Positions 1 to 64,000 of a DNA stretch of 64,000 nucleotides are shown one piece after another. This DNA comes from Woodsholea maritima DSM 17123 (GTDB lineage: Bacteria > Pseudomonadota > Alphaproteobacteria > Caulobacterales > Maricaulaceae). The notes below the pieces were generated by a model, which saw only the letters and a program-made list of their open reading frames with translations, was not told the origin of the DNA and ran no database searches. The stretch is from positions 124,001 through 188,000 of the forward strand of contig NZ_KB908059.1 in NCBI RefSeq assembly GCF_000382325.1, in the 5' to 3' direction. The position numbers and the translations under genes are program-made. Each line of letters opens with the position of its first letter. Positions within the stretch are counted from its first letter, which is position 1.

Positions 1-1332
1 CCCTAAGACCGATGACACCACGATAGGGATGATCCCGGTTGCCGCCAGCGCGACGACACCGACCAGGATATAGCGCGCCGCGGCAGCGCGGCGCGGATCC
101 GGCAGGTCGCTGGTCGCCCATTCCATCAACAATAAATCGCGGTCATTGCGCATGCGGCGCATGGCCTCGGCCGAGCCAAACATCAATAATACATCGCCCG
201 CTTCAAGACGAATTTCACCCAGTCGCGCGCGGATCATGCGCGAGCGACGTTGTACGCCCAGCACCAAAGTGCCCAGCGCATGGCGAAAGCCAATCTGCTC
301 AATCGTGCGCCCGATAAGGCGAGAGCCGGGGGAGACAACCGCTTCGGTAATCGCCAGGCGTTCACCCGGTGCCAGGGTTTCACCCGGGCCTGCGGCGCGC
401 AGCATACCAGTGAGATAAGCCGCCTTGCTGGACAGCATTTCGGTGAGAGTTTTTCGTGTCGCGGCAATGATCAACAAATCACCCGCCTGCAAAGTCACAT
501 CATCAAAGGGCGGCAGGATGGCCGTCTCACCGCGATGGATCATGCGTACGGTGATATTATTAAGGCCGGGGAACAAGCCCGCCACGGTGCGCGCGCCCTC
601 CAAGGGGTGGCCCGGCGTCACTTCGATCTGCGCGATATATTGCTTGCCACTGGCCCCGGCGATCTCGCTTTCCATGCTGGCATGGGAGGGTAAAAGCCAG
701 GGCATGATGAAGGTGATATAAATCAAGCCGAAGGCGGCCAGATAAAGCCCCAGCAAGGTCGGGGTGAAAAAGCCCATCTTCACCGCACCCAAATTGTTGA
801 GCACATCGGCCACCAACAGGTTGGTGGATGACCCGATCAGGGTGGTCATCCCGGCCAAAACGCACACAAAGCTCAACGGCATCATGAATTTAGAGGGCGA
901 GCTTTTCTTGCGCGCGGCAATCGCGGCCAGGATGGGCACGAACATCACCACGACGGGGGTGTTATTGATGAAGGCCGAAACGATGAAGAGGAAAATAAAT
1001 AGACCCACAATCGTCAAGGTGGGATGGGTATCATAAAGCCCCAGGAGCTTGCGCGTAGGGTGATCGAGCGCCCCGGTCTGGAAAATTCCCTGGCCCACAA
1101 TCAACAAGGCAATGATGGTGATCAATGCCGGATTGGCAAAGCCAGATAATAGCTCTGCTGCGTTCGGCGCGCCTTCAGAGCCGAATACCGCAAAGAAGAC
1201 CAGCGCCGCAGCGACAACACAGCCCGAGACCAGCTCAATGGCAAAGCGTTCCCAGCAATAAAAGACAACCGCCACCATGACGCCAAACAAAACGGCGTAC
1301 ATTTGCCAATTATCTATCCACCCTTCACTCAT
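1..1332 (-). CDS. SLC13/DASS-family permease with two RCK_C (TrkA-C) domains, C-terminus off the window
   Basis: Inner-membrane anion or carboxylate permease of the SLC13 (sodium:sulfate/dicarboxylate symporter) type; the substrate cannot be read from sequence. The visible 444 residues begin MSEGWIDNW and contain hydrophobic segments near residues 11-28, 31-50, 66-84, 105-120, 127-140, 150-165 and 190-212. INNTP (122-126) and GSSTNLL (167-173) are the paired helix-break motifs of the family. Two regulatory RCK_C modules follow (about 231-300 and 322-392), then a new membrane segment starts near 421. The gene lies 105 bases behind motB on the same strand. The protein continues past base 1, so about a third is probably missing. 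Family is clear, function is not. Confidence 0.85.
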   Translation of the reverse strand, partial: MSEGWIDNWQMYAVLFGVMVAVVFYCWERFAIELVSGCVVAAALVFFAVFGSEGAPNAAELLSGFANPALITIIALLIVGQGIFQTGALDHPTRKLLGLYDTHPTLTIVGLFIFLFIVSAFINNTPVVVMFVPILAAIAARKKSSPSKFMMPLSFVCVLAGMTTLIGSSTNLLVADVLNNLGAVKMGFFTPTLLGLYLAAFGLIYITFIMPWLLPSHASMESEIAGASGKQYIAQIEVTPGHPLEGARTVAGLFPGLNNITVRMIHRGETAILPPFDDVTLQAGDLLIIAATRKTLTEMLSSKAAYLTGMLRAAGPGETLAPGERLAITEAVVSPGSRLIGRTIEQIGFRHALGTLVLGVQRRSRMIRARLGEIRLEAGDVLLMFGSAEAMRRMRNDRDLLLMEWATSDLPDPRRAAAARYILVGVVALAATGIIPIVVSSVLG

Positions 1333-1437
1333 CTTCGCTCGCTTTCATCTCGGGCTACGGCCCATCGCGCGACAGACTAAGAGGATTTGGGGGCGATTTG
1401 AAAGGGGGCTTTGCGCATAACAGCCCCTATCACCCGC

Positions 1438-2355
1438 TTAAAGCGAGTGATTGGGCGGCAAGACCGGCGCTTCACGCAGCAGCACAATGGATAAACGCCG
1501 ATTGCCGGGCAGATAAGGATCGTCCGGGAAAAGCGGCTCAGACCCAGACTTTCCCGTCACTTCGGCAATGCGAAAATCAGACAGGCCATCTTGTTCGAGA
1601 ATCTCGCGTGCGGCATTGGCGCGTTGCGCGGACAATTCCCAATTCGACGTCGTACCGCGCGGGGCGGGGGCGGCATCGGTATGACCGGAGATGGAGACGC
1701 GGTTTGGCAGGCGATTGAGCACTTCGCCAATGGCGCGCAGCAAAACGATGGCACGCTCATTAGGTTGGGTTGAGCCCGGCTCAAACATCGAGCGGCCTTC
1801 TTCATCAACCAATTGGATGCGCAATCCCTCTGGCGTTTCGTCAATCATCACATGGCGAGACAGCTCGGCCAGTTCCGGCATGGATTGCAACGCTTGACGT
1901 AAAGACATGCTGGCGCTGGCAAATTGTGCGCTTTCGCGGCGTGCCAACGCATTGGCCAAGGCATCTTCGCTGACATCTTGATTGGTACTGGATTGATTTT
2001 CAGTATCCGCCGCGACCGTTTGTTGGTTGGACTGGGAAACTTCTTGCGATTGTGGGGCCAGGCGTTCAATGACGGCCGAGCTCCCGCGGCCCTGATCGCC
2101 TTCATTACTGATCGTGGTCCCCGACAGGATGGAGCCAGAGCCTGAATTTGACGGGCTGACACTGGCGGGCGCAAAATAATCGGCAATCCCGCGTTTTTGT
2201 TCCGGTGTTGTGGTATTAATCAGCCACATCAACAAGAAGAACGCCATCATCGCGGTCACGAAGTCCGCATACGCGACCTTCCACGCCCCGCCATGGTGAC
2301 CATGACCGCCACCTTTTTTAATCTTTTTGATGACGATTGGTTGTTCTGAAGCCAT
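1438..2355 (-). CDS. motB: Flagellar motor stator protein MotB
   Basis: MotB forms with MotA the proton-driven stator of the flagellar motor and anchors it to peptidoglycan. The 305-residue protein has a basic, His/Gly-rich N-terminus, one transmembrane helix (about 25-47) with the proton-accepting Asp in VAYADFVTAMMAF, a Ser/Gln-rich linker, and a C-terminal OmpA-like peptidoglycan-binding domain with the motif ISGHTDAAP followed by NWELSAQRA. An in-frame GTG lies two codons upstream at 2361, but the ATG at 2355 sits at a better distance from the AGGATGG sequence. No motA is adjacent; the upstream neighbour is divergent. Confidence 0.95.
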   Translation of the reverse strand: MASEQPIVIKKIKKGGGHGHHGGAWKVAYADFVTAMMAFFLLMWLINTTTPEQKRGIADYFAPASVSPSNSGSGSILSGTTISNEGDQGRGSSAVIERLAPQSQEVSQSNQQTVAADTENQSSTNQDVSEDALANALARRESAQFASASMSLRQALQSMPELAELSRHVMIDETPEGLRIQLVDEEGRSMFEPGSTQPNERAIVLLRAIGEVLNRLPNRVSISGHTDAAPAPRGTTSNWELSAQRANAAREILEQDGLSDFRIAEVTGKSGSEPLFPDDPYLPGNRRLSIVLLREAPVLPPNHSL

Positions 2356-2440
2356 ATCCACCCATCCTGAATTTCAGCTTGGTAAAATAGGAAGACAGGG
2401 TTAAGGCCCGGTTTCGAAAGCGCAGAAAAAGGAGTAAAGT

Positions 2441-2908
2441 GTGCAGTTAGAGCGAGATTATCGTGACGCCCTGTCCAGCTTTGCCACCGGTGTGGGGCTG
2501 GTCAGCACCCATCATCAAGGTGTGGGAAAGGCGATCACCATCAATTCTTTTGCTTCTGTGTCCTTGGAACCGCGTCTGGTCCTGTGGTCTTTGGATCGTA
2601 AAACGCAGCGCTTTGCCGCCTATGATGAGGCCGATCACTTTGCCATTCATATCCTGAAAGCCGATCAAAAAGACGTTGCCTTGCATTTTGCCCGCCAGGA
2701 CGATGTCAGTTCCATTATTCAACACTGGCGCGCCAATGATCACCATGTGCCGATCACCGATGATGCTTTGGCGCGCTTCGAATGCCGACGCTATGCCCAT
2801 TATGATGGCGGCGATCATGTCATCATCGTGGGTGAGGTGATTGCGTTTGCCCGCTTGTCAGATGACCCCGCCTTAGTCTTTCATAACAGCCAGTTTTCAA
2901 AGCTGTAG
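2441..2908 (+). CDS. Flavin reductase family protein (FMN-binding split barrel)
   Basis: Short flavin reductase of the HpaC/NTA-monooxygenase component B type, expected to reduce FMN or FAD with NAD(P)H for a partner monooxygenase or to act as a free flavin reductase. The 155 residues show the typical N-terminal start (RDALSSFATGVGLVST), the flavin-binding stretch ITINSFASVSLEPRLVLWSL, and the C-terminal HNSQFSKL ending. The start is GTG at 2441 behind a strong AAAGGAG. It heads a forward group with an oxidoreductase and two membrane proteins. No monooxygenase partner is near, so the physiological role is open. Confidence 0.85.
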   Translation: MQLERDYRDALSSFATGVGLVSTHHQGVGKAITINSFASVSLEPRLVLWSLDRKTQRFAAYDEADHFAIHILKADQKDVALHFARQDDVSSIIQHWRANDHHVPITDDALARFECRRYAHYDGGDHVIIVGEVIAFARLSDDPALVFHNSQFSKL

Positions 2909-2944
2909 CGTGAAGTGTTCAAACCGCACATGAAAGGGTCGGGC

Positions 2945-3811
2945 ATGGCGAAAGTGGCATTTTTGGGTTTGGGCGTTATGGGCCTACCGATGGCGGGGCA
3001 TTTGGCCAAGGCCGGTCATAGCGTGACGGTGTGGAACCGCACGCCTGCCAAGCGTCAGGCCTGGCTGGATCTACATGCGGGCGAGGCGGCCGACACGATC
3101 GAGGCGGCGGTTCAGGACTGCGACGCCGTTTTTATGTGCCTGGGCGATGATCCCGATGTGCGCCATGTTGCGATCCACGCGCTAGGCGCGATGAAAGAAG
3201 GCGCCGTCCTGGTCGATCATACGACGGCGTCTGCGGATCTGGCGCGCGAATTGGCTGAGGATAGTAGCGCGGCGGGTATGGGTTTCGTCGATGCACCGGT
3301 CTCGGGCGGTCAGGCCGGGGCGGTCAATGGTCAGTTGACGATTATGTGCGGGGGCGAGCGTGCGCATTTTGATGGCGTCGCGCCCATCATGAACGCCTAT
3401 GCCAAGGCGATCACCTATGCGGGGCCTGCGGGCTCTGGCCAGCTGACAAAAATGGTCAATCAGATCTGTATTGCCGGTGTGGTCCAGGGCCTGGCCGAGG
3501 GCTTGCATTTTGCGCAGGCCGCCGGTCTGGACCCCGAAACCGTGATCTCTGCGATCTCAAAAGGGGCCGCGCAATCCTGGCAGATGGAAAATCGCTGGAA
3601 GACTATGGTCGAAGATGAGTTCGACTTTGGGTTTGCGGTCGATTGGATGCGTAAGGATTTACGCATCACTTTGGACGAGGCTCGGCGTAATGGGGCGCAA
3701 TTGCCTCTTACGGCACTCGTCGATCAGTTCTACGCCGATATTCAGGCCATGGGCGGGCGTCGGTGGGATACCTCCAGCCTGATTGCGCGTTTGAACATCA
3801 CCAAGGACTAA
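2945..3811 (+). CDS. NAD(P)-dependent beta-hydroxyacid dehydrogenase
   Basis: Member of the 3-hydroxyisobutyrate dehydrogenase / tartronate-semialdehyde / glyoxylate reductase family. 288 residues with the Rossmann motif GLGVMGLPMAG near the N-terminus, the substrate motif DAPVSGGQAGA (about 118-128) and the catalytic Lys in GSGQLTKMVNQ (about 165-175). I chose the ATG at 2945 because AAAGGG lies just upstream; in-frame GTG 2915 and ATG 2930 would add residues before the Rossmann fold. It is a paralogue of mmsB at 8769 but is not in the valine cluster, so its substrate is probably different and is not predictable here. Confidence 0.85.
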   Translation: MAKVAFLGLGVMGLPMAGHLAKAGHSVTVWNRTPAKRQAWLDLHAGEAADTIEAAVQDCDAVFMCLGDDPDVRHVAIHALGAMKEGAVLVDHTTASADLARELAEDSSAAGMGFVDAPVSGGQAGAVNGQLTIMCGGERAHFDGVAPIMNAYAKAITYAGPAGSGQLTKMVNQICIAGVVQGLAEGLHFAQAAGLDPETVISAISKGAAQSWQMENRWKTMVEDEFDFGFAVDWMRKDLRITLDEARRNGAQLPLTALVDQFYADIQAMGGRRWDTSSLIARLNITKD

Positions 3812-3828
3812 TCCTTTAGGGGGGTGGT

Positions 3829-4818
3829 ATGCGTCTGATCGAGCTTTCCTTCAAAGATGGCGATAAAGTCCAGCCTTTGATCAAGGCCACATTAAAGACA
3901 GAACCTGTCGATTATCGTCTGTCAGAGCCGGATAATCGCGGACGCAGATTGCTGCGCCTGGTGTTTGAAGATGGGGATGGCCAAAAGGCGATGGATTCGA
4001 TCCAAACCATTTTGGCCAGTGAGCCCGATTGGCGTTTGGTTGTCTTACCGGTTGAGGCGACCTTGCCCCTCATTGAAGAAGCCCCGCCCAGCGAAGATCA
4101 GAAAAAGAAAAAGCGCCTGGCCCTGCGTGAAGAGATGTATCAGGACATCGCTAAAGGGGCCAAAATCAATCGAGATTTCCTGGTTCTGACGGCGCTCTCA
4201 ACCGTGGTGGCCGCGATTGGGTTGAATGCGGACAATATTTCGGCCGTCATTGGTGCCATGGTGATCGCGCCCCTGTTGGGGCCGGTGCTCGCCTTCGCCT
4301 TTGGATCTGCGCTTGGCGATTGGCCGATGATGAGCAAGGCCGGGCGCACCGCCCTGACGGGGCTGGGGCTAGGCTTGGGCTTTTCCATCCTGTTGGGCTT
4401 GATCATGCCGGTCAATATGTTCAGTGATGAGCTGATCGCGCGCACTCATGTGGGCTGGGATTCGACCGCCTTGGCCTTGGCCTCGGGCGCGGCGGCGGCG
4501 CTGTCGATGACTTCAGGTGCACCCGCGGTGCTGGTCGGCGTGATGGTCGCGGTCGCGCTATTACCTCCGGCCGCAACGATGGGTTTACTCCTGGGGGCGC
4601 AGGAATGGTCCTATGCCAGCCGGGCGGGGCTTTTACTGGGCATCAATGTGGTCAGCGTAAATCTTGCCGCCTTGATGGTTTATTATCTGCGCGGGGTGCG
4701 GCCGCGAACCTGGCTGGAGCGGCGCTCAGCCAAGCGTTCAGTCTGGATCAGTGCTGGTGTTTGGTTTGTGTTAATCGCGGTTTTGACCGTGCTGGCTGTG
4801 CGATTAGCCCCGCTTTAA
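3829..4818 (+). CDS. TIGR00341/DUF389 integral membrane protein
   Basis: Conserved membrane protein of unknown function. The 329 residues have a soluble N-terminal domain of about 85 residues (MRLIELSFKDGDK..., ACT-like in size), a charged linker rich in Lys/Glu (SEDQKKKKRLALREEMYQDI), then about six membrane segments carrying the family signature NADNISAVIGAMVIAPLLGP and a glycine-rich helix GLGLGLGFSILLGLIMP. It follows the dehydrogenase by 17 bases and precedes the TRIC-type gene by 6, so all probably share a transcript. No biochemical role is established for the family. Confidence 0.85.
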   Translation: MRLIELSFKDGDKVQPLIKATLKTEPVDYRLSEPDNRGRRLLRLVFEDGDGQKAMDSIQTILASEPDWRLVVLPVEATLPLIEEAPPSEDQKKKKRLALREEMYQDIAKGAKINRDFLVLTALSTVVAAIGLNADNISAVIGAMVIAPLLGPVLAFAFGSALGDWPMMSKAGRTALTGLGLGLGFSILLGLIMPVNMFSDELIARTHVGWDSTALALASGAAAALSMTSGAPAVLVGVMVAVALLPPAATMGLLLGAQEWSYASRAGLLLGINVVSVNLAALMVYYLRGVRPRTWLERRSAKRSVWISAGVWFVLIAVLTVLAVRLAPL

Positions 4819-4824
4819 AGGCGT

Positions 4825-5460
4825 ATGATGAGCGTTGAATTTCTCTTCAGTCTGCTTGATTTCTGCGGTGTCGGCCTGTTCGCCTTTTCCGGCGGTATGC
4901 TGGCTGCGCGTAAGGAGCTTGATCCTTTCGGGGCCACAATTGTGGGCGCCGTTGCCGGTATGGGCGGGGGGACGCTGCGCGATATTTTGCTGGGACAGCT
5001 GCCTGTGTATTGGGTCTCAGCGCCACAATATCTTTGGATGGCGCTCGCCGGGGCGCTGATCGGCTATTATATTTCGGATTGGGCGCAGGCCGTATCGACG
5101 CGGCGGGCCTTCCTGACCTGGGCCGATGCCCTGGGGATGTCCGTCTTTTGTGTGCTGGGCGCACAAGCGGGGCTGGATGCCGGGGCGCACTGGTCCATTG
5201 CCATGCTGACCGGGGTGATGAGTGCGGCCTTTGGTGGGCTGATCCGCGATATCATTGTCAATGATATTCCGTTGGTCTTGCGTGCGGAGATTTATGCCCT
5301 CGCGGCGATGGCCGGGGCGGGGGCGTATATTCTCGCCTGGCATTTCAATCTGGACGGCTCAATCGCGGCCGTCAGCTCCGCGACCTTAGCCTTTGTGCTG
5401 CGCGGCTGTGCGATCCGCTATAACTGGTCGCTTCCCAGTATGGCCTTGAAGGGCCAATAA
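4825..5460 (+). CDS. Trimeric intracellular cation channel (TRIC/UPF0126) family protein
   Basis: Small inner-membrane protein of the UPF0126 (YicG/YadS) family, homologous to TRIC cation channels. The 211 residues contain two repeated units, each with a glycine-rich break followed by Arg-Asp: GGGTLRDILLG (about 49-59) and FGGLIRDIIVND (about 133-144). About seven hydrophobic segments span nearly the whole chain. It is the last gene of the forward group and ends just before the hairpin shared with hemB. Ion selectivity and partner are not visible. Confidence 0.9.
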   Translation: MMSVEFLFSLLDFCGVGLFAFSGGMLAARKELDPFGATIVGAVAGMGGGTLRDILLGQLPVYWVSAPQYLWMALAGALIGYYISDWAQAVSTRRAFLTWADALGMSVFCVLGAQAGLDAGAHWSIAMLTGVMSAAFGGLIRDIIVNDIPLVLRAEIYALAAMAGAGAYILAWHFNLDGSIAAVSSATLAFVLRGCAIRYNWSLPSMALKGQ

Positions 5461-5469
5461 CAAGGCGAG

Positions 5470-5491
5470 TGCGCCCGGCGAACCGGGCGCA
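5470..5491. terminator. Hairpin between convergent TRIC gene and hemB
   Basis: Perfect 9-bp inverted repeat TGCGCCCGG / CCGGGCGCA around a CGAA tetraloop. It sits in the 38-base gap between two convergent genes and probably ends transcription in both directions. Neither side has a clear T-tract, so it could also be a Rho-assisted or stabilising 3' stem. Confidence 0.65.
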
Positions 5492-5498
5492 GATCCGG

Positions 5499-6485
5499 CT
5501 AAGCGTTGAGGATTTTTGCCGCCTGCGGGGCGAAATAGGTCAGCACGCCATCGGCCCCGGCGCGTTTGAACGCGCTGAGCGATTCCATCATCACCCGATC
5601 GCCATCAATCCAGCCATTTTGCGCGGCGGCTTGGATCATGGCGTATTCGCCAGAGACCTGGAAGGCAAAGGTCGGCACACCAAATTCTTCCTTGATCCGC
5701 GCGACAATATCCAAATAGGGAAGGCCGGGTTTGACCATCACCATGTCTGCGCCTTCTTCTAAATCCATCGCCACTTCATGGATGCATTCATCGCGGTTAG
5801 CTGGATCCATTTGATAGGTTTTCTTATCCCCGACCAGGGCCTGGGCAGAACCAATCGCATCGCGATACGGCCCATAAAAGCCCGAGGCGTATTTGGCCGC
5901 GTAGGAGAGGATCATGGTATTGCGAAAGCCTTCACGCTCCAAAACCTGGCGAATGGCCCCCACGCGCCCATCCATCATATCCGAGGGGGCAATAACATCG
6001 GCCCCGGCATAGGCCTGGGACAGGGCTTGTTCACACAGGCGTTTGACGGTTTCGTCATTGGCGACATAGCCTTCTTCTAAAATGCCGTCATGGCCATGGG
6101 TGGTGAAGGGATCGAGCGCGACATCACAAATCAGGCCCATATCGGGTACAGCATCTTTTAAGGCGCGGATTGCCGTTTGCACCAAGCCTTGATTATTGGA
6201 CGCTTCACTGCCCTGATCATCTTTTTTCGCCGGATCAATATGAGGAAAGAGCGCCAGCGCGGGGATGCCCAGATCATAGGCTTCTTTGGCGGCCTTCACG
6301 AGCGCGGGGATGGAATAGCGCACCACGCCGGGCATGGAGGCGACAGGCTCGGTTGGATCAGCGCGATCGGAGACGACCACACTCCATACCAGATCATCCG
6401 GACTTAAGGTCGTCTGGCGCACCAGACGGCGTACCCAATCGGCTGAGCGGGTGCGGCGAAAGCGGGTTTGCGGAAAGCTGGGCAT
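5499..6485 (-). CDS. hemB: Porphobilinogen synthase (5-aminolevulinate dehydratase), Mg-type
   Basis: Condenses two 5-aminolevulinate molecules to porphobilinogen, the second step of haem synthesis. The 328 residues carry both active-site lysines, in YAAKYASGFYGP and MVMVKPGLPYLD. The metal loop reads CDVALDPFTTHGHDG, where the zinc-dependent enzymes have three cysteines; this is the Asp/Ala version known from magnesium-type enzymes such as those of Bradyrhizobium and Pseudomonas. The ATG at 6485 is preferred (GGGAC upstream, N-terminus MPSFPQTRFRRTRS typical of the family); an in-frame start at 6554 would add a non-homologous tail. hemA lies 3.3 kb away in a different unit. Confidence 0.95.
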   Translation of the reverse strand: MPSFPQTRFRRTRSADWVRRLVRQTTLSPDDLVWSVVVSDRADPTEPVASMPGVVRYSIPALVKAAKEAYDLGIPALALFPHIDPAKKDDQGSEASNNQGLVQTAIRALKDAVPDMGLICDVALDPFTTHGHDGILEEGYVANDETVKRLCEQALSQAYAGADVIAPSDMMDGRVGAIRQVLEREGFRNTMILSYAAKYASGFYGPYRDAIGSAQALVGDKKTYQMDPANRDECIHEVAMDLEEGADMVMVKPGLPYLDIVARIKEEFGVPTFAFQVSGEYAMIQAAAQNGWIDGDRVMMESLSAFKRAGADGVLTYFAPQAAKILNA

Positions 6486-6573
6486 GGAAGATGTCCCTTT
6501 TATGAAGCTATAGATCTTGCCGAGCGGCCAAACGCGCGCTAGGGCTTCGGCCAAATAGATAAGGAGTTGTTCG

Positions 6574-7710
6574 GTGCATTTCGAGCTGAGTGAAGATCAA
6601 ACCCTCATCCAGGATGCTGCGCGTAAGTTTGCAGACGATCAATTAAAACCCTTCGCGGCAGAATGGGATGAGAAAAAGCATTTTCCCGTGGATACCCTGC
6701 GCGCGGCGGCGCAAATGGGCTTTGCCGGGATTTATGTGCGTGATGATGTCGGCGGGTCTGGCCTGTCGCGTCTGGACGCGGCCTTGATCTTTGAACAGCT
6801 TTCCCAAGGATGTGTGTCGACGGCGGCCTTTATCTCCATTCACAATATGGTGTCTTGGATTGTCGATAGCTGGGGCAGTGAAGCCCAGCGCCAGAAATGG
6901 CTGCCGAAGCTGACCACGATGGAGCTGATCGGCTCTTACTGCCTAACCGAACCGGGCGCGGGCTCCGATGCGGCGTCTTTACGCACCAAGGCGGTGCGTG
7001 ATGGTGATCACTATGTCCTTAATGGCTCAAAAGCCTTCATCTCCGGCGGCGGGGTCTCTGACGTTTATGTCGTGATGGTGCGCACCGGCGGTGAGGGGCC
7101 AAAGGGCATTTCCACGATTTTGGTCGAGAAGGGCACGCCAGGCCTGTCCTTCGGGGCGAATGAGAAAAAGATGGGCTGGAATTCCCAACCCACCGCCGTG
7201 GTCAATTTTGAAGATTGCCGTGTTCCAGCCGAAAATCTGATCGGCGAGGAAGGCATTGGCTTTAACATCGCCATGAAGGGTCTCAATGGTGGGCGGATCA
7301 ATATCGGGGCCTGTTCCCTGGGCGGAGCGCAATTCGCCTTTGAAACCGCACTGCAATACACAAAGGATCGCCAGCAATTTGGTAAGCCGATTGGCGTGTT
7401 CCAAAACTCGCAATTCAAGCTGGCCGATATGGCCACGGAGTTGGAAGCTTCACGCCTGATGCTCTACCGTGCTGCGGCTTCGGTGGATGCGAATGATCCT
7501 TCGGCGGCAAAATATTGTGCGATGGCCAAACGCTTTGCCACCGATCTCGGCTCTAAAATCGCCAATGATGCCCTGCAATTGCATGGCGGGTATGGCTATC
7601 TCAAAGACTATCCGATTGAGCGTATTGTGCGCGATTTACGTGTGCACCAAATCCTGGAAGGCACCAATGAGATTATGCGCGTCATCATTGCCAAGGATCT
7701 TCAACGATGA
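6574..7710 (+). CDS. Acyl-CoA dehydrogenase, probably isobutyryl-CoA dehydrogenase
   Basis: FAD enzyme that oxidises an acyl-CoA to its 2-enoyl-CoA, passing electrons to ETF. The 378 residues show the family signatures [13 protein letters not shown] (FAD/substrate region) and, near the C-terminus, [19 protein letters not shown] and [11 protein letters not shown]. Start is GTG at 6574 behind AAGGAG. It overlaps the next gene by four bases (ATGA). The neighbours, 3-hydroxyisobutyryl-CoA hydrolase and 3-hydroxyisobutyrate dehydrogenase, are the later steps of valine breakdown, so isobutyryl-CoA is the likely substrate. This is inference from context; a general branched or short-chain enzyme is possible. 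Confidence 0.9.
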
Positions 7711-8765
7711 GTGAGATTATCGCAGGAAAAGTCGGCCAAATCGGGCGTATCACCCTTAATCGTCCTCAGGCGCTGAACGCCTTGACCCATGATATGTGTC
7801 TGGAGATGACCAAGGCGCTCTTGGCGTGGAAAGACGATGGCGAGGTCAAGGCCGTGCTCGTGGATGCGGCCGGTGAGAAAGCCTTCTGCGCGGGCGGGGA
7901 TATCCGCCTGCTCGCCGAATCAGGCACAGCCAAGGACACCCGCGCCTATGAATTTTGGCGCGACGAATATCGCTTGAATGTTCTGATTCAGGAATATCCT
8001 AAGCCCTTCATCGCCTTGATTGATGGCATCACGATGGGCGGCGGCGTGGGGATTTCCATGCCCGGTTCTCACCGTGTGGCCGGCGATCGCACCATGTTGG
8101 CGATGCCTGAAACCGGCATTGGTTATTTCCCCGATGTTGGTGGATCATATTTCCTCTCTCATCTACCCGGCGAGCTGGGGACGTGGATGGGGCTGTCGGG
8201 CGCGCGTCTGAAAACCGCCGATGTTTTGGCCAGCGGCATTGCCACCCATTATGTGCCGTCTGATAAGCACGCGGCCTTGATCGAGGACTTGCAAAAAGCC
8301 CATCTCGATGAAGAGGGTGAGGCGCTTGAAGCGACCTTAGAAGCGCATGCAGGTGATGCCGGGTCTTCGGATTGGGCGCTGGCGCGCGGTCTGGTCGATG
8401 CGGCCTTCATCAAGGATAGCGTTGAAGCGATCCTGGCGCGCTTGGATGCGGCGGGCGATAGCTGGTCAACCAAGCAAGCCGCGATCTTGCGCACCAAATC
8501 TCCTTTCGCGATGAAGGTGACACTTGCAGCCCTTCATAAAGGCGCCAAGATGAGCTTCCGTGAGGTGATGAAACAGGATTTACGCCTGTCCATGCATTTC
8601 CTTACCGGCGTAGATTTTTATGAAGGCGTGCGCGCCGTCATCTTGGACAAAGATAATAATCCGCAATGGTCGCCCAAAACCTTGTCAGAGGTGAGTGCCC
8701 AGGCCGTCAACGCCATGTTTGAGCCTTTGGACGACGATCAAGAACTGACATTTATCGGGGAGTAG
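7707..8765 (+). CDS. 3-hydroxyisobutyryl-CoA hydrolase (enoyl-CoA hydratase superfamily)
   Basis: Crotonase-fold enzyme of 352 residues, the size of HIBCH rather than of simple enoyl-CoA hydratases (about 260). It hydrolyses 3-hydroxyisobutyryl-CoA in valine catabolism. Visible motifs are the oxyanion-hole segments CAGGDIRLL and [13 protein letters not shown] and the HIBCH hallmark [19 protein letters not shown] with the catalytic Glu. The C-terminal part contains the family's KSPFAMKVT and the QWSPK segment near the end. It overlaps the acyl-CoA dehydrogenase by ATGA and is followed three bases later by mmsB, a tight operon. Confidence 0.93.
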
Positions 8766-8768
8766 ACA

Positions 8769-9671
8769 ATGGCACGCATCGCCTTCATCGGACTAGGGAA
8801 TATGGGCTCTGGCATGGCCGCCAACCAGGTCAAAGCCGGTCATGACGTTCATGTGTTTGACCTCAATCCCGACGCGATTGCCGCTCTGGTGGCCAAGGGC
8901 GCACAGGCTGCGGCCAGTGTCACCGAAGCGGTCACCGGCGCTGACGCCGTGATCACCATGCTGCCCGCGGGTAAGCATGTGCGCGGCGTTTATGAAGGCG
9001 ATGAGGGCGTTTTGGCCAAGGTTGATGATCACTGCGTGATCATGGATTGCTCCACCATTGACGTCGAATCAGCGCGCGCAGTTGGCGCGGCGGCGGCCGA
9101 AAAGGGCATCAAATTCGTCGACGCTCCGGTGTCTGGCGGAGTTGCCGCTGCAGAAGCGGGCACTTTGACCTTTATGGTGGGCGGGCGTGATGATGCCTTT
9201 AAGGCGGCTGAGCCTTTCCTGAACGCTATGGGTAAAGCGGTGATTCATGCCGGGGTTGCCGGTGCAGGTCAGGCGGCGAAGATCTGCAATAATATGCTGT
9301 TGGGCATTCACATGATCGGGACCTGTGAAGCCTTTAATTTGGCTCGCAAATTAGGTCTTTCTGATCAAAGCTTCTTTGACATCGCCTCGAAAGCTTCGGG
9401 TCAGAACTGGTCACTCACCAGCTATTGTCCGGCCCCGGGTCCCGTACCGACTGCGCCGTCAAATCGCGACTATAAGCCAGGCTTCGCGGTCGCAATGATG
9501 CTGAAGGATCTGAAGCTGGCGCAAGATGCGGCCAAGCATGTTGATGCACATACCCCTATGGGCGAGCGTGCAGAAAGCCTATATGAGGCTTTCGATGCAG
9601 CAGGCGGTGGCGGCATGGATTTCTCCGCCATGATTAAGTTTCTAGAAGGTGAGGCGGGCTCAAACTCTTAA
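8769..9671 (+). CDS. mmsB: 3-hydroxyisobutyrate dehydrogenase
   Basis: Oxidises 3-hydroxyisobutyrate to methylmalonate semialdehyde with NAD+. The 300 residues have the Rossmann motif GLGNMGSGMAANQVKAGH, the substrate-binding motif DAPVSGGVAAAEAGTLTFMVGG and the catalytic Lys in GAGQAAKICNNMLLG. It is the last gene of a three-gene valine unit and starts 3 bases after the hydrolase stop. The usual next enzyme, methylmalonate-semialdehyde dehydrogenase (mmsA), is not in this window. Confidence 0.95.
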   Translation: MARIAFIGLGNMGSGMAANQVKAGHDVHVFDLNPDAIAALVAKGAQAAASVTEAVTGADAVITMLPAGKHVRGVYEGDEGVLAKVDDHCVIMDCSTIDVESARAVGAAAAEKGIKFVDAPVSGGVAAAEAGTLTFMVGGRDDAFKAAEPFLNAMGKAVIHAGVAGAGQAAKICNNMLLGIHMIGTCEAFNLARKLGLSDQSFFDIASKASGQNWSLTSYCPAPGPVPTAPSNRDYKPGFAVAMMLKDLKLAQDAAKHVDAHTPMGERAESLYEAFDAAGGGGMDFSAMIKFLEGEAGSNS

Positions 9672-9703
9672 GCCTTGCGAGCGAGTTGACCCTGCGTCCA
9701 TGT

Positions 9704-9742
9704 GTCCAGATCCCCGGATTAAAAATAAGGGTATATCTGGAC
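9704..9742. promoter_or_regulatory. Inverted repeat upstream of hemA, candidate operator
   Basis: GTCCAGAT at 9704-9711 and its exact complement ATCTGGAC at 9735-9742, separated by 23 bases. It lies in the 123-base gap between mmsB and hemA. It could be a binding site for a dimeric regulator or a stem; the AT-rich spacer makes a simple terminator unlikely. No regulator can be named. Confidence 0.45.
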
Positions 9743-9767
9743 CATCGGATACATCATATGGAGTTCA

Positions 9768-9783
9768 GCCTGAGTTATCAGGC
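9768..9783 (+). promoter_or_regulatory. Hairpin next to the hemA ribosome-binding site
   Basis: GCCTGA / TCAGGC with a GTTA loop, ending at 9783 and abutting the GGCGGA that would serve as the hemA Shine-Dalgarno. A folded mRNA here would limit access to the start codon at 9795, so translational control of the first committed haem step is possible. This is inference from position only. Confidence 0.45.
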
Positions 9784-9794
9784 GGATGGATATA

Positions 9795-11012
9795 ATGGAT
9801 TATAAAAACGCTTTCCGTTCTGCCGTAACCCGCGTTCGCGCCGAAGGGCGCTATCGGGTGTTTGCTGATCTCTTGCGTAAACGCGGTGAATTTCCGCGTG
9901 CGCGTTACCGCTCTGAAGCCGGTGATGTGCGCGAAGTCACCGTGTGGTGTTCCAATGACTATCTGGGCATGGGCCAAAGCCCTTGCGTGATCGGCACCAT
10001 GAAGCAGGCCATTGACGATGTCGGGGCCGGGGCAGGCGGTACGCGTAATATCTCTGGCACCACGCATTATCATGTCGAATTAGAGCGCTCTTTAGCCGAT
10101 CTTCATCAAAAAGAAGCCGCGCTTTTGTTCACTTCCGGCTATATCGCGAACCAGGCGACGCTCGCGACCCTGGGCAAGATTTTGCCCGGTCTCATCATTT
10201 TCTCTGATGAGCTTAATCACGCCTCCATGATTGAAGGCGTGAAGGGCGCGAAATGTGAAAAACATGTTTGGCGTCACAATGATGTCGCGCATTTGGAAGA
10301 GCTGCTAAAGGCTGCGCCCTTTGATGCGCCCAAGCTGATCGCGCTGGAATCAGTCTATTCCATGGACGGCGATGTCGGTCCTTTGAAAGCCGTGTGCGAT
10401 CTGGCTGACAAGTATAACGCGTTGACCTATCTCGATGAAGTTCACGCGGTGGGCCTTTATGGTCTACGCGGGGCCGGGATTGCCGAACGCGAAGGGTTGA
10501 TGGACCGCTTTGACATTATCGAGGGTACTTTAGGTAAGGCCTTTGGTGTGATGGGCGGGTATATCGCCGCGGACGCGATGATCGTTGATGCCATCCGCTC
10601 TTGGGCTCCGGGTTTCATTTTCACCACGTCTCTGGCACCGACCCTGGCGGCGGGCGCGTGGGCGAGTGTACAATATTTAAAATCTGCCAATCATTTGCGT
10701 GAAGCCCATCACGAACGCGCCGCGACCTTGAAGGCGCGCCTGCGCGCCGCGGGCTATCCGGTGCTGGACAGCTCCGTCACCCATATCGTGCCCGTGCATG
10801 TCGGTGATCCGGTGCAATGTAAGCGCATTACCGATGCGTTGCTGGACGAGCATAATATCTATGTTCAGCCCATTAATTATCCCACAGTGCCCAAAGGGAC
10901 AGAGCGCATGCGCCTGACCCCGACGCCCTTACATACCGATACCATGTTTGAAGACCTGATTACGGCTCTGGATGTGGTGTACAAGAAATACGCCGTGGAG
11001 CGCGTTGCATGA
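9795..11012 (+). CDS. hemA: 5-aminolevulinate synthase
   Basis: PLP enzyme joining glycine and succinyl-CoA to 5-aminolevulinate, the C4 entry to haem synthesis found in alphaproteobacteria. The 405 residues match the family along their length: [52 protein letters not shown], and the PLP-binding Lys in [14 protein letters not shown] place the start at ATG 9795, giving the MDYKNAF N-terminus usual for alphaproteobacterial HemA; ATG 9786 is in frame and would add three residues. It overlaps the following small gene by four bases (ATGA). Confidence 0.96.
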
Positions 11013-11266
11013 CAACACGCCGCGATCCTTTAGAGGGCCGCGAGATTATTGTTGAATTTATCAAGCGCGGCGAGTTTCAACGCGTCATTGCGGTGGATGT
11101 TGAAAGCGGTGTGGAGGCTGTGGCCACCGGACCGCTCAAAGCCGCGAAATCTGATCTGGAACATATCGCTTTGGGTAAGTTGACCCGGCGTTTGCAACAG
11201 GACAAAAGCTCATCTTCAGGCAATAAAACAAAACCCCGGCCTAAAGGCCGGGGTTTGTTAGCATAA
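11009..11266 (+). CDS. Small conserved protein downstream of hemA (DUF6898-like)
   Basis: 85-residue protein of unknown function, overlapping the hemA stop by four bases, so translationally coupled to it. The N-terminal 60 residues look like a folded domain ([34 protein letters not shown], split here as one strand-rich unit followed by a helix [12 protein letters not shown]). It resembles small proteins I associate with hemA in Caulobacterales. The last 20 or so codons ([14 protein letters not shown]) run through the terminator hairpin at 11231-11256, so that tail is a by-product of the terminator sequence rather than conserved protein. Confidence 0.7.
11231..11256. terminator. Terminator inside the 3' end of the hemA-downstream gene
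   Basis: Perfect 11-bp stem AAACCCCGGCC / GGCCGGGGTTT with a TAAA loop. It lies between convergent transcription units (hemA group and mucR). On the reverse strand the stem is followed by TGTTTTATTG, giving a better T-tract than on the forward strand. It overlaps the coding sequence ending at 11266. Confidence 0.85.
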
Positions 11267-11279
11267 AGCTGTCGCTGGC

Positions 11280-11702
11280 TTAGTCTTTACCAGCGCCGCG
11301 GCCCAGGCCGATTTCTTTAGCAAAATCAGAACGGCGGCGAGAATAGCTTGGCGCAACCATAGGATAGTCAGCAGGCAGACCCCATTTACGGCGGTATTCG
11401 TCTGGTGACATATCGTATTGTGAACGTAGATAGCGCTTCAACATTTTCAATTTCTTGCCGTCTTCCAAGCAAACGATATATTCGTCGGTGACGGATTTAG
11501 AAACTGGAACAGCTGGTTTCGTTTTAACTTCAACCTTCTGCTCTTCCCCAGAAACGTCTTTCATGGTGGCGTGAACAGAGCGGATAAGATCTGGAATGCT
11601 GTCGGCGGGAACAGAATTGTGGCTGAGGAAAGAGGCCACAACATCAGTTGTCATGCGCAGGAGTTCTTCGTTATCGACCGGTAATTGGGTTTCTTCACTC
11701 AT
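11280..11702 (-). CDS. MucR/Ros-family transcriptional regulator without the classical zinc ligands
   Basis: Global regulator family controlling exopolysaccharide, motility and cell-cycle genes in alphaproteobacteria. The 140 residues comprise a helical N-terminal region (about 1-50), a low-complexity linker and the Ros DNA-binding domain with IVCLEDGKKLKMLKRYLRSQ, YDMSPDEYRRKWGLPADYP and MVAPSYSRRRSDFAKEIGLG. The Ros87 zinc site is Cys-x2-Cys with two His. Here the second Cys is Asp (CLED) and both His positions are Tyr/Gln (KRYLRSQY). Start is ATG 11702 behind AGAGAGATAAAG. It is transcribed alone and divergent from glyA. Confidence 0.9.
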   Translation of the reverse strand: MSEETQLPVDNEELLRMTTDVVASFLSHNSVPADSIPDLIRSVHATMKDVSGEEQKVEVKTKPAVPVSKSVTDEYIVCLEDGKKLKMLKRYLRSQYDMSPDEYRRKWGLPADYPMVAPSYSRRRSDFAKEIGLGRGAGKD

Positions 11703-11835
11703 ATTCTTTATCTCTCTCATATATAGCGATGTGGTGACCCGATGAATATAGGTCATAGGATAAATCATAGAGTCGGGCAAGTCCTAGTCTTATAGAAACT
11801 GTATCTATAATTGATTTGCCCGCAGTTTTCTTATT

Positions 11836-11851
11836 CAATCAAATATGATTG
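11836..11851. promoter_or_regulatory. Palindrome between mucR and glyA
   Basis: CAATCA / TGATTG around AATA, in the 237-base divergent region between mucR (start 11702) and glyA (start 11940). It is AT-rich and centred about 97 bases before glyA. It may be an operator for either gene; MucR proteins bind AT-rich sites, so autoregulation is conceivable but unproven. The rest of the gap shows no other clear signal. Confidence 0.35.
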
Positions 11852-11939
11852 CACCTAAAGACATCATGTGATGGTTGTTCTTTGGTCTGGCTCGTCATAT
11901 GAGAGTAGCAATATAAGCTCACTCATCAGGAGGCGCGCC

Positions 11940-13241
11940 ATGGCGGATGCTCACTATCAAGCCCCAAATTCTTTCTTTAACGAGGGTTTAGCAACGGTTG
12001 ATCCCGAAATCGCATCAGCGATTGCAAAAGAGATCAAACGCCAGCAAGACCAGATCGAATTGATCGCGTCAGAAAATATCGTCTCGCGCGCGGTCCTTGA
12101 AGCGCAAGGCTCGCCTCTGACCAACAAATATGCCGAGGGCTATCCGGGCCGTCGCTATTATGGCGGGTGTGAGTTCGTCGATATTGCCGAATCACTGGCG
12201 ATTGAGCGCGCAAAGCAGCTCTTCGGTGCCGCCTACGTCAATGTTCAGCCCAATTCTGGCAGTCAGGCCAATCAGGGCGTCTTCATGGCGCTGTTGAAGC
12301 CCGGCGATAAGATTTTAGGTCTTGATCTGGCGGCCGGTGGTCACTTGACCCATGGTGCACGCCCCAATGTTTCGGGCAAGTGGTTTGAAGCGCACTCCTA
12401 TGGTGTGCGTGAAGACGATCACTTGATTGATTACGATAAGCTGCGTGATCAAGCGCGCGACGTAAAACCACAAATGATCATTGCCGGAGGCTCAGCCTAT
12501 CCACGCGTGATCGACTTTAAAGCCTTCCGCGAGATCTGTGATGAGGTCGGGGCCTATCTGATGGTGGATATGGCGCACTTTGCGGGCTTGGTTGCGGGCG
12601 GGGCTTATCCTAACCCCATCGAATACGCCGATGCCGTCACCACCACGACGCACAAGACGCTTCGCGGTCCACGCGGGGGTATGATTTTGTCGCGCGATGA
12701 AGGGCTAGGCAAGAAATTCAATTCCGCGATTTTCCCTGGCATTCAAGGCGGGCCTTTGATGCACGTCATCGCCGGTAAAGCGGTTGCCTTTGGTGAAGCA
12801 TTGAAGCCAGAGTATAAGGTCTATATCCGCAATGTCGTAGAAAACACTAAGGTGATGGGCGAGGCCCTGATTGAACGGGGTTTTGATCTGGTCTCTGGCG
12901 GTACCGACAGTCATCTGATCTTGCTGGATTTGCGTCCAAAGGGCCTGAAGGGCAATGTCTCTGAAGCCGCTTTGGAGCGCGCGCACATGACGTGTAATAA
13001 AAACGGTGTGCCCTTTGATCCGGAAAAGCCAACGGTGACTTCGGGTCTGCGTTTAGGGGCCCCTGCGGCGACCACACGGGGCTTTGGTCAGGTCGAATTC
13101 CGCCGCGTCGGTGAAATGATTGGTGAGGTTCTTGAAGCGCTCGCGGCCAATCCTGAAGGCGATAGCGCCGTCGAAGCGCGCATTCGTGAAGAAGTTTTGG
13201 CCATGTGTGCCCGCTTCCCAATCTATCCTGAACTGGGCTAA
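11940..13241 (+). CDS. glyA: Serine hydroxymethyltransferase
   Basis: PLP enzyme that interconverts serine and glycine with tetrahydrofolate, the main source of one-carbon units; cytosolic tetramer or dimer. The 433 residues begin [13 protein letters not shown] and contain [40 protein letters not shown], and the PLP-lysine motif [17 protein letters not shown]. The ATG at 11940 sits 5 bases after AGGAGGCG-type sequence; an in-frame ATG at 11868 has no ribosome site. glyA also feeds glycine to HemA. nrdR follows 9 bases later, a common alphaproteobacterial arrangement with the rib genes. Confidence 0.97.
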
Positions 13242-13250
13242 GCTAGGCGC

Positions 13251-13754
13251 ATGCGCTGTCCGTTTTGCTCACACCCTGATACCCAAGTGAAGGATTCGCG
13301 TCCGGCGGAGGATGGCCAGGCCATCCGTCGTCGGCGCCAATGCCCAAGCTGTGGGGCGCGTTACACGACGTTTGAGCGTGTGCAATTGCGTGATCTTCAG
13401 GTGGTGAAGCGCGATGGTAAGCGCGTGGCCTTCGACCGCGACAAATTGATCCGCTCCATCTTGCTCGCCTCGCAAAAGCGCGCCATCGAGCGCGACCGCA
13501 TCGAGCAGATGGTGTCGGGCATTGTGCGCCGCCTGGAAAGTGGCGGTGATACCGATATTTCCTCTGAACGCATTGGCAAATTGATCATGGAGGGATTGCG
13601 CAATCTCGATCCCGTGGCCTATGTGCGTTACGCCTCCGTTTATAAAGATTTCAGAGAAGTTGCGGACTTTTCGGACTTTATTAAAGGTGAGCGGTTATCA
13701 TCCCCCCTTGTGGAGGATGAGGAGGGTGATATGAGCGAGGAGGGCTCTGCGTGA
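13251..13754 (+). CDS. nrdR: Transcriptional repressor NrdR
   Basis: Zinc- and nucleotide-sensing repressor of ribonucleotide reductase genes. The 167 residues show the N-terminal zinc ribbon ([16 protein letters not shown] then [13 protein letters not shown]) and an ATP-cone domain (about 49-140, starting [16 protein letters not shown]), then a C-terminal acidic tail longer than in E. coli. It overlaps the following ribD-like gene by four bases (GTGA), so the rib genes appear to be co-translated with it. Confidence 0.97.
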
Positions 13755-14440
13755 GCGTGCCGATTGAAGGCCGTGTCACGTTGAAAGTTGCGACATCCCT
13801 GGACGGAAAAATTGCCCTGGCAAATGGCAAGTCCCAGTGGATTACCAACGCATTATCGCGTCAATGTGTGCACCATATCCGCGCCGAGCATGATGTGATC
13901 GTGACCGGTGTAGGTACAGTCTTGTCTGATGACCCTCAGTTGAATGTGCGCGGCCTGGAAGGGTCTGATCAGCCTGCGCGCGCGGTGATTGATACCCATG
14001 GGCGCACGCCCTTGGATGCCAAGATTTTCTCCAGCGCTGAGAGCCCCTGCTATCTCTTCACTGGGCCTTTGCAGGCTGAACGCCGCGCCGATTATGAAGC
14101 GCGCGGTGCGGTGGTCATCGAATGCCCTATTCAAGAGGGCCGTGTCTCCCTCACCACCGTGGTTGAGCGCTTACGTGAACGCGGCATGGATGCGATCATG
14201 ATCGAGGCCGGCGGGGCTTTGGCGGCCAGCGGCTTGAAAACTGGGCTCGTCACCCATATCGAGTGGTTTCGCGCGCCAATTATTCTGGGCGGTGACGGAC
14301 TTAATGTAATTGCAGATTTAGGGCTTGTTGAGATCGCCCAAGCGGCCCATTTTCAGCGTGTTCAATCCCAGGCCGCCGGTAGCGATCTCTGGGAAAGCTA
14401 TATCTATCAGGACACGCCCTCATGTTCACAGGACTTATAA
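13751..14440 (+). CDS. RibD C-terminal reductase domain, stand-alone
   Basis: 5-amino-6-(5-phosphoribosylamino)uracil reductase domain (DHFR-like fold), the third step of riboflavin synthesis. Only 229 residues are present, beginning at the reductase core ([24 protein letters not shown]), with [14 protein letters not shown] and [13 protein letters not shown]. The N-terminal cytidine-deaminase-like half of a normal bifunctional RibD (about 145 residues with the His-Ala-Glu and Pro-Cys-x8-Cys zinc motifs) is absent; nrdR occupies the space upstream. Start is GTG 13751 inside the nrdR stop. It overlaps ribE by 19 bases. The deaminase must be encoded elsewhere. Confidence 0.88.
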
Positions 14441-15027
14441 CCGACCAAGGTGTTTTACATTCCCTTACTCAGGGGCCTGTGCGTCGGTTTGAAGTTCGCT
14501 CATCCTACCCCCATGATGATCTTAAACTGGGGGCTTCCATTGCCCATAACGGCGTCTGCCTGACCCTGGTGGAGATCCATCCAGATCCCAAGGGCTCGCG
14601 CTTTATCGTTGAGGTCTCGCCGGAGACTTTGGCCGTAACAACCCTTGGCGATTGGAAAGTTGGCGATACCATCAATCTGGAACGCGCGCTGAAAATTGGC
14701 GATGAATTGGGCGGCCATATCGTTCAAGGTCATGTCGATGGTGTCGGTGAGGTGGTTGAACGCCAGGATCAAACCGGTTGGATTGGCTTTAAAGTGAAGG
14801 CCCCGGCTGCGCTTTCGCGCTTTATAGCGCATAAGGGCTCGATTACCGTTGAAGGCGTATCCTTGACTGTGAATGGTATTGAGGGCGATATCTTCGATCT
14901 GATGATCATTCCCCATACCGCAGAGGTCACAACTCTGGGCCAATTACAGTCAGGCATGCGTGTAAACCTTGAGGTGGATGTCATGGCGCGCTACGCCGCG
15001 CGCCTCAGCCAAACTGCCCAGACTTAA
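14422..15027 (+). CDS. ribE: Riboflavin synthase, alpha subunit type
   Basis: Trimeric enzyme that dismutates two 6,7-dimethyl-8-ribityllumazine molecules to riboflavin. The 201 residues form two homologous lumazine-binding barrels; the start [10 protein letters not shown] is diagnostic, with GASIAHNGVCLTLVE and HIVQGHVDGVGEV in and after the first barrel and GSITVEGVSLTVNGI in the second. The gene starts inside the 3' end of the reductase gene and is followed by ribBX 56 bases later. Confidence 0.96.
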   Translation: MFTGLITDQGVLHSLTQGPVRRFEVRSSYPHDDLKLGASIAHNGVCLTLVEIHPDPKGSRFIVEVSPETLAVTTLGDWKVGDTINLERALKIGDELGGHIVQGHVDGVGEVVERQDQTGWIGFKVKAPAALSRFIAHKGSITVEGVSLTVNGIEGDIFDLMIIPHTAEVTTLGQLQSGMRVNLEVDVMARYAARLSQTAQT

Positions 15028-15083
15028 GTTTTTCTGTCCGCTCCTCATCTCGATGGGGCTCGGCCTTACCCTACAGGCTTTCC

Positions 15084-16220
15084 ATGTCAGGTCTTGATAG
15101 CCCGCTTTCGCCGATCGAAGATATTATTGAAGATGCCCGGAATGGTCGCATGTTCATTCTGGTCGATGCTGAAGATCGCGAGAATGAAGGCGATCTGGTG
15201 ATCCCGGCGCAATTTGCTACGCCTGAGGCGGTTAATTTCATGGCACGCTATGGTCGCGGGCTTATCTGTTTGACCTTGACCGGTGAACGTACCCGCACGT
15301 TGAACCTGCCCTTGATGACGCGCGAAAACGGCACGCGCCATTCGACCAACTTCACCGTGTCGATCGAGGCCAGGGAAGGTGTCACCACAGGTATTTCTGC
15401 GGCCGATCGCGCACGCACGATTGCGGCCGCGATTGATCCGACCAAGGGCGCGGACGACATTGTGACGCCGGGCCATGTCTTTCCCTTGATGGCGCGTGAT
15501 GGCGGGGTATTGGTCCGCGCGGGCCATACCGAAGCCTCCGTCGATGTGGCGCGTTTGGCGGGCTTAAATCCCTCTGGCGTGATCTGCGAGATCATGAATG
15601 AAGATGGCACCATGGCTCGTCTGCCAGAGTTGATCGCCATCGCCCAGCATCATGGCCTGAAAATCGGCACCATTGCCGATCTGATCGCCTATCGGCGTAA
15701 GCATGACCGTTTTGTTGAGCGTCGCCTTGATAGCGAGGTTCACACCCGCTATGGCGCAAATTTCCGCGTCGCGGTCTTCCGCTCCATGATTGATCATGTT
15801 GAGCATGTGGCCTTGATCAAGGGGGCCCCCAAGCCCGAAACGCCGACCTTGGTGCGCATGCATAAAGTCACCTTTGCCGATGATATTTTAGGCGCGGGTG
15901 AAAAGCGCGCCAATCTGGTGGAAGAAGGGCTTAAGGCGCTCGCCGCCCATGAGGGGCCGGGGGTTATGGTCTTCATTCGCGAATCTAATCCCTTCGCGAT
16001 TACCGAATATTTCGGCGCGAAGCCAGTTGAGAGCGGCGATGATCTCCATGCCAAGCGCCTTCGTGAATATGGTCACGGCGCGCAAATTCTGTTGGATGTG
16101 GGTGTGCGCAAGATGATCTTGCTCTCAACCGCGCCACAAACCATTGTCGGGCTTGAAGGCTATGGCTTAGAGATCGTAGAACAGCGCGATATTGATGGAG
16201 GCCCGCATGACGGCGAGTAA
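15084..16220 (+). CDS. ribB: 3,4-dihydroxy-2-butanone-4-phosphate synthase with degenerate GTP cyclohydrolase II domain (RibBX type)
   Basis: The N-terminal domain (about 1-205) makes the four-carbon unit for lumazine from ribulose 5-phosphate; its motifs are intact ([51 protein letters not shown]). The C-terminal domain (about 215-370) is cyclohydrolase-II-like but lacks the zinc site: where active RibA has SECLTGDxxGSxRCDCG this protein reads [19 protein letters not shown], without any of the three Cys. It should therefore not make the pyrimidine precursor. Such RibBX proteins are common in proteobacteria. It overlaps ribH by 14 bases. Confidence 0.93.
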
Positions 16221-16641
16221 AAAAGTACTGATCATTTCTGCGCCTTTCTATGAAGAGATCAGCGCCGATCTATTGGCAGGGGCCAAAGACGCTCTTGATA
16301 AAGCCGGTGTCGGCTATGATGTGATTGAGGTACCCGGCGCGTTGGAAATTCCAGGCGTCATCGCGATCTGTGAAAACGCCAAGGCGGGCTATGAGGGCTA
16401 TGTCGCTTTGGGGTGTGTGATCCGGGGTGAAACCAGTCATTATGATACGGTGTGCAACGAATCGGCGCGTGGGATCATGGATCTGACCCTAGAAGGGGTT
16501 GCGATCGGCAATGGTATCATCACCGTAGAAAATATCCTGCAGGCGCGTGCCCGTGCGCGCCTGAATGAAAAGAATAAAGGCGGCGGCGCAGCCGTGGCCT
16601 GTCTGGCTATGATGGCCATTAAAGATAAGTTTGAAAGCTAA
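16207..16641 (+). CDS. ribH: 6,7-dimethyl-8-ribityllumazine synthase
   Basis: Forms lumazine from 5-amino-6-ribitylaminouracil and dihydroxybutanone phosphate; assembles into pentamers or icosahedra. The 144 residues contain [14 protein letters not shown], the phosphate-binding loop [14 protein letters not shown] with the catalytic His nearby, and [18 protein letters not shown] use the ATG at 16207 because GGAGG lies seven bases upstream inside the end of ribBX; the in-frame ATG 16195 has no such signal. nusB follows after nine bases. Confidence 0.96.
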
Positions 16642-16650
16642 TATCCGATT

Positions 16651-17184
16651 ATGACTGAAACGGCCTCTCAATCTCGTGCCCGCCTGCGCCGTACGGCGCG
16701 TCTCGCTGCGGTCCAAGCGCTTTATCAGATGGAAATCTCCGGGCGCGGTGCGCGTGAAGTCACGCTGGAATTCCTCAATCATCGCTTGAAGCCGCGTGAT
16801 TATGTGCCTGATCGTGTTGAGGAAAACGCCGAAGGTGAAGGCGAGGGTGAAATGCATGACCTTCACCAGGATGACCGTTTAGAGGCCGATGAGACCTTCT
16901 TTGAAAACCTTCTTGAAGGGGTGGTGAAGGCGCAGAATAAAGTCGACAGCCTGGCCGCAGAAACCTTGAAAGAGGGCTGGTCGCTCAAGCGCATTGATGC
17001 CACGGTGCGTGCGATTTTGCGCTCTGGCGGCTATGAGTTGGTTGAGCGCAATGATGTCCCGGCCAAAGTTGTGATCGATGAATATGTCGAGATCACAAAG
17101 GCCTTCTTTGAAGGCCCAGAGCCCGGCTTCGTCAATGGGACTTTGGATGCGATTGCCCGCAAGGCCCGCCCAGACGAGTTCTAA
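16651..17184 (+). CDS. nusB: Transcription antitermination factor NusB
   Basis: All-helical RNA-binding protein that with NusE promotes antitermination on rRNA operons. 177 residues, longer than the usual 140-150 because of an acidic, Glu/Gly-rich insertion of about 35 residues (NAEGEGEGEMHDLHQDDRLE at about 57-76). Core motifs are RRTARLAAVQALYQMEISG at the N-terminus and PAKVVIDEYVEITKAFFE with FVNGTLDAIARKAR at the C-terminus. The ribH-nusB-thiL order is widely conserved. Confidence 0.95.
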   Translation: MTETASQSRARLRRTARLAAVQALYQMEISGRGAREVTLEFLNHRLKPRDYVPDRVEENAEGEGEGEMHDLHQDDRLEADETFFENLLEGVVKAQNKVDSLAAETLKEGWSLKRIDATVRAILRSGGYELVERNDVPAKVVIDEYVEITKAFFEGPEPGFVNGTLDAIARKARPDEF

Positions 17185-17186
17185 TC

Positions 17187-18167
17187 ATGAGTGATGAGGG
17201 CGAGTTCGATTATATCGCGCGCGCCCTCGCGCCCTTAAGTGCGGATTGGCCTGGTGCCTTTGCTCTGCGCGATGATGCGGCGCAAATCCCCGTTAAGCCC
17301 GGCCATACTCTGGTGATAACCAGCGATATGCTGGTCGAAGATCGCCACTTCCTGCCCAGCGATAGCCTTGAAGACATCGCTTGGAAGGCTCTGGCGGTCA
17401 ATGTCTCGGACCTGGTGGCCAAAGGCGCTAAGCCTGCGGGCTATCTGGTGTCCATGGCCTGGACCCGTGCACGGCTGAAAGACCGCGATGCCTGGGCGGA
17501 AGGCTTGAAAGCGGCGCAAACGCGTTTTGACCTGGCCTTGATGGGCGGGGATACCACGCTCAGCGATGGGCCGTTCACCGTGTCGATTACAGCGCTTGGC
17601 TGGGTCAAGGGTGCCGGGATGATCCGGCGTGCAGGCGCAAAGGCCGGTGATCTTATCGTCGTGACGGGCCTGATCGGCGATGCGGGGCTGGGCCTGCAAT
17701 GTGCGTTGGGGGAGTTGAGCCTCGCCCAAGATCATCAAAGTACGCTTTTAAAGGCTTTGCGCCGTCCTGAACCGCCCTTGGCCTTGGTGGATGATCTTCC
17801 CCACTATCTGAGGGCTTCGGCGGATATTTCCGACGGTCTGTTGAGCGATCTTTCCCATATCGCCACGGCCAGCGGGTGTGGATTGAGCCTGGATCTTGAG
17901 CGCTTGCCGCTGTCGGATGCGGCCCGCGCTTGGCTTCACAGCCAAGCCAATCCCGGCCAAGCGTTAAGCTATCTCGCCAGTGCCGGTGATGATTACCAAA
18001 TCATCGGGGCCATTCGCCCTGAAAAATGGGATGAGTTTCAAGCCTATGCCCAAACGCGCCATCACCGCGTTACGCAAGTGGGTGTGTTTACGCCCGGCCC
18101 GGACAAAAAGGTGCGCTATCAGGGCCAGGATGTCGCCCTTTCTCAGCCGGGCTTTACCCATTTTTGA
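17187..18167 (+). CDS. thiL: Thiamine-monophosphate kinase
   Basis: Phosphorylates thiamine monophosphate to thiamine diphosphate, the last step of the cofactor pathway. The 326 residues of the PurM/ThiL fold include RDDAAQIPVKPGHTLVITSDML with the first Asp-rich metal motif, FDLALMGGDTTLSDGP, and ASADISDGLLSDLSHIATAS. It starts two bases after the nusB stop. A separate short gene follows 23 bases behind the thiL stop. Confidence 0.96.
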   Translation: MSDEGEFDYIARALAPLSADWPGAFALRDDAAQIPVKPGHTLVITSDMLVEDRHFLPSDSLEDIAWKALAVNVSDLVAKGAKPAGYLVSMAWTRARLKDRDAWAEGLKAAQTRFDLALMGGDTTLSDGPFTVSITALGWVKGAGMIRRAGAKAGDLIVVTGLIGDAGLGLQCALGELSLAQDHQSTLLKALRRPEPPLALVDDLPHYLRASADISDGLLSDLSHIATASGCGLSLDLERLPLSDAARAWLHSQANPGQALSYLASAGDDYQIIGAIRPEKWDEFQAYAQTRHHRVTQVGVFTPGPDKKVRYQGQDVALSQPGFTHF

Positions 18168-18190
18168 GGGCTTTGGGCTAAGCTCAGCCT

Positions 18191-18736
18191 ATGACCCAGT
18201 TTTGCAAAACATTGTCGATGATCTTGTCTGCGATGCTTCTCGCGCTAAGTGCTTCTTTTGGCGTGAGTTATGCTAGCCCACCGCCTGATGATGGACATGG
18301 TGGGGGCCATGGCGGTGAACCCGCCGGACCTGCCAATCGCATTATGGCGGGCTTTGATATCATCAGCGACAATGAACGCGCGCTCGCCGAAACCAATCAA
18401 GAGTTTTCGACCCCCGACGGGCCTTATGTCGATTTACCGGCCGTGGTCGCGCCTATCGTCGAGAATGGCCGCATGGTGGCCTATGCCTTTGTCGTGCCAC
18501 GGGTTTTGATTGAGTCCAATAACGCAGAAAACCAGGTTCGCCAAAAAGCGCATATTCTGCTGGATGGGATCATTAAGGTCGTTCACGAGCATCCCTTTCA
18601 AAATGGCCCGCAACGTAGCTTTGACGATAGCGAAGCCCATGACGCGATTTTGGCCGAGCTCAATCGCTTGATGGCGCCGGTCGTCATTACTGAGCTACGG
18701 ATTTTGGGCGGTGACCGGCGTGATCTTAATGGCTAA
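18191..18736 (+). CDS. Secreted protein of unknown function with a His/Gly-rich N-terminal stretch
   Basis: I do not recognise this 181-residue protein with certainty. It has a signal peptide (about 1-29, hydrophobic core MILSAMLLALSASFGVSYA), then DDGHGGGHGGEP, a possible metal-binding stretch, and a domain of about 120 residues: YVDLPAVVAPIVENGRMVAY, a helix ENQVRQKAHILLDGIIKVVH, and a C-terminal helix AILAELNRLMAPVVITELRI. The pattern of a strand pair followed by a long helix and a final strand resembles the periplasmic FliL/stomatin-like domain, a weak suggestion only. It follows thiL closely and may be co-transcribed. Confidence 0.75.
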   Translation: MTQFCKTLSMILSAMLLALSASFGVSYASPPPDDGHGGGHGGEPAGPANRIMAGFDIISDNERALAETNQEFSTPDGPYVDLPAVVAPIVENGRMVAYAFVVPRVLIESNNAENQVRQKAHILLDGIIKVVHEHPFQNGPQRSFDDSEAHDAILAELNRLMAPVVITELRILGGDRRDLNG

Positions 18737-18785
18737 TGTTGCAGCGCAAGATTAAATTCGTTCAAAGACAAGTTTAGATCAAGTA

Positions 18786-18814
18786 TTGCCAGCGCATTAA
18801 CCCTCCGGCATAGT
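18786..18814 (+). promoter_or_regulatory. Possible sigma-70-type promoter of the hppA unit
   Basis: TTGCCA (18786-18791) and CATAGT (18809-18814) are spaced by 17 bases, four of six matches to each consensus. A start near 18821 would give a very short leader before the Shine-Dalgarno at about 18824. Plausible by position but not strong. Confidence 0.35.
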
Positions 18815-18834
18815 TTTCTATTCGGGGAGGGTAA

Positions 18835-18918
18835 ATGATGGCTGATTTATATAGAATAAAGTCGCTTTTGCCTTCTGAAACAAGCATTAGACTTGGAAAA
18901 AGGCAGAATCTCGAATGA
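18835..18918 (+). CDS. 27-codon leader ORF upstream of hppA
   Basis: A short open frame beginning ATGATG right behind GGGGAGGG, the best Shine-Dalgarno in this gap. It codes for 27 residues (starts [12 protein letters not shown], ends LGKRQNLE) and its TGA at 18916-18918 overlaps the hppA ATG at 18915 as ATGA. hppA itself has only a weak AGG 11 bases upstream, so hppA translation is probably coupled to this frame. The peptide has no recognised motif. It may be a regulatory leader peptide or only a coupling device. Conservation cannot be judged here. Confidence 0.55.
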
Positions 18919-21065
18919 GTGTACAAAACTGGTTATGGCTGGTGATCGCTGCGGGCGTGCTGGCTTTGCTCTATGGGGCGCTCCAAATTCGCGCCATTCT
19001 TTCCGCATCTCCGGGCAATGAGCGTATGCAGGAGATTGCCGCGGCCATTCAAGAAGGCGCCAATGCCTATCTGCGCCGTCAATATACCACCATCGCTATG
19101 GTTGGTGTGGTGATTTTGATCCTTGTTGGATTTCTGCTGGGGCCCATCGTTGCAGTGGGCTTTTTAACAGGGGCGGTCCTGTCGGGTCTGGCGGGCTTTA
19201 TCGGCATGCTGGTCTCGGTACGGGCCAATGTGCGCACCACCGAAGCCTCACGAAAGGGCCTGCAAGCGGGCCTGGCGATGGCTTTCAAATCCGGTTCGGT
19301 CACGGGACTTTTAGTGGTCGGGCTCGCGCTTTTGGCTGTCACGGTCTATTACGCCTTCCTGGCCCCGAATGGCGCTTTTAGTGCGGTGACTGATCATCGC
19401 ACAGTGATTGATGGCTTGGTCGCGCTTGGCTTTGGGGCGTCGTTGATTTCCATCTTTGCGCGTTTGGGCGGCGGGATCTTCACCAAGGGCGCTGATGTTG
19501 GCGGGGATATGGTCGGTAAGGTCGAAGCCAATATCCCTGAAGATGATCCGCGTAATGCCGCCACCATTGCCGACAATGTCGGGGACAATGTGGGTGACTG
19601 CGCAGGCATGGCCGCCGATCTGTTTGAAACCTATGCCGTTACGGCGGTAGCGACCATGGTGCTGGCCTCGATCTTCTTTCGTGATGCCGTCGGTGCGGTG
19701 ACAGTTGATACCATGATGATCTATCCGCTGGCGATTGGCGGGGTCTGTATCCTGGCCTCAGTCCTGGGGACGTTTTTTGTGCGCCTTTCCAAAGGGTCAA
19801 CCCATGTCATGGGCGCGCTTTATAAGGGCTTTATTGCCTCTGCCGTCTTCTCCCTCATTGGGGTTGCGGGCGTGACCTATCAGCTGATCGGCTTTGATCA
19901 GACGATCACCACCAGCTCTGGTGTAACTATGACGGGGCTGGACCTTTTGCTGTGTGGTTTGGCGGGGCTTGTCGTCACCGGTGCCATTGTCTGGGTGACG
20001 GAATATTACACCGGCACGCAATATCACCCCGTGCGCTCGGTCGCGAAGGCGTCCGAATCCGGGCATGGCACGAATGTGATTCAGGGCTTGGCGGTGTCGC
20101 TGGAGGCAACCGCGCTTCCTGCCCTCATCATCATTATCGGCATTGTCGTGACGTTTAACCTGGCCGGGCTTTATGGCATTGCCGTTGCTGTGACCACCAT
20201 GTTGGCGCTGGCCGGAATGGTCGTGGCTCTTGATGCCTTCGGTCCTGTTACGGACAATGCGGGCGGGATAGCTGAAATGGCTGAGTTGGACAGTGCGGTG
20301 CGTGAAACCACCGATGCGCTCGATGCTGTGGGCAATACCACCAAAGCCGTCACCAAGGGCTATGCCATTGGTTCAGCCGGGCTGGGGGCTTTGGTGCTGT
20401 TCGCCGCTTATACCGAGGACCTCTCTTACTTTGCCAGCCACCCCGAAGATTATCCCTTCTTTGCCGACATCGTGGTCAATTTCTCGCTGCAAAACCCTTA
20501 TGTCGTTGTGGGGCTCTTCTTCGGCGGTCTGCTTCCCTTCCTCTTCGGGGGGATGTCGATGACCGCTGTGGGACGCGCGGCGCAGGCCGTGGTCGAAGAA
20601 GTGCGTCGCCAGTTCCGTGAAAATCCAGGGATTATGAAGGGCGAGGTCAAGCCCGATTATGGCCGGGCCGTGGACCTGTTAACGGGCGCAGCGATCCGCG
20701 AAATGATCATACCTTCGTTATTGCCGGTGCTCTCTCCCATCGTGCTATTCATCGTGATCACCTTTGTCGCCGGTAAGGCCGAAGCTTTGGCCGCGGTGGG
20801 CGCGATGTTGATGGGGGTGATCGTTACCGGGCTGTTCGTGGCCGTTTCCATGACCGCCGGCGGCGGGGCCTGGGACAATGCCAAGAAATATATCGAAGAC
20901 GGTCATCATGGCGGCAAGGGGTCGGATGCCCATAAGGCGGCCGTTACGGGTGATACCGTGGGCGATCCTTACAAGGATACGGCTGGACCTGCGGTCAATC
21001 CGATGATCAAGATCACCAATATCGTGGCCTTGCTGTTGCTCGCGGTTCTGGCAGCACGATTCTAA
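18915..21065 (+). CDS. hppA: Membrane-bound H+-translocating pyrophosphatase, K+-independent type
   Basis: Pumps protons across the inner membrane at the cost of pyrophosphate. The 716 residues have about 16 membrane segments. The substrate site is intact: [40 protein letters not shown], and C-terminal [10 protein letters not shown] and [18 protein letters not shown]. The potassium-switch position reads [18 protein letters not shown]; Lys after GNTT (with Thr three residues on) marks the K+-independent subfamily, whereas K+-dependent enzymes have Ala there. Translation is probably coupled to the leader ORF at 18835. A soluble pyrophosphatase (ppa) is also present at 40.4 kb. Confidence 0.96.
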
Positions 21066-21085
21066 GGTTGATACTTGTGTGTAAT

Positions 21086-21119
21086 AAAAAACCCCCACGT
21101 CTTGGACGCGGGGGTTTTT
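21086..21119. terminator. Bidirectional terminator between hppA and bamE
   Basis: Stem AAAAAACCCCC-A-CGTC / GACG-C-GGGGGTTTTT with a TTG loop and one A/C mismatch. The A-run before and T-run after the stem make it a good intrinsic terminator in both directions, as fits two convergent genes. Confidence 0.93.
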
Positions 21120-21138
21120 CTTTGATTACAGTAGGGTT

Positions 21139-21648
21139 TTAGCGTCCACCATCGGTGCGGGGGCCACCGGCACCGCCGGGCAAGTTCTGCTCACCGCCAA
21201 ATTGTTCCGTGGGCAGGCGTCCGACATTGCCCAGGATTTGCTCCAGAATGGTCAGCTCGCGCCCACGGGTCGGGGTTTCACGGCCCACAACGGCAACGAC
21301 ACGTCCGTTTTCCAGACCAAATTCGTCGACAGCTGAAACCACGCCATTGTCATCAAAGCGTACGGCGATGATGCGCCGGTCGCGCGTTTCCGGGCGGCGA
21401 TAGGCCAGGGTTTCGCGGGTCGCAGAGATATAATACCAGGTATCCGTCTCGAACACGCCGCGGGTAGAGGGATTGCCCAAAGTCGACATCACGCTGGCCT
21501 GGGTGTCCTGACCAACGAGAATCTCAGGCACTTCACCATCGGTGTAGCGAAAGCCATGGCTGCGCAGCGTTGGGTTACACGCGCTCAACAGGCCTGCACT
21601 GATAACAAGAAGGCCCAGAGCTGCGATACGGGTGCGAGGAAAACTCAT
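21139..21648 (-). CDS. bamE: Outer-membrane protein assembly factor BamE (SmpA/OmlA family)
   Basis: Lipoprotein subunit of the BAM complex that inserts beta-barrel proteins into the outer membrane. The 169 residues start with a lipoprotein signal ending in the lipobox LLSAC (Cys24). The BamE domain follows: ILVGQDTQASVMSTLGNPST with the typical Gly-Asn/Asp-Pro turn, TDTWYYIS, and IIAVRFDDNGVVSAVDEF. The C-terminus carries an alphaproteobacterial extension rich in Gly (about 130-169). It is divergent from the bc1 chaperone gene, an order I know from Caulobacter. Confidence 0.9.
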   Translation of the reverse strand: MSFPRTRIAALGLLVISAGLLSACNPTLRSHGFRYTDGEVPEILVGQDTQASVMSTLGNPSTRGVFETDTWYYISATRETLAYRRPETRDRRIIAVRFDDNGVVSAVDEFGLENGRVVAVVGRETPTRGRELTILEQILGNVGRLPTEQFGGEQNLPGGAGGPRTDGGR

Positions 21649-21763
21649 CAGGTGGTCTACCTTCCTTGATTACTCATACGTGCGCACATTATACGCTTAA
21701 TCTATTGCCTAAACGTCCAAAGGCGTGACGGCAAGTCACTTTCTACGGGGGAGTACACCTGCC

Positions 21764-22297
21764 ATGCTCAAAGGCTTTTTTACGCGCAAATCCGACAAAA
21801 CTACGGCAGAGCCCCTGTATCAGGCCATTGTCAGTGCAGCCCGCCGTCCTTTTCTCTACCAAAAGAACCCCGAACTCGACACGCTGGACGGTCGATTTAA
21901 CCTTCTCAGCCTGCATGTGATTTTGGTCATTCGTCGGATAAACACGCAAGGCGAGGCGGCCAAGGCCTTCGCCCAAGACCTCTTTGACATCATGTTCAAA
22001 GATATGGAGGCCGCCATCCGCGAGATTGGCGCCGGTGATACCACGGTGGGTAAAAAGATCCGTACCATGGCCGAGGCCTTTTATGGGGCGGCCAAAGCCT
22101 ATGAGCCGGGTTTGGAGGCCAAAGACCAAGAGGCCCTCAGTGAAGTTTTGGCGCGCAATGTCTTTAATCGTGAGGGCCGTGATGAAGCCAGCGATCTGCT
22201 CGCGTCTTATGTTTTGACCAGTGAAGCGCGGCTTTTGGCTCAGCCCTTTGAGGACTATTTGTCAGGACAAATCCCTCATTTCGCGGATCAGTTATAA
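21764..22297 (+). CDS. Ubiquinol-cytochrome c chaperone (CBP3-like)
   Basis: Homologue of mitochondrial CBP3/UQCC1, which helps cytochrome b synthesis and bc1 complex assembly at the membrane. The 177 residues contain the family motif LYQAIVSAARRPFLY, LDTLDGRFNLLSLHVILVIRRI and GAGDTTVGKKIRTMAEAFYG. I place the start at ATG 21764 (MLKGFFTRK), about ten bases after GGGGGAG; a GTG at 21725 is in frame but lacks homology. Often this gene is followed by a DUF177 gene and plsX; here plsX comes directly. Confidence 0.9.
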   Translation: MLKGFFTRKSDKTTAEPLYQAIVSAARRPFLYQKNPELDTLDGRFNLLSLHVILVIRRINTQGEAAKAFAQDLFDIMFKDMEAAIREIGAGDTTVGKKIRTMAEAFYGAAKAYEPGLEAKDQEALSEVLARNVFNREGRDEASDLLASYVLTSEARLLAQPFEDYLSGQIPHFADQL

Positions 22298-22414
22298 AAG
22301 CTTGCTGCCAACGCGCTTGCATCTGAAAAGTCATGCGCTAAGGTCCGGCGCGAATTTGCCCCCAAGCTCTGGAGGCGAAACATTGTTCAAGAATGGGCGG
22401 ACCGGAATCCCTTC

Positions 22415-23482
22415 ATGAGTTCTCCACTGATCCTCTCCATCGACGCCATGGGCGGCGATCATGCGCCAGAAATCATCATTGATGGCCTGGTGCATTTCTT
22501 CAAAAACCGCAAGCGCACCGTCAAAATCCTCCTTCATGGGGATGAGGCACAGCTGAGCCCCTTGCTGGCTCAGCATGAGGACATTCGCGGTCATTGTGAG
22601 ATTCGCCATACCGAGTTGGAAGTCGATATGTCCGCCAAACCGTCGGAGGCGGTGCGTCGGGCCAAAGGCTCATCCATGTGGAATGCGGTGCGTGCGGTCA
22701 AAGACGGCGAAGCGCATGTGGCCGTGTCTGCGGGTAATACCGGTGCCTTAATGGCGATTTCCAAAGTCGTGCTGCGCATGATGAAGGGCGTCCATCGCCC
22801 GGCCATCGTGGCCAGCTGGCCTACAGCGCGCGGGTTTTCATCCGTTCTGGATGTTGGCGCGAATATTGATTGTACAGCCGCGCAGCTTATTGAGTTTGCC
22901 ATTATGGGCGAAGCGTTTCACCGCGCGGTTCATGGCGCGGCCAATCCCAGCGTTGGCCTTCTCAATGTTGGCGAAGAAGAGCTTAAAGGCAATGATCAGG
23001 TGCGTGAAGCCGATGGGGTTTTGCGCTCTGGCGAGCTGGAGATGAATTATTTCGGCTTTGTCGAAGGCAATGACATCTCAGCGGGAAAAACCGATGTGGT
23101 CGTCACCGATGGCTTCACCGGTAATATCGCGTTGAAAACCGCCGAAGGCATGGCGCGTCTGGTTGGCGGTTGGGTGAGGGAGGCTCTAACCTCCAGCCTG
23201 GTCGCGAAATTCGCCGCAGCTTTGCTTCAGTTGGGCGCGTTGAAAAGCCTGCGCGCCAAGATGGACCCGCGCAGCGTTAATGGCGGGGTTTTCTTGGGCC
23301 TGAATGGTGTCGTTGTGAAAAGTCATGGCGGTACGGATGGTTTGGGATTTGCCACGGCCCTACGCATTGCGCTAGAAATGGCGGATAGTTCTTATCTTAT
23401 AGAAGTCGAGCGCAATATCGCCCGGCTGGAAGCGACGAAACAGGGGGGGGACGCGCAGTCCTCCAGTCAGGAAACGGCGTGA
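22415..23482 (+). CDS. plsX: Phosphate acyltransferase PlsX
   Basis: Converts acyl-ACP to acyl-phosphate, the donor for glycerol-3-phosphate acylation by PlsY. The 355 residues begin with the hallmark [16 protein letters not shown] and contain [51 protein letters not shown] and [17 protein letters not shown]. It overlaps fabH by four bases (GTGA), so phospholipid and fatty-acid initiation are co-expressed. No rpmF or DUF177 gene precedes it within this unit. Confidence 0.97.
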
Positions 23483-24456
23483 GCGCGTATATTTCGAAGA
23501 TTCTCGGTGTAGGCTCTTATCTGCCTGCCCGGGCCATGACCAATGATGAGCTTTCCAGCCTGGTCGAGACCAGTGATGCCTGGATCCAAGAGCGCACAGG
23601 TATCAAGAAGCGCCATATCGCCGCCGATGGGGAATGCACCAGCGATCTCGGGGTCGAGGCCGCGCGCCGCGCCATGGCGCACGCCGGTATCACCATTGAT
23701 GAGGTTGATATGATCGTGCTCGCCACGGCGACACCCGATCTGACCTTTCCCGCCTCTGCCACGATTATCCAGCATAAGCTGGGCATGCGCCACGGCATGG
23801 CGTTTGACGTGCATGCCGTATGCTCAGGCTTCGTCTATGCGATGGCAACGGCGGATAATTTTCTGGCACGTGGTCAAGCCAAGACGGCTTTGGTCATTGG
23901 TGCCGAGACGTTCTCGCGCATTCTTGACTGGACGGATCGCACGACCTGCGTCCTGTTTGGGGACGGGGCTGGGGCGATTGTGCTGCGCGCGGAAGAACAA
24001 ACCGAATCAAATGCCGGTGAGGGTGTGATTTCGACCCATTTGCGCTCTGATGGCAGTTTTTGTGATCTCTTATATGTTGATGGTGGACCATCCAGCACGA
24101 AAACCGTCGGCCACCTGCGCATGCAGGGCAATCAGGTCTTCAAGCACGCTGTGAACAAGATATCAGGCTCAATCGAAGAGGCGGCAAAGATCGCCAATGT
24201 CGCGATTGAAGAGGTCGATTGGTTTATTCCACATCAGGCAAATTACCGGATTTTACAAGGCGTTGCGAAAAAATTAGGCATTCCTGTTGAAAAGGTCGTG
24301 TCTACCGTCGCCGATCATGGCAATACTTCTGCGGCGTCCATTCCGCTCGCGCTGGATGTGGCTGTCAAAGACGGACGCGTCAAAAAAGGTGACTTGATCT
24401 TGATGGAAGCCTTGGGTGGCGGGCTCACCTGGGGTGCGGCTCTGGCTCGTTTTTGA
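23479..24456 (+). CDS. fabH: Beta-ketoacyl-ACP synthase III
   Basis: Starts type II fatty-acid synthesis by condensing acetyl-CoA with malonyl-ACP. The 325 residues contain the catalytic Cys in [13 protein letters not shown], the His in [10 protein letters not shown] and the Asn in [12 protein letters not shown], plus the Arg/Trp CoA-binding segment [11 protein letters not shown]. The start is GTG 23479 within the plsX stop. The stop lies inside a 9-base direct repeat (see the repeat entry at 24448). Confidence 0.97.
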
Positions 24457-24473
24457 CGTTTTTGACGTTTTTG
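24448..24473 (+). repeat. Triplicated CGTTTTTGA at the fabH stop codon
   Basis: CGTTTTTGA at 24448-24456 and 24457-24465, and a third copy differing in its last bases (24466-24474). Because the unit is nine bases, each copy is in frame: the fabH stop is followed by two more in-frame stops. It looks like a slippage duplication of the gene end. Confidence 0.8.
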
Positions 24474-24518
24474 TTGATAGTTAACATTGACCGCGTGCAG
24501 TAATGCGACGTAGGCTCA

Positions 24519-24524
24519 TATAAT
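24519..24524 (+). promoter_or_regulatory. Possible -10 element of ihfA
   Basis: A perfect TATAAT lies 23 bases before the ihfA start. No good -35 is found 17 bases upstream, so it may be an extended or activator-dependent promoter. The ribosome site is ATCGGGGG further down. Confidence 0.35.
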
Positions 24525-24546
24525 CTCTTGATCGGGGGTCTATGTT

Positions 24547-24849
24547 ATGGCTGAAAAAACACTAACTCGCGCCGACCTGTCTGAAGCCGTTTATCGTGAA
24601 GTGGGTCTGTCGCGCCAAGAATCGGCGACCCTGGTCGAAGCTGTGCTCGACCTGCTTTCTGATACTTTGGCCAATGGCGAGTCGGTAAAACTCTCCTCCT
24701 TCGGCTCTTTTGTCCTGCGTGACAAAAATGGCCGGGTTGGCCGAAATCCTAAAACCGGTGAAGAGGTGCCTATCGATCCTCGCCGGGTGCTGGTGTTCAA
24801 ACCCTCTCAGGTTTTGAAAGACCGCATTGACGCTGCCCTTTCGAAATAA
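24547..24849 (+). CDS. ihfA: Integration host factor, alpha subunit
   Basis: DNA-bending nucleoid protein that forms a heterodimer with IhfB. The 100 residues match the family throughout: [20 protein letters not shown], the beta-arm with the intercalating Pro in [20 protein letters not shown], and the C-terminal [15 protein letters not shown]. Start at ATG 24547 gives the expected MAEKTLTR N-terminus. It lies between fabH and a MerR gene, as in Caulobacter. Confidence 0.95.
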
Positions 24850-24876
24850 GTCTTCTTATCTGACGAAGGGTGTATC

Positions 24877-25365
24877 ATGAGTGGGGCAGAGAAGTCGCCT
24901 GACGCGTATCGGACGATCTCCGAAGCGGCGGAAGATGCCGGTCTGCCCACCCATGTCCTGCGGTTTTGGGAATCGAAATTCTCCCAGTTAAAGCCCGTAA
25001 AGCGCCGCGGCGGACGCCGCTTCTATCGCCCTCAGGATGTCACCCTGATTAAGGGCTTGCGCCATTTGCTCTATGAAGCGGGCTATACGATTAAGGGCGC
25101 GCAGAAATATCTCAAAGATCACGGTGTTGGCCATGTTGCGGCCCTGGGTGAGGGCAGTGCGTCTATCGCAGCCATTCCCACTGGTGAAGAGGCGGCTATT
25201 CCTTCTCCAGCGCTCGATAGCCGTGCGAATGCGCTTGAAGCGCGCAGTGAGCTTTATCGTGAAAGCGCCCATAATCTCACACGCTTGATCTCTGATCTAG
25301 AAGACGTGAAGGCGCGCTTGGATGCCGCTATTACCCGCTCGCACATCAGCCGCAAGGCGAGCTGA
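24877..25365 (+). CDS. MerR-family transcriptional regulator
   Basis: 162-residue regulator with an N-terminal winged helix ([45 protein letters not shown]) of the subgroup that usually follows ihfA in alphaproteobacteria. The C-terminal third forms a predicted coiled coil ([19 protein letters not shown], then [14 protein letters not shown]) for dimerisation. There are no clustered Cys that would suggest metal sensing. Its target and inducer are unknown. It is 27 bases behind ihfA. Confidence 0.9.
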
Positions 25366-25463
25366 TATTTCACCGCTCTTTCGACTTGATGCGCCGGAGC
25401 ACGCGGCCTATAAGACCTCCTCTCTTCTGATTGCCCCCCATTGTTAGAAGAGACCTAAGGTGT

Positions 25464-25541
25464 CGGAGCGTGGCGCAGCCCGGTTAGCGCACCGGTCTGG
25501 GGGACCGGGGGTCGGAGGTTCAAATCCTCTCGCTCCGACCA
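25464..25541 (+). tRNA. tRNA-Pro (anticodon GGG)
   Basis: Cloverleaf with acceptor CGGAGCG / CGCTCCG, D arm GCGC, anticodon stem CCGGT / ACCGG around CTGGGGG giving anticodon GGG, T arm GGAGG-TTCAAAT-CCTCT, discriminator A and encoded CCA. 78 bases. Confidence 0.95.
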
Positions 25542-25753
25542 TTTATTTCAGTAATTTAACGTACTCCTATGATTAAAATATAACTATATTCTATATGGCT
25601 TATTAAAAAAATGAGCTTTATTCCTACCACGCTGGCTTAATTCTTTGATCGCCGCCCTTTCTGTGGACGCGTCAAATTTAGCGATGCCCCGCGCGCCGCC
25701 AAATCGGCGTCCCGCCTGGTTCAATCTTTATGTTTACGTCTGCCAGAATGGCG

Positions 25754-26143
25754 CTAGGTGAGCTCTAAAAGGTCCCATTTATTGCCGAAGGGGTCTTGAA
25801 AAACGACGACTTGGCCGTAGCTTTCACGCCGTGGACCTTCTAAAAACGTGACACCATTTGCGTGCATCTTTTCATAATCACGTTCAAAGTCATCGGTTTG
25901 CAGGAAGAAAGCTACACGCCCGCCGGTTTGATGGCCGATGGCGGCCAGCTGATGCTCATCACTGGCTTTGGCGAGCAGAAGGGCTGTTTCCTGACTGCCA
26001 GGTGGGGCGACCCGCACCCAGCGTTTTGTCTCCGACAGGCGGGTATCTTCAAGCAGGGTAAAACCCAGGACATCGACATAGAAGGCTAATGCCGCGTCAT
26101 AATCAGGAATGACGAGTGTAATGAGGCTGATGAATTGTGTCAT
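25754..26143 (-). CDS. VOC-family (glyoxalase/bleomycin resistance-like) protein
   Basis: 129-residue vicinal-oxygen-chelate protein with two beta-alpha-beta-beta-beta modules. The start MTQFISLITLVIPDYDAALA and the ending VVVFQDPFGNKWDLLEL with a metal-ligand Glu are typical of small bacterial VOC proteins; the substrate cannot be predicted. The ATG at 26143 overlaps the stop of the upstream PqiA-like gene as ATGA, which fixes the start; longer upstream reading has no homology and overlaps that gene. Confidence 0.85.
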   Translation of the reverse strand: MTQFISLITLVIPDYDAALAFYVDVLGFTLLEDTRLSETKRWVRVAPPGSQETALLLAKASDEHQLAAIGHQTGGRVAFFLQTDDFERDYEKMHANGVTFLEGPRRESYGQVVVFQDPFGNKWDLLELT

Positions 26144-26652
26144 GCGAGAGGGGGCTCTGGATCCAGGGGGGCAGGGTGTTCCAAATCGCGCGCGATGAGG
26201 CCAGAGGCGAGCATGAACATCAAGGCACTCACGGCAAAGGCATAAAGGCCGGGCTGGGTGAGCGCGCGTGCTAGCCCATTGCTGGATAAGCTCACTACGA
26301 TCAGGGCTAGGACGAAAACGTCCATCATTGACCATTTTCCCAGCATTTCCAGCAATTTAAGCGCTGAGGCGGACATCATCGGGCGCGGCCCAAGGTTTAG
26401 CCACGCCAGGGTTGCAAACTTCGCCGTGGGAAAGAGGATGGAAAAGAGCGCGATCACCCCGGCCAGGGCGTAATCGCGTGACTGGACCAAAGCATCAATG
26501 GATTGAACAAGGGAATAGCGCTCTTTAAAGATTAAGAAGCTTTGGGTTTCGATCATGGGTAGGATCAAGCCCAGCGGAAACAAAACCGCGCCGAGCAGGA
26601 GGAGAATGCGGGCCAATAGCCCGCCGGTACCATGAGGATCGATCTTAACCAT
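26140..26652 (-). CDS. Paraquat-inducible protein A (PqiA-domain) membrane protein
   Basis: 170-residue inner-membrane protein with one PqiA domain, four predicted helices (about 14-32, 62-86, 110-126, 134-152). Family markers are LFSILFPTAKFATLAWL and LEMLGKWSMMDVFVLALIV. PqiA domains belong to systems for membrane lipid homeostasis together with MCE (PqiB) proteins, but no MCE gene is near. Full PqiA proteins have two such domains and Cys-rich zinc ribbons; this one has a single domain and no zinc ribbon. It shares a transcript with the VOC gene. Confidence 0.85.
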   Translation of the reverse strand: MVKIDPHGTGGLLARILLLLGAVLFPLGLILPMIETQSFLIFKERYSLVQSIDALVQSRDYALAGVIALFSILFPTAKFATLAWLNLGPRPMMSASALKLLEMLGKWSMMDVFVLALIVVSLSSNGLARALTQPGLYAFAVSALMFMLASGLIARDLEHPAPLDPEPPLA

Positions 26653-26803
26653 GGCGTGATTTTAGCGGGCTTTACACGTGTGCCTAGTGAATTTTGAGGG
26701 TCTTGCGAGGTTTTGGTGGGCACACTGAAGCCATCAACTGGTCTTACCCCCTTGTTCCAGATCCATTTGACCCTAATAAAAACGGTTAAGTCTTGTTGAG
26801 AGT

Positions 26804-27859
26804 ATGCCCATGACCGCGAATGAAGCCTTGCCGCGTCCCTTTACTCAGGCGGGAACCAATCGTTTTGTGTTCTATTGGCTGGTCGTCATTGCGGCCTTTG
26901 TCTGCGCCATGATCTTGGTGGGAGGGGCGACGCGGTTAACCGATTCAGGCCTTTCTATAACCGAGTGGAAGCCCGTGACGGGCGCTTTACCGCCCCTAAA
27001 TGAGGCTGGGTGGCACGAGGAGTTTGAGAAATACCGCGCTATTCCCGAATATCAGTTGCAAAATCGCGGCATGAGCCTATCCGAGTTTCAATTCATCTAT
27101 TGGTGGGAATGGAGCCATCGTCAGCTCGGCCGGACTTTGGGCCTGGTCTTTGCGCTGCCGTTTGCCGTTTTCATGCTGCGCGGGATGATCGCCAAACCGA
27201 TGCGGATGCGCCTGTGGATCCTCTTCGCTTTGGGGGGATTGCAAGGGGCGATTGGCTGGTGGATGGTGTCTTCTGGCCTGGTGGACCGCCTGGATGTCAG
27301 CCAATACCGCCTGGCGACGCATTTGTGCATGGCCTTCACGATTTTGGGCCTAACCGCCTGGCTTGCGATGGATGCACGCTATGGCTGTGAAGGTCATCGC
27401 TGGACCAAGCTGGCGCGCTTTACGGCGGCGTTCTGGGGGCTGATCTTCTTACAAGTTGCCCTGGGGGCCTTTGTGGCCGGTTTAGATGCGGGCCGGATCT
27501 ATACCACTTGGCCCCTGATGGAGGGGCGCTTGATCCCAGAGGGCTATCTGGCGGGCCATCCTTTCTTCAGCGCGATTTTTGAAAGCCGCGCCGCAGTTCA
27601 GCTTCATCACCGTTGGACGGGCTATCTCGCGCTAATCAGTGGTTTAACGCTGGCCTATACCTTATGGCGCTCCAAGGTGCGCGCCGTTAAACCGGTAGTC
27701 GTGACCCTGGCAGCGCTCTTGATTGTGCAAGTCGTGTTGGGGATCGTGACCTTGGTCCACGCTGCACCGCTTAATCTGTCCCTGATCCATCAGGGCGGAG
27801 CGATTGCGCTATTTTTGACCAGTGGCGTTCTGACCTGGACGGCTCATCGCAGCACTTAA
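26804..27859 (+). CDS. ctaA: Haem A synthase
   Basis: Inner-membrane enzyme that oxidises the C8 methyl of haem O to haem A for cytochrome oxidase. The 351 residues have eight predicted membrane helices with haem-ligand His residues in WWEWSHRQLGRTLGL, RLATHLCMAFTILG, VQLHHRWTGYLALISG and LIHQGGAIALFL, and the signature GLDAGRIYTTWPLMEG. It starts MPMTANEALPRP at ATG 26804; ATG 26810 is a close alternative. The stop codon lies in the loop of a large hairpin. Confidence 0.95.
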   Translation: MPMTANEALPRPFTQAGTNRFVFYWLVVIAAFVCAMILVGGATRLTDSGLSITEWKPVTGALPPLNEAGWHEEFEKYRAIPEYQLQNRGMSLSEFQFIYWWEWSHRQLGRTLGLVFALPFAVFMLRGMIAKPMRMRLWILFALGGLQGAIGWWMVSSGLVDRLDVSQYRLATHLCMAFTILGLTAWLAMDARYGCEGHRWTKLARFTAAFWGLIFLQVALGAFVAGLDAGRIYTTWPLMEGRLIPEGYLAGHPFFSAIFESRAAVQLHHRWTGYLALISGLTLAYTLWRSKVRAVKPVVVTLAALLIVQVVLGIVTLVHAAPLNLSLIHQGGAIALFLTSGVLTWTAHRST

Positions 27860-27874
27860 AGTGTGCGATGAGCC
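27841..27874. terminator. Large hairpin holding the ctaA stop codon in its loop
   Basis: GGCTCATCGCA-G-CACT pairs with AGTG-TGCGATGAGCC: 15 pairs with a single bulged G, leaving only TAA, the ctaA stop codon, as the loop. It lies at the junction of two convergent genes and probably terminates both. There is no clear T-tract on the forward side. Confidence 0.7.
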
Positions 27875-27890
27875 CTTCCGGCTTTAAGGC

Positions 27891-28994
27891 TTAGCCTTCG
27901 AGTTGCGTGCCGATAATGGCGCGGCTGAGGGCCTCCCGGCTGATCAGCTTGATGCGCTTATCGCCTTCGTCGAAAATGGCGACCAAGCCGCTGGCATAGG
28001 CGGTGCCGCCAAAGGAAGTCGCTGTGACGGCAACCGCGCCGGCTTGGCTCACCATGGGGGCGTTCAGGCCATCAACCGTGCGTAGCGAGCTGAGCTCACT
28101 GAGATCTTCGGCGTTATAAACCGTCAATAAAGGCGTGTCCGTGACGCTGGTGATCACGACGGGCCGGCCTTGAAGCTCGACCGCCAGCAGATCTGCAATC
28201 GAGAAGGCCTCAGATTGGGCCGCAACCTCACCGGATTCGGTGAGGCGCGTCACGCCGCCGGTTGGACCGGAGATGTAGATAGCAGAATTGAGTACCTGGC
28301 AATTGCGCGCCGGGAAAGGCAGGGCAAAGCTGGTGCGAACCTCCTGGCTGATCTGATCTTCACCGGTGTCGCGAATACGCACGATATGGCCGCGATCATC
28401 CCCGCTTAATAAGACATAATCGACATAGCCAATCCCGATCTCTTTTAAGCAAAGTCCGCTGACCCCGCCTTCAATTGTGACGGGGGCGAGGGGGGCGTCA
28501 ACCAGCTGATTGGTCTCAGCGAGCAAGACATAGGCATGCAGTCCGCCCTCGCGGTCATTGCCGAGGATCAGCGGGAAGCTAGCCCCGCGCAGTTGGAAAT
28601 TCTCAACCGCAGCTAGGTTCGCCAGGCGTGGCCCGCTGACCTGAGCCAGACGTTCCCCATCGACATTATAAAGATCAATGCCGCCTGGGCGCGCCGCGCC
28701 TACGATCCGGCCCAGCCAAGGGCTCTCACTGTTAGGCAAGAAAATGAGATCATCCATCGCCTGGCCTTCATCGAAGGCGGCAGTGATGATGATGTCGTTT
28801 TCTTCCAGAAGGTTCTGGCCTGCCCCGATACGGGTGTCTTCAGGTGCTGTGCTGTCTTCAGGGCTTTGCGAACAGGCGCTGAGCGTTACAGCTGCGCCAA
28901 GGAACGCTGTTGCCAGGGCCCGCGAACCGCGAAGGTGCGTCCGGGTCCAGACTGAACATTGAAGAAGAGTGTTTTTCCATCTGGACTGAAGCAT
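27891..28994 (-). CDS. Lipoprotein with phytase-like beta-propeller
   Basis: 367-residue predicted outer-membrane or periplasmic lipoprotein; the hydrophobic stretch ALATAFLGAAVTLSAC ends in a lipobox with Cys41. The mature part resembles beta-propeller (3-)phytases: DDLIFLPNSESPWLGRIVG, GGIDLYNVDGERLAQVSGPR, ILGNDREGGLHAYVL and a Cys-containing GLCLKEIGIGYVDYVLLSGD. Sequence is divergent and I cannot confirm the calcium and phosphate ligands. The ATG at 28994 gives an unusually long, basic lead before the hydrophobic core and a 109-base overlap with the phoX-like gene; a later non-ATG start is possible. Probably expressed with that phosphatase. Confidence 0.7.
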   Translation of the reverse strand: MLQSRWKNTLLQCSVWTRTHLRGSRALATAFLGAAVTLSACSQSPEDSTAPEDTRIGAGQNLLEENDIIITAAFDEGQAMDDLIFLPNSESPWLGRIVGAARPGGIDLYNVDGERLAQVSGPRLANLAAVENFQLRGASFPLILGNDREGGLHAYVLLAETNQLVDAPLAPVTIEGGVSGLCLKEIGIGYVDYVLLSGDDRGHIVRIRDTGEDQISQEVRTSFALPFPARNCQVLNSAIYISGPTGGVTRLTESGEVAAQSEAFSIADLLAVELQGRPVVITSVTDTPLLTVYNAEDLSELSSLRTVDGLNAPMVSQAGAVAVTATSFGGTAYASGLVAIFDEGDKRIKLISREALSRAIIGTQLEG

Positions 28995-30319
28995 GGTCCT
29001 GTAATCTCGCTTTTTTCCCCGTCTTCCATCGTGACGGCATTGCGTCCAATCGTATAGACTTGGCCCTGCGGCGTCACCCCACGAATGAACTGCTCTTCAT
29101 CCCCATCCTCAACGACGATCAAATCGCCCCAAGGCGCGATGGTGATGTTGTCGCATTTCTCCATCACGCGTGCATCCGTTGTTTCCACAAACAGCTGAAG
29201 CTGACCGGGCTGATCAGCTTCCTGCGCGAGGCCTTCGGCCGGGCTGGGGTGATAGCGCCAAATCTGGCCAATATGGGCCGGGCCGCCATCGGTACAGCAA
29301 AAATAAAGCTCACCCTTATCAAACCAAGCCCCTTCACCACGGGTAAAGCGTGCTGCGCCCAGGGCGATGCCGCGCGTGGCCAGATCATTATTGGGATTAT
29401 GGATATCCTCCAAATCGACCCATTCCACATCCATCCAGGTGTGAAGCGTGATTGTCTCGGGGCTGTCTTCCCAATTGCGGGTATCAAGGCCTGGACGGCC
29501 TTTGATCATCAAGGCTTGCTGACGACCAGGGCCATGCAGATCGCCGGGGATGTCAGGAATAAAGCGATAAAGCAAGGCCGGGCGATCATCTTCGGTTTGA
29601 TAGACTGCGCCGCTGACCGGATCGATCGCGACGGCTTCGCGCTCAAAACGTCCCATATTCAACAGCGGGCGTGGCTCCACCAAGGTTTCGGCCAGCGCAG
29701 GCACTTCAAAGGCATAGCCGTGATCTTTGCCGCTGCCTTGGCTGGGATCTGCGCTCGCGAGATCAAGGCTTTCTTCGCAGCTGATCCAGCTGCCCCAGGG
29801 GGTCGGTCCGCCCGCGCAATTATTATCGGTTCCGGCCAAGGACAGGAATTGGCGGCGGACCGCCAAAGTTTCATTGTCGACATGGATGGTCGTCGTGCCG
29901 CCGTGATGGGGTTCGTTGCCCGCAACCCAGTCATAGACTTTATCGCGATCAATGAGCGATAAGCGTTCATCCTCATCACCGAAAGCGGAATACCCGACAT
30001 GGCCGGGATTGATCTCATGATTGCGCACCAGAATGATCGTATTGTCGGGGCCTTGGAAAGCGGCCATGCCATCGGGCCGGCCCGGGACGCGCAGGCCGTC
30101 ATCCATTTCATCACCAAATTGAGAAATGACCTGATGGGTGAAGCCTTCAGGCAAATCAAACAAACCCTCAGGGTCTGGGCTCAGCGGGCCATAGCCTTCA
30201 ACCTGATTGATATAGGGGGCTTGATCGGTATTTTTGCAGCTGGCCAACAGGCTCAAACCGGCAAAAGCGCCCGTGGTTAGCCCTGAAACTTGCAAGAAAG
30301 TGCGCCGTGATAGGCTCAT
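28886..30319 (-). CDS. PhoX-like alkaline phosphatase (DUF839), Tat-exported
   Basis: 477 residues. The N-terminus LSRRTFLQVSG (Arg5-Arg6) is a twin-arginine signal and LLASC (Cys28) a possible lipobox. The mature domain has the DUF839 markers LVRNHEINPG, NCAGGPTPWGSWISCEES, HGYAFEVPA and FSPDGKTLFFNVQSGPG. PhoX enzymes are Ca/Fe-dependent phosphatases used to scavenge phosphate; that activity is inferred from the family. ATG 30319 is placed after GGGGGA; ATG 30331 would add four residues. Its last 109 bases overlap the start of the propeller lipoprotein gene. Confidence 0.88.
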   Translation of the reverse strand: MSLSRRTFLQVSGLTTGAFAGLSLLASCKNTDQAPYINQVEGYGPLSPDPEGLFDLPEGFTHQVISQFGDEMDDGLRVPGRPDGMAAFQGPDNTIILVRNHEINPGHVGYSAFGDEDERLSLIDRDKVYDWVAGNEPHHGGTTTIHVDNETLAVRRQFLSLAGTDNNCAGGPTPWGSWISCEESLDLASADPSQGSGKDHGYAFEVPALAETLVEPRPLLNMGRFEREAVAIDPVSGAVYQTEDDRPALLYRFIPDIPGDLHGPGRQQALMIKGRPGLDTRNWEDSPETITLHTWMDVEWVDLEDIHNPNNDLATRGIALGAARFTRGEGAWFDKGELYFCCTDGGPAHIGQIWRYHPSPAEGLAQEADQPGQLQLFVETTDARVMEKCDNITIAPWGDLIVVEDGDEEQFIRGVTPQGQVYTIGRNAVTMEDGEKSEITGPCFSPDGKTLFFNVQSGPGRTFAVRGPWQQRSLAQL

Positions 30320-30460
30320 AATGTCCCCCAAAAACTGTGCCTTTTGAACATCTTCATACAGGGCCTGTGTTACAAGTTAAAGACAGGGTCTTCGTATTGC
30401 GGTAGTGGGGTACCGTATTCTTAAGGCCCTGTTTTAAAGCATTTTTATGAGCGCGCTTCT

Positions 30461-30516
30461 TGACGAAGCGTCATTTTACCCATACAAGGCGCGCTTTCCC
30501 GGTCAGGATCGTCCTG
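30461..30516 (+). promoter_or_regulatory. Small stems in the rplM leader
   Basis: TGACG-AAG-CGTCA at 30461-30473 and CAGGA-TCG-TCCTG at 30504-30516 lie in the 226-base gap before rplM. They could form a structured leader for feedback by a ribosomal protein, or be incidental. An open frame runs through this part in phase with rplM but has no ribosome site. Confidence 0.3.
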
Positions 30517-30545
30517 GTCGACAAGAAGTTCAAAGGCTAAAAGCG

Positions 30546-31010
30546 ATGAAAACGTTTTCCGCTAAGCCCGCGGAGGTCGAACACAAGTGGGTTGTGATTG
30601 ATGCAGAAGGCGCCGTAGTTGGTCGCTTGGCTGCCTATATCGCCCTACGCCTGCGCGGTAAGCATCGTCCTGATTTCACCCCTCATATTGACACGGGTGA
30701 CCATGTTATTGTGATCAATGCAGACAAAGTTGTCTTCACGGGTCGCAAATACCAGGACAAGCGCTACTACCGTCACACCGGCCACCCCGGCGGGATCAAA
30801 GAAACCTCTCCAGCCAAAGTTCTGGAAGGCAAATATCCTGAGCGCGTTCTGCAGTTGGCTGTGAAGCGTATGCTTCCTAAAGAAAGCCCACTGGCACGTG
30901 ACCAGTTTTCAAAACTGCGCGTCTATGGCGGCGCAGACCACCCTCATGTCGCTCAACAACCAGAAGTCGTCGACTTCAAGGCGTTGAACGTCAAGAACGC
31001 GCGGAGCTAA
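30546..31010 (+). CDS. rplM: 50S ribosomal protein L13
   Basis: Large-subunit protein needed early in 50S assembly. The 154 residues begin [20 protein letters not shown] and contain [40 protein letters not shown] and [20 protein letters not shown]. The ATG at 30546 matches the usual alphaproteobacterial N-terminus; the open frame extends upstream to 30447 without homology or ribosome site. rpsI follows two bases after the stop. Confidence 0.97.
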
Positions 31011-31012
31011 TC

Positions 31013-31510
31013 ATGGCTGAACAGGCTCGTTCCCTCGAAGATCTGAAATCTGCTTTGAAAGAAGCCGATGTTCCTGTAGCCGGTGCGCAGGACGAGATCG
31101 TATACGAAAAGAAAATTGACGAACATGGCCGCGCCTATGCGACCGGTAAGCGGAAAAACGCGATTGCGCGCGTTTGGATCAAGCCGGGCTCAGGTAAAGT
31201 CATCGTCAATGGCCGCGATCAAGAAGTGTATTTCGCACGTCCTGTTCTGCGCCTGGTGATCGCTCAACCGATGCAAATTGCTGAGCGTGTTGACCAATAC
31301 GATGTGTTCGCCACCGTCACCGGTGGTGGTCTGTCCGGTCAGGCCGGTGCGGTGCGTCACGGCATTTCCAAGGCTTTGACCTATTACGAACCAGAGCTGC
31401 GCAAAGTCCTGAAAGCCAATGGCTTCTTGACCCGCGACAGCCGCGTTGTTGAACGTAAGAAATACGGCCGTGCGAAAGCGCGTCGTAGCTTCCAGTTCTC
31501 TAAGCGTTAA
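31013..31510 (+). CDS. rpsI: 30S ribosomal protein S9
   Basis: Small-subunit head protein whose C-terminal tail reaches the P-site tRNA. 165 residues: an alphaproteobacterial N-terminal extension of about 35 residues, then the S9 core ([58 protein letters not shown]) and the basic C-terminus ending FQFSKR, with the conserved terminal Lys-Arg. Operon with rplM, closed by the terminator at 31542. Confidence 0.97.
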
Positions 31511-31541
31511 TCGCTTACGCGTCTGGTTTCAGACTTTGGAC

Positions 31542-31571
31542 AAAGGCGGTTCCCTTCGGAGCCGCCTTTTT
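31542..31571 (+). terminator. Intrinsic terminator of rplM-rpsI
   Basis: Stem AAAGGCGG / CCGCCTTT (31542-31549 and 31562-31569) with an inner TCC/GGA pairing, followed by TTTC. It also stands at the end of the convergent LysR gene. Confidence 0.88.
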
Positions 31572-31572
31572 C

Positions 31573-32475
31573 TTATGCTTTCAAGGCTGTGCTCAGGGCC
31601 TGGTGGAGCGCCTTGTACACACATTGAATGACGGGATTGGTTTTCAGCTCGCGATGCGTGACCAGCCATACCGGAACATCAATGTGGAAGATGTCTGACA
31701 GGACGGGCTCAAGATCATAAAGCTTGGCGATCGGTTCGGGTAACAGCCCAACGCCAAGGCCGGATTTTATCATTTCGGCCATAACCACGCCGCAGCTGGA
31801 CCCGATCATAATGTCGCCTGTGGTCCAGCCGGGATTGAGCCCATAGCGTTCCAACATCTCGATGACAAAGCTGGGTTCCCCAAAGCCGATCATGGAAAGG
31901 TCTTTTAGCGCTTCGCGGCTTTTGGGAATGCCCTTGTCTTTGAGATAGGCTGGGCAGGCAAAATAATACCCCTTCATATCCCCCAGATGCTCACCATAAA
32001 GATCACCCGGTATTTGGGTGGTGTGGCGAATGGCGATGTCGGCATCGCGATTTTTCAAGTCCTCAAGGGTGTTTGACGCGATAACTTCAACGCTAATCTC
32101 AGGTGTCTCGGCTTGAAGGGCTTTGAGGGCTTTGGGCAGATACAGCGCGGCAAATTGCGTCGTCGCCGTGACTTTGACATGGCCCTCGAGTTTGGAAGCG
32201 CGGCCCGCTGCGAGAAGTGAGAGGGTCGAGGCGGCCTGGGCCATGGTGTGCACTTGCTCATACAGCTCTGCGCCATGTTTTGTCAGCGCCATGGAGCGGG
32301 TGCCGCGCTCAAAAAGGGTCACGCCCAATTGCTCTTCCAGCTGGGTTATCTGGCGCGACAGCGTGGGTTGGGTGGCACCTAAGGCGCGCGCAGCCGCAGA
32401 AAATGAGCCTTCTTGCACGGTCACCAGAAAGGCGCGTGCATAATTCCAATCGAAGGTGATGGCGTTCCACTTCAT
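31573..32475 (-). CDS. LysR-family transcriptional regulator
   Basis: 300 residues with an N-terminal winged helix (about 8-67: FLVTVQEGSFSAAARALGAT, QPTLSRQITQLEEQLGVTLF, ERGTRSMALTKHG) and a C-terminal periplasmic-binding-like effector domain (about 95-295). The effector is unknown. It is divergent from a methyltransferase gene 92 bases away, the usual place for a LysR target. A palindrome touches its start codon. Confidence 0.92.
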   Translation of the reverse strand: MKWNAITFDWNYARAFLVTVQEGSFSAAARALGATQPTLSRQITQLEEQLGVTLFERGTRSMALTKHGAELYEQVHTMAQAASTLSLLAAGRASKLEGHVKVTATTQFAALYLPKALKALQAETPEISVEVIASNTLEDLKNRDADIAIRHTTQIPGDLYGEHLGDMKGYYFACPAYLKDKGIPKSREALKDLSMIGFGEPSFVIEMLERYGLNPGWTTGDIMIGSSCGVVMAEMIKSGLGVGLLPEPIAKLYDLEPVLSDIFHIDVPVWLVTHRELKTNPVIQCVYKALHQALSTALKA

Positions 32476-32491
32476 TGATATGCGTATATCA
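32476..32491. promoter_or_regulatory. Palindrome at the LysR start, candidate autoregulatory site
   Basis: TGATAT-GCGT-ATATCA, perfect 6-bp arms, immediately before the LysR ATG and about 77 bases before the methyltransferase ATG. LysR proteins often bind such interrupted palindromes in divergent promoters. Not tested. Confidence 0.4.
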
Positions 32492-32567
32492 GGTGAAGAA
32501 ATTTAGACAATTTATTTATAGGTGAGCGGCGTGTACGTGTAGTCTTCAAACATCATGTACGAGGGAA

Positions 32568-33194
32568 ATGATGATCAAGGCGGCAAAATTCTGGAATAAA
32601 TCCGCGCGTAAATATGCCGCGTCAAAAATCAGCGATCCAGAGGCCTATGCCCATAAGTTGGCGCAAACGGCGCAGCATTATTCTGCTGAGAGCATCTTGT
32701 TGGAGTTTGGCTGCGGCACGGGCACCACGGCGCTGCATCATGCGCCCCATGTTGCCTCTATCTTAGCCCTTGATATATCGCCTGAAATGATCGCCATCGC
32801 CAAGGAAAAGCAGACCGCAGCGGGCATCACCAATGTTGATTTTCGCGTAGGGGGTTTAGACACCATTCCAAGTCATGCTGATCACTATGACATGGTCATG
32901 GCCCATAGCATTTTGCACCTGATCGAAGATCCCAAAGGCGCAATTGCGCGCTTCCACCAGATCTTGAAGCCCGGCGGTTATCTTGTTTCCAGCACGGCGT
33001 GCTTGAAAAGCGGCGGGCTGCTCTTCTCGCTCTTGGTGCCGGTGATGCAGCTTTTCGGGCTCGCGCCCTATGTCAATCTTTTCACCAAGGACACGCTCAA
33101 AACCTGGCATGAAGAGGCCGGTTTTGAACTCAGCTATGTCTGGCACTCCGACAAGGCCAAGATGGTGCAGTTTCTGATAGCTAAAAAGCTATAG
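32568..33194 (+). CDS. Class I SAM-dependent methyltransferase
   Basis: 208 residues. The SAM-binding motif I is LLEFGCGTGTTALHHAP (about 44-60), motif II IYALDIS-like in SILALDISPEMIAIAKE, and post-motif DMVMAHSILHLIEDP is of the methyltransf_11/25 kind. A hydrophobic stretch near 150-170 (GGLLFSLLVPVMQLFGLAPY) may contact a lipid or other hydrophobic substrate. The acceptor is unknown. ATG 32568 and 32571 are both possible behind GAGGG. Probably controlled by the divergent LysR gene. Confidence 0.88.
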   Translation: MMIKAAKFWNKSARKYAASKISDPEAYAHKLAQTAQHYSAESILLEFGCGTGTTALHHAPHVASILALDISPEMIAIAKEKQTAAGITNVDFRVGGLDTIPSHADHYDMVMAHSILHLIEDPKGAIARFHQILKPGGYLVSSTACLKSGGLLFSLLVPVMQLFGLAPYVNLFTKDTLKTWHEEAGFELSYVWHSDKAKMVQFLIAKKL

Positions 33195-33196
33195 TG

Positions 33197-33216
33197 AAGG
33201 GGGCGTTAGCCCCCTT
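33197..33216. terminator. Bidirectional hairpin between methyltransferase and phaC
   Basis: AAGGGGGC-GTTA-GCCCCCTT, perfect 8-bp stem in the 25-base gap between convergent genes. The T-tract is short on both sides. Confidence 0.8.
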
Positions 33217-33219
33217 GAT

Positions 33220-35091
33220 TTAACTCCTGACCTTCACATATTCACCTGGCGCATCGCACAGGGCCTTGAGCTTGCCTTTGCCCGGTTCACGTGCGGGGAC
33301 TTCATCGCTGGAAAGTTGATAGAGCCAATCGCGCCAATGGGTCCACCAGCTGCCGGGATGCTCCACGGCCTTGGCGATCCAAGTGTCGAGCGTGGGTTCA
33401 AGATCGCCATGGGTCCAGTGCTGATACTTATTCGCACCGGGGTGATTGACGACCCCGGCGATATGGCCAGAGCCCGCGAGAGTATAGGTCACTGGCCCGC
33501 CAAACAGCTTGGCTGAGCGATAGACCGACGGGTAGGGCGCGATATGATCTTCACGCGCAGCCTGCATATAGACCGGGATTGTAACGTCTTTCAAATCCAG
33601 CGCCTGATCGGCCAGCACCAATTCGCCTTTTGACAGGCGGTTTTTGCGATAGAAATTATCCAGATAGAAGAGGTGCAGCGCCTTGGGCATGCGGGTCTGG
33701 TCGGCATTCCAATAGAGGAGATCAAAGGCCTGGGGCTGGCGACCCAAGAGGTAATTATTGACCACAAAGGACCAGACGAGATCATTGGCCCTTAAAAGAT
33801 TAAAGGTATCCGCCATGGTGCGGCCATCTAAAACCCCGCCTTGCAGATCCATCAGGCGTTCAATCTCTTTCATCCAGGCGTCATCGACGAACATCAACAA
33901 TTCACCGGCTTCGGCAAAATCAAGCTGCGCGGCGAAGAAGGTGGCCGAGGCGATGCGCTTGTCTTTGGTCTTGGCCATATAGGCGAGGCTGGTGCCCAGC
34001 AAAGTCCCGCCAATGCAATAGCCGACGGTATCCACGGCCTTTTCCCCGGTCGCTTTTTCAACGCTATCAAGCGCTTCGAACAGGCCTTCGCGCATATAAT
34101 CCTCGAAGGTGACATCCTTCATCGACGCATCGGGATTGACCCAGGAGATGAGGAAGACCGTGAAGCCCTGACCGGTAAGCCAATGGATCATGGAATTCTT
34201 TTCACGCATGTCGAGGATGTAGAATTTATTGATCCAGGGTGGCACGATCAGCAGTGGACGCTGGCGCACCTGCTCGGTGCGCGGGGCATATTGGATCAGC
34301 TCCATCACCCGGTTGCGATACACGACTTTACCCGGTGTTGTGGCGAGATCTTTGCCGACGGTAAACCCATCAAGATCGGTCTGGCTAAGCGCCAGGCGGC
34401 CAGATCCGCGCTCCAAATCACTCACCAAATTCATCAAACCGCGGGTCAGGTTTTCGCCCTTGCTTTGAAAGGTTTCGCGCAAGACATCGGGATTGGTCAT
34501 CGCGAAATTGGTCGGCGAAAGGGCGTCAATCATCTGCTTGGTCACGAAGGTGACTTTGCGCTTGGTGATGTCATCGACATTTTTCGCACCCGCAACCAGG
34601 CCCAGCATAAAGCGCTGATTGAGAAGATAGGATTGCTTGATTGCGCTGAACACTGGATTATCGCTCCAATCTTCAGAGCGCCAGCGCTTATCGCTTTTGT
34701 CGGCCTCAATGACGGGCGGTGAAGCTTGCCCAGCCATCAGGCTTTTCGTCGTATTGGCCCACAGATCAATATAGCCCTTGAAGAGGTCTGATTGGCTTTG
34801 CATCATCAGTTCGGGATCGGCGAGGATTTTTTCCCAGACCTGCGCCATTTCCGGTGTCGCCTTGAAACTGTCGATCGGCGGCAGCGGTGTTTCATGACCT
34901 TCTAGCGATTTATAGACGACATCACTGAACAGCTGCTGGCCTTTCAAGGCCGCTTGCATCAAATCGCGCGAGACTTTTTCCAGCGTGTCTAAATCCTTCT
35001 CTGCCAACTCAGAAAGGCCACAATCATTGGGATCATCGGACGTGCTCGAAGATGCAGAACCGTTTGCGTTCGGGGTGTGCGTCTCAGCCAT
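33220..35091 (-). CDS. phaC: Class I poly(3-hydroxyalkanoate) synthase
   Basis: Polymerises (R)-3-hydroxyacyl-CoA into storage polyester at the surface of cytoplasmic granules. The 623 residues comprise the N-terminal PhaC_N domain and an alpha/beta-hydrolase core with the lipase-like box GYCIGG (nucleophile Cys near 357), the Asp in AAREDHIAPY (about 512) and the His in GSGHIAGVVN (about 542). GGVLDGRTMADTFNLLRAND is another family marker. Length and single-subunit form indicate class I. No phaA, phaB or phasin gene is adjacent; the neighbours are unrelated. Confidence 0.97.
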   Translation of the reverse strand: MAETHTPNANGSASSSTSDDPNDCGLSELAEKDLDTLEKVSRDLMQAALKGQQLFSDVVYKSLEGHETPLPPIDSFKATPEMAQVWEKILADPELMMQSQSDLFKGYIDLWANTTKSLMAGQASPPVIEADKSDKRWRSEDWSDNPVFSAIKQSYLLNQRFMLGLVAGAKNVDDITKRKVTFVTKQMIDALSPTNFAMTNPDVLRETFQSKGENLTRGLMNLVSDLERGSGRLALSQTDLDGFTVGKDLATTPGKVVYRNRVMELIQYAPRTEQVRQRPLLIVPPWINKFYILDMREKNSMIHWLTGQGFTVFLISWVNPDASMKDVTFEDYMREGLFEALDSVEKATGEKAVDTVGYCIGGTLLGTSLAYMAKTKDKRIASATFFAAQLDFAEAGELLMFVDDAWMKEIERLMDLQGGVLDGRTMADTFNLLRANDLVWSFVVNNYLLGRQPQAFDLLYWNADQTRMPKALHLFYLDNFYRKNRLSKGELVLADQALDLKDVTIPVYMQAAREDHIAPYPSVYRSAKLFGGPVTYTLAGSGHIAGVVNHPGANKYQHWTHGDLEPTLDTWIAKAVEHPGSWWTHWRDWLYQLSSDEVPAREPGKGKLKALCDAPGEYVKVRS

Positions 35092-35177
35092 TTTATGAAA
35101 AACCTTTCAAGGTGTGCGTGACAGGGCCAGAAGGTCGTGTATAGAAGTCTAACCACCTATAACCTAAGGAGGCCAGT

Positions 35178-35510
35178 TTGCGCATCCGTTCTCTTTATCT
35201 ATTGGCATTTCTTCTCCCGCTTAGCGCGTGTTCAAGCTTTGGTAAAGACGAAGCTGAGCCCACATGGATGGAAGCACGCCGGGCAGAGGCCCTCGATACG
35301 CAAACCGCAAAGGCCCCGGACTTTATTCCCAGCCAGACCTTTTCACGGGACGAACAGACCCAGATGGATACCGCCCAGGGTGAGGTGCTTGCTGCACGCA
35401 ATACCCTCATCAATCGCCTGGACGAAATCGAACTGGATCAGGAAGATACCCAAGAGTATCTGCGCGATGCACGTGAGCGTGCTCGCGCGCCTGAGCTGCC
35501 CGATGATTGA
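35178..35510 (+). CDS. Small lipoprotein of unknown function
   Basis: 110 residues. The signal MRIRSLYLLAFLLPLSAC ends in a lipobox with Cys18. The mature part is hydrophilic and largely helical, with a Gln/Asp-rich stretch (DEQTQMDTAQGEVLAARN) and a C-terminal helix RLDEIELDQEDTQEYLRDAR that may form a coiled coil. I chose the TTG start at 35178 because a perfect TAAGGAGG lies seven bases upstream and it gives a proper signal peptide. Not recognised. It precedes glpX by 46 bases. Confidence 0.75.
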   Translation: MRIRSLYLLAFLLPLSACSSFGKDEAEPTWMEARRAEALDTQTAKAPDFIPSQTFSRDEQTQMDTAQGEVLAARNTLINRLDEIELDQEDTQEYLRDARERARAPELPDD

Positions 35511-35556
35511 TCGAAACCATTAGAAACAACGCTTACGACGTTAAAAGGATAAGACT

Positions 35557-36522
35557 ATGAGTGAGGGGCAAGCCCAAGATCAATTGGCGCTTCATGCGCT
35601 GCGTGCTGCGGAAATGGCTGCGATTGCGGCCCATGGCCAAATTGGGCGCGGGGATAAAAATGCTGCCGATCAGGCGGCGGTGGATGCCATGCGTAAAGGT
35701 CTCAATGCCATGGCCATGAAGGGCCGCATTGTGATCGGTGAAGGGGAGCGTGATGAAGCACCGATGCTGTATATCGGTGAAGAAGTCGGCACCGGCGAAG
35801 GCCCAGAGATTGATATCGCGCTGGACCCGATCGAAGGCACCACGCCGACCTCTAAGGGCATGCCCAATGCGCTGGCCGTGTTGGCGATTGCGCCGCGTGG
35901 TGGTCTCTTGCATGCGCCCGATACCTATATGGATAAGATCGCGGTCGGTCCGGGCCTTCCCGAAGGTGTGATTGATCTGGATTTGAGCGCTGAAGAGAAT
36001 GTGCGCCGTCTGGCCGAAGCCAAAGGCGTCAAAACCTCTGAATTGAGCGCCTGTATCCTGGATCGTCCACGTCATGACCATATCGTCAAGCAAATGCGCC
36101 AATTGGGCGTTCGCATCAATTTCATCACCGATAATGATGTAGCCGGTGTGATCAGTGCCGCCGATCCAAACGGCTATGCCGACATTTATATGGGCCGTGG
36201 CGGCGCACCCGAGGGTGTTTTGGCGGCGGCGGCTTTGCGCTGTATCGGTGGTCAGATGCAAGGGCGTTTGCACTTCCGCAATGATGATGAGCGTGCGCGC
36301 GCAGAAAAGACCGGGATCACTGATTTCGATCGCAAATATGATATGCGCGAACTGGCGTCAAAAGATTGCGTCTTTGTCGCTGCGGGTGTGACCACAGGTT
36401 TGTTGGTTGAAGGCGTGAAGAAAATCGGGCCCAATACCTATGAAACCGAATCACTCATGCTGTCCTCTAGTGACAAGGTGCGCCGCGTCGTGCGCACCCG
36501 CGTCGACGGGCCCAGCGTTTAA
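35557..36522 (+). CDS. glpX: Class II fructose-1,6-bisphosphatase
   Basis: Gluconeogenic phosphatase of the GlpX family, Mn/Mg-dependent. The 321 residues contain the metal and phosphate motifs GRIVIGEGERDEAPMLYIGE, DIALDPIEGTTPTSKG, and the C-terminal FVAAGVTTGLLVEGVKK. It has a good AAAGGAT ribosome site. recJ starts 20 bases after the stop, so the two are probably co-transcribed, an arrangement common in alphaproteobacteria. Confidence 0.96.
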   Translation: MSEGQAQDQLALHALRAAEMAAIAAHGQIGRGDKNAADQAAVDAMRKGLNAMAMKGRIVIGEGERDEAPMLYIGEEVGTGEGPEIDIALDPIEGTTPTSKGMPNALAVLAIAPRGGLLHAPDTYMDKIAVGPGLPEGVIDLDLSAEENVRRLAEAKGVKTSELSACILDRPRHDHIVKQMRQLGVRINFITDNDVAGVISAADPNGYADIYMGRGGAPEGVLAAAALRCIGGQMQGRLHFRNDDERARAEKTGITDFDRKYDMRELASKDCVFVAAGVTTGLLVEGVKKIGPNTYETESLMLSSSDKVRRVVRTRVDGPSV

Positions 36523-36542
36523 TAACACTGAAAAAGGATGCC

Positions 36543-38342
36543 ATGACCGGTCAGATTATGGATGATGCCCTGTTTGGGGTGTCTCACTCGATCACGGGCC
36601 GGACATGGCGTCTGAAACAAGCTGATGACCAGCATGTGGCGGAGATTGTGCGTCTGGCCGGATGTCCGGACGCCTTGGCGCGCATGCTGGCCGCGCGCGG
36701 CATTACGCCTGATGGGGCGGAGCGATTTTTGAACCCGCGCCTGCGCGATGTGTTTCCCGACCCCAGCCTCTTTCGGGATATGGATCTTGCCGCGCGCCTG
36801 ATTTGGGATGCGGTTCAAGCCGATCACCGCATCGCGATTTTTGCCGATTATGATGTGGATGGCGCGACTTCAGGGGCTCAGCTGACGCGATGGTTGAAGT
36901 CTCAAGGCGCCGATCCCCTGCTTTATGTTCCCGACCGGTTGGAGGAGGGCTATGGCCCTTCTGAGTTGGCCTTTCAGCGTTTGAAAGCGGCAGGAGCCCA
37001 GCTGGTCATCACGCTCGATTGCGGCGCGGCGGCGTTAGAGCCGTTGAAGTGCGCCGCAGCGATGGACTTACCCGTCATCGTGGTGGATCACCATATGATG
37101 AAGGATGAGCGCCCGCCCTGTCTGGCGCTGGTCAATCCCAATCAAGAGGGTGATCAGTCCGGGTGCGGAATATTGGCCGCGGCTGGCGTGGTTTTCGTTC
37201 TGCTGGCGGCCTTAAACCGCGAGGGGCGCCGGCGCGGCGGCTTTAGTGCGGACCACCCAGAACCCGATATCATGGCGTGGTTGGACCTGGCCGCACTGGG
37301 TACGATTTGCGATGTCGTACCGCTTGAAGGGCTTAACCGCGCGATTGTTGCCCAGGGCCTGAAAGTCATGGCGCAATCGAGCACTTTGGGACTGCGCGCT
37401 TTATGTGAAGCCTCTGGGGCAAAGCCCCCATTCTCGCCCTATCATGCGGGCTTCTTGATGGGCCCCCGTATCAATGCGGGCGGACGTATCGGCAAGGCGG
37501 ATCTGGGGCTCACCCTTCTGACGACGCACAATGAGGCTGAAGCCGAAGCTATTGCGCGCCAGCTCAGTGAACTGAATGATGAACGCAAGGCCATTGAGGC
37601 TGAGGTTCAGCATGAAGCCAGCTTGCAGATTGAGCGCCAAGCCATCTTGGAAGAGACCGGCTTTATCATGGCGGCGGGTGAGGGCTGGCATCCCGGCGTC
37701 ATTGGCATTGTCGCCGGGCGCTTGAAAGACCGCTTCAACCGGCCGTGCATCATTATCGGTCTCGATCGTGAGCTGGGCATCGGTAAGGGCTCGGGCCGGT
37801 CCTGTCCGGGCGTCAATCTGGGCGCGGCGATCAGTGCCGCGGCCGATCAAGGCTTGTTGATGGCCGGCGGTGGCCATCCCATGGCGGGTGGGTTGACGAT
37901 TGCCTATGATCAGGTGGAGGCGTTTGGTGCCTTCATGGCGCAGCGCCTGTCCCCGCAATGGCTTGCGGCAGATGAGGCGCGCTCCCTCATACTTGATGGC
38001 GTGTTGATGCCTGGCGCGGTCAGCTATGATCTGTGGACCCGTTTGCAAGGTGCCGGGCCTTATGGGGCGGGCCATGGTGAGCCACGCTTTGGATTTTCTC
38101 GCCTGCGTAAGACTTTTGCCAAGCGTGTGGGCGCGGATCATGTGCGCTATAGCTTCGAGGGTGAGGACGGCAAGCGCCTCAACGGCATTGCCTGGCGCTG
38201 TGCAGATGCCCCCCTGGGCGAGGCTCTGCTGAATGGTCCCGAAGGCTTCTGGCATGCTGTTGGCAAGATCAAGGGCGAGGACGGAGCCTATGGGCGTAAG
38301 GCCGAGTTGCAGTTAGAAGATTTAGCCTACTGCGAAAGCTGA
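36543..38342 (+). CDS. recJ: Single-stranded-DNA-specific exonuclease RecJ
   Basis: 5'-3' single-strand exonuclease acting in recombination and mismatch or base-excision repair. The 599 residues have the DHH-phosphoesterase motifs (IFADYDVDGATSGAQL, LVITLDCGAAA, VIVVDHHMM), the DHHA1 part with GGGHPMAGGLTI, and a C-terminal OB-like domain. An insertion or extension relative to E. coli RecJ is not evident. It ends 73 bases before the first tRNA-Glu gene. Confidence 0.95.
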   Translation: MTGQIMDDALFGVSHSITGRTWRLKQADDQHVAEIVRLAGCPDALARMLAARGITPDGAERFLNPRLRDVFPDPSLFRDMDLAARLIWDAVQADHRIAIFADYDVDGATSGAQLTRWLKSQGADPLLYVPDRLEEGYGPSELAFQRLKAAGAQLVITLDCGAAALEPLKCAAAMDLPVIVVDHHMMKDERPPCLALVNPNQEGDQSGCGILAAAGVVFVLLAALNREGRRRGGFSADHPEPDIMAWLDLAALGTICDVVPLEGLNRAIVAQGLKVMAQSSTLGLRALCEASGAKPPFSPYHAGFLMGPRINAGGRIGKADLGLTLLTTHNEAEAEAIARQLSELNDERKAIEAEVQHEASLQIERQAILEETGFIMAAGEGWHPGVIGIVAGRLKDRFNRPCIIIGLDRELGIGKGSGRSCPGVNLGAAISAAADQGLLMAGGGHPMAGGLTIAYDQVEAFGAFMAQRLSPQWLAADEARSLILDGVLMPGAVSYDLWTRLQGAGPYGAGHGEPRFGFSRLRKTFAKRVGADHVRYSFEGEDGKRLNGIAWRCADAPLGEALLNGPEGFWHAVGKIKGEDGAYGRKAELQLEDLAYCES

Positions 38343-38397
38343 TGTAAAACCTGCAAAGAGATGCTTGCATTCGCATCAAGGTGTTTGTAAAAGACCG

Positions 38398-38499
38398 CCT
38401 CTCACGTCGGGCCATGGTCCCTTCGTCTATCGGTTAGGACGCCAGGTTTTCAACCTGGAAAGAGGGGTTCGATTCCCCTAGGGACTGCCACGTGAGAGG
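38398..38499 (+). repeat. Inverted repeat flanking the first tRNA-Glu
   Basis: CCTCTCACGT at 38398-38407 and its exact complement ACGTGAGAGG at 38490-38499 enclose the tRNA gene. In the precursor they can pair and bring leader and trailer together as a stem outside the acceptor arm, so they may guide processing. The second tRNA copy lacks this repeat. Confidence 0.7.
38416..38490 (+). tRNA. tRNA-Glu (anticodon TTC), copy 1
   Basis: 75 bases with encoded CCA. Acceptor GGTCCCT / AGGGACT, anticodon stem CCAGG / CCTGG around TTTTCAA giving anticodon TTC, T arm AGGGG-TTCGATT-CCCCT. Identical in every base to the copy at 38558. Confidence 0.96.
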
Positions 38500-38539
38500 A
38501 AGCGCCTCGCGCTTTCATAATAGATCGGCTAAGATCTAT
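38500..38539 (+). repeat. Two small stems between the tandem tRNA-Glu genes
   Basis: AAGCGC-CTC-GCGCTT (38500-38514, followed by TC) is terminator-like; ATAGATC-GGCTAA-GATCTAT (38520-38526 and 38533-38539) is a second perfect stem. They may end transcription of copy 1 or separate the two tRNAs in a common precursor. Confidence 0.45.
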
Positions 38540-38557
38540 CTATAGGCCAGCGTATGC

Positions 38558-38632
38558 GGTCCCTTCGTCTATCGGTTAGGACGCCAGGTTTTCAACCTGG
38601 AAAGAGGGGTTCGATTCCCCTAGGGACTGCCA
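38558..38632 (+). tRNA. tRNA-Glu (anticodon TTC), copy 2
   Basis: 75 bases, identical to copy 1 including CCA, beginning 67 bases behind it. Flanks differ from copy 1, so the repeat unit is the tRNA itself. Confidence 0.96.
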
Positions 38633-38746
38633 CGCGCACCATTTCCCAAAACATCTTCCAAATTTCTGCGTCCAGACCTGTTCGGACATGGAAACCGATC
38701 CTTTATCATTTCCTGCCACTTTGGCGGCGTTCAATTATGTCGTTCA

Positions 38747-40324
38747 GTGGGGAAGACTGTGCTTGCATCCACATCCAGCCATAGCCGTTTCGTGGCCTTT
38801 GCCTTTGCGGCGGCCGATATTCTGATTGAAACCAATGAGCTAGGCGAGATCGCCTTTTGTGCTGGGGCAACCAGTGTGATGGCGGCGCAGGAAGATTTGG
38901 TGGGCGGGCGCAAGCCGTTCTGGGATTATTTTGATGTGGTCTCGCGCCGCCTGGTTCAGGTGATTAGCGCTCAGGTGAAGGCCAATGTGCGCTCCGGCCC
39001 CTATCGGGTCACAGTCAATGGACGAACCGCGCAATTATCAGCATGGCGTTTAGAGGGCTCGGGCCAGATCCAGTGGACGGTCAATCTCGATCTCACCCAC
39101 CACCCTGAAGACATTGATCAAGATGACTTTTCTCGCCAAGCCCAAAGGGTGCTCGATCTGGTGCGTTCCCAAGATGGTCAGGCCCATATTGGCTTGTTGG
39201 CCCTGAAAGGCATTGAAGGGCTGGGCGATCGGATTGGCCAAGATCGCCGCGATGAATTTTTCACCGCCATTGGCAATCTCGTCAAAGCCGCATCGATGTC
39301 CGGGGCGGGAAGTCGTACAAGCCCAGAGACCTTCAGTTTGGTGTGTGAAACCCGCGATGTCGTGGAAGATCTCAATGACGCCGTTGAAAGCCTGGTCCGC
39401 GAATCCAAGATCTCCGGGGTCAGTAGTCACATTCATAGTGTTGGCGATGACCCCAAGCTGGGCAGTGAGACCGCCGTGCGTGCCTTCCTTTATGGCGTCA
39501 ATCAAGCGGTCGCGAGCCGCGACTTTACCTGCCTGACGTCCCTCAAAGGCTTGGTGGAGCGTGAAGCTGAGCAGGCGCGAAAGAATATGGACTCGCTCAG
39601 CGCCTTTATTCGCGGCAAAAAGATCGAGCCTTATGCGCAACCCATCGTCTTGACCGATAATCTCAGCGTGGAGCGCTATGAGGTTTTGGCGCGTTTACCG
39701 GGCGGAAAATCCCTGGATTTGGCTGTAGCCTTTGCCGAGCAGACAGGGGTTGTTCTGGAACTCGACTTCGCCATGGTTCATACCGCGCTCGATGCCTTAA
39801 AGGCTGATTCCGATCACCCCACTTTAAGCGTTAATCTCTCCGGGGCGAGCTTGTCTTCGCCGCGCTGGTGCACGGATTTGCTGGGCCTGATTGAAGATAT
39901 TCGCATTGATCGCAAACGGTTGAGTTTTGAACTGACCGAGACCCATGCGCTGCGCGATATTGCCTGTGCCACGCGCACGCTGGAAAAAATTCGCAAGCGT
40001 GGTCATATGGTTGCCTTGGATGATTTTGGCGTTGGCGCCGCGGGGCTTAATTATATTCGTCTTCTGCCTGTGGATATGGTCAAAATTGATGGCTCGCTGA
40101 TCCGCGGCAGTGCGACTTTAGAGCGTGATTTCATCATCACCCGCTCGATCGCTAATCTGGCCCATGGCTTAAAGATTGAGGTCGTGGCCGAGCATGTCGA
40201 AACCCATGATCAGGTCGATATGCTGCGCAAGCTCGGGATTTCACGCCTGCAGGGCTTTCTATTCGGTGCGCCGGCACCTTTAGTAACGCTCTCCACCAAA
40301 GGCGTGCAGAAACTTTCTGCCTGA
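38747..40324 (+). CDS. EAL-domain protein, predicted c-di-GMP phosphodiesterase
   Basis: 525 residues. The C-terminal EAL domain (about 285-515) keeps the catalytic residues: Glu in EVLARLPG, Asn in SVNLSG, ELTET, DDFGVGAAGLNYI, KIDGSLI, VVAEHVE and LQGFLFGAPAP, so it is probably active. The N-terminal half (about 1-280) has no GGDEF motif and no membrane segment; it starts with a PAS-like stretch (ILIETNELGEIAFCAGATSV) and ends in a long helical connector. I do not recognise the input domain. Start is uncertain: GTG 38747, or GTG 38759 with GGGGAAG just before it. Confidence 0.88.
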   Translation: MGKTVLASTSSHSRFVAFAFAAADILIETNELGEIAFCAGATSVMAAQEDLVGGRKPFWDYFDVVSRRLVQVISAQVKANVRSGPYRVTVNGRTAQLSAWRLEGSGQIQWTVNLDLTHHPEDIDQDDFSRQAQRVLDLVRSQDGQAHIGLLALKGIEGLGDRIGQDRRDEFFTAIGNLVKAASMSGAGSRTSPETFSLVCETRDVVEDLNDAVESLVRESKISGVSSHIHSVGDDPKLGSETAVRAFLYGVNQAVASRDFTCLTSLKGLVEREAEQARKNMDSLSAFIRGKKIEPYAQPIVLTDNLSVERYEVLARLPGGKSLDLAVAFAEQTGVVLELDFAMVHTALDALKADSDHPTLSVNLSGASLSSPRWCTDLLGLIEDIRIDRKRLSFELTETHALRDIACATRTLEKIRKRGHMVALDDFGVGAAGLNYIRLLPVDMVKIDGSLIRGSATLERDFIITRSIANLAHGLKIEVVAEHVETHDQVDMLRKLGISRLQGFLFGAPAPLVTLSTKGVQKLSA

Positions 40325-40327
40325 CGA

Positions 40328-40355
40328 AAAAAGGCGCTGTCGCCAGCGCCTTTTT
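40328..40355. terminator. Strong bidirectional terminator between the EAL gene and ppa
   Basis: Perfect 12-bp stem AAAAAGGCGCTG / CAGCGCCTTTTT with a four-base loop, A-run before and T-run after. Both convergent genes end at it. Confidence 0.96.
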
Positions 40356-40374
40356 CTTTAACATTCTAAAGCAA

Positions 40375-40920
40375 TTACGCTTTAGCGGCTTTGGTCGCTT
40401 TTTCGCGCTCCAACGCTTCAACGATCAACTCGCGCGCACGATCCGCATCGGCCCAACCTTCGATCTTGACCCATTTGCGCGGCTCAAGGTCTTTATAATG
40501 CTCGAAGAAATGGGTGATGCGCGCCAGCATGGCTTGATTGACATCGGTATAGTTCTGGATGTCGTCATAAAAGGGTGTCAGCTTGGAATGCGGGGCAGCT
40601 AGGATTTTTTCGTCCATGCCGCTTTCGTCTTCCATCAACAACACGCCGATCGGACGCGCGCGAACGATACAGCCTGGGATTAAAGTGGTCTGGCCCAAAC
40701 ACATCACGTCGATTGGATCGCCATCATCAGACAAGGTGTGCGGCATGAAGCCATAATTGCAGGGATAGCGCATCGGGGTGTGCAAGAAGCGGTCAACGAC
40801 GATGGTCCCAGAATCCTTGTCCATCTCGTATTTTACAGGCTCACCCCCAACAGGCACCTCAACGATGACATTGATATCTTCAGGGGGATTGGCTCCAGGT
40901 GAAATGGCATCCAGACGCAT
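40375..40920 (-). CDS. ppa: Soluble family I inorganic pyrophosphatase
   Basis: Cytoplasmic Mg-dependent enzyme that hydrolyses pyrophosphate. The 181 residues contain [18 protein letters not shown], the signature [12 protein letters not shown], and the downstream [20 protein letters not shown] and [10 protein letters not shown] segments. The C-terminus carries a basic Ala/Lys tail ([11 protein letters not shown]). Its function overlaps with the membrane pyrophosphatase hppA at 18.9 kb. Confidence 0.96.
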
Positions 40921-41110
40921 CGTCTTCTACTCCAATACTTGTGCAACATAAATTTCGCGCGAATGAACGCTGTGTGCGGGCAAAGTTCAAGGGGTTTTGT
41001 GCATTGGCGAAGACGTTTTCTTCGTTTTCATCCGCTTTGCTGCTGCGAGGAGCGCCGGGGCGGCGCAAAATTGATTGTCTAGGCCCCAGACACACGCTAG
41101 CTTCGCGCCC

Positions 41111-41644
41111 ATGAAAACATCTGTCTTTATTCTGATCGGCGCAGCCTGGGCGGCTTTGTCCAGCGGCGCTTTGGCGCAAGAGGGCGAGGCGGCAGCGTCT
41201 TCCGCTCCTCTTACTGTGGAACAAGCCGTTTTACCCGATGCGGTGGTGGCTTATCGTGGGCCAGAGGCCTTTGTCATTGAGACGGACACCGGTCCCGTGA
41301 CGATTATGGCCGAGATTGCCGACACGCCCCAATCGCGTGCGCGGGGCCTGATGTTCCGTGACAGCCTGGGTGAGAATGAAGGCATGGTGCTTGATCATGG
41401 CGTGGCGCAACCGTCCAGCATCTGGATGCGTAACACCTTGATTGGTTTGGATATTGTCTTCATCCGCGCCGATGGTCGGATTGCCAAGATCGCAGCAAAC
41501 GCCCAGCCGCGATCTGAGCGTTCTATTCCTTCCGACATTCCCGTGCGTGCCGTTCTGGAAATTCCCGCGGGTCGCGCCGCCGCCTTGGGTCTTCGTCCCG
41601 GTATGACGGTCCAGCATGCGATGTTTGTCTCGGCTGCGGGCTAA
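41111..41644 (+). CDS. Secreted DUF192 protein
   Basis: 177 residues. A signal peptide (about 1-23, MKTSVFILIGAAWAALSSGA) is followed by a linker and the DUF192 domain: ADTPQSRARGLMFRDSLGEN, SIWMRNTLIGLDIVFIRADG, VRAVLEIPAGRAAALGLRPG. The domain is widespread and of unknown function; bacterial copies are mostly exported. ATG 41111 is chosen because it begins the signal peptide. It is divergent from ppa and convergent with umuC. Confidence 0.88.
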   Translation: MKTSVFILIGAAWAALSSGALAQEGEAAASSAPLTVEQAVLPDAVVAYRGPEAFVIETDTGPVTIMAEIADTPQSRARGLMFRDSLGENEGMVLDHGVAQPSSIWMRNTLIGLDIVFIRADGRIAKIAANAQPRSERSIPSDIPVRAVLEIPAGRAAALGLRPGMTVQHAMFVSAAG

Positions 41645-41650
41645 GTCGAT

Positions 41651-42904
41651 CTAACGCGCATAGACTTTGGGCAGTTCTGACCATTGGGTGGTGTAGCGCG
41701 GGCTACGCCGCCCACAACGCATCGCCCATGTATGTTTACGTTCAATCCCTTGGGCACCATAAAATATCGTATTGCGCCCATCGCGATGATTGATGTGGTC
41801 CAGCGTTGCCATCAAGCGTGCCTGGCGCGGATCAGGGGCCGGGGCGAGAAGGCTCAATTGCTCTTCGCCCACTTGCACCAGATTAAGCAGCATCACCCCA
41901 CATTTTTGATATTTAAGGCCAGGTTGGAAAATCCGGTCCAATAGTTTGTGCGTGATTTTGATAATCTGGGCACTGTCCTGGGTGGGGGCAGGAAGGGTAT
42001 AGCTCAACCCTTCATGAAAGGGCTGGGGGCCATGACGCGGGGTGGAGATGAAGGCATAAACCCCGAGCGCCAAACTGTTCTGACGGCGTAACTTCTCACA
42101 GGCCCGCACACTGTAACAGGCCATCGCCTCGGCAAGATCCTCCTTTTTGCTTGTCAGTTTCCCAAAGGAGCGCGAGGAGAGGATGTTCTGACGCGGCGCG
42201 AGATCTGAGATCGCCAGGCAAGGCTGGCCATTGAGCTCGCGCAGTAATCGCTCGCCCACCACGCCCATGACTTTACGCGCCTGACGCGGATCCCAACAGG
42301 CCAGATCATACGCGTTAGTAAGGCCTTCGTGTGCTAAGCGCCTGGATAATCGCCGACCTATACCCCAGATGTCACAGAGCTCTGTCTTGCGTAAAACCTG
42401 AAGGCGTTGATCCTCGGTGCGAATTTCAAAAACACCGGTGTTTTTCTTCGCAACATGATTGGCAAGCTTGGCCAGGGTCTTGGTCGGGGCCAGGCCAAAG
42501 GCGACGGGTATGCCGGTCCATTGATGGATGCTGTCGCGCACCTCATGCGCCAGTTGGGTCAATTGCGCCGGATCGTCCCGGCCAAATTCTAAAAACGCTT
42601 CATCAATGGAATAGGCTTCAAACCGCGCGCCCGTTTCGCGCAGGATATGCATGACCCGCGCGCTCATATCGCCATAAAGCTGATAGTTGGACGAACACGC
42701 AATGCCACCGCACGCTTCATACTCTTTTTGAATTTTGAAATAAGGCGCAGCCATGTCGATATCCAAGGCTTTAGCCTCGTTCGAGCGCGACACCACGCAG
42801 CCATCATTATTGGAAAGCACCACGACCGGCTTGTTTTTCAAGCCGGGATTAAAGGCGCGCTCACATGAGACATAAAAATTATTGCAATCGACCAGGGCGA
42901 ACAT
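41651..42904 (-). CDS. umuC: Y-family DNA polymerase V subunit UmuC
   Basis: Error-prone translesion polymerase. The 417 residues hold the catalytic carboxylates in MFALVDCNNFYVSCE and SIDEAFLEFG, the steric-gate region near FYVSCER, helix-hairpin-helix segments in LCDIWGIGRRLSRRLA, and a beta-clamp binding sequence QLSLL (about residue 356). All look intact. The ATG at 42904 is two bases after the umuD stop; an in-frame TTG at 42910 would overlap it. The two genes form one SOS-controlled operon. Confidence 0.95.
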   Translation of the reverse strand: MFALVDCNNFYVSCERAFNPGLKNKPVVVLSNNDGCVVSRSNEAKALDIDMAAPYFKIQKEYEACGGIACSSNYQLYGDMSARVMHILRETGARFEAYSIDEAFLEFGRDDPAQLTQLAHEVRDSIHQWTGIPVAFGLAPTKTLAKLANHVAKKNTGVFEIRTEDQRLQVLRKTELCDIWGIGRRLSRRLAHEGLTNAYDLACWDPRQARKVMGVVGERLLRELNGQPCLAISDLAPRQNILSSRSFGKLTSKKEDLAEAMACYSVRACEKLRRQNSLALGVYAFISTPRHGPQPFHEGLSYTLPAPTQDSAQIIKITHKLLDRIFQPGLKYQKCGVMLLNLVQVGEEQLSLLAPAPDPRQARLMATLDHINHRDGRNTIFYGAQGIERKHTWAMRCGRRSPRYTTQWSELPKVYAR

Positions 42905-42906
42905 GA

Positions 42907-43368
42907 TCAAGGTCGCGGCTGGAGCAGGGCGTGCAGAACATGAACGGCCACGCCCCAGATCGTGATGTCTTCATACTGACTGATATCTAGATCGGTAAAG
43001 TCAGGGTGTTCCGCACAGAGAAAACGCTGGCGGCCGTGGAGCTTTAACCGCCGGATCATCAGCTCCCCATGACAGTCTACAACGACGATCTGACCGGAAA
43101 CGGGGGTTAGGCTGCGATCAATGACCAGAATGTCGCCGTCATGAATACCAGCCCCGACCATGGCATGACCGATGGCGCGGGCAAAAAAGGTGCAGGCGGG
43201 GTGTTGAACCGCATAGCGATGCAGATCGAGATCGCGCTCAAGATAATCATCGGCCGGAGAGGGAAAGCCGCCGGCCATTGTATTGACATAACCAGGCGGG
43301 GCGGTGCGCACGCCATCGCGATCATTACGGGCATTGGGGGGGCTATAGGCAGGGGGGTGCATGCTCAT
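42907..43368 (-). CDS. umuD: UmuD homologue lacking the Ser/Lys catalytic dyad
   Basis: UmuD is a LexA-like protein that cleaves itself after RecA activation and then joins UmuC. This 153-residue protein aligns along its length with E. coli UmuD (GFPSPADDYLERDLDL, QHPACTFFARAIGHAMVGAG, IHDGDILVIDRSL, ITIWGVAVHV). The catalytic Ser of GDSM is Ala69 (GHAM), and the catalytic Lys (FTVKKL in E. coli) is Arg106 (LMIRRL). I checked both codons in the DNA: GCC and CGG. The cleavage region is kept as AGG at 32-34. Start ATG 43368; GTG 43380 and ATG 43362 are alternatives. The SOS box is 20 bases upstream. Confidence 0.9.
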   Translation of the reverse strand: MSMHPPAYSPPNARNDRDGVRTAPPGYVNTMAGGFPSPADDYLERDLDLHRYAVQHPACTFFARAIGHAMVGAGIHDGDILVIDRSLTPVSGQIVVVDCHGELMIRRLKLHGRQRFLCAEHPDFTDLDISQYEDITIWGVAVHVLHALLQPRP

Positions 43369-43387
43369 CTCACATTCCACTTAGCGT

Positions 43388-43402
43388 GTTCATGTTATGT
43401 TC
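43388..43402. promoter_or_regulatory. LexA-binding SOS box of umuDC
   Basis: GTTC-N7-GTTC (GTTCATGTTATGTTC), an exact match to the alphaproteobacterial LexA site. It lies 20 bases upstream of the umuD ATG, so LexA would block the promoter directly. Confidence 0.9.
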
Positions 43403-43675
43403 CGCGCGCACTAAAAGTCAAGCCATCTGTGTATGACACGGCGTTTTAGCGGCGCTGGACGGTGTGGCCCGTGAGAGAGGTGCGCGCATGATTACGCTTG
43501 GTGGGGTCAGCGAGGTGGCGCAGCGGACAAGCGAGCGAGATTGCCATCAGGCTGTGGACAATCTGTGGAAAACCGGATGTTATGGATTTCAACTGTAAGA
43601 CATGCACAAAGAACAGCATTGAAGGGTTGCGCCGAGTCACGCTTATCCATTAGAACGCCTTTCTACTTCGACGGA
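43403..43675. other. Non-coding gap between umuDC and tRNA-Pro
   Basis: About 270 bases without a credible gene. It contains TGTGGACAA (43553-43561) and TGTGGAAAA (43564-43572), each one base from a DnaA-box and 11 bases apart. Open frames here are short, have no ribosome site, and run into the tRNA. Confidence 0.5.
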
Positions 43676-43752
<77 letters not shown>

Positions 43753-43804
43753 TCTCTTGAGTGTAAAAGGCTTTTTCTGCCGTTCCTCATATAGGACAAT
43801 TGAG

Positions 43805-44110
43805 ATGTTCGCGAAGATTTACCGTCCCTCTAAAAACGCCATGCAATCGGGTAAAGCCAGAACCAAATCTTGGGTTTTGGAATTTGAGCCGTCTCAGGCC
43901 AAGCGTCCCGATCCTTTGATGGGCTGGACGACCAGTTCAGATATGAACCGTCAGGTGCATTTGAGCTTTGAAAGCCAGGAAGAAGCGGTGGCCTATGCCA
44001 AGCGCCATGGCATCGCCTTCCACGTGCGCCCCGATCATCAGGTTGAGCGCAAGGCCAAGATTTACTCTGACAATTTCGCTTATGAGCGCAAAGAGCCTTG
44101 GTCTCACTAA
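43805..44110 (+). CDS. Complex I accessory subunit (NDUFS4-like, ETC complex I domain)
   Basis: 101-residue homologue of the mitochondrial 18-kDa subunit, present in alphaproteobacteria, which stabilises the NADH-binding arm of complex I. Markers are ARTKSWVLEFEPSQAKRPDP, LMGWTTSSDMNRQVHLSF and EAVAYAKRHGIAFHV with the C-terminal YSDNFAYERKEPWSH. The ATG at 43805 gives MFAKIYRPSKNAMQSG; reading further up passes through the tRNA and is not coding. It stands alone between two tRNA genes, away from the nuo operon. Confidence 0.94.
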   Translation: MFAKIYRPSKNAMQSGKARTKSWVLEFEPSQAKRPDPLMGWTTSSDMNRQVHLSFESQEEAVAYAKRHGIAFHVRPDHQVERKAKIYSDNFAYERKEPWSH

Positions 44111-44133
44111 GCGCTTAGCGGCAAGATCAAGGC

Positions 44134-44160
44134 AAAGCCTCGCAAGATCTGCGGGGCTTT
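44134..44160 (+). terminator. Terminator of the NDUFS4-like gene
   Basis: AAAGCCTCGCA / TGCGGGGCTTT, 11 pairs including one G-T, loop AGATC, followed by TTGTGTTTTTC. Confidence 0.85.
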
Positions 44161-44253
44161 TGTGTTTTTCAGCGCAAGGACGCTGAAGGTGGGGCTTGGC
44201 CCCATGCGCAGGCTGGCTTAAAACCGCTTCCTCAAGATCGACACCGATCACAA

Positions 44254-44330
44254 GCCTCCGTAGCTCAACCGGATAGAGCGCCCGCCTTCTAAGCGGATGG
44301 TTGCAGGTTCGAGTCCTGCCGGGGGTGCCA
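44254..44330 (+). tRNA. tRNA-Arg (anticodon TCT)
   Basis: 77 bases with CCA. Acceptor GCCTCCG / CGGGGGT (two G-U pairs), anticodon stem CCGCC...GGCGG-like (CCGCCTTCTAAGCGG) giving TCT, T arm GCAGG-TTCGAGT-CCTGC. Confidence 0.94.
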
Positions 44331-44473
44331 CTTTTTCCTGATGCTCAACTTCGTCCGAACTTTCGCTCCTCGCTGACGCTGCGCGCGGCTGTTCGCCTTG
44401 CGAACCCGTTGGGTTAGAAGTTGGCCCGCCAAGGCGCGCCATTCTTCCAGGTCGTGCTCACTTTTCTGAACTA

Positions 44474-44490
44474 GTCTGATGTCGTCAGAC
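44474..44490. terminator. Weak hairpin behind the small secreted gene
   Basis: GTCTGA-TGTCG-TCAGAC lies 41 bases beyond the stop of the reverse-strand gene at 44531. No T-tract; possibly a terminator for that gene. The surrounding 200 bases (44331-44530) show nothing else. Confidence 0.3.
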
Positions 44491-44530
44491 ACTCGGCAAG
44501 GTCGGGCTTTATCCCTTGAGTTTGCGTAAC

Positions 44531-44836
44531 CTAGCGCTCGATCACAATCCGTACGGCTTGAATGTCAGAAACCCCGGAAACCCGCACAAAGCGTTGGCGG
44601 GGAGCGACATAATCACGGGCTAGAACTTCGCCATTATCGGCACCAAGAATGCGCACATGATACCCCTCGCGCAGGGCCCCCAGACGTGGGTGAGTCGCAG
44701 CAAGCGCAATCGTAAGTGTGTGATCGTCTTGCCATTGGGCGGCCAAAATTTCAGGGCTAGAAAAAATAATATCCGCCGGTGCGGTGGGGGTGCTGATCGC
44801 GCCAAGCGTCAGGGATAAAGCCAAAGCGGTAAGCAT
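44531..44836 (-). CDS. Small exported protein of unknown function
   Basis: 101 residues. A signal peptide (about 1-21, LTALALSLTLGAISTPTAPA) is followed by a compact strand-rich domain: IIFSSPEILAAQWQDDHTLT, GYHVRILGADNGEVLARDY, VRVSGVSDIQAVRIVIE. No family recognised. Start ATG 44836 with GGAG nine bases upstream; a TTG two codons earlier is in frame. It is divergent from the chemoreceptor gene at 44987. Confidence 0.7.
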   Translation of the reverse strand: MLTALALSLTLGAISTPTAPADIIFSSPEILAAQWQDDHTLTIALAATHPRLGALREGYHVRILGADNGEVLARDYVAPRQRFVRVSGVSDIQAVRIVIER

Positions 44837-44986
44837 TATCAAGAACTCCGTTAAATGCGTTCAATTTTGAAACGCGTGTTGTGCTGATTAAGATTTTAGC
44901 AAGCTTTACGCCAGGGCGCATATCAGCAAGCAGTCATTAACAGAAGTGATGGCTCAACTAGTAATGGTTTGGCGGAGAACTCCCTC

Positions 44987-47332
44987 ATGAAACAGACGCT
45001 TCTGTTTAAATTATCTCTTGTGTTTTTGGCGCTGTTGGTGTGTGCCGTCATGGTCTCAGCGGGCTCATATATCTTAACCGGGCAGGTGGCGAAGGCTGGT
45101 TCAGATGTTGGCTATGTCTACACTCCGATGGCGGACGCAGCGATGGAGCTGCGAATTTCGGCGGGTGAAGCTGACCGCATGGTAAAAGATAGCGAAGCGG
45201 GCAATTCCCATGACTGGAGTGAGATTCAAAGCGCGATTGATGAAGCCCGCCAATTCGGCCAAGTCATCTTAAATGGCGGCGTGATTGATGGAGAGCACTT
45301 CGTCGCCACCCAGTCCAGCCAGGTGCGCAATGCGATTACGGGTGTTCTTGACCAGCTCAATAACTTTGAGACCGCTGCTCAACAGCGCTTTAACGCGGTT
45401 TCCATTGATGAATCCGCGGGATCGGCGGCCGATATCGCCTTTGATGAAGCCTATGATGTATCATTAGAGATCATCGCACAGATTTATGACCTGCCGGGTG
45501 TGAGTGACAACAGCCGTGTGCAAAATTATTTGGCCGATGCGCGCTTTGAAATTGCCAATGCGCACCTGTTTACCGAAGAGGTGCTAGGCGGCGATGAGGG
45601 TGAAAGTATTGATGCCGTGCGTGAAGGGTTTGCAAATTCTTCGGCGGCTTTGCGTGCCATTATTCAAGGGGCAGGTCCACTAAATGGTCTGCCTGAAGAG
45701 GCGGCACAACATATCGACAATCTTGGGGTTTTGGCCCTTCAGCGCTATCAGGCCATGTTAGGGCGCAATTCTCAACTGGCCCAGACGCACCAGGCCTATG
45801 TGCGTTCTATCGAAGCGTTAGACCAAAGCGCAGCGCAGGCCGAAGAGTATGTCATAGCGGATATGGAAGCGGCGCTTGCTCACCTTCAAGCGAGTAAAGC
45901 GACGGCGACCTGGGTGATCTTAATTGGGATGGCCTTGTTTATGATAGCCATGGGGGTCGGGTTCTGGTTTGCGCGCCATTTGGTGGTCGTTCCGGTACGC
46001 CAAACGACGGACATCGCCCTGCGCTTATCCAATGGTGCCATTGATGATCAGGTGCGTGCCCATAACCGCAAGGATGAAATTGGCGATCTGTTGCGGGCCT
46101 TGGAAAATTTCCGTCAGAAGCTGCAATTGCAACGCGAAATGGAAGCGGAAAAAGTCACGCGTGACCATGAAGAATGGGCGCGCCAGGCTAAATTACGCGA
46201 CTTGGTGGACCAGTTCCGCTTACGTATTGGTGATGTGGTGAAATCGGTCGCCGATGAAGTGTTGCGCATGGAAAATGTCGCACGCCGGTCTAAGGACACC
46301 ATTGGCCAGGCCACGAAAGATGTTCAAAGCTCTGATCAGGCTTCTAGCCGGGCGTCTGAGGCGGTGTCCGCTGTTTCTGCGGCGGCACAAGAGCTTGTCG
46401 CGTCCATTTCGGAAATTGGCCACCAAACAAATTCGGCGCAAAGCGTTGTGCATTCTGCGGTGGAAGTCGCCAGTAAAACCGATGCTCAGGTGCGAACCCT
46501 GACCGAAGCCGCGACGCGGATCACCGAAGTGGTGGATTTGATCAATGACATCTCTAACCAGACCAATCTGCTGGCCCTGAACGCCACGATTGAGGCTGCG
46601 CGGGCCGGTGAAGCGGGCAAAGGCTTTGCGGTGGTCGCTGAAGAGGTAAAACGCCTGGCCGAGCAGACCGCCCAGGCCACGGGGGATATCGCTTCACAAG
46701 TCAGCGCCGTTCAGTCCTCTTCGGAGGCTTCGGTGAAGGCGCTGGCCGAAATCGCCCAAGCCATCAACAAAGTAACTGAGATTTCCAGCGGGATCGCCGG
46801 AGCGGTTGAACAACAAACCTCTGTAACTCAGGAAATATCACAATCCATCACCACAGCGGCGGATGGGGCACGCGCGTCTGCCGAAGCGGTGGGCCGGGTC
46901 AGTCGATCCATGGATGAAACGGTGGAGCAAGCCGATCAAGTCTATGCGGTCTCCCAGGCCATTGCCGCGTCAAAAACAGCTTTGGAGCACGCGATTGATG
47001 AATTTATCTCCGTGATCAATGGCGATCTAACAGAGCGTCGGCGCGACCCACGCATTGCGGGCCGGGCCGTGACCATCATCCTTAACAATGGAAAAACCAT
47101 TGATGGCTTTGCCTTGGATGTTAGTGCCGGCGGGATGAAGCTAGCCAAACTGGCAGAGATCGAAGGGCAGCAAGGCTTCACCGTACGTCTACCTGATGGT
47201 CAAACTGTCAAAGGCAAATTGGTCCGCCGGGATGAAGATGGCTTTGGCGTTGAGTTTGCCTCTCGCGTGACGCTGCACAATCAAGGCGGTGCCAGTAATG
47301 TAACGCCGCTGAAAAAGCCTAAGGCCGCGTAG
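44987..47332 (+). CDS. Methyl-accepting chemotaxis protein fused to a C-terminal PilZ domain
   Basis: 781 residues. Order: TM1 (about 7-28), an all-helical periplasmic sensor of about 275 residues, TM2 (about 306-328), HAMP (about 330-385), a signalling domain with the conserved tip [20 protein letters not shown] and [20 protein letters not shown] near 518-560, and a PilZ domain from about 683. PilZ keeps both c-di-GMP motifs: RRDPR (RxxxR) and DVSAGG (DxSxxG). It should couple c-di-GMP level to chemotaxis signalling. The ATG 44987 follows GGCGGAG. The outer-membrane protein gene starts 12 bases after its stop. Confidence 0.94.
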
Positions 47333-47344
47333 GTGTGTGTGACG

Positions 47345-48439
47345 ATGACCCTCCAACGCTCTCAAACGCTCGGTCTTACCCTTGCCTTACTAACAAGCTT
47401 AACCTTATCAGGCGGCGCGCTTGCCACTCCCATCACCTGGCATGTTGAAAGCGCGGGCGAAGCCCAAGGCGTCCTGCCGGTCAAAAATGGCGAGGATAAT
47501 GTCTGGGTTTGGGAAAGCACGATTGAAACCGCGATTGTGGCCGGGCTCAGCGAGCATTGGGCCGTGGCCACGGAGATTATCTTAGAACCGGTTGTGGATG
47601 GCGATGGCACCAGTTTTTCTCAAGAAGGCGTTTATATCGGAGTTTTAGAGCTGACCTATTCGCAGGCCAATTGGACGATTGCGGCGGGTAAAATCGGGCC
47701 GAATTTTGCCACGGCCTGGGATATAACACCGGGCATTTTTGGCATGGAATTGGCCGAAGAGTATGAAGTTGCCGAGCAGATCGGCGTACGCACAGACGTT
47801 CTGTTACCCAGTTTTGAGGCGCAGCCCTGGGACGAGGTGGTGGTATCTGGCGCGCTGTTTATGGAGGATACCACTGTTTTATCGCGGTCCATTTTGCGTG
47901 ATCGGGGCCGGGTACGCGAAAACGATGGCGGGCCGGGTAATACCGGATCCTTGGAATCTTATGCCTTTGCGCTCGACATGTATGACATGCTGGCTGAGGG
48001 CATACATTTTCACGTCAGTCATCGTCGGCTCGCCCAGGCCCATGATATGGCCCACCCTGATGATGCTACCGCCGCCGCGATAAATTGGCATCATGAAGGC
48101 GAGTGGGCGTTCACCCCGTCCATCAATCTAGAACATATCTGGTATGATAACCCGCAAGGCGCGGCCGGTGATGGCGACAGCACCACGATGGGCGTGGTGG
48201 TAGAGCGTGGGCGTTGGCGCGCGGGGGCCGTCTATTCACGTACGGCGTATCGTTGGCACACCCATTCAGATTACCAGCGCCTGCGAGAGATTGCGGTTGG
48301 GTATAGCCTCACCCCATCTCTCAGCGTGGATCTGGCTTATAAACAGCAAGCCAATAAGGGCGAGGACAAGCAAGACTTCTTAGGTATTTTGATCGCCGCA
48401 GATCTGGTTCATATCTGGCGCGGGGGTGAGGGGGATTAA
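47345..48439 (+). CDS. Predicted outer-membrane beta-barrel protein, unknown
   Basis: 364 residues with a signal peptide (about 1-28, SQTLGLTLALLTSLTLSGGA). The mature part alternates amphipathic strands and tight turns, typical of a porin-like barrel (VWVWESTIETAIVAGLSEHW, ANWTIAAGKIGPNFATAWDI, TTMGVVVERGRWRAGAVYSR). It ends LVHIWRGGEGD rather than with the usual terminal aromatic residue, so barrel assignment is inference. Not recognised as a known porin. Twelve bases separate it from the MCP-PilZ gene, so it is probably co-expressed. It overlaps the convergent acyltransferase gene by four bases. Confidence 0.72.
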   Translation: MTLQRSQTLGLTLALLTSLTLSGGALATPITWHVESAGEAQGVLPVKNGEDNVWVWESTIETAIVAGLSEHWAVATEIILEPVVDGDGTSFSQEGVYIGVLELTYSQANWTIAAGKIGPNFATAWDITPGIFGMELAEEYEVAEQIGVRTDVLLPSFEAQPWDEVVVSGALFMEDTTVLSRSILRDRGRVRENDGGPGNTGSLESYAFALDMYDMLAEGIHFHVSHRRLAQAHDMAHPDDATAAAINWHHEGEWAFTPSINLEHIWYDNPQGAAGDGDSTTMGVVVERGRWRAGAVYSRTAYRWHTHSDYQRLREIAVGYSLTPSLSVDLAYKQQANKGEDKQDFLGILIAADLVHIWRGGEGD

Positions 48440-49575
48440 CCCTTCGTGGTTACCGCGCGATGGCGCGACTGGGATGCGATCCAGCGCCCCATCCAGCCGC
48501 TATCGCTTTTCAGGCCCAGCGTAATCAACGCTAAAGGACCGCCCACCCATTGGGCCAATATTTGCGCGAGGATGGGCGCAAAAAGGCCAGCGCTGAGCCC
48601 GATGGCCAAGGCCGCATAATCCCCCGGGCGGCCTGTGAAATCATAAACGAAGATCACGCCCTGTATCGCGAACCAGTGATAGAGATAGATCGCGAAGGAA
48701 TAGCGCCCCAGCGTACTCATCACCGGGACTGAACCGCGTAGGCCCAGTAAAGCCCCAGCCCCGATCAAGCCGAGCCCTAAAGCGAACGGCCCGCGCCGGA
48801 CAGCTTCGAACAAGGGATCATGCAGGATCTGGCTGATATGGATGGCCCATAATAGGCTGGCGACAATCGCGGCGGTAAAAATTACGCGGTGGCTTAAATG
48901 CTGGCGCAAACGCCAGATCAAAATACCCCCAAAGAAATAGGGCGCCAAATAAAGCGCGCGCCCGAGAGAGAGAAAATTGACCTCCTCTAAAACCCCCGTC
49001 GCGTAAAAGGCGCAGGCCATAACCCAAACCCCCAGCATCAAAACGCTGTTAAAGGCCTTCGATTGGGTATCAATAATGGCCGCGATTAAAAACAGGACCA
49101 GCAGGGCCTGAATGAACCAGAACTGGGCATAGCCAAAGACATAAATGGTCCAGAACTGCGTAAGGGGCATGCCAAAAGCCCCGCCCAGAACCGTGCTGGC
49201 CCCGGCAAACAAGGTTGCGGCGAAGGCAAAGGGCAGCGCCAGGCGGCGCGCCTTGGATGACACGAAGCTACCTAAGCCTTGCGGACGGGCTGGACGCCAT
49301 GCATAAACAAATCCTGCCAGCATCGCAAACAGCGGCATGCGCAGGGGCATGAAGACTGCATTGAATTGATTGAAGATGTGATCATCGGCCAGGCGCAGCC
49401 CCATATCCGGCGTATCACCGACCACATGCAGCATCACCAACAGGACGCAGGCGATCCCTTTTAGGGCGTTGATCCCTTGATCGGTCCCGGCGGGGCGCTC
49501 AAACGCATGAATCGGGGCTGCTTCAAACGGACCCGCGGTCGCGCTGCTGGCGCTGGTTGTGTCATTATGAGCCAT
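48436..49575 (-). CDS. Acyltransferase-3 family membrane protein
   Basis: 379 residues with about ten membrane helices. The family start with its conserved His is GINALKGIACVLLVMLHVVG, followed by FMPLRMPLFAMLAGFVYAWR with the Arg in the second helix. Such enzymes (OpgC/OafA type) acylate sugars of LPS, glucans or exopolysaccharide at the inner membrane. The substrate is unknown. ATG 49575 follows GGGGG; an upstream in-frame start at 49614 would add 13 residues with no homology. Confidence 0.85.
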   Translation of the reverse strand: MAHNDTTSASSATAGPFEAAPIHAFERPAGTDQGINALKGIACVLLVMLHVVGDTPDMGLRLADDHIFNQFNAVFMPLRMPLFAMLAGFVYAWRPARPQGLGSFVSSKARRLALPFAFAATLFAGASTVLGGAFGMPLTQFWTIYVFGYAQFWFIQALLVLFLIAAIIDTQSKAFNSVLMLGVWVMACAFYATGVLEEVNFLSLGRALYLAPYFFGGILIWRLRQHLSHRVIFTAAIVASLLWAIHISQILHDPLFEAVRRGPFALGLGLIGAGALLGLRGSVPVMSTLGRYSFAIYLYHWFAIQGVIFVYDFTGRPGDYAALAIGLSAGLFAPILAQILAQWVGGPLALITLGLKSDSGWMGRWIASQSRHRAVTTKG

Positions 49576-49629
49576 GAAGATACCCCCATCATTCGATATC
49601 TCCATGGCTCGCAAGGCTTACGCCAAACT

Positions 49630-50772
49630 TTAAAGTTCCGTTAACCCTGTTTCCAGGTCAGCCCACAAATCCTCAACATCTTCAAGGCCTACGGATAATC
49701 GGACCAAGGCACCTTCACTGTGCCAGGGTGTCGCCGTGCGCACCAGCTGAATATCGAGGGGCAGGGCCAGGCTCTCAAATCCGCCCCACGAAAACCCAAT
49801 GCCAAAAAGGCTTAGGCTATCGACAAAGGCTTCGGCCTGTTTGGGGCTATAGCCCGCTAGGACGAAGCTGAAACAGCCAGACCCGCCCGTAAAATCGCGC
49901 TGATAAATCGCATGATCGGGATGGGTGGGGTGTGCCGGGTGCAGGATTTGACCCACTTTGGCATGGGCGTGAAGGCGCTCGGCCAGGATCATCGCGCTTT
50001 CGAAGGAGCGATCGAGACGTAGACCCAAGGTGCGCAGCCCACGAAGCACCAGATAGGCATCATCGGGCGAGACATGGCCGCCATAGGCGATTTCAACCGC
50101 TTTCAGACGTTCTGCGGCTTCCCCGCGTGCATTGACGGCCCCCATTAATAAATCGGAATGCCCGCCGGCATATTTGGTCAGCGATTGCGCGGCATAATCC
50201 ACACCCAAGTCCAGAGGGTTCAAAACAACGCCCGCACTCCAGGTGTCATCAATGATTGTGGGGACACCGGCCTTATGCGCGACTTGGGTGATGGCCGGAA
50301 TGTCTTGCAGCTCAAACGTCAAGGAGCCCGGCGATTCCAGCAAAATCGCGCTGGTTTTATCGGTGATCAGATCCGCAATGCCCGACCCGATGCGCGGATC
50401 ATAATAGCGTGTTGAAATGCCCAGGCGTTTCAGCTCTTGATCGCAGAATTTGCGTACAGGACCATAGACCGAATCGGTGACGAGAATCTCGCTATTGGCG
50501 CTCACACAGGCGTGAATGGCCAGAATAACACTGTACAAACCCGATGCTGCAAGTGCACAATGGTCGGAACCATAAAGGCTGGCGATGCCCGCGCGCAGTT
50601 CGCGATGAGGGCTGATGCCGCCCCGGCCATAATGCCGGCGCCGCCCATGGCTATGGTAAAGGTCATGGGATGTTGGCGCGAGCACCGTGGACGCACGCGA
50701 AATGGGCGGATTGACCAGGCCGTCTTCTTCAAACGGCCGGGCCATGTGAACAAAATGCGTATCGCGTTTCAT
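49630..50772 (-). CDS. metC: Cystathionine beta-lyase-like PLP enzyme
   Basis: Cys/Met-metabolism PLP-dependent family, 380 residues. Motifs: RRRHYGRGGISPHRELRAGI, ALAASGLYSVILAIHACV, DTWSAGVVLNPLDLGVDYAA and the PLP-Lys in QSLTKYAGGHSDLLMG. Closest in pattern to MetC beta-lyases that release homocysteine from cystathionine, though gamma-synthase-like members cannot be excluded. ATG 50772 is chosen; ATG 50784 has AAGG directly abutting it and so a poor distance. It is divergent from an amino-acid binding protein gene. Confidence 0.85.
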   Translation of the reverse strand: MKRDTHFVHMARPFEEDGLVNPPISRASTVLAPTSHDLYHSHGRRRHYGRGGISPHRELRAGIASLYGSDHCALAASGLYSVILAIHACVSANSEILVTDSVYGPVRKFCDQELKRLGISTRYYDPRIGSGIADLITDKTSAILLESPGSLTFELQDIPAITQVAHKAGVPTIIDDTWSAGVVLNPLDLGVDYAAQSLTKYAGGHSDLLMGAVNARGEAAERLKAVEIAYGGHVSPDDAYLVLRGLRTLGLRLDRSFESAMILAERLHAHAKVGQILHPAHPTHPDHAIYQRDFTGGSGCFSFVLAGYSPKQAEAFVDSLSLFGIGFSWGGFESLALPLDIQLVRTATPWHSEGALVRLSVGLEDVEDLWADLETGLTEL

Positions 50773-50847
50773 GCTTAGTAACATCCTTGATGTATAAGGG
50801 TGATATCGGTTCGGTGCGGGAAGGGGAGCGCCCCTATGGGAGTGAAT

Positions 50848-51900
50848 ATGATCACAGCTTGGCTCAATCCTAGCGCCTTGGTAAAGCGCGTGGCAGCCCT
50901 TGTGCTCACTTTTGTCACCGCCCAGACCCTTCCAGAGACAGATCGTGACCTTTCGGGCCTGGAAGCCATCCGTGAACGCGGTGTTTTGTTATGTGGCGTA
51001 GACGCGGGCCTTGCCGGATTTGCCAGTGAAGTGGACGGCGAATGGGTCGGTTTTGAGGCCGATCTGTGCCGGGCCTATGCTGCGGCCTTCCTGGGCAATC
51101 GCGACCGGGTGCGCTTTGTGCCTTTGACCACCACCGAGCGCTTTGACGCCTTGCGGGCGGGCGATGTGGATATGCTGCTGCGTAATACCAGCTGGACCTT
51201 GGCGCGCGATGCGCAGCTGGATGTCAATTTCGCCGGTATTTATTATTTCGATGGTCAGGGCTTTCTGGTTCCCACTGATTTGGGCGTCGCCAGCGCGCGC
51301 GAGTTGGATGGAGCGCGCATCTGCGTTCAGCCCAACACCACCCATGCGCGCAATCTGATGGATTATGCCACAACCCATGGCATCACTTTGGAGCCCGTAG
51401 AGGGCCAAACTGCACGCCAAACCCGTGAAATGTATGACAATGGCGAGTGTGATGCGCTGACCAGCGATATCTCCTCTCTGGCCGGTTTGCGTTTGGGCCT
51501 GACCAATCCTGATGCCCACGCCATTTTGCCTGATGCAATCTCCAAAGAACCCTTTGGCCCTGTGGTGCGCGATGGCGATGATGTTCTAGCCGATGCCACA
51601 CGGTGGGTACTCTATAGTTTGATCGCGGCTGAAGAATATGGCGTTACCCAAGCCAATGCGCGCGCCTTGTTAGAGCGCAGCCAGAACCCCGAAGTGCGCC
51701 GCCTGCTGGGCGCTGAAGGGGCTTTGGGCGAAAGCATGGGGCTGGATCAGCAATTTGCCTATCGCGCGATTGAGGCGGTGGGCAATTATGGCGAGCTGTT
51801 TGATCGCCATCTGGGCGAGACCTCACCGCTACAATTGCGCCGCGGCTTAAACGGGCTTTGGACCCAAGGGGGGCTAATGTTTGCGCCCCCGCTTGAATAG
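50848..51900 (+). CDS. Amino-acid ABC transporter periplasmic binding protein, orphan
   Basis: 350 residues, AapJ/BztA-like (general L-amino acid) solute-binding protein. A signal peptide (about 1-30) is followed by the two-lobe fold: VLLCGVDAGLAGFASEVDGE, WVGFEADLCRAYAAAFLGNR, RFDALRAGDVDMLLRNTSWT, DGARICVQPNTTHARNLMDY. Start ATG 50848 with GGGAGT five bases upstream. The usual permease and ATPase genes (aapQMP) are not adjacent. Between a metC-like and a cysK gene, it may serve sulphur amino acids, but this is inference from context only. Confidence 0.88.
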   Translation: MITAWLNPSALVKRVAALVLTFVTAQTLPETDRDLSGLEAIRERGVLLCGVDAGLAGFASEVDGEWVGFEADLCRAYAAAFLGNRDRVRFVPLTTTERFDALRAGDVDMLLRNTSWTLARDAQLDVNFAGIYYFDGQGFLVPTDLGVASARELDGARICVQPNTTHARNLMDYATTHGITLEPVEGQTARQTREMYDNGECDALTSDISSLAGLRLGLTNPDAHAILPDAISKEPFGPVVRDGDDVLADATRWVLYSLIAAEEYGVTQANARALLERSQNPEVRRLLGAEGALGESMGLDQQFAYRAIEAVGNYGELFDRHLGETSPLQLRRGLNGLWTQGGLMFAPPLE

Positions 51901-51907
51901 CGTCCAA

Positions 51908-52912
51908 TTAGGCCAGCCAGCTGGGGATGGGCAGGCCCTTTTCCTTCAGGAATTCAGGATTATAAAGCTTGGATTGATAGCGTGAGCCATGGTCACACAA
52001 TATGGTGACGATGGTGTGGCCAGGCCCCATTTTGCGCGCTAAACGAATGGCCCCGGCGATATTGACCCCGGCCGATCCGCCCAGGCACAGGCCTTCTTCC
52101 TGGATCAGATCAAACAGGATCGGTAAGGCTTCTTCATCGGGGATGCGGAAGGCTTCATCGACTTGAATGCCTTCCAGATTGCCGGTGATGCGGCCCTGAC
52201 CAATGCCTTCGGTGATGGAATTGCCTTCGGCCTTCAGTTCACCATGGGCGTAATAGCCATAGAGCGCCGCGCCGCCGGGATCCGCAATCCCGATAGTGAT
52301 GTCTTTATTGCGCTCTTTCAACGCCATGGAGACGCCCGCTAAAGTCCCGCCCGAGCCAACGGCGCAGATAAAGCCATCGACCTTGCCATCCAATTGGGTC
52401 CAGATCTCTGGCCCTGTGGTCTCATAATGGGCTTTACGATTGGCGGTATTATCAAATTGATTGGCCCAGATCGCGCCATGGGGCTCTTTGGCATTCAGCT
52501 CGGCGGCCAAAGTCCCGGAATAGCGCGCATAATGATTGGGATTAGCATAGGGCACGGCATCGACTTCAATCAGCTCAGCGCCAAGAAGCCGGATTGAATC
52601 GCGTTTTTCGCGCGATTGCGTGCGCGGAAAGACGATGACCGTTTTATAACCCAGCGCGCTGGCGACCAGCGCTAGACCAATACCGGTATTGCCGGCCGTC
52701 CCCTCAACGATGGTACCGCCGGGTTTCAGCGCGCCGGTGCGTTCCGCATCACGTATAATGCCCAGGGCTGCGCGGTCTTTGATTGAGCCGCCGGGATTAA
52801 GAAACTCCGCCTTACCCAGGATTGTACATCCGGTCAGTTCTGAAGCTTTTTTCAAATGAACCAGCGGGGTGTTGCCGATCAGATCAATGACGCTGTTGGC
52901 CGGTGCAGTCAT
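51908..52912 (-). CDS. cysK: Cysteine synthase A
   Basis: PLP enzyme making cysteine from O-acetylserine and sulfide. The 334 residues hold the PLP-Lys motif EFLNPGGSIKDRAALGII, the substrate loop GTAGNTGIGLALVA (TSGNTG in most CysK, here TAGNTG), VGSGGTLAGVSMALKE and GGSAGVNIAGAIRLA. The latter Ala replacement and extra length suggest the CysK/CBS-like subgroup; CBS activity cannot be ruled out. It ends seven bases from the convergent binding-protein gene and is read in the same direction as metC. Confidence 0.9.
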   Translation of the reverse strand: MTAPANSVIDLIGNTPLVHLKKASELTGCTILGKAEFLNPGGSIKDRAALGIIRDAERTGALKPGGTIVEGTAGNTGIGLALVASALGYKTVIVFPRTQSREKRDSIRLLGAELIEVDAVPYANPNHYARYSGTLAAELNAKEPHGAIWANQFDNTANRKAHYETTGPEIWTQLDGKVDGFICAVGSGGTLAGVSMALKERNKDITIGIADPGGAALYGYYAHGELKAEGNSITEGIGQGRITGNLEGIQVDEAFRIPDEEALPILFDLIQEEGLCLGGSAGVNIAGAIRLARKMGPGHTIVTILCDHGSRYQSKLYNPEFLKEKGLPIPSWLA

Positions 52913-53002
52913 GGCGGGGGTCCTTTTTTGACATTCCCCGCACCTTAAGAAGTTAGAAAACGTCGCACAAGTGAGGCTTCTTCAAAACGGTCGATAGTTT
53001 TT

Positions 53003-54439
53003 CTAAAGCGCTTGAAAAGCCTCCAGCGCGCGGTTGCGGGCTTCGCTATGATCGACGAGGGGCTTGGGATAGGTCTTACCCAGGGTGATCCCCGCCTTGA
53101 TCAGTGTATGCTGATCGGCTTGCCAGGGGGCAAAGATATATTTCGTGGGCAGATCTTTCAGCTCCGGCACCCATTGGCGAATATACGCCCCATCGGGGTC
53201 AAATTTTTCGCCCTGGGTGATGGGGTTGAAGATGCGGAAATAGGGGGCCGCATCCGCGCCGGAGCCCGCCACCCATTGCCAACTCGCGGCATTATTGGCG
53301 AGATCGGCATCAACCAGAGTATCCCAGAACCAGGCTTCACCCTCGCGCCAATCGATCAATAAATGCTTGATCAAGAAGGAGGCGACAATCATCCGCACCC
53401 GGTTATGCATCCATCCGGTATGCCACAACTCGCGCATGCCCGCATCCACAATCGGATAGCCGGTTTGGCCGCGCTGCCAAGCCTTCATACCCGCCTCATT
53501 TTTATGCCAGGGGAAGGCATTGAATTTCTCTTGATAGTTGGCTTCGGGGAAGGTCGGGAAGTGATAGAGGAGATTATAAGAAAATTCCCGCCAGGCGATT
53601 TCAGACAGGAAGGTCCAGGCCCCATCAGGTAAGCCTGCCTCGGCGAAATGATCCTGCACCGCCCACCAAATTTCGCGTGGGCTAATCTCCCCAAAGTGAA
53701 GATGCGGGGAAAGGCGTGATGTTCCCGGCTTGGCCGGCAGGTTACGCTCAGATTTATAGCGTGTTATGGCCTCATGAATAAATTGGCCTAATCGCCCATG
53801 AGCTGCGCTTGATCCCACCGTCCACGCCTCACGCATGCCGCCCGCCCAATCGGGCAATGTGGGCAACAGCTTGAAATCGGCTAAGGCGCAAGCATGGGCA
53901 GGCTTCGGTCCGTCTTTAGCCGCTTTAGATGGTCGTGGCAAAGGGCGTTCGGGTTCGTGCCCCGCTTTGATCGCTTTCCAGAACGGGGTGAAAACCCGAA
54001 ACGGGGTGCCGCTTTGGGTGGCGATGGTCCAGGGCTCAACAATCAAGCTAGCATTGAAGGATTGCACCTCCAGCCCGGCCTCTTTGAAATGGCTTTTCAG
54101 GGCGCTATCGCGTTCGCGCGCATAGGGCTCATAACAACGGTTCCAATAGATCGCCGCGTAGTCATCGGATGCTACGAGATCTTTCAAGACCAACTCACTA
54201 TGACCCGCAATCAGGTGCAAGGTGAGGCCAAGGTCAGCGAGGTCTTCACTTAAGGCCTTCAAACTGTGATGGAGCCACCAGCGGCTCGCCGCGCCGCGCG
54301 CCCAGGGGCCAGGGGCTTCGTCATCCAGGATATAAAGCGCGCTTATCGGCCCACCGCGCTCAAGCGCGGCCATCAAGGCCGGATTATCCGCGATCCTTAA
54401 ATCCTGACGAAACCAGACGAGGCTTGCTTTTTTGCTCAT
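53003..54439 (-). CDS. phrB: Deoxyribodipyrimidine photolyase
   Basis: Light-driven repair of cyclobutane pyrimidine dimers, class I. The 478 residues start [17 protein letters not shown] (antenna-binding domain), and the FAD-binding half contains [20 protein letters not shown], the catalytic region [39 protein letters not shown] and [20 protein letters not shown]. All indicate a photolyase rather than a cryptochrome. It has no SOS box upstream. It is divergent from kdsA. Confidence 0.95.
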
Positions 54440-54589
54440 CGTTTGGGCCTTTCACTGATCAAGCGGATGACGGGGCGGGTGTTATGCAGTACTACGCCTA
54501 TGTCATGCAAATGGATCATGACAAGGATTGTGAATCCGCAGGCGCACCTTATTTTAGAGGTGAGCCCTAGACAAAGCCGGAGCCTGGAT

Positions 54590-55459
54590 ATGTTAGACGA
54601 TCAGCAAAGCCAAACCGTTATTTCTCTTGCGAAACCCTGCGGGGGCGTGATTGAGATCGGTAATCACCTGCCTTTGACGATCATCGCCGGGCCGTGCGCA
54701 CTGGAAAGCCGCAATCATGCTTTGGAAGTCTCTTCTGCCCTTAAAGAGATGTCAGAGCGCCTGGGCGTCAAGCTGATCTATAAAACCTCTTTCGATAAGG
54801 CCAACCGGACCTCGATCCATGCCGAGCGCGGTATGGGCTTGGAAGCGGCGCTGCCGATCTTTGCTGAGATTCGCGAAACCACGGGCCTGCCCGTTCTCAC
54901 CGATGTTCACACGGCGGAACATTGCGCCATCGCGGCTGAGGTCGTCGACGTGCTGCAAATCCCCGCCTTTTTGTGTCGCCAGACCGACATTCTGATCGCA
55001 GCAGCGAAAACCGGTAAAGTAGTCAATGTCAAAAAAGGTCAATTCCTGGCCCCATGGGACATGAAAAACGTCCTCAACAAAGTCATCGAAGCGGGCAATC
55101 CCAATGTCATGGCGTGTGAGCGCGGAGCGAGCTTTGGTTATAACACCCTGGTGACCGATATGCGCGCTTTCCCGATTATGGAAGCCTTTGGCGCGCCGGT
55201 GATTTTTGATGCCACGCACTCGGTTCAACAACCGGGCGGTAAGGGCACAGCCACCGGCGGTCAGCGTGAATTCGTTGCTCCCTTGGCACGCGGCGCGGTC
55301 GCCATCGGTGTGGCCGGTGTCTTCATGGAAACCCATCCTGACCCGGATAATGCGCCGTCTGATGGGCCTAACATGGTGCCGCTGAATGAATTTGAAGCGC
55401 TGGTGAAAGACCTGATGGAGTATGACGCTTTGACCAAGGCGAAAAAAGCGCGTAGCTAA
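54590..55459 (+). CDS. kdsA: 3-deoxy-8-phosphooctulonate synthase, metal-dependent type
   Basis: Makes Kdo-8-phosphate from arabinose-5-phosphate and PEP for lipopolysaccharide. The 289 residues contain [58 protein letters not shown] and [20 protein letters not shown]. The Cys in GPCALES marks the metal-dependent class (E. coli KdsA has Asn there). ATG 54590 is chosen with GGAG eight bases upstream; the open frame reaches 54443 without homology. hldE follows 38 bases later, so two inner-core genes are linked. Confidence 0.95.
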
Positions 55460-55497
55460 TCGCCGACCAAAGCCTTCCAACGCATGGGGTTTTCAAG

Positions 55498-56964
55498 ATG
55501 AAGCGTGAAGATGCGGCCGCCCTCATCGGGTTGATCCGGGATAAATCCATTGTCTGTATTGGCGATGTCCTGCTCGATGAATTTGTCTATGGCCATGTTG
55601 GACGCGTCTCACGTGAAGCCCCGGTGCCGATCCTGTCTGAAGGCGGGCGGCGCGCCATGTTGGGCGGGGCGGGTAATCTGGCGCGCAATATCGCCTCTCT
55701 TGGCGGGCGGCCAACGCTCATCTCCGTGATTGGTGATGACCATGCGGGTGCCATGGTGGAGAGCCTGGGCACCAGTGAGGCGCAATCCCAGTTTGTCTTC
55801 GTTCAAGAGGCCGGGCGCTTCACCCCAACCAAGATCCGCTATGTCGCCCAGCAACAGCAGATGTTCTGTGTGGATCGTAATCCGCGCGGCGATATCAACC
55901 CTGAAACGGCGGGTAACATTCTCGACGCGGTCAAAGTTCAGATCGCTTCGGCGGATGCGGTGATTCTCTCCGACTACGGACGGGGCCTTCTCAGCCGCGA
56001 TCTGTGTCAGGCCATCATTACCTTGGCGAAACAACATGGCTGCCCGGTGTGCGTTGATCCGCGCGGCGCGGATTACACCCGCTATGACGGGGCCTATGTC
56101 ATTAAACCTAATGCGCAAGAGCTGGCTGATGAAGCGGGCCTGCCGGTGGACAGTGATGACAGCGCCATTGCCGCGCTTCATGCGGTGAAAGCGCGCTTGC
56201 CTGAAACCGCAGCCCTGTTGGTGACGCGCGGCGGGCAGGGGATGAGCCTGCTCGACCCCCAGGGTCAGATCCATCACCATCGCAGTAAACCGCGCTCGGT
56301 CTTTGATGTGTCAGGCGCGGGTGATACCGCGCTTGCAGCCCTGTCTTTAAGCGTTGCCGCGAAAGTCAGCCTGGATCGTGCCATGGGCTTTGCCGATTTG
56401 GCCGCCGGGGTGGCAGTAGGCAAAACCGGCACCGCCACCGTCAGCCCGGAAGAGATTTTACGTGATACCGCACCGGGTGCAGAATCGCCCGATTGGCGGG
56501 TCATGGCCTGGGATGATCTGGCAGACCAAGTGACCAGCTGGCGCGCTGAAGGGCTGAAAGTCGGTTTCACCAATGGCTGTTTTGATATTCTCCACCCAGG
56601 CCATTTATCGGTATTGCGCTTTGCCAAAGCCTCCTGTGACCGTTTGATCGTGGGGCTCAATTCCGATGCCTCGGTGAAGCGCTTGAAGGGTGAAGAACGC
56701 CCGATCAATAATCAGGCCACGCGCGCCCAGATGTTGGCCTCCTTGGAAACCGTGGACCGGGTGGTGATCTTCGATGAAGAGACCCCGGAAGACTTGATCC
56801 GCACACTCAACCCGCATTGCCTGATCAAGGGCGCAGATTATGTCGCCGATGATTTACCCGGTGCGGCGTTTTTGAAGGCGCAGGGCGGGGAGGTCTTGTT
56901 GGCCCCGCTAGAGGCCGGGTTGTCGACCACCAATATCGTCGCCAAGATCAAGGGGCTGACTTAA
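55498..56964 (+). CDS. hldE: Bifunctional heptose-7-phosphate kinase / heptose-1-phosphate adenylyltransferase
   Basis: Makes ADP-heptose precursors for the LPS inner core. The 488 residues are a two-domain fusion: an N-terminal ribokinase/PfkB kinase (about 1-320; GDVLLDEFVYG, GGAGNLARNIASLGG, FDVSGAGDTALAALSL) and a C-terminal nucleotidyltransferase (about 345-488; VGFTNGCFDILHPGHLSVLR, LKGEERPINNQ). Both active sites look intact, so full activity is expected. It follows kdsA in the same direction. Confidence 0.96.
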   Translation: MKREDAAALIGLIRDKSIVCIGDVLLDEFVYGHVGRVSREAPVPILSEGGRRAMLGGAGNLARNIASLGGRPTLISVIGDDHAGAMVESLGTSEAQSQFVFVQEAGRFTPTKIRYVAQQQQMFCVDRNPRGDINPETAGNILDAVKVQIASADAVILSDYGRGLLSRDLCQAIITLAKQHGCPVCVDPRGADYTRYDGAYVIKPNAQELADEAGLPVDSDDSAIAALHAVKARLPETAALLVTRGGQGMSLLDPQGQIHHHRSKPRSVFDVSGAGDTALAALSLSVAAKVSLDRAMGFADLAAGVAVGKTGTATVSPEEILRDTAPGAESPDWRVMAWDDLADQVTSWRAEGLKVGFTNGCFDILHPGHLSVLRFAKASCDRLIVGLNSDASVKRLKGEERPINNQATRAQMLASLETVDRVVIFDEETPEDLIRTLNPHCLIKGADYVADDLPGAAFLKAQGGEVLLAPLEAGLSTTNIVAKIKGLT

Positions 56965-56973
56965 GCGCGTCCG

Positions 56974-58197
56974 CTACTGCGGCGGATCAATCGGGCGCAC
57001 CGGCACATCACGTACCTCTTCCAGGGGCGGAAGTTCGGGCGCATAGCGGCGCTCATCGGCCAGGATGTCTTGGAGCAGCGCGGTGCGACGCGCCACATCC
57101 TGCTGAATATCCATATAGAATAGATTATATGGCGGCACGCGGCGTTCCTCACGCAGGCGATGGGGGCGACGCAGTAAGGATGAACGTGGGCGCTCGATAA
57201 TCAGTAAGCCATTTTGACATTGCGCCCCGGTTTGCGCCGCGAGGGGTGAGGGCGTATCCTCAAAACTCATGCCTTGGGCCGCCGCGCCGCCTTTATGAAG
57301 GCGGGCGGGGGCATAGTCTTCACCCGTCGTCCATAAAAGCGGATTGACGCACAACAAGGCGCGATCTTCAACGCTGGAAAGCCCGCCCTCGGGCGCCCAG
57401 GTGAGATTGCGCTCCGTAATTGCTTGGATCCGGTTTTTCTCATTGGCGCGCAAGCTGTTGAAGGAAATGACGCAGCGCACATCATTAGGCTGATGACAGG
57501 GCTTTAAGCCCACAGTGTTTTCATCGAGAACATCCAAAGGCACGGGCGTTTCGAGCAGATAGGCCGCGACCATGCGCTTGGCGAGATCTTCATCAGGGGC
57601 AATTTCACTCAGCAAGATTTGCAAGCCATCCATGCCGCCCTGACCATAGCCAACCAGGATAAAGGGGCGAAGATCGCCAATTTGATCTTTGAACGCCAAA
57701 AAGGCATGACGCACATCAGAAGCCGCCGTCAGGCGCGCCTGCACCGAATCTTCGCGCATATTCATAAAGGCATAGAGGGCGGCCTGGCGATAATGCGGCG
57801 CGAACACCGCTCCACTGCGCGCGAAAGGCGCGGCAAAATTGGGAATGACAATATCATCCAGCTCGATGCGCTCTTGCGGGCGATCAAAGGGCGCATTCCA
57901 ATGCGATCCGCCGTCATAGGTCGTGGGATGGATGAAAAACACCGCCGGGTGCGTATCATCGGCTAAGGCCGCAGGGTCTGGCTGAACGATCCAGCTGTCA
58001 GGGGCATTATAGTCTGGTGCGCGCGACAAGTCATAGGTCTGATAGGGCACACCGGGATCCAACGCTGTTTGGAAGATCTGATCGCGTAACACCCAGGAGG
58101 CCAGAGCCAAAAGGATCACAAAGCCCATCCCGCAGATCAGCAAGATTTTACAGACGAGGCCAGCGGTAAGGTCGGGTGTTTTCATGCGCATGATCAT
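56974..58197 (-). CDS. DUF3089 protein, predicted to lack its serine nucleophile
   Basis: 407-residue alpha/beta-hydrolase-like protein anchored by an N-terminal membrane helix (about 14-37). The DUF3089 pattern is visible (ADDTHPAVFFIHPTTYDGGS, PNFAAPFARSGAVFAPHYRQ, FILVGYGQGGMDGLQILLSE, VVAYLLE-like). The nucleophile elbow, normally GHSQG, reads GYGQG: the Ser is Gly (codon GGT checked on the DNA). It may be inactive as a hydrolase or use another residue. Cys residues in the C-terminal half (PCHQPNDVRCVISF, LLCVNPLLW) may form a disulfide. ATG 58197, 58191 and 58185 are possible starts. Confidence 0.82.
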   Translation of the reverse strand: MIMRMKTPDLTAGLVCKILLICGMGFVILLALASWVLRDQIFQTALDPGVPYQTYDLSRAPDYNAPDSWIVQPDPAALADDTHPAVFFIHPTTYDGGSHWNAPFDRPQERIELDDIVIPNFAAPFARSGAVFAPHYRQAALYAFMNMREDSVQARLTAASDVRHAFLAFKDQIGDLRPFILVGYGQGGMDGLQILLSEIAPDEDLAKRMVAAYLLETPVPLDVLDENTVGLKPCHQPNDVRCVISFNSLRANEKNRIQAITERNLTWAPEGGLSSVEDRALLCVNPLLWTTGEDYAPARLHKGGAAAQGMSFEDTPSPLAAQTGAQCQNGLLIIERPRSSLLRRPHRLREERRVPPYNLFYMDIQQDVARRTALLQDILADERRYAPELPPLEEVRDVPVRPIDPPQ

Positions 58198-58329
58198 GGC
58201 CCCTGTGGTAAGCGAAAGAGATAGGCCCTTGCAAGCCCAAAGGGGTGGCTTTTACCGGTGAAGTCACGTTAAATATAATAAGGCGTTGGGAGATTTGTTC
58301 CCAATCGCGTCTAAAGAAAGGCAAAAAGC

Positions 58330-59046
58330 GTGCTGCGTTGGTTGCGTAACAGTTTTCTGACCGGGATAGTGGTGGCGACCCCGGTCGCGGTGACGATTTG
58401 GATCGTATATACCTTCATCAATTTTGTGGATTCAACGGTCAAGCCCTTGATCCCTATGCGGTACAATCCTGAAAGCTATTTACCCTTCGCCATTCCGGGC
58501 ATGGGGTTATTGATCGCAATTGTCGGCCTGACCCTGCTGGGCGCTTTGGCGGCCAATATTTTTGGTCGGACCCTGATTTCCATTGGCGAGCGCTTGGTGA
58601 ATTCACTGCCCCTGGTGCGCAATGTGTATGGCGCGCTGAAACAGATCGTCGAGACTGTGATGGCGGGCAAGGAAAATTCCTTCAAGGAAGTCGTTCTGGT
58701 AGAATATCCGATGGCCGGCCATCATGCCGTGGCCTTTGTCTCGGCCCAAGCCAAAGGCGCAATTGCCAATGAATTGGGTGAAGATGTCATCGGGGTGTTC
58801 GTGCCGACCACACCCAACCCCACATCGGGATTTTTGCTGTTCACCCCGCGCTCCAAAACCATAAAATTGGATATGTCGGTCGAAGAAGCGGCAAAGCTGA
58901 TCATATCCTTTGGCCTGGTGACGCCCGAGCGCTTGCCCAAGGGGGCAATCCCTTCCAAGGCTCCAGCGAAAACCGGTCATCTGGAACGCCATGGGGCGGG
59001 CGAAGATCAGCCTAACGCGCCGCCCGAAACTGAACCTCAGGCCTAA
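58330..59046 (+). CDS. DUF502 membrane protein
   Basis: 238 residues with two N-terminal membrane helices (about 8-30 and 53-77) and a soluble C-terminal half. Family markers: RNSFLTGIVVATPVAVTIWI, IPGMGLLIAIVGLTLLGALA, VNSLPLVRNVYGALKQIVET, TTPNPTSGFLLFTPRSKTI. Function unknown; the family is common in alphaproteobacteria and plants. GTG 58330 start with AAAGG upstream. The C-terminal 35 residues are hydrophilic and variable. Convergent with recG after six bases. Confidence 0.9.
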   Translation: MLRWLRNSFLTGIVVATPVAVTIWIVYTFINFVDSTVKPLIPMRYNPESYLPFAIPGMGLLIAIVGLTLLGALAANIFGRTLISIGERLVNSLPLVRNVYGALKQIVETVMAGKENSFKEVVLVEYPMAGHHAVAFVSAQAKGAIANELGEDVIGVFVPTTPNPTSGFLLFTPRSKTIKLDMSVEEAAKLIISFGLVTPERLPKGAIPSKAPAKTGHLERHGAGEDQPNAPPETEPQA

Positions 59047-59052
59047 ACCGGT

Positions 59053-61137
59053 CTAAGCCGAGCGCATCAGGCGAATACCTTCATCACGCTCAAACAGATA
59101 GAGAAGGGTGCGCAGGGCCTCGCCTTGCGCGCCTTTTAACTCAGGGTCTTGAGCCAGAATCAGCTTGGCGTAATCGCTCGCCTGAGTGAGGAGCCCCGTA
59201 TGATGGCTAAGATCGGCAAAGCGGTAATCAGGAAGGCCTGATTGGCGTAGACCCAGCGGATCACCGCTGCCGCGCAATTTCCAGTCTTCCTCAGCGATAT
59301 AGAAGCCATCATCACTTTCGCGCATCACTTCCAAGCGCCGCCTTGCGGTTTCGCCCAGATTGCCGTGATAGAGGAGGAGACAGTTGGAGGCTTTGTCCCC
59401 ACGTCCCACCCGCCCGCGCAATTGGTGCAGCTGAGCCAGGCCAAAGCGTTCGGCATGTTCGATAATCATGATCGTAGCATCGGGAGCGTCAACGCCCACT
59501 TCAATCACGGTGGTGGCGACCAGAAGATCAATCTCCCCTGCGCGAAAGGCGTTGGCGATGGCCTCTTTATCCTTACCGGCCATGCGACCATGCAGCAGGC
59601 CAACACGCACACCTAATGCCTCTTTCAACATGTCATAGCGCGCCTCGGCCGCGGCGAGATCGGTGGTGTCACTCTCTTCGACCAAAGGGCAAACCCAATA
59701 GGCACGCTCGCCCTTATTCAGTGCACGCCCCAGTCCCGCTATAATATCATCCAGGCGTTCACCCGGCAGGACACGGGTTTCGGGCGGAATGCGTCCCGCA
59801 GGCTTTTCATCCAGGCGCGAGACATCCAAATCGCCATAGACCGCCAGGGTCAAAGTGCGCGGAATCGGCGTCGCACTCATCACCAAGGTTTCTGGCATTG
59901 CGCCCTTCAGGGCGAGCTTGCGCCGGTCAGACACCCCAAAGCGATGCTGCTCATCAATAATCACGAGGCCTAAATCTTTAAACGCCACATCATCTTGGAA
60001 CAGGGCATGGGTGCCACAAATGACGCTGGCCTCACCCTTAGCGATCCGCTCCAGCAAGGCCGTACGGGCTTTGCCTTTATCGCGCCCGGTCAGGACGATC
60101 ACTTCAATACCAGCCGCCTTTAACAGAGGCGTCAGCACGGCCCCGTGCTGGCGCGCTAAAATCTCTGTCGGGGCCATCAGCGCGGTCTGCACACCCGCTT
60201 CACAGGCCTTGGCCGCGGCGAGGGCCGCAACAAAAGTCTTACCCGAACCCACATCCCCATGCAGCAGGCGGGTCATGCGCTCGCGCGCGCCCAGATCGGC
60301 TTTGATCGCTTGATAGGCCCGCATCTGTGCGCCCGTGGGGGTGAAGGGTGCCGCCGCCAAGACGGCCTCAACCTTCGTATCATCACCGGATAGAACCCGC
60401 CCGGCGCGGGTTTTGCGGCTGGCCCGCGCCAGTTTCAGCGCCAATTGATGGGCCAGCATTTCATCAAAGGCGAGGCGGCAACGCGCCGGGCTATCCAGCC
60501 CCGTCAACTTGGGCGCATCGGGGCAATGCAGCTGGGTCAGAGCCGTGCGCCAGCTGGGCCAGTGCGCGCGCTCCATCAGGCCAGGATCAAGCCATTCGGG
60601 CAAGTCTGGGGCTTGATCAAGCGCGGCTTTCGCGGCCTTGCGCGCCGTCGTCGCGGTCAGGCCCGCGGTTAAGGGATATACCGGCTGGATCAAATCCTGG
60701 GGCTTAATCTCATCGGGCCGGGCAATCAGATCGGGATGGGTCATCTGAATTTCGCTGGCAAAGCGTTCGGCCTTGCCCGAGATGACGCGCACTTCGCCCT
60801 CGGGCAATTGCTTTGTCAGATAATCAGCACGCGCGTGAAAGAACACCAGATGCATAAAGCCGGTGTCATCACTGACCCGCACCTTATAGGGCTGGCGCAT
60901 AGTGGGGGGCGGGATATGGGCCTCAACCTCCACCTGGACGGTTACAATACCGCCATCGAGCGCATCACGAATCGCCACCTGTTTGGTGCGATCGATGATC
61001 GCAGTGGGCAGCGTGAACAGCACATCTTTCACCCGGGGCCCACCGGCTGTCTTCTCCAACAGCGGGGCTAAACGCGGTCCAATCCCCTTTAATCGGGTCA
61101 TATCGGCGAACAGGGAAAAGAGAATCTGTGGGCGCAT
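59053..61137 (-). CDS. recG: ATP-dependent DNA helicase RecG
   Basis: Remodels stalled replication forks and Holliday junctions. The 694 residues have the N-terminal wedge/OB domain (about 1-250) and two helicase domains: Walker A LLHGDVGSGKTFVAALAAA, motif II VIIDEQHRFGVSDRRKLALK, motif III VMSATPIPRTL, and motif VI HQLRGRVGRGDKASNCLLL. C-terminal family block present (DDGFYIAEEDWKLRGSGDPL). It is divergent from sdhE and mfd, an alphaproteobacterial arrangement. Confidence 0.96.
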   Translation of the reverse strand: MRPQILFSLFADMTRLKGIGPRLAPLLEKTAGGPRVKDVLFTLPTAIIDRTKQVAIRDALDGGIVTVQVEVEAHIPPPTMRQPYKVRVSDDTGFMHLVFFHARADYLTKQLPEGEVRVISGKAERFASEIQMTHPDLIARPDEIKPQDLIQPVYPLTAGLTATTARKAAKAALDQAPDLPEWLDPGLMERAHWPSWRTALTQLHCPDAPKLTGLDSPARCRLAFDEMLAHQLALKLARASRKTRAGRVLSGDDTKVEAVLAAAPFTPTGAQMRAYQAIKADLGARERMTRLLHGDVGSGKTFVAALAAAKACEAGVQTALMAPTEILARQHGAVLTPLLKAAGIEVIVLTGRDKGKARTALLERIAKGEASVICGTHALFQDDVAFKDLGLVIIDEQHRFGVSDRRKLALKGAMPETLVMSATPIPRTLTLAVYGDLDVSRLDEKPAGRIPPETRVLPGERLDDIIAGLGRALNKGERAYWVCPLVEESDTTDLAAAEARYDMLKEALGVRVGLLHGRMAGKDKEAIANAFRAGEIDLLVATTVIEVGVDAPDATIMIIEHAERFGLAQLHQLRGRVGRGDKASNCLLLYHGNLGETARRRLEVMRESDDGFYIAEEDWKLRGSGDPLGLRQSGLPDYRFADLSHHTGLLTQASDYAKLILAQDPELKGAQGEALRTLLYLFERDEGIRLMRSA

Positions 61138-61219
61138 GGTGTATCAATAGCACAAAAGAGGAACAAATAAAGCTTTGAAGGCTCGACGAAGTCTACGCAG
61201 CGGTTTATATCCGTCCCCC

Positions 61220-61528
61220 ATGACCGATCTATCGACCTCACTGGATTTAGAAACCCGGCGCAAGCGTTTGCGTTTTCGCGCCTGGCACCGTGGCTTTAAA
61301 GAAGCCGACCTCATCATGGGGCGCTTTGCCGATGCCCATCTGGAAAGCTTGAGCGTGGATGAAGTTGCGGAGTTTGAGCGCTTGCTCGATGCGCCTGATC
61401 AAGACGTTTATGGCTGGGTGATTGGCCGCGAACCGACACCGGATAAGTATCAAGGTCCGGTGATGCGCGCCTTGCAAGTCTTCCGCGTGGAAGATGGGGC
61501 AGAATTTGGTGATGGACCGGCGATATAA
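61220..61528 (+). CDS. sdhE: FAD assembly factor SdhE
   Basis: Small factor that promotes covalent FAD attachment to succinate dehydrogenase. 102 residues with the diagnostic RGxxE motif in RFRAWHRGFKEADLIMGRFA (Arg-Gly at about 24-25, Glu at 28) and the downstream VAEFERLLDAPDQDVYGWVI. ATG 61220 is chosen because it places the motif at the usual distance; the frame opens earlier at 61175 without homology. recG lies divergent and mfd 33 bases downstream. Confidence 0.94.
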   Translation: MTDLSTSLDLETRRKRLRFRAWHRGFKEADLIMGRFADAHLESLSVDEVAEFERLLDAPDQDVYGWVIGREPTPDKYQGPVMRALQVFRVEDGAEFGDGPAI

Positions 61529-61561
61529 CCGCCAGCGAACACGAATAATAGGAATACGGGC

Positions 61562-64000
61562 GTGAACGAGATTGAGCGCATTGCGCGCGCCGAGGGCCGC
61601 TTAACGGTCTGCGGTGCTCCTGAAGGCTATGATGCCCTGATTTTCTGTGATGGCGCGCGCCTGCGCGGTGGGATCAGCTGTTTTATCGCCCGTGATGAAG
61701 CGCGCGCGCAAGCCTTTGGTGAGGCGTGCCAGTTTTTTGCCCCGGACCTGGCGCAATTGCGCTTACCCGCCTGGGATTGTCTGCCCTATGATCGCGTCTC
61801 GCCCAGCCCGCGCACCGCGGCGCGCCGGGCCGGGGGGCTCTATCAGCTCGCCAATCGTGACGCCAGTTCCAAAACTCCGCTGATTGTGATCACGACGATC
61901 AATTCGGCCTTGCAAAAATGTGCCCCGCGTAAGGTGTTGGGCGCCGCCGGTTTGACCGCTAAGGCGGGCGCGGTGCTGGATCTGGAGGATCTCAAAGCCT
62001 ATCTCAGCGTCAATGGCTATGCGCGCGCTTCGATGGTGACGGAGCGCGGGGATTACGCCATTCGCGGCGGCGTGGTCGATATTTTCCCGGCTGATGCGAG
62101 CGAGCCCATTCGCCTGGATTTTTTCGGTGATACGCTGGAAACTGTGCGCGCCTTTGATCCTGAAACCCAACGCACGACGCGTCAATTGCGCGAAGCGATG
62201 TTTACCCCGGTCAGTGAGGTCTTCCTCAACGAAGGCGCGATTTCGCGCTTTCGCAGTGGGTTTTTGAAGAATTTCGGCGGCGGCGTTTCCGGCGATCCGG
62301 TCTATGATAGCGTCAGTGCCGGCGCACGCGCCGTGGGCGTGGAACATTGGTTGCCGCTCTTTCATGAGCATCTTGATACGCTGTTTGATTATCTGGGCGA
62401 TGAGGCCTTGATCGGGCTGGATCACCAGCTCGACGAAGCGCGCCAGGACCGCCAGGATCAGGTCCGCGATTACTACCAGGCGCGCCAGGATGCTGCGCAG
62501 CATTCGGGTAAGGGTGCCATGTCGGCCCCGGCCTATCGCGCCTTGCCTGTGGATGCACTTTACCTCAGCGATGACGACTGGGCCTTCGTGTTTGAAACAG
62601 TGGATCAGCGCTTGTTCACGCCTTTCCAGCAGCCCGGTCTCGGCGTGGTGGATATGGCTGGTAAGCAGGGCCGCACCTTTGCCGCCGAACGCACGGCTGA
62701 TCAGAATGTGTTTGAGGCGACGCGCGATCATATCGGTGAGGTGCGCAAGGCCGGAAAACGCGTCGTGCTGGCGTCCTTCAGTGAGGGTAGCTCAGAGCGT
62801 TTGGGCGGGGTGTTGGGTGAGCATGGCCTCAAACCGATCCTCCCTCTGGCCGATTGGAGCGAGATTTCCAAACACAAAGCCAAAAGCGTGCTACGCGCTG
62901 TTCTACCCTTGGAGCGCGGCTTTGAAACCGACAGCCTCGCCATCCTGTCCGAGCAGGATATTTTGGGGGATCGTTTGGCGCGCACCCGCAAAAAGCGCAA
63001 ATCCTCAGACTTCATTTCTGAAGCTGGATCGCTTTCGCCGGGTGATCTGGTGGTGCACACCGATCATGGTCTGGGCCGCTATCTGGGTCTACGCACCCTG
63101 GCCGTCCAGGATGCGCCCCATGACTGTCTGGAATTGGAATATGCCGGGGATGCCAAGCTCTTTCTACCGGTTGAGAATATTGAGCTATTGTCGCGCTACG
63201 GCTCGGACAATGAAAACGCTCAGCTTGATCGCTTAGGCGGGGCCGCCTGGCAGGCGCGTAAAGCCAAAGCCAAGAAGCGCCTGCGCGATATGGCCGATCA
63301 GCTGATCAAAATTGCTGCAGCCCGCAATGCCAAAACCGCCGATATTATTGAGCCCCCTTCAGGGCTGTATGATGAGTTCTGCGCACGCTTTCCCTATGCC
63401 GAAACCGATGATCAGTTGAACGCCATCGAAGATGTCTTCGGTGACTTCGCCAAAGGTCGCCCGATGGATCGTCTGATTTGCGGCGATGTTGGCTTTGGCA
63501 AGACCGAAGTGGCCTTGCGCGCCGCCTTTGTGATGGCGATGTCAGGGCGTCAGGTGGCCTTGGTGGCCCCCACAACCCTTTTGAGCCGTCAGCATTTCAA
63601 AACCTTCTCCGAACGCTTCCGCGGCTGGCCCTTAAAAGTGCGCCAGCTGTCCCGAATGGTCACCACCAAGGAGGCCAATGCCACGCGCAAGGAAGTCGCC
63701 GAAGGCCAATGTGATATTCTGATCGGCACCCATGCGGTTTTATCCAAGCAGGTTGGCTTTAAAGATCTGGGTCTTCTTATCATTGATGAAGAACAGCATT
63801 TCGGCGTGAAGCATAAAGAGCGCCTGAAAGAAATGCGTGCGGATATTCATGTGCTGACCCTGACGGCGACGCCGATCCCACGCACCCTACAACTTTCCAT
63901 GTCCGGTATTCGCGATCTGTCTATCATCGCAACCCCGCCGGTTGATCGCCTGGCCGTGCGCACCTATGTCAGCCCCTTTGATCCGGTGACCGTGCGTGAA
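61562..64000 (+). CDS. mfd: Transcription-repair coupling factor Mfd, C-terminus off the window
   Basis: Superfamily 2 translocase that removes RNA polymerase stalled at lesions and recruits UvrA. The visible 813 codons start with GTG 61562 behind a weak ATACGGG and cover the UvrB-homology part, the RNA-polymerase interaction domain (GDLVVHTDHGLGRYLGLRTL), and most of translocase domain 1: FEDVFGDFAKGRPMDRLICG-like, Walker A GDVGFGKTEVALRAA, motif II DEEQHFGVKHKERLK, and TATPIPRTLQLSMSGIRDLS. A full-length Mfd has about 1150 residues, so some 340 are missing. Follows sdhE in the same direction. Confidence 0.96.
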   Translation, partial: MNEIERIARAEGRLTVCGAPEGYDALIFCDGARLRGGISCFIARDEARAQAFGEACQFFAPDLAQLRLPAWDCLPYDRVSPSPRTAARRAGGLYQLANRDASSKTPLIVITTINSALQKCAPRKVLGAAGLTAKAGAVLDLEDLKAYLSVNGYARASMVTERGDYAIRGGVVDIFPADASEPIRLDFFGDTLETVRAFDPETQRTTRQLREAMFTPVSEVFLNEGAISRFRSGFLKNFGGGVSGDPVYDSVSAGARAVGVEHWLPLFHEHLDTLFDYLGDEALIGLDHQLDEARQDRQDQVRDYYQARQDAAQHSGKGAMSAPAYRALPVDALYLSDDDWAFVFETVDQRLFTPFQQPGLGVVDMAGKQGRTFAAERTADQNVFEATRDHIGEVRKAGKRVVLASFSEGSSERLGGVLGEHGLKPILPLADWSEISKHKAKSVLRAVLPLERGFETDSLAILSEQDILGDRLARTRKKRKSSDFISEAGSLSPGDLVVHTDHGLGRYLGLRTLAVQDAPHDCLELEYAGDAKLFLPVENIELLSRYGSDNENAQLDRLGGAAWQARKAKAKKRLRDMADQLIKIAAARNAKTADIIEPPSGLYDEFCARFPYAETDDQLNAIEDVFGDFAKGRPMDRLICGDVGFGKTEVALRAAFVMAMSGRQVALVAPTTLLSRQHFKTFSERFRGWPLKVRQLSRMVTTKEANATRKEVAEGQCDILIGTHAVLSKQVGFKDLGLLIIDEEQHFGVKHKERLKEMRADIHVLTLTATPIPRTLQLSMSGIRDLSIIATPPVDRLAVRTYVSPFDPVTVRE

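Follow-up and report, generated by a model that had tools for sequence, protein, structure and literature searches.

The window (the whole 64,000-nucleotide stretch of Woodsholea maritima DNA that was analysed) carries a umuDC operon on its reverse strand (Table 1). The umuD homologue is open throughout, from its ATG at 43368 to its TGA at 42909-42907. When its product of 153 residues is aligned to solved UmuD chains, Ala69 occupies the place of the Ser in 'GDSM' and Arg106 that of Lys97, where 1umu reads 'VKKL' and the 8gmt chain 'VAKL'. A preliminary description of this DNA had stated that both catalytic residues are replaced and that the neighbouring UmuC is intact, and both statements are confirmed: Ala69 (GCC) and Arg106 (CGG) stand in an open frame, and the umuC product possesses a complete domain set together with 'SIDEAF' and 'QLSLL'. 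Its corollary that self-cleavage should be impossible gains indirect support from the absence of both dyad residues. The SOS box of the same description is present as GTTC-N7-GTTC; as chance alone would produce 1.37 such matches in 64 kb, it is the location of this box, and not its mere presence, that counts as evidence. A comparable box, GAAC-N7-GAAC, is situated 41 bases before the ATG of the lexA gene of this genome.

Table 1. Features of the umuDC region, in positions of the window.
Feature	Position	Strand	Basis
umuD homologue, 153 aa, without catalytic dyad	42907..43368	-	ORF, profile matches, alignment
Codon 69, GCC = Ala, replacing catalytic Ser (E. coli Ser60)	43162..43164	-	
Codon 106, CGG = Arg, replacing catalytic Lys (E. 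coli Lys97)	43051..43053	-	
Cleavage-bond position, codons 33-34, Gly-Gly, P1 = Gly	43267..43272	-	alignment
GFPSPADDY, retained; N-terminus of UmuD' in cleavable UmuDs	43243..43269	-	
Met31 codon, in-frame ATG 3 codons before Gly34; a start there would give MAGGFPSPADDY, near UmuD'	43276..43278	-	
umuC, ATG 2 nt past umuD stop; IMS, IMS_C, DUF4113 domains	41651..42904	-	
LexA-type box GTTC-N7-GTTC, 19 bases upstream of umuD ATG	43388..43402	+	

In core sequence and fold the protein is a UmuD. It scores 133.8 bits with NCBIfam NF007621 ('autoproteolytic subunit'; cut-off 110) and 77.2 with Pfam S24 (PF00717; cut-off 23.3), and the top Foldseek matches of its AlphaFold2 model are 1ay9, 8gmt, and 1umu, the best of them being E. 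coli UmuD' 1ay9 with a TM-score of 0.89 by target. The model, a monomer that carries no information on the complex with UmuC, reaches block means of 95-97 in pLDDT for the core (residues 61-140), and the arm is of low confidence (49-54). Scores with the HumD profile NF051876 (76.9 bits, cut-off 120) and the LexA equivalog profile (49.5 bits against 110.95) fall short, and the protein is not a member of the HumD family. With E. coli UmuD/UmuD' (Pol V, S24 peptidase family) it shares the core fold, GFPSPA, and the arrangement with umuC behind a candidate LexA-type box, but it differs by the missing Ser-Lys dyad, by Gly instead of Cys at P1, and by a longer and different arm.

In the alignment to solved chains, Gly33-Gly34 corresponds to Cys24-Gly25 of E. 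coli. UmuDs have Ala or Cys, rarely Ser, before the Gly of GFPSPA: in 109 of 110 aligned rows with Ser or Cys in the active site, P1 is Ala (91), Cys (12), Ser (5), or Leu (1), and never Gly, so that AGG at residues 32-34, which had been taken for a conserved cleavage region, is in fact altered at the bond itself. Of the arm positions changed in the engineered E. coli UmuD 3A, Thr14 corresponds to Ala23, Leu17 to Gly26, and Phe18 to Tyr27, the numbering being carried outward without gaps from the Phe18-Tyr27 pair of the same alignment.

The host genome (3.1 Mb, 20 contigs) contains two Pfam S24 matches, the UmuD of the window and a LexA (TIGR00498, 183.9 bits). A search with PF00717 at E 1 finds no second UmuD, which answers the call of the preliminary description for a second umuD or a LexA-like protease: LexA is the sole other S24 protein found. 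Genes for tRNA-Pro (tgg; 43676-43752) and tRNA-Arg (tct; 44254-44330) lie beside this sporadic operon as possible insertion points, and G+C content shows no step.

Distribution and maintenance of serine-less UmuDs

Close to W. maritima, loss of the dyad is rare. We compared 114 UmuD-like proteins of the same family, class, and phylum in which a G-x-P-x-x-A/G cleavage region is present (own protein excluded, identical ones counted once); they are part of all profile matches in the respective genomes and include 60 fetched additionally. The active-site pair is Ser/Lys in 106 of them, Cys/Lys in six, Asp/Lys in one, and Ala/Gln in one, the last being the single nearby case, in a survey that had been proposed for the GHAM and IRRL variants, in which Lys is lost along with Ser. 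UmuDs with Cys for the catalytic Ser and a retained Lys occur at seven loci (L004, L005, L296, L015, L019, L022, and L238), two of which (L004 and L005) belong to the family of the window genome. The gene umuD itself is sporadic, being found in 3 of 137 genomes of the family and 6 of 398 of the order, own genome included. In the tree the window UmuD forms a lone branch (end branch 0.73); the rows closest to it are live UmuDs, with 53% identity at best. Tests on 36 rows, with groups defined only once the tree was known, reject a clade uniting it with the Micrococcaceae group (p 0.008) but not one uniting it with Halomonadaceae (p 0.26). A strain-specific error is unlikely as a full account, as the frame is open and the changes affect both dyad residues as well as the cleavage site; the genus is represented by one genome.

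A search of genome contigs with the window protein alone finds no relative, and a degenerate DNA pattern was used instead, which requires codons of the GFPSPAxD[YH] kind and, at the place of the Ser, a codon whose first base is C or G. Conservation of GFPSPA among its matches is therefore no evidence, and changes from Ser to Thr, Cys, Asn, or Tyr are missed. The pattern identifies at least 117 serine-less UmuD stretches in GTDB genomes and three in viral contigs, so that the earlier statement that there is no close precedent does not hold. Ten phylum names occur among the matches listed, i.e., Actinomycetota, Cyanobacteriota, Melainabacteria, Balneolota, Rhodothermota, Bacteroidota, Pseudomonadota, Spirochaetota, Thermodesulfobacteriota, and Edwardsiibacteriota, and none of the 121 matches listed, own included, has an in-frame stop inside the matched stretch. 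One viral match (L183) looks like a false match, a match from a metagenome-assembled genome labelled Bifidobacterium (L126) looks cyanobacterial by its sequence, and two stretches with the same protein each are represented by two loci (L040 = L074, L043 = L132).

A tree of 184 non-redundant rows (74 serine-less, 110 with Ser or Cys), calculated with the two dyad columns removed, requires at least 16 changes for serine loss and has 16 serine-less-only clades among the matches listed; it is weakly resolved, with many forks unsupported, so that the figure of 16 holds for the best tree and is not an established number. Among the 74 serine-less rows listed, 47 have the pair Ala and Arg, 23 of these in one cyanobacterial clade, and Lys is replaced in 66, compared with none of the 110 others. 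Similar serine-less solutions seem to have arisen several times. A umuC gene adjoins 39 of the 74 rows listed, the remainder including loci that end too early to tell. In Synechococcus and Cyanobium (L065, L124, L142, L143, L175, L176, and others) there is a serine-less UmuD paralogue, mostly with GDAM/LRRL and with Ala at P1, that has no umuC directly behind it; a Ser-bearing UmuD-like stretch (GPSM, GVSM, or GESM) lies near the six loci named. At two other loci (L040 and L068), the serine-less umuD lies between a LexA-like gene with intact dyad, which directly precedes it, and umuC, which follows.

Serine-less UmuDs are maintained. Within groups, median dN/dS for pairs with dS of 0.1-1.5, which are not independent of each other, is 0.09 in Chromohalobacter (21 pairs) and in Balneolaceae (2), 0.17 in Chromobacterium (6), 0.20 in Glutamicibacter/Arthrobacter (11), 0.29 in Cyanobium (74), and 0.32 in Citricoccus/Micrococcus (6), with a highest value of 0.53 for any single pair in the six groups. 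These values describe other serine-less groups and not the window gene itself, which has no close relatives. Of 31 columns in which a single residue makes up at least 80% among 97 live umuC-linked UmuDs, the window UmuD retains 26, the five changes being the two dyad residues, Ile83 (Val), Val97 (Ala), and Ala141 (Val). At the same columns, the median number kept is 29 in live rows (range 20-31) and 25 in 52 serine-less umuC-linked UmuDs among the matches listed. The view that selection, and not decay, acts on this gene is thereby supported indirectly, by its own conserved columns and by the low dN/dS of the other groups.

Cleavage site, arm, and partner proteins

In umuC-linked rows, P1 is other than Ala, Cys, or Ser in 22 of 39 serine-less UmuDs listed compared with 1 of 89 others, and other than Ala or Cys in 27 of 39 compared with 6 of 90; Ser was counted as kept because live Halomonadaceae UmuDs have it too. 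Similarly, arm positions -8 and -7 (Leu17 and Phe18 of E. coli) are both hydrophobic in only 8 of the 39 serine-less umuC-linked rows listed, versus 62 of 89 others. These rows are related to one another, so that Fisher values for both contrasts overstate the difference, and a test that pairs the two losses, of P1 and of serine, along the tree has no power, with four supported pairs for all rows and three for umuC-linked rows, at a median p of 1. The joint erosion of arm and bond in umuC-linked serine-less UmuDs points to loose-arm behaviour, as in UmuD' mimics. A generally shorter arm in serine-less UmuDs is not supported, since the longest possible arm is 12 residues or less in 4 of 39 versus 4 of 89. 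Serine-less rows listed without umuC in reach, which are largely the picocyanobacterial paralogue and include early-ending loci, have Ala at P1 in 26 of 34 cases.

Whole-genome searches of 33 genomes, chosen for spread from those behind the pattern matches, separate 17 in which the serine-less protein is the only UmuD from 16 with a dyad-bearing partner, 15 of these partners being UmuD-type and one (genome G908) LexA-like. Weaker S24 matches were classed as LexA-like without reading every one, and many of the genomes are metagenome-assembled and of unstated completeness, so that the label 'only UmuD' may not be correct in every case. The cleavage site is lost (P1 not Ala, Cys, or Ser) in 12 of 17 only-UmuD genomes versus 2 of 16 partnered ones (Fisher p 0.0013), or, if only Ala and Cys count as kept, in 14 of 17 versus 5 of 16 (p 0.005). 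With G908 moved to the only-UmuD group, site loss stands at 12 of 18 versus 2 of 15 (p 0.004). After collapsing by lineage, with labels of our own, and adding the window genome, the ratio is 8 of 11 versus 1 of 12 (p 0.003); it becomes 8 of 12 versus 1 of 11 (p 0.009) when the G908 lineage is moved, and 7 of 11 versus 1 of 11 (p 0.024) when the window genome is also left out. The window protein, an only UmuD with Gly at P1, sits with the only-UmuD, site-lost group.

The UmuDs of a few serine-less lineages may be born short, i.e., UmuD'-like from birth, as suggested by their start codons. In Synechococcus lacustris (L076) and Pseudoclavibacter (L078), no start codons are available other than those 2-4 residues ahead of GFPSPA, and in L075 and L149 none other than those 10 residues ahead of it; in L106 an ATG is located at 12 residues and a TTG at 16. 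The window umuD does not belong here, unless its translation begins at Met31. In six Micrococcaceae loci (L070, L080, L100, L129, L139, and L173) P1 is Met, and a start there would give exactly MGFPSPARDY, with Shine-Dalgarno matches of 0-4 bases. In Microbacterium (L233; genome G886, C11:63558-64235) one ORF comprises two UmuD domains, the first arm-bearing and without dyad (GDAM/MRRL), the second armless with a dyad (GSSM/IKRL), resembling a fused substrate-enzyme pair.

Proposed role of an uncleaved UmuD as partner of UmuC

In standard teaching, error-prone Pol V is restrained by the RecA-driven cleavage of UmuD, and natural operons whose sole UmuD is unable to self-cleave would directly test the need for this step, as well as the role of a long uncleaved arm in the polymerase. 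At a probability of roughly 0.5, our best explanation is that the window umuD encodes a never-self-processing, standing UmuD'-like partner of UmuC that is controlled at transcription. The uncleaved arm would not lock onto the UmuD body, the uncleaved dimer would engage UmuC as UmuD' does, and the polymerase would be switched by LexA without the RecA-driven cleavage step. The sequence basis of this explanation consists of the absent dyad, the Gly-Gly bond, and the altered arm, along with the retained core, GFPSPADDY, umuC, and LexA box, and the lack of a further UmuD in the genome. Of the options offered by the preliminary description, uncleaved UmuD under transcriptional control fits best; formation of UmuD' in trans fits less well, with P1 also changed and no second UmuD in the genome.

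Engineered UmuDs of E. coli provide an analogy. UmuD 3A (T14A L17A F18A) is uncleavable with loosely held arms and is called a UmuD' mimic, and UmuD 18, from which the first 17 residues are removed, is uncleavable and a partial mimic with low but detectable mutagenesis (PMC5342242). In contrast to these engineered forms, the window UmuD occurs naturally, is devoid of the dyad itself, and still has an aromatic residue where E. coli has Phe18. Several points speak against an uncleaved, UmuD'-like subunit. Dyad-dead E. coli UmuD with a normal arm acts oppositely: S60A lowers UV mutagenesis (PMC3901139) and K97A keeps UmuC at the membrane (PMC4552617). In a Pol V model, the freed N-terminus of UmuD' is placed near the active site of UmuC, in its cleft (PMC11791011), and a 33-residue extension would obstruct that site; that UmuC has to accommodate this arm is the weakest step of the explanation. 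Tyr27 retains one docking position in the window arm, arms are not shorter in serine-less UmuDs as a whole, and the tree-aware pairing reported above, together with the live UmuDs that are nearest to the window protein, also counts against it.

Among the alternatives, all of which we regard as unlikely, the least improbable is that the window UmuD is a permanent inhibitor or checkpoint that binds UmuC uncleaved and restrains translesion synthesis. The E. coli variants S60A and K97A behave thus (PMC3901139, PMC4552617), and the window arm is long with its 33 residues; a LexA-controlled umuC beside a permanently inhibiting sole UmuD would, however, have no obvious use, and arm docking residues are partly changed in the window UmuD and mostly changed in its umuC-linked serine-less relatives. 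Next in rank comes cutting in trans at or near Gly33-Gly34 by LexA or another protease, which would produce normal UmuD'. E. coli S60A is cut by an active partner (PMC5342242), serine-less UmuDs keep Ala, Cys, or Ser at P1 in 14 of the 16 partnered genomes among the 33 chosen, the Microbacterium fusion joins a dead arm-bearing to a live armless domain, and LexA is present in the host genome. Against this stand the absence of Gly at P1 from all 109 Ser/Cys-bearing rows and of a second UmuD from the host genome. We know of no report of LexA cutting UmuD.

Somewhat less probable again is a direct synthesis of UmuD' (MAGGFPSPADDY) from Met31, by which translation would bypass cleavage. The in-frame ATG lies three codons before Gly34, and possible starts lie 1-4 codons before the Gly in L076, L078, L116, and the Micrococcaceae with Met at P1. 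However, its Shine-Dalgarno match of three bases is no better than that at the first ATG, which itself lies 19 bases after the LexA box. The contrast for an ATG at -1 to -5 is weak, such a codon being present in 6 of 39 serine-less rows linked to umuC, in 6 of 35 other serine-less rows that have no umuC within reach, and in 6 of 110 rows with Ser or Cys. The least probable alternative is that the operon was acquired and is decaying, its substitutions marking a loss of function in one lineage; the rarity of umuD nearby, the single genome of the genus, and the long end branch would agree with this, but both frames are open, a LexA box is present, the umuC domains are complete, and 26 of 31 conserved columns are kept, the changes being mostly conservative.

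The recurrence of switch-less UmuDs suggests that, in some bacteria, this polymerase operates without the cleavage by which it is thought to be controlled. More tentatively, and at slightly less than even odds, we propose that Pol V has repeatedly escaped its proteolytic checkpoint, UmuD in several lineages becoming a pseudoprotease and then losing its site or arm, which would leave UmuC with a constitutively UmuD'-like partner, and that a second class consists of dead UmuDs which keep the site as pure substrates for a separate live partner, once fused to it. No title or abstract among the matches listed from openly available papers concerns natural UmuDs without dyad, no experiment on one was found in the literature searched, and the accessible sections of PMC12926913, PMC6511836, PMC8565304, and PMC2921402 do not describe them. 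The annotation 'autoproteolytic subunit' need not hold for every gene so named.

HumD of phage P1 is a naturally short, UmuD'-like form that arises without processing, in contrast to the long-armed window UmuD, which stays below the NF051876 cut-off. The LexA of Synechocystis PCC6803 is a natural S24 protein said to be without nucleophile and cleavage bond (PMC2921402); it is a transcription factor and the window UmuD a polymerase subunit. YqjX and YolD of Bacillus subtilis, proposed UmuD analogues and small partners of a Y-family polymerase (PMC12926913, PMC6511836), belong to a separate family. Serine-less UmuDs of Micrococcaceae, Halomonadaceae, Balneolaceae, Melainabacteria, and other groups have lost the dyad likewise, such a protein being the only UmuD in 17 of the 33 genomes chosen, and the window protein is 30-46% identical to the 29 serine-less UmuDs aligned with it.
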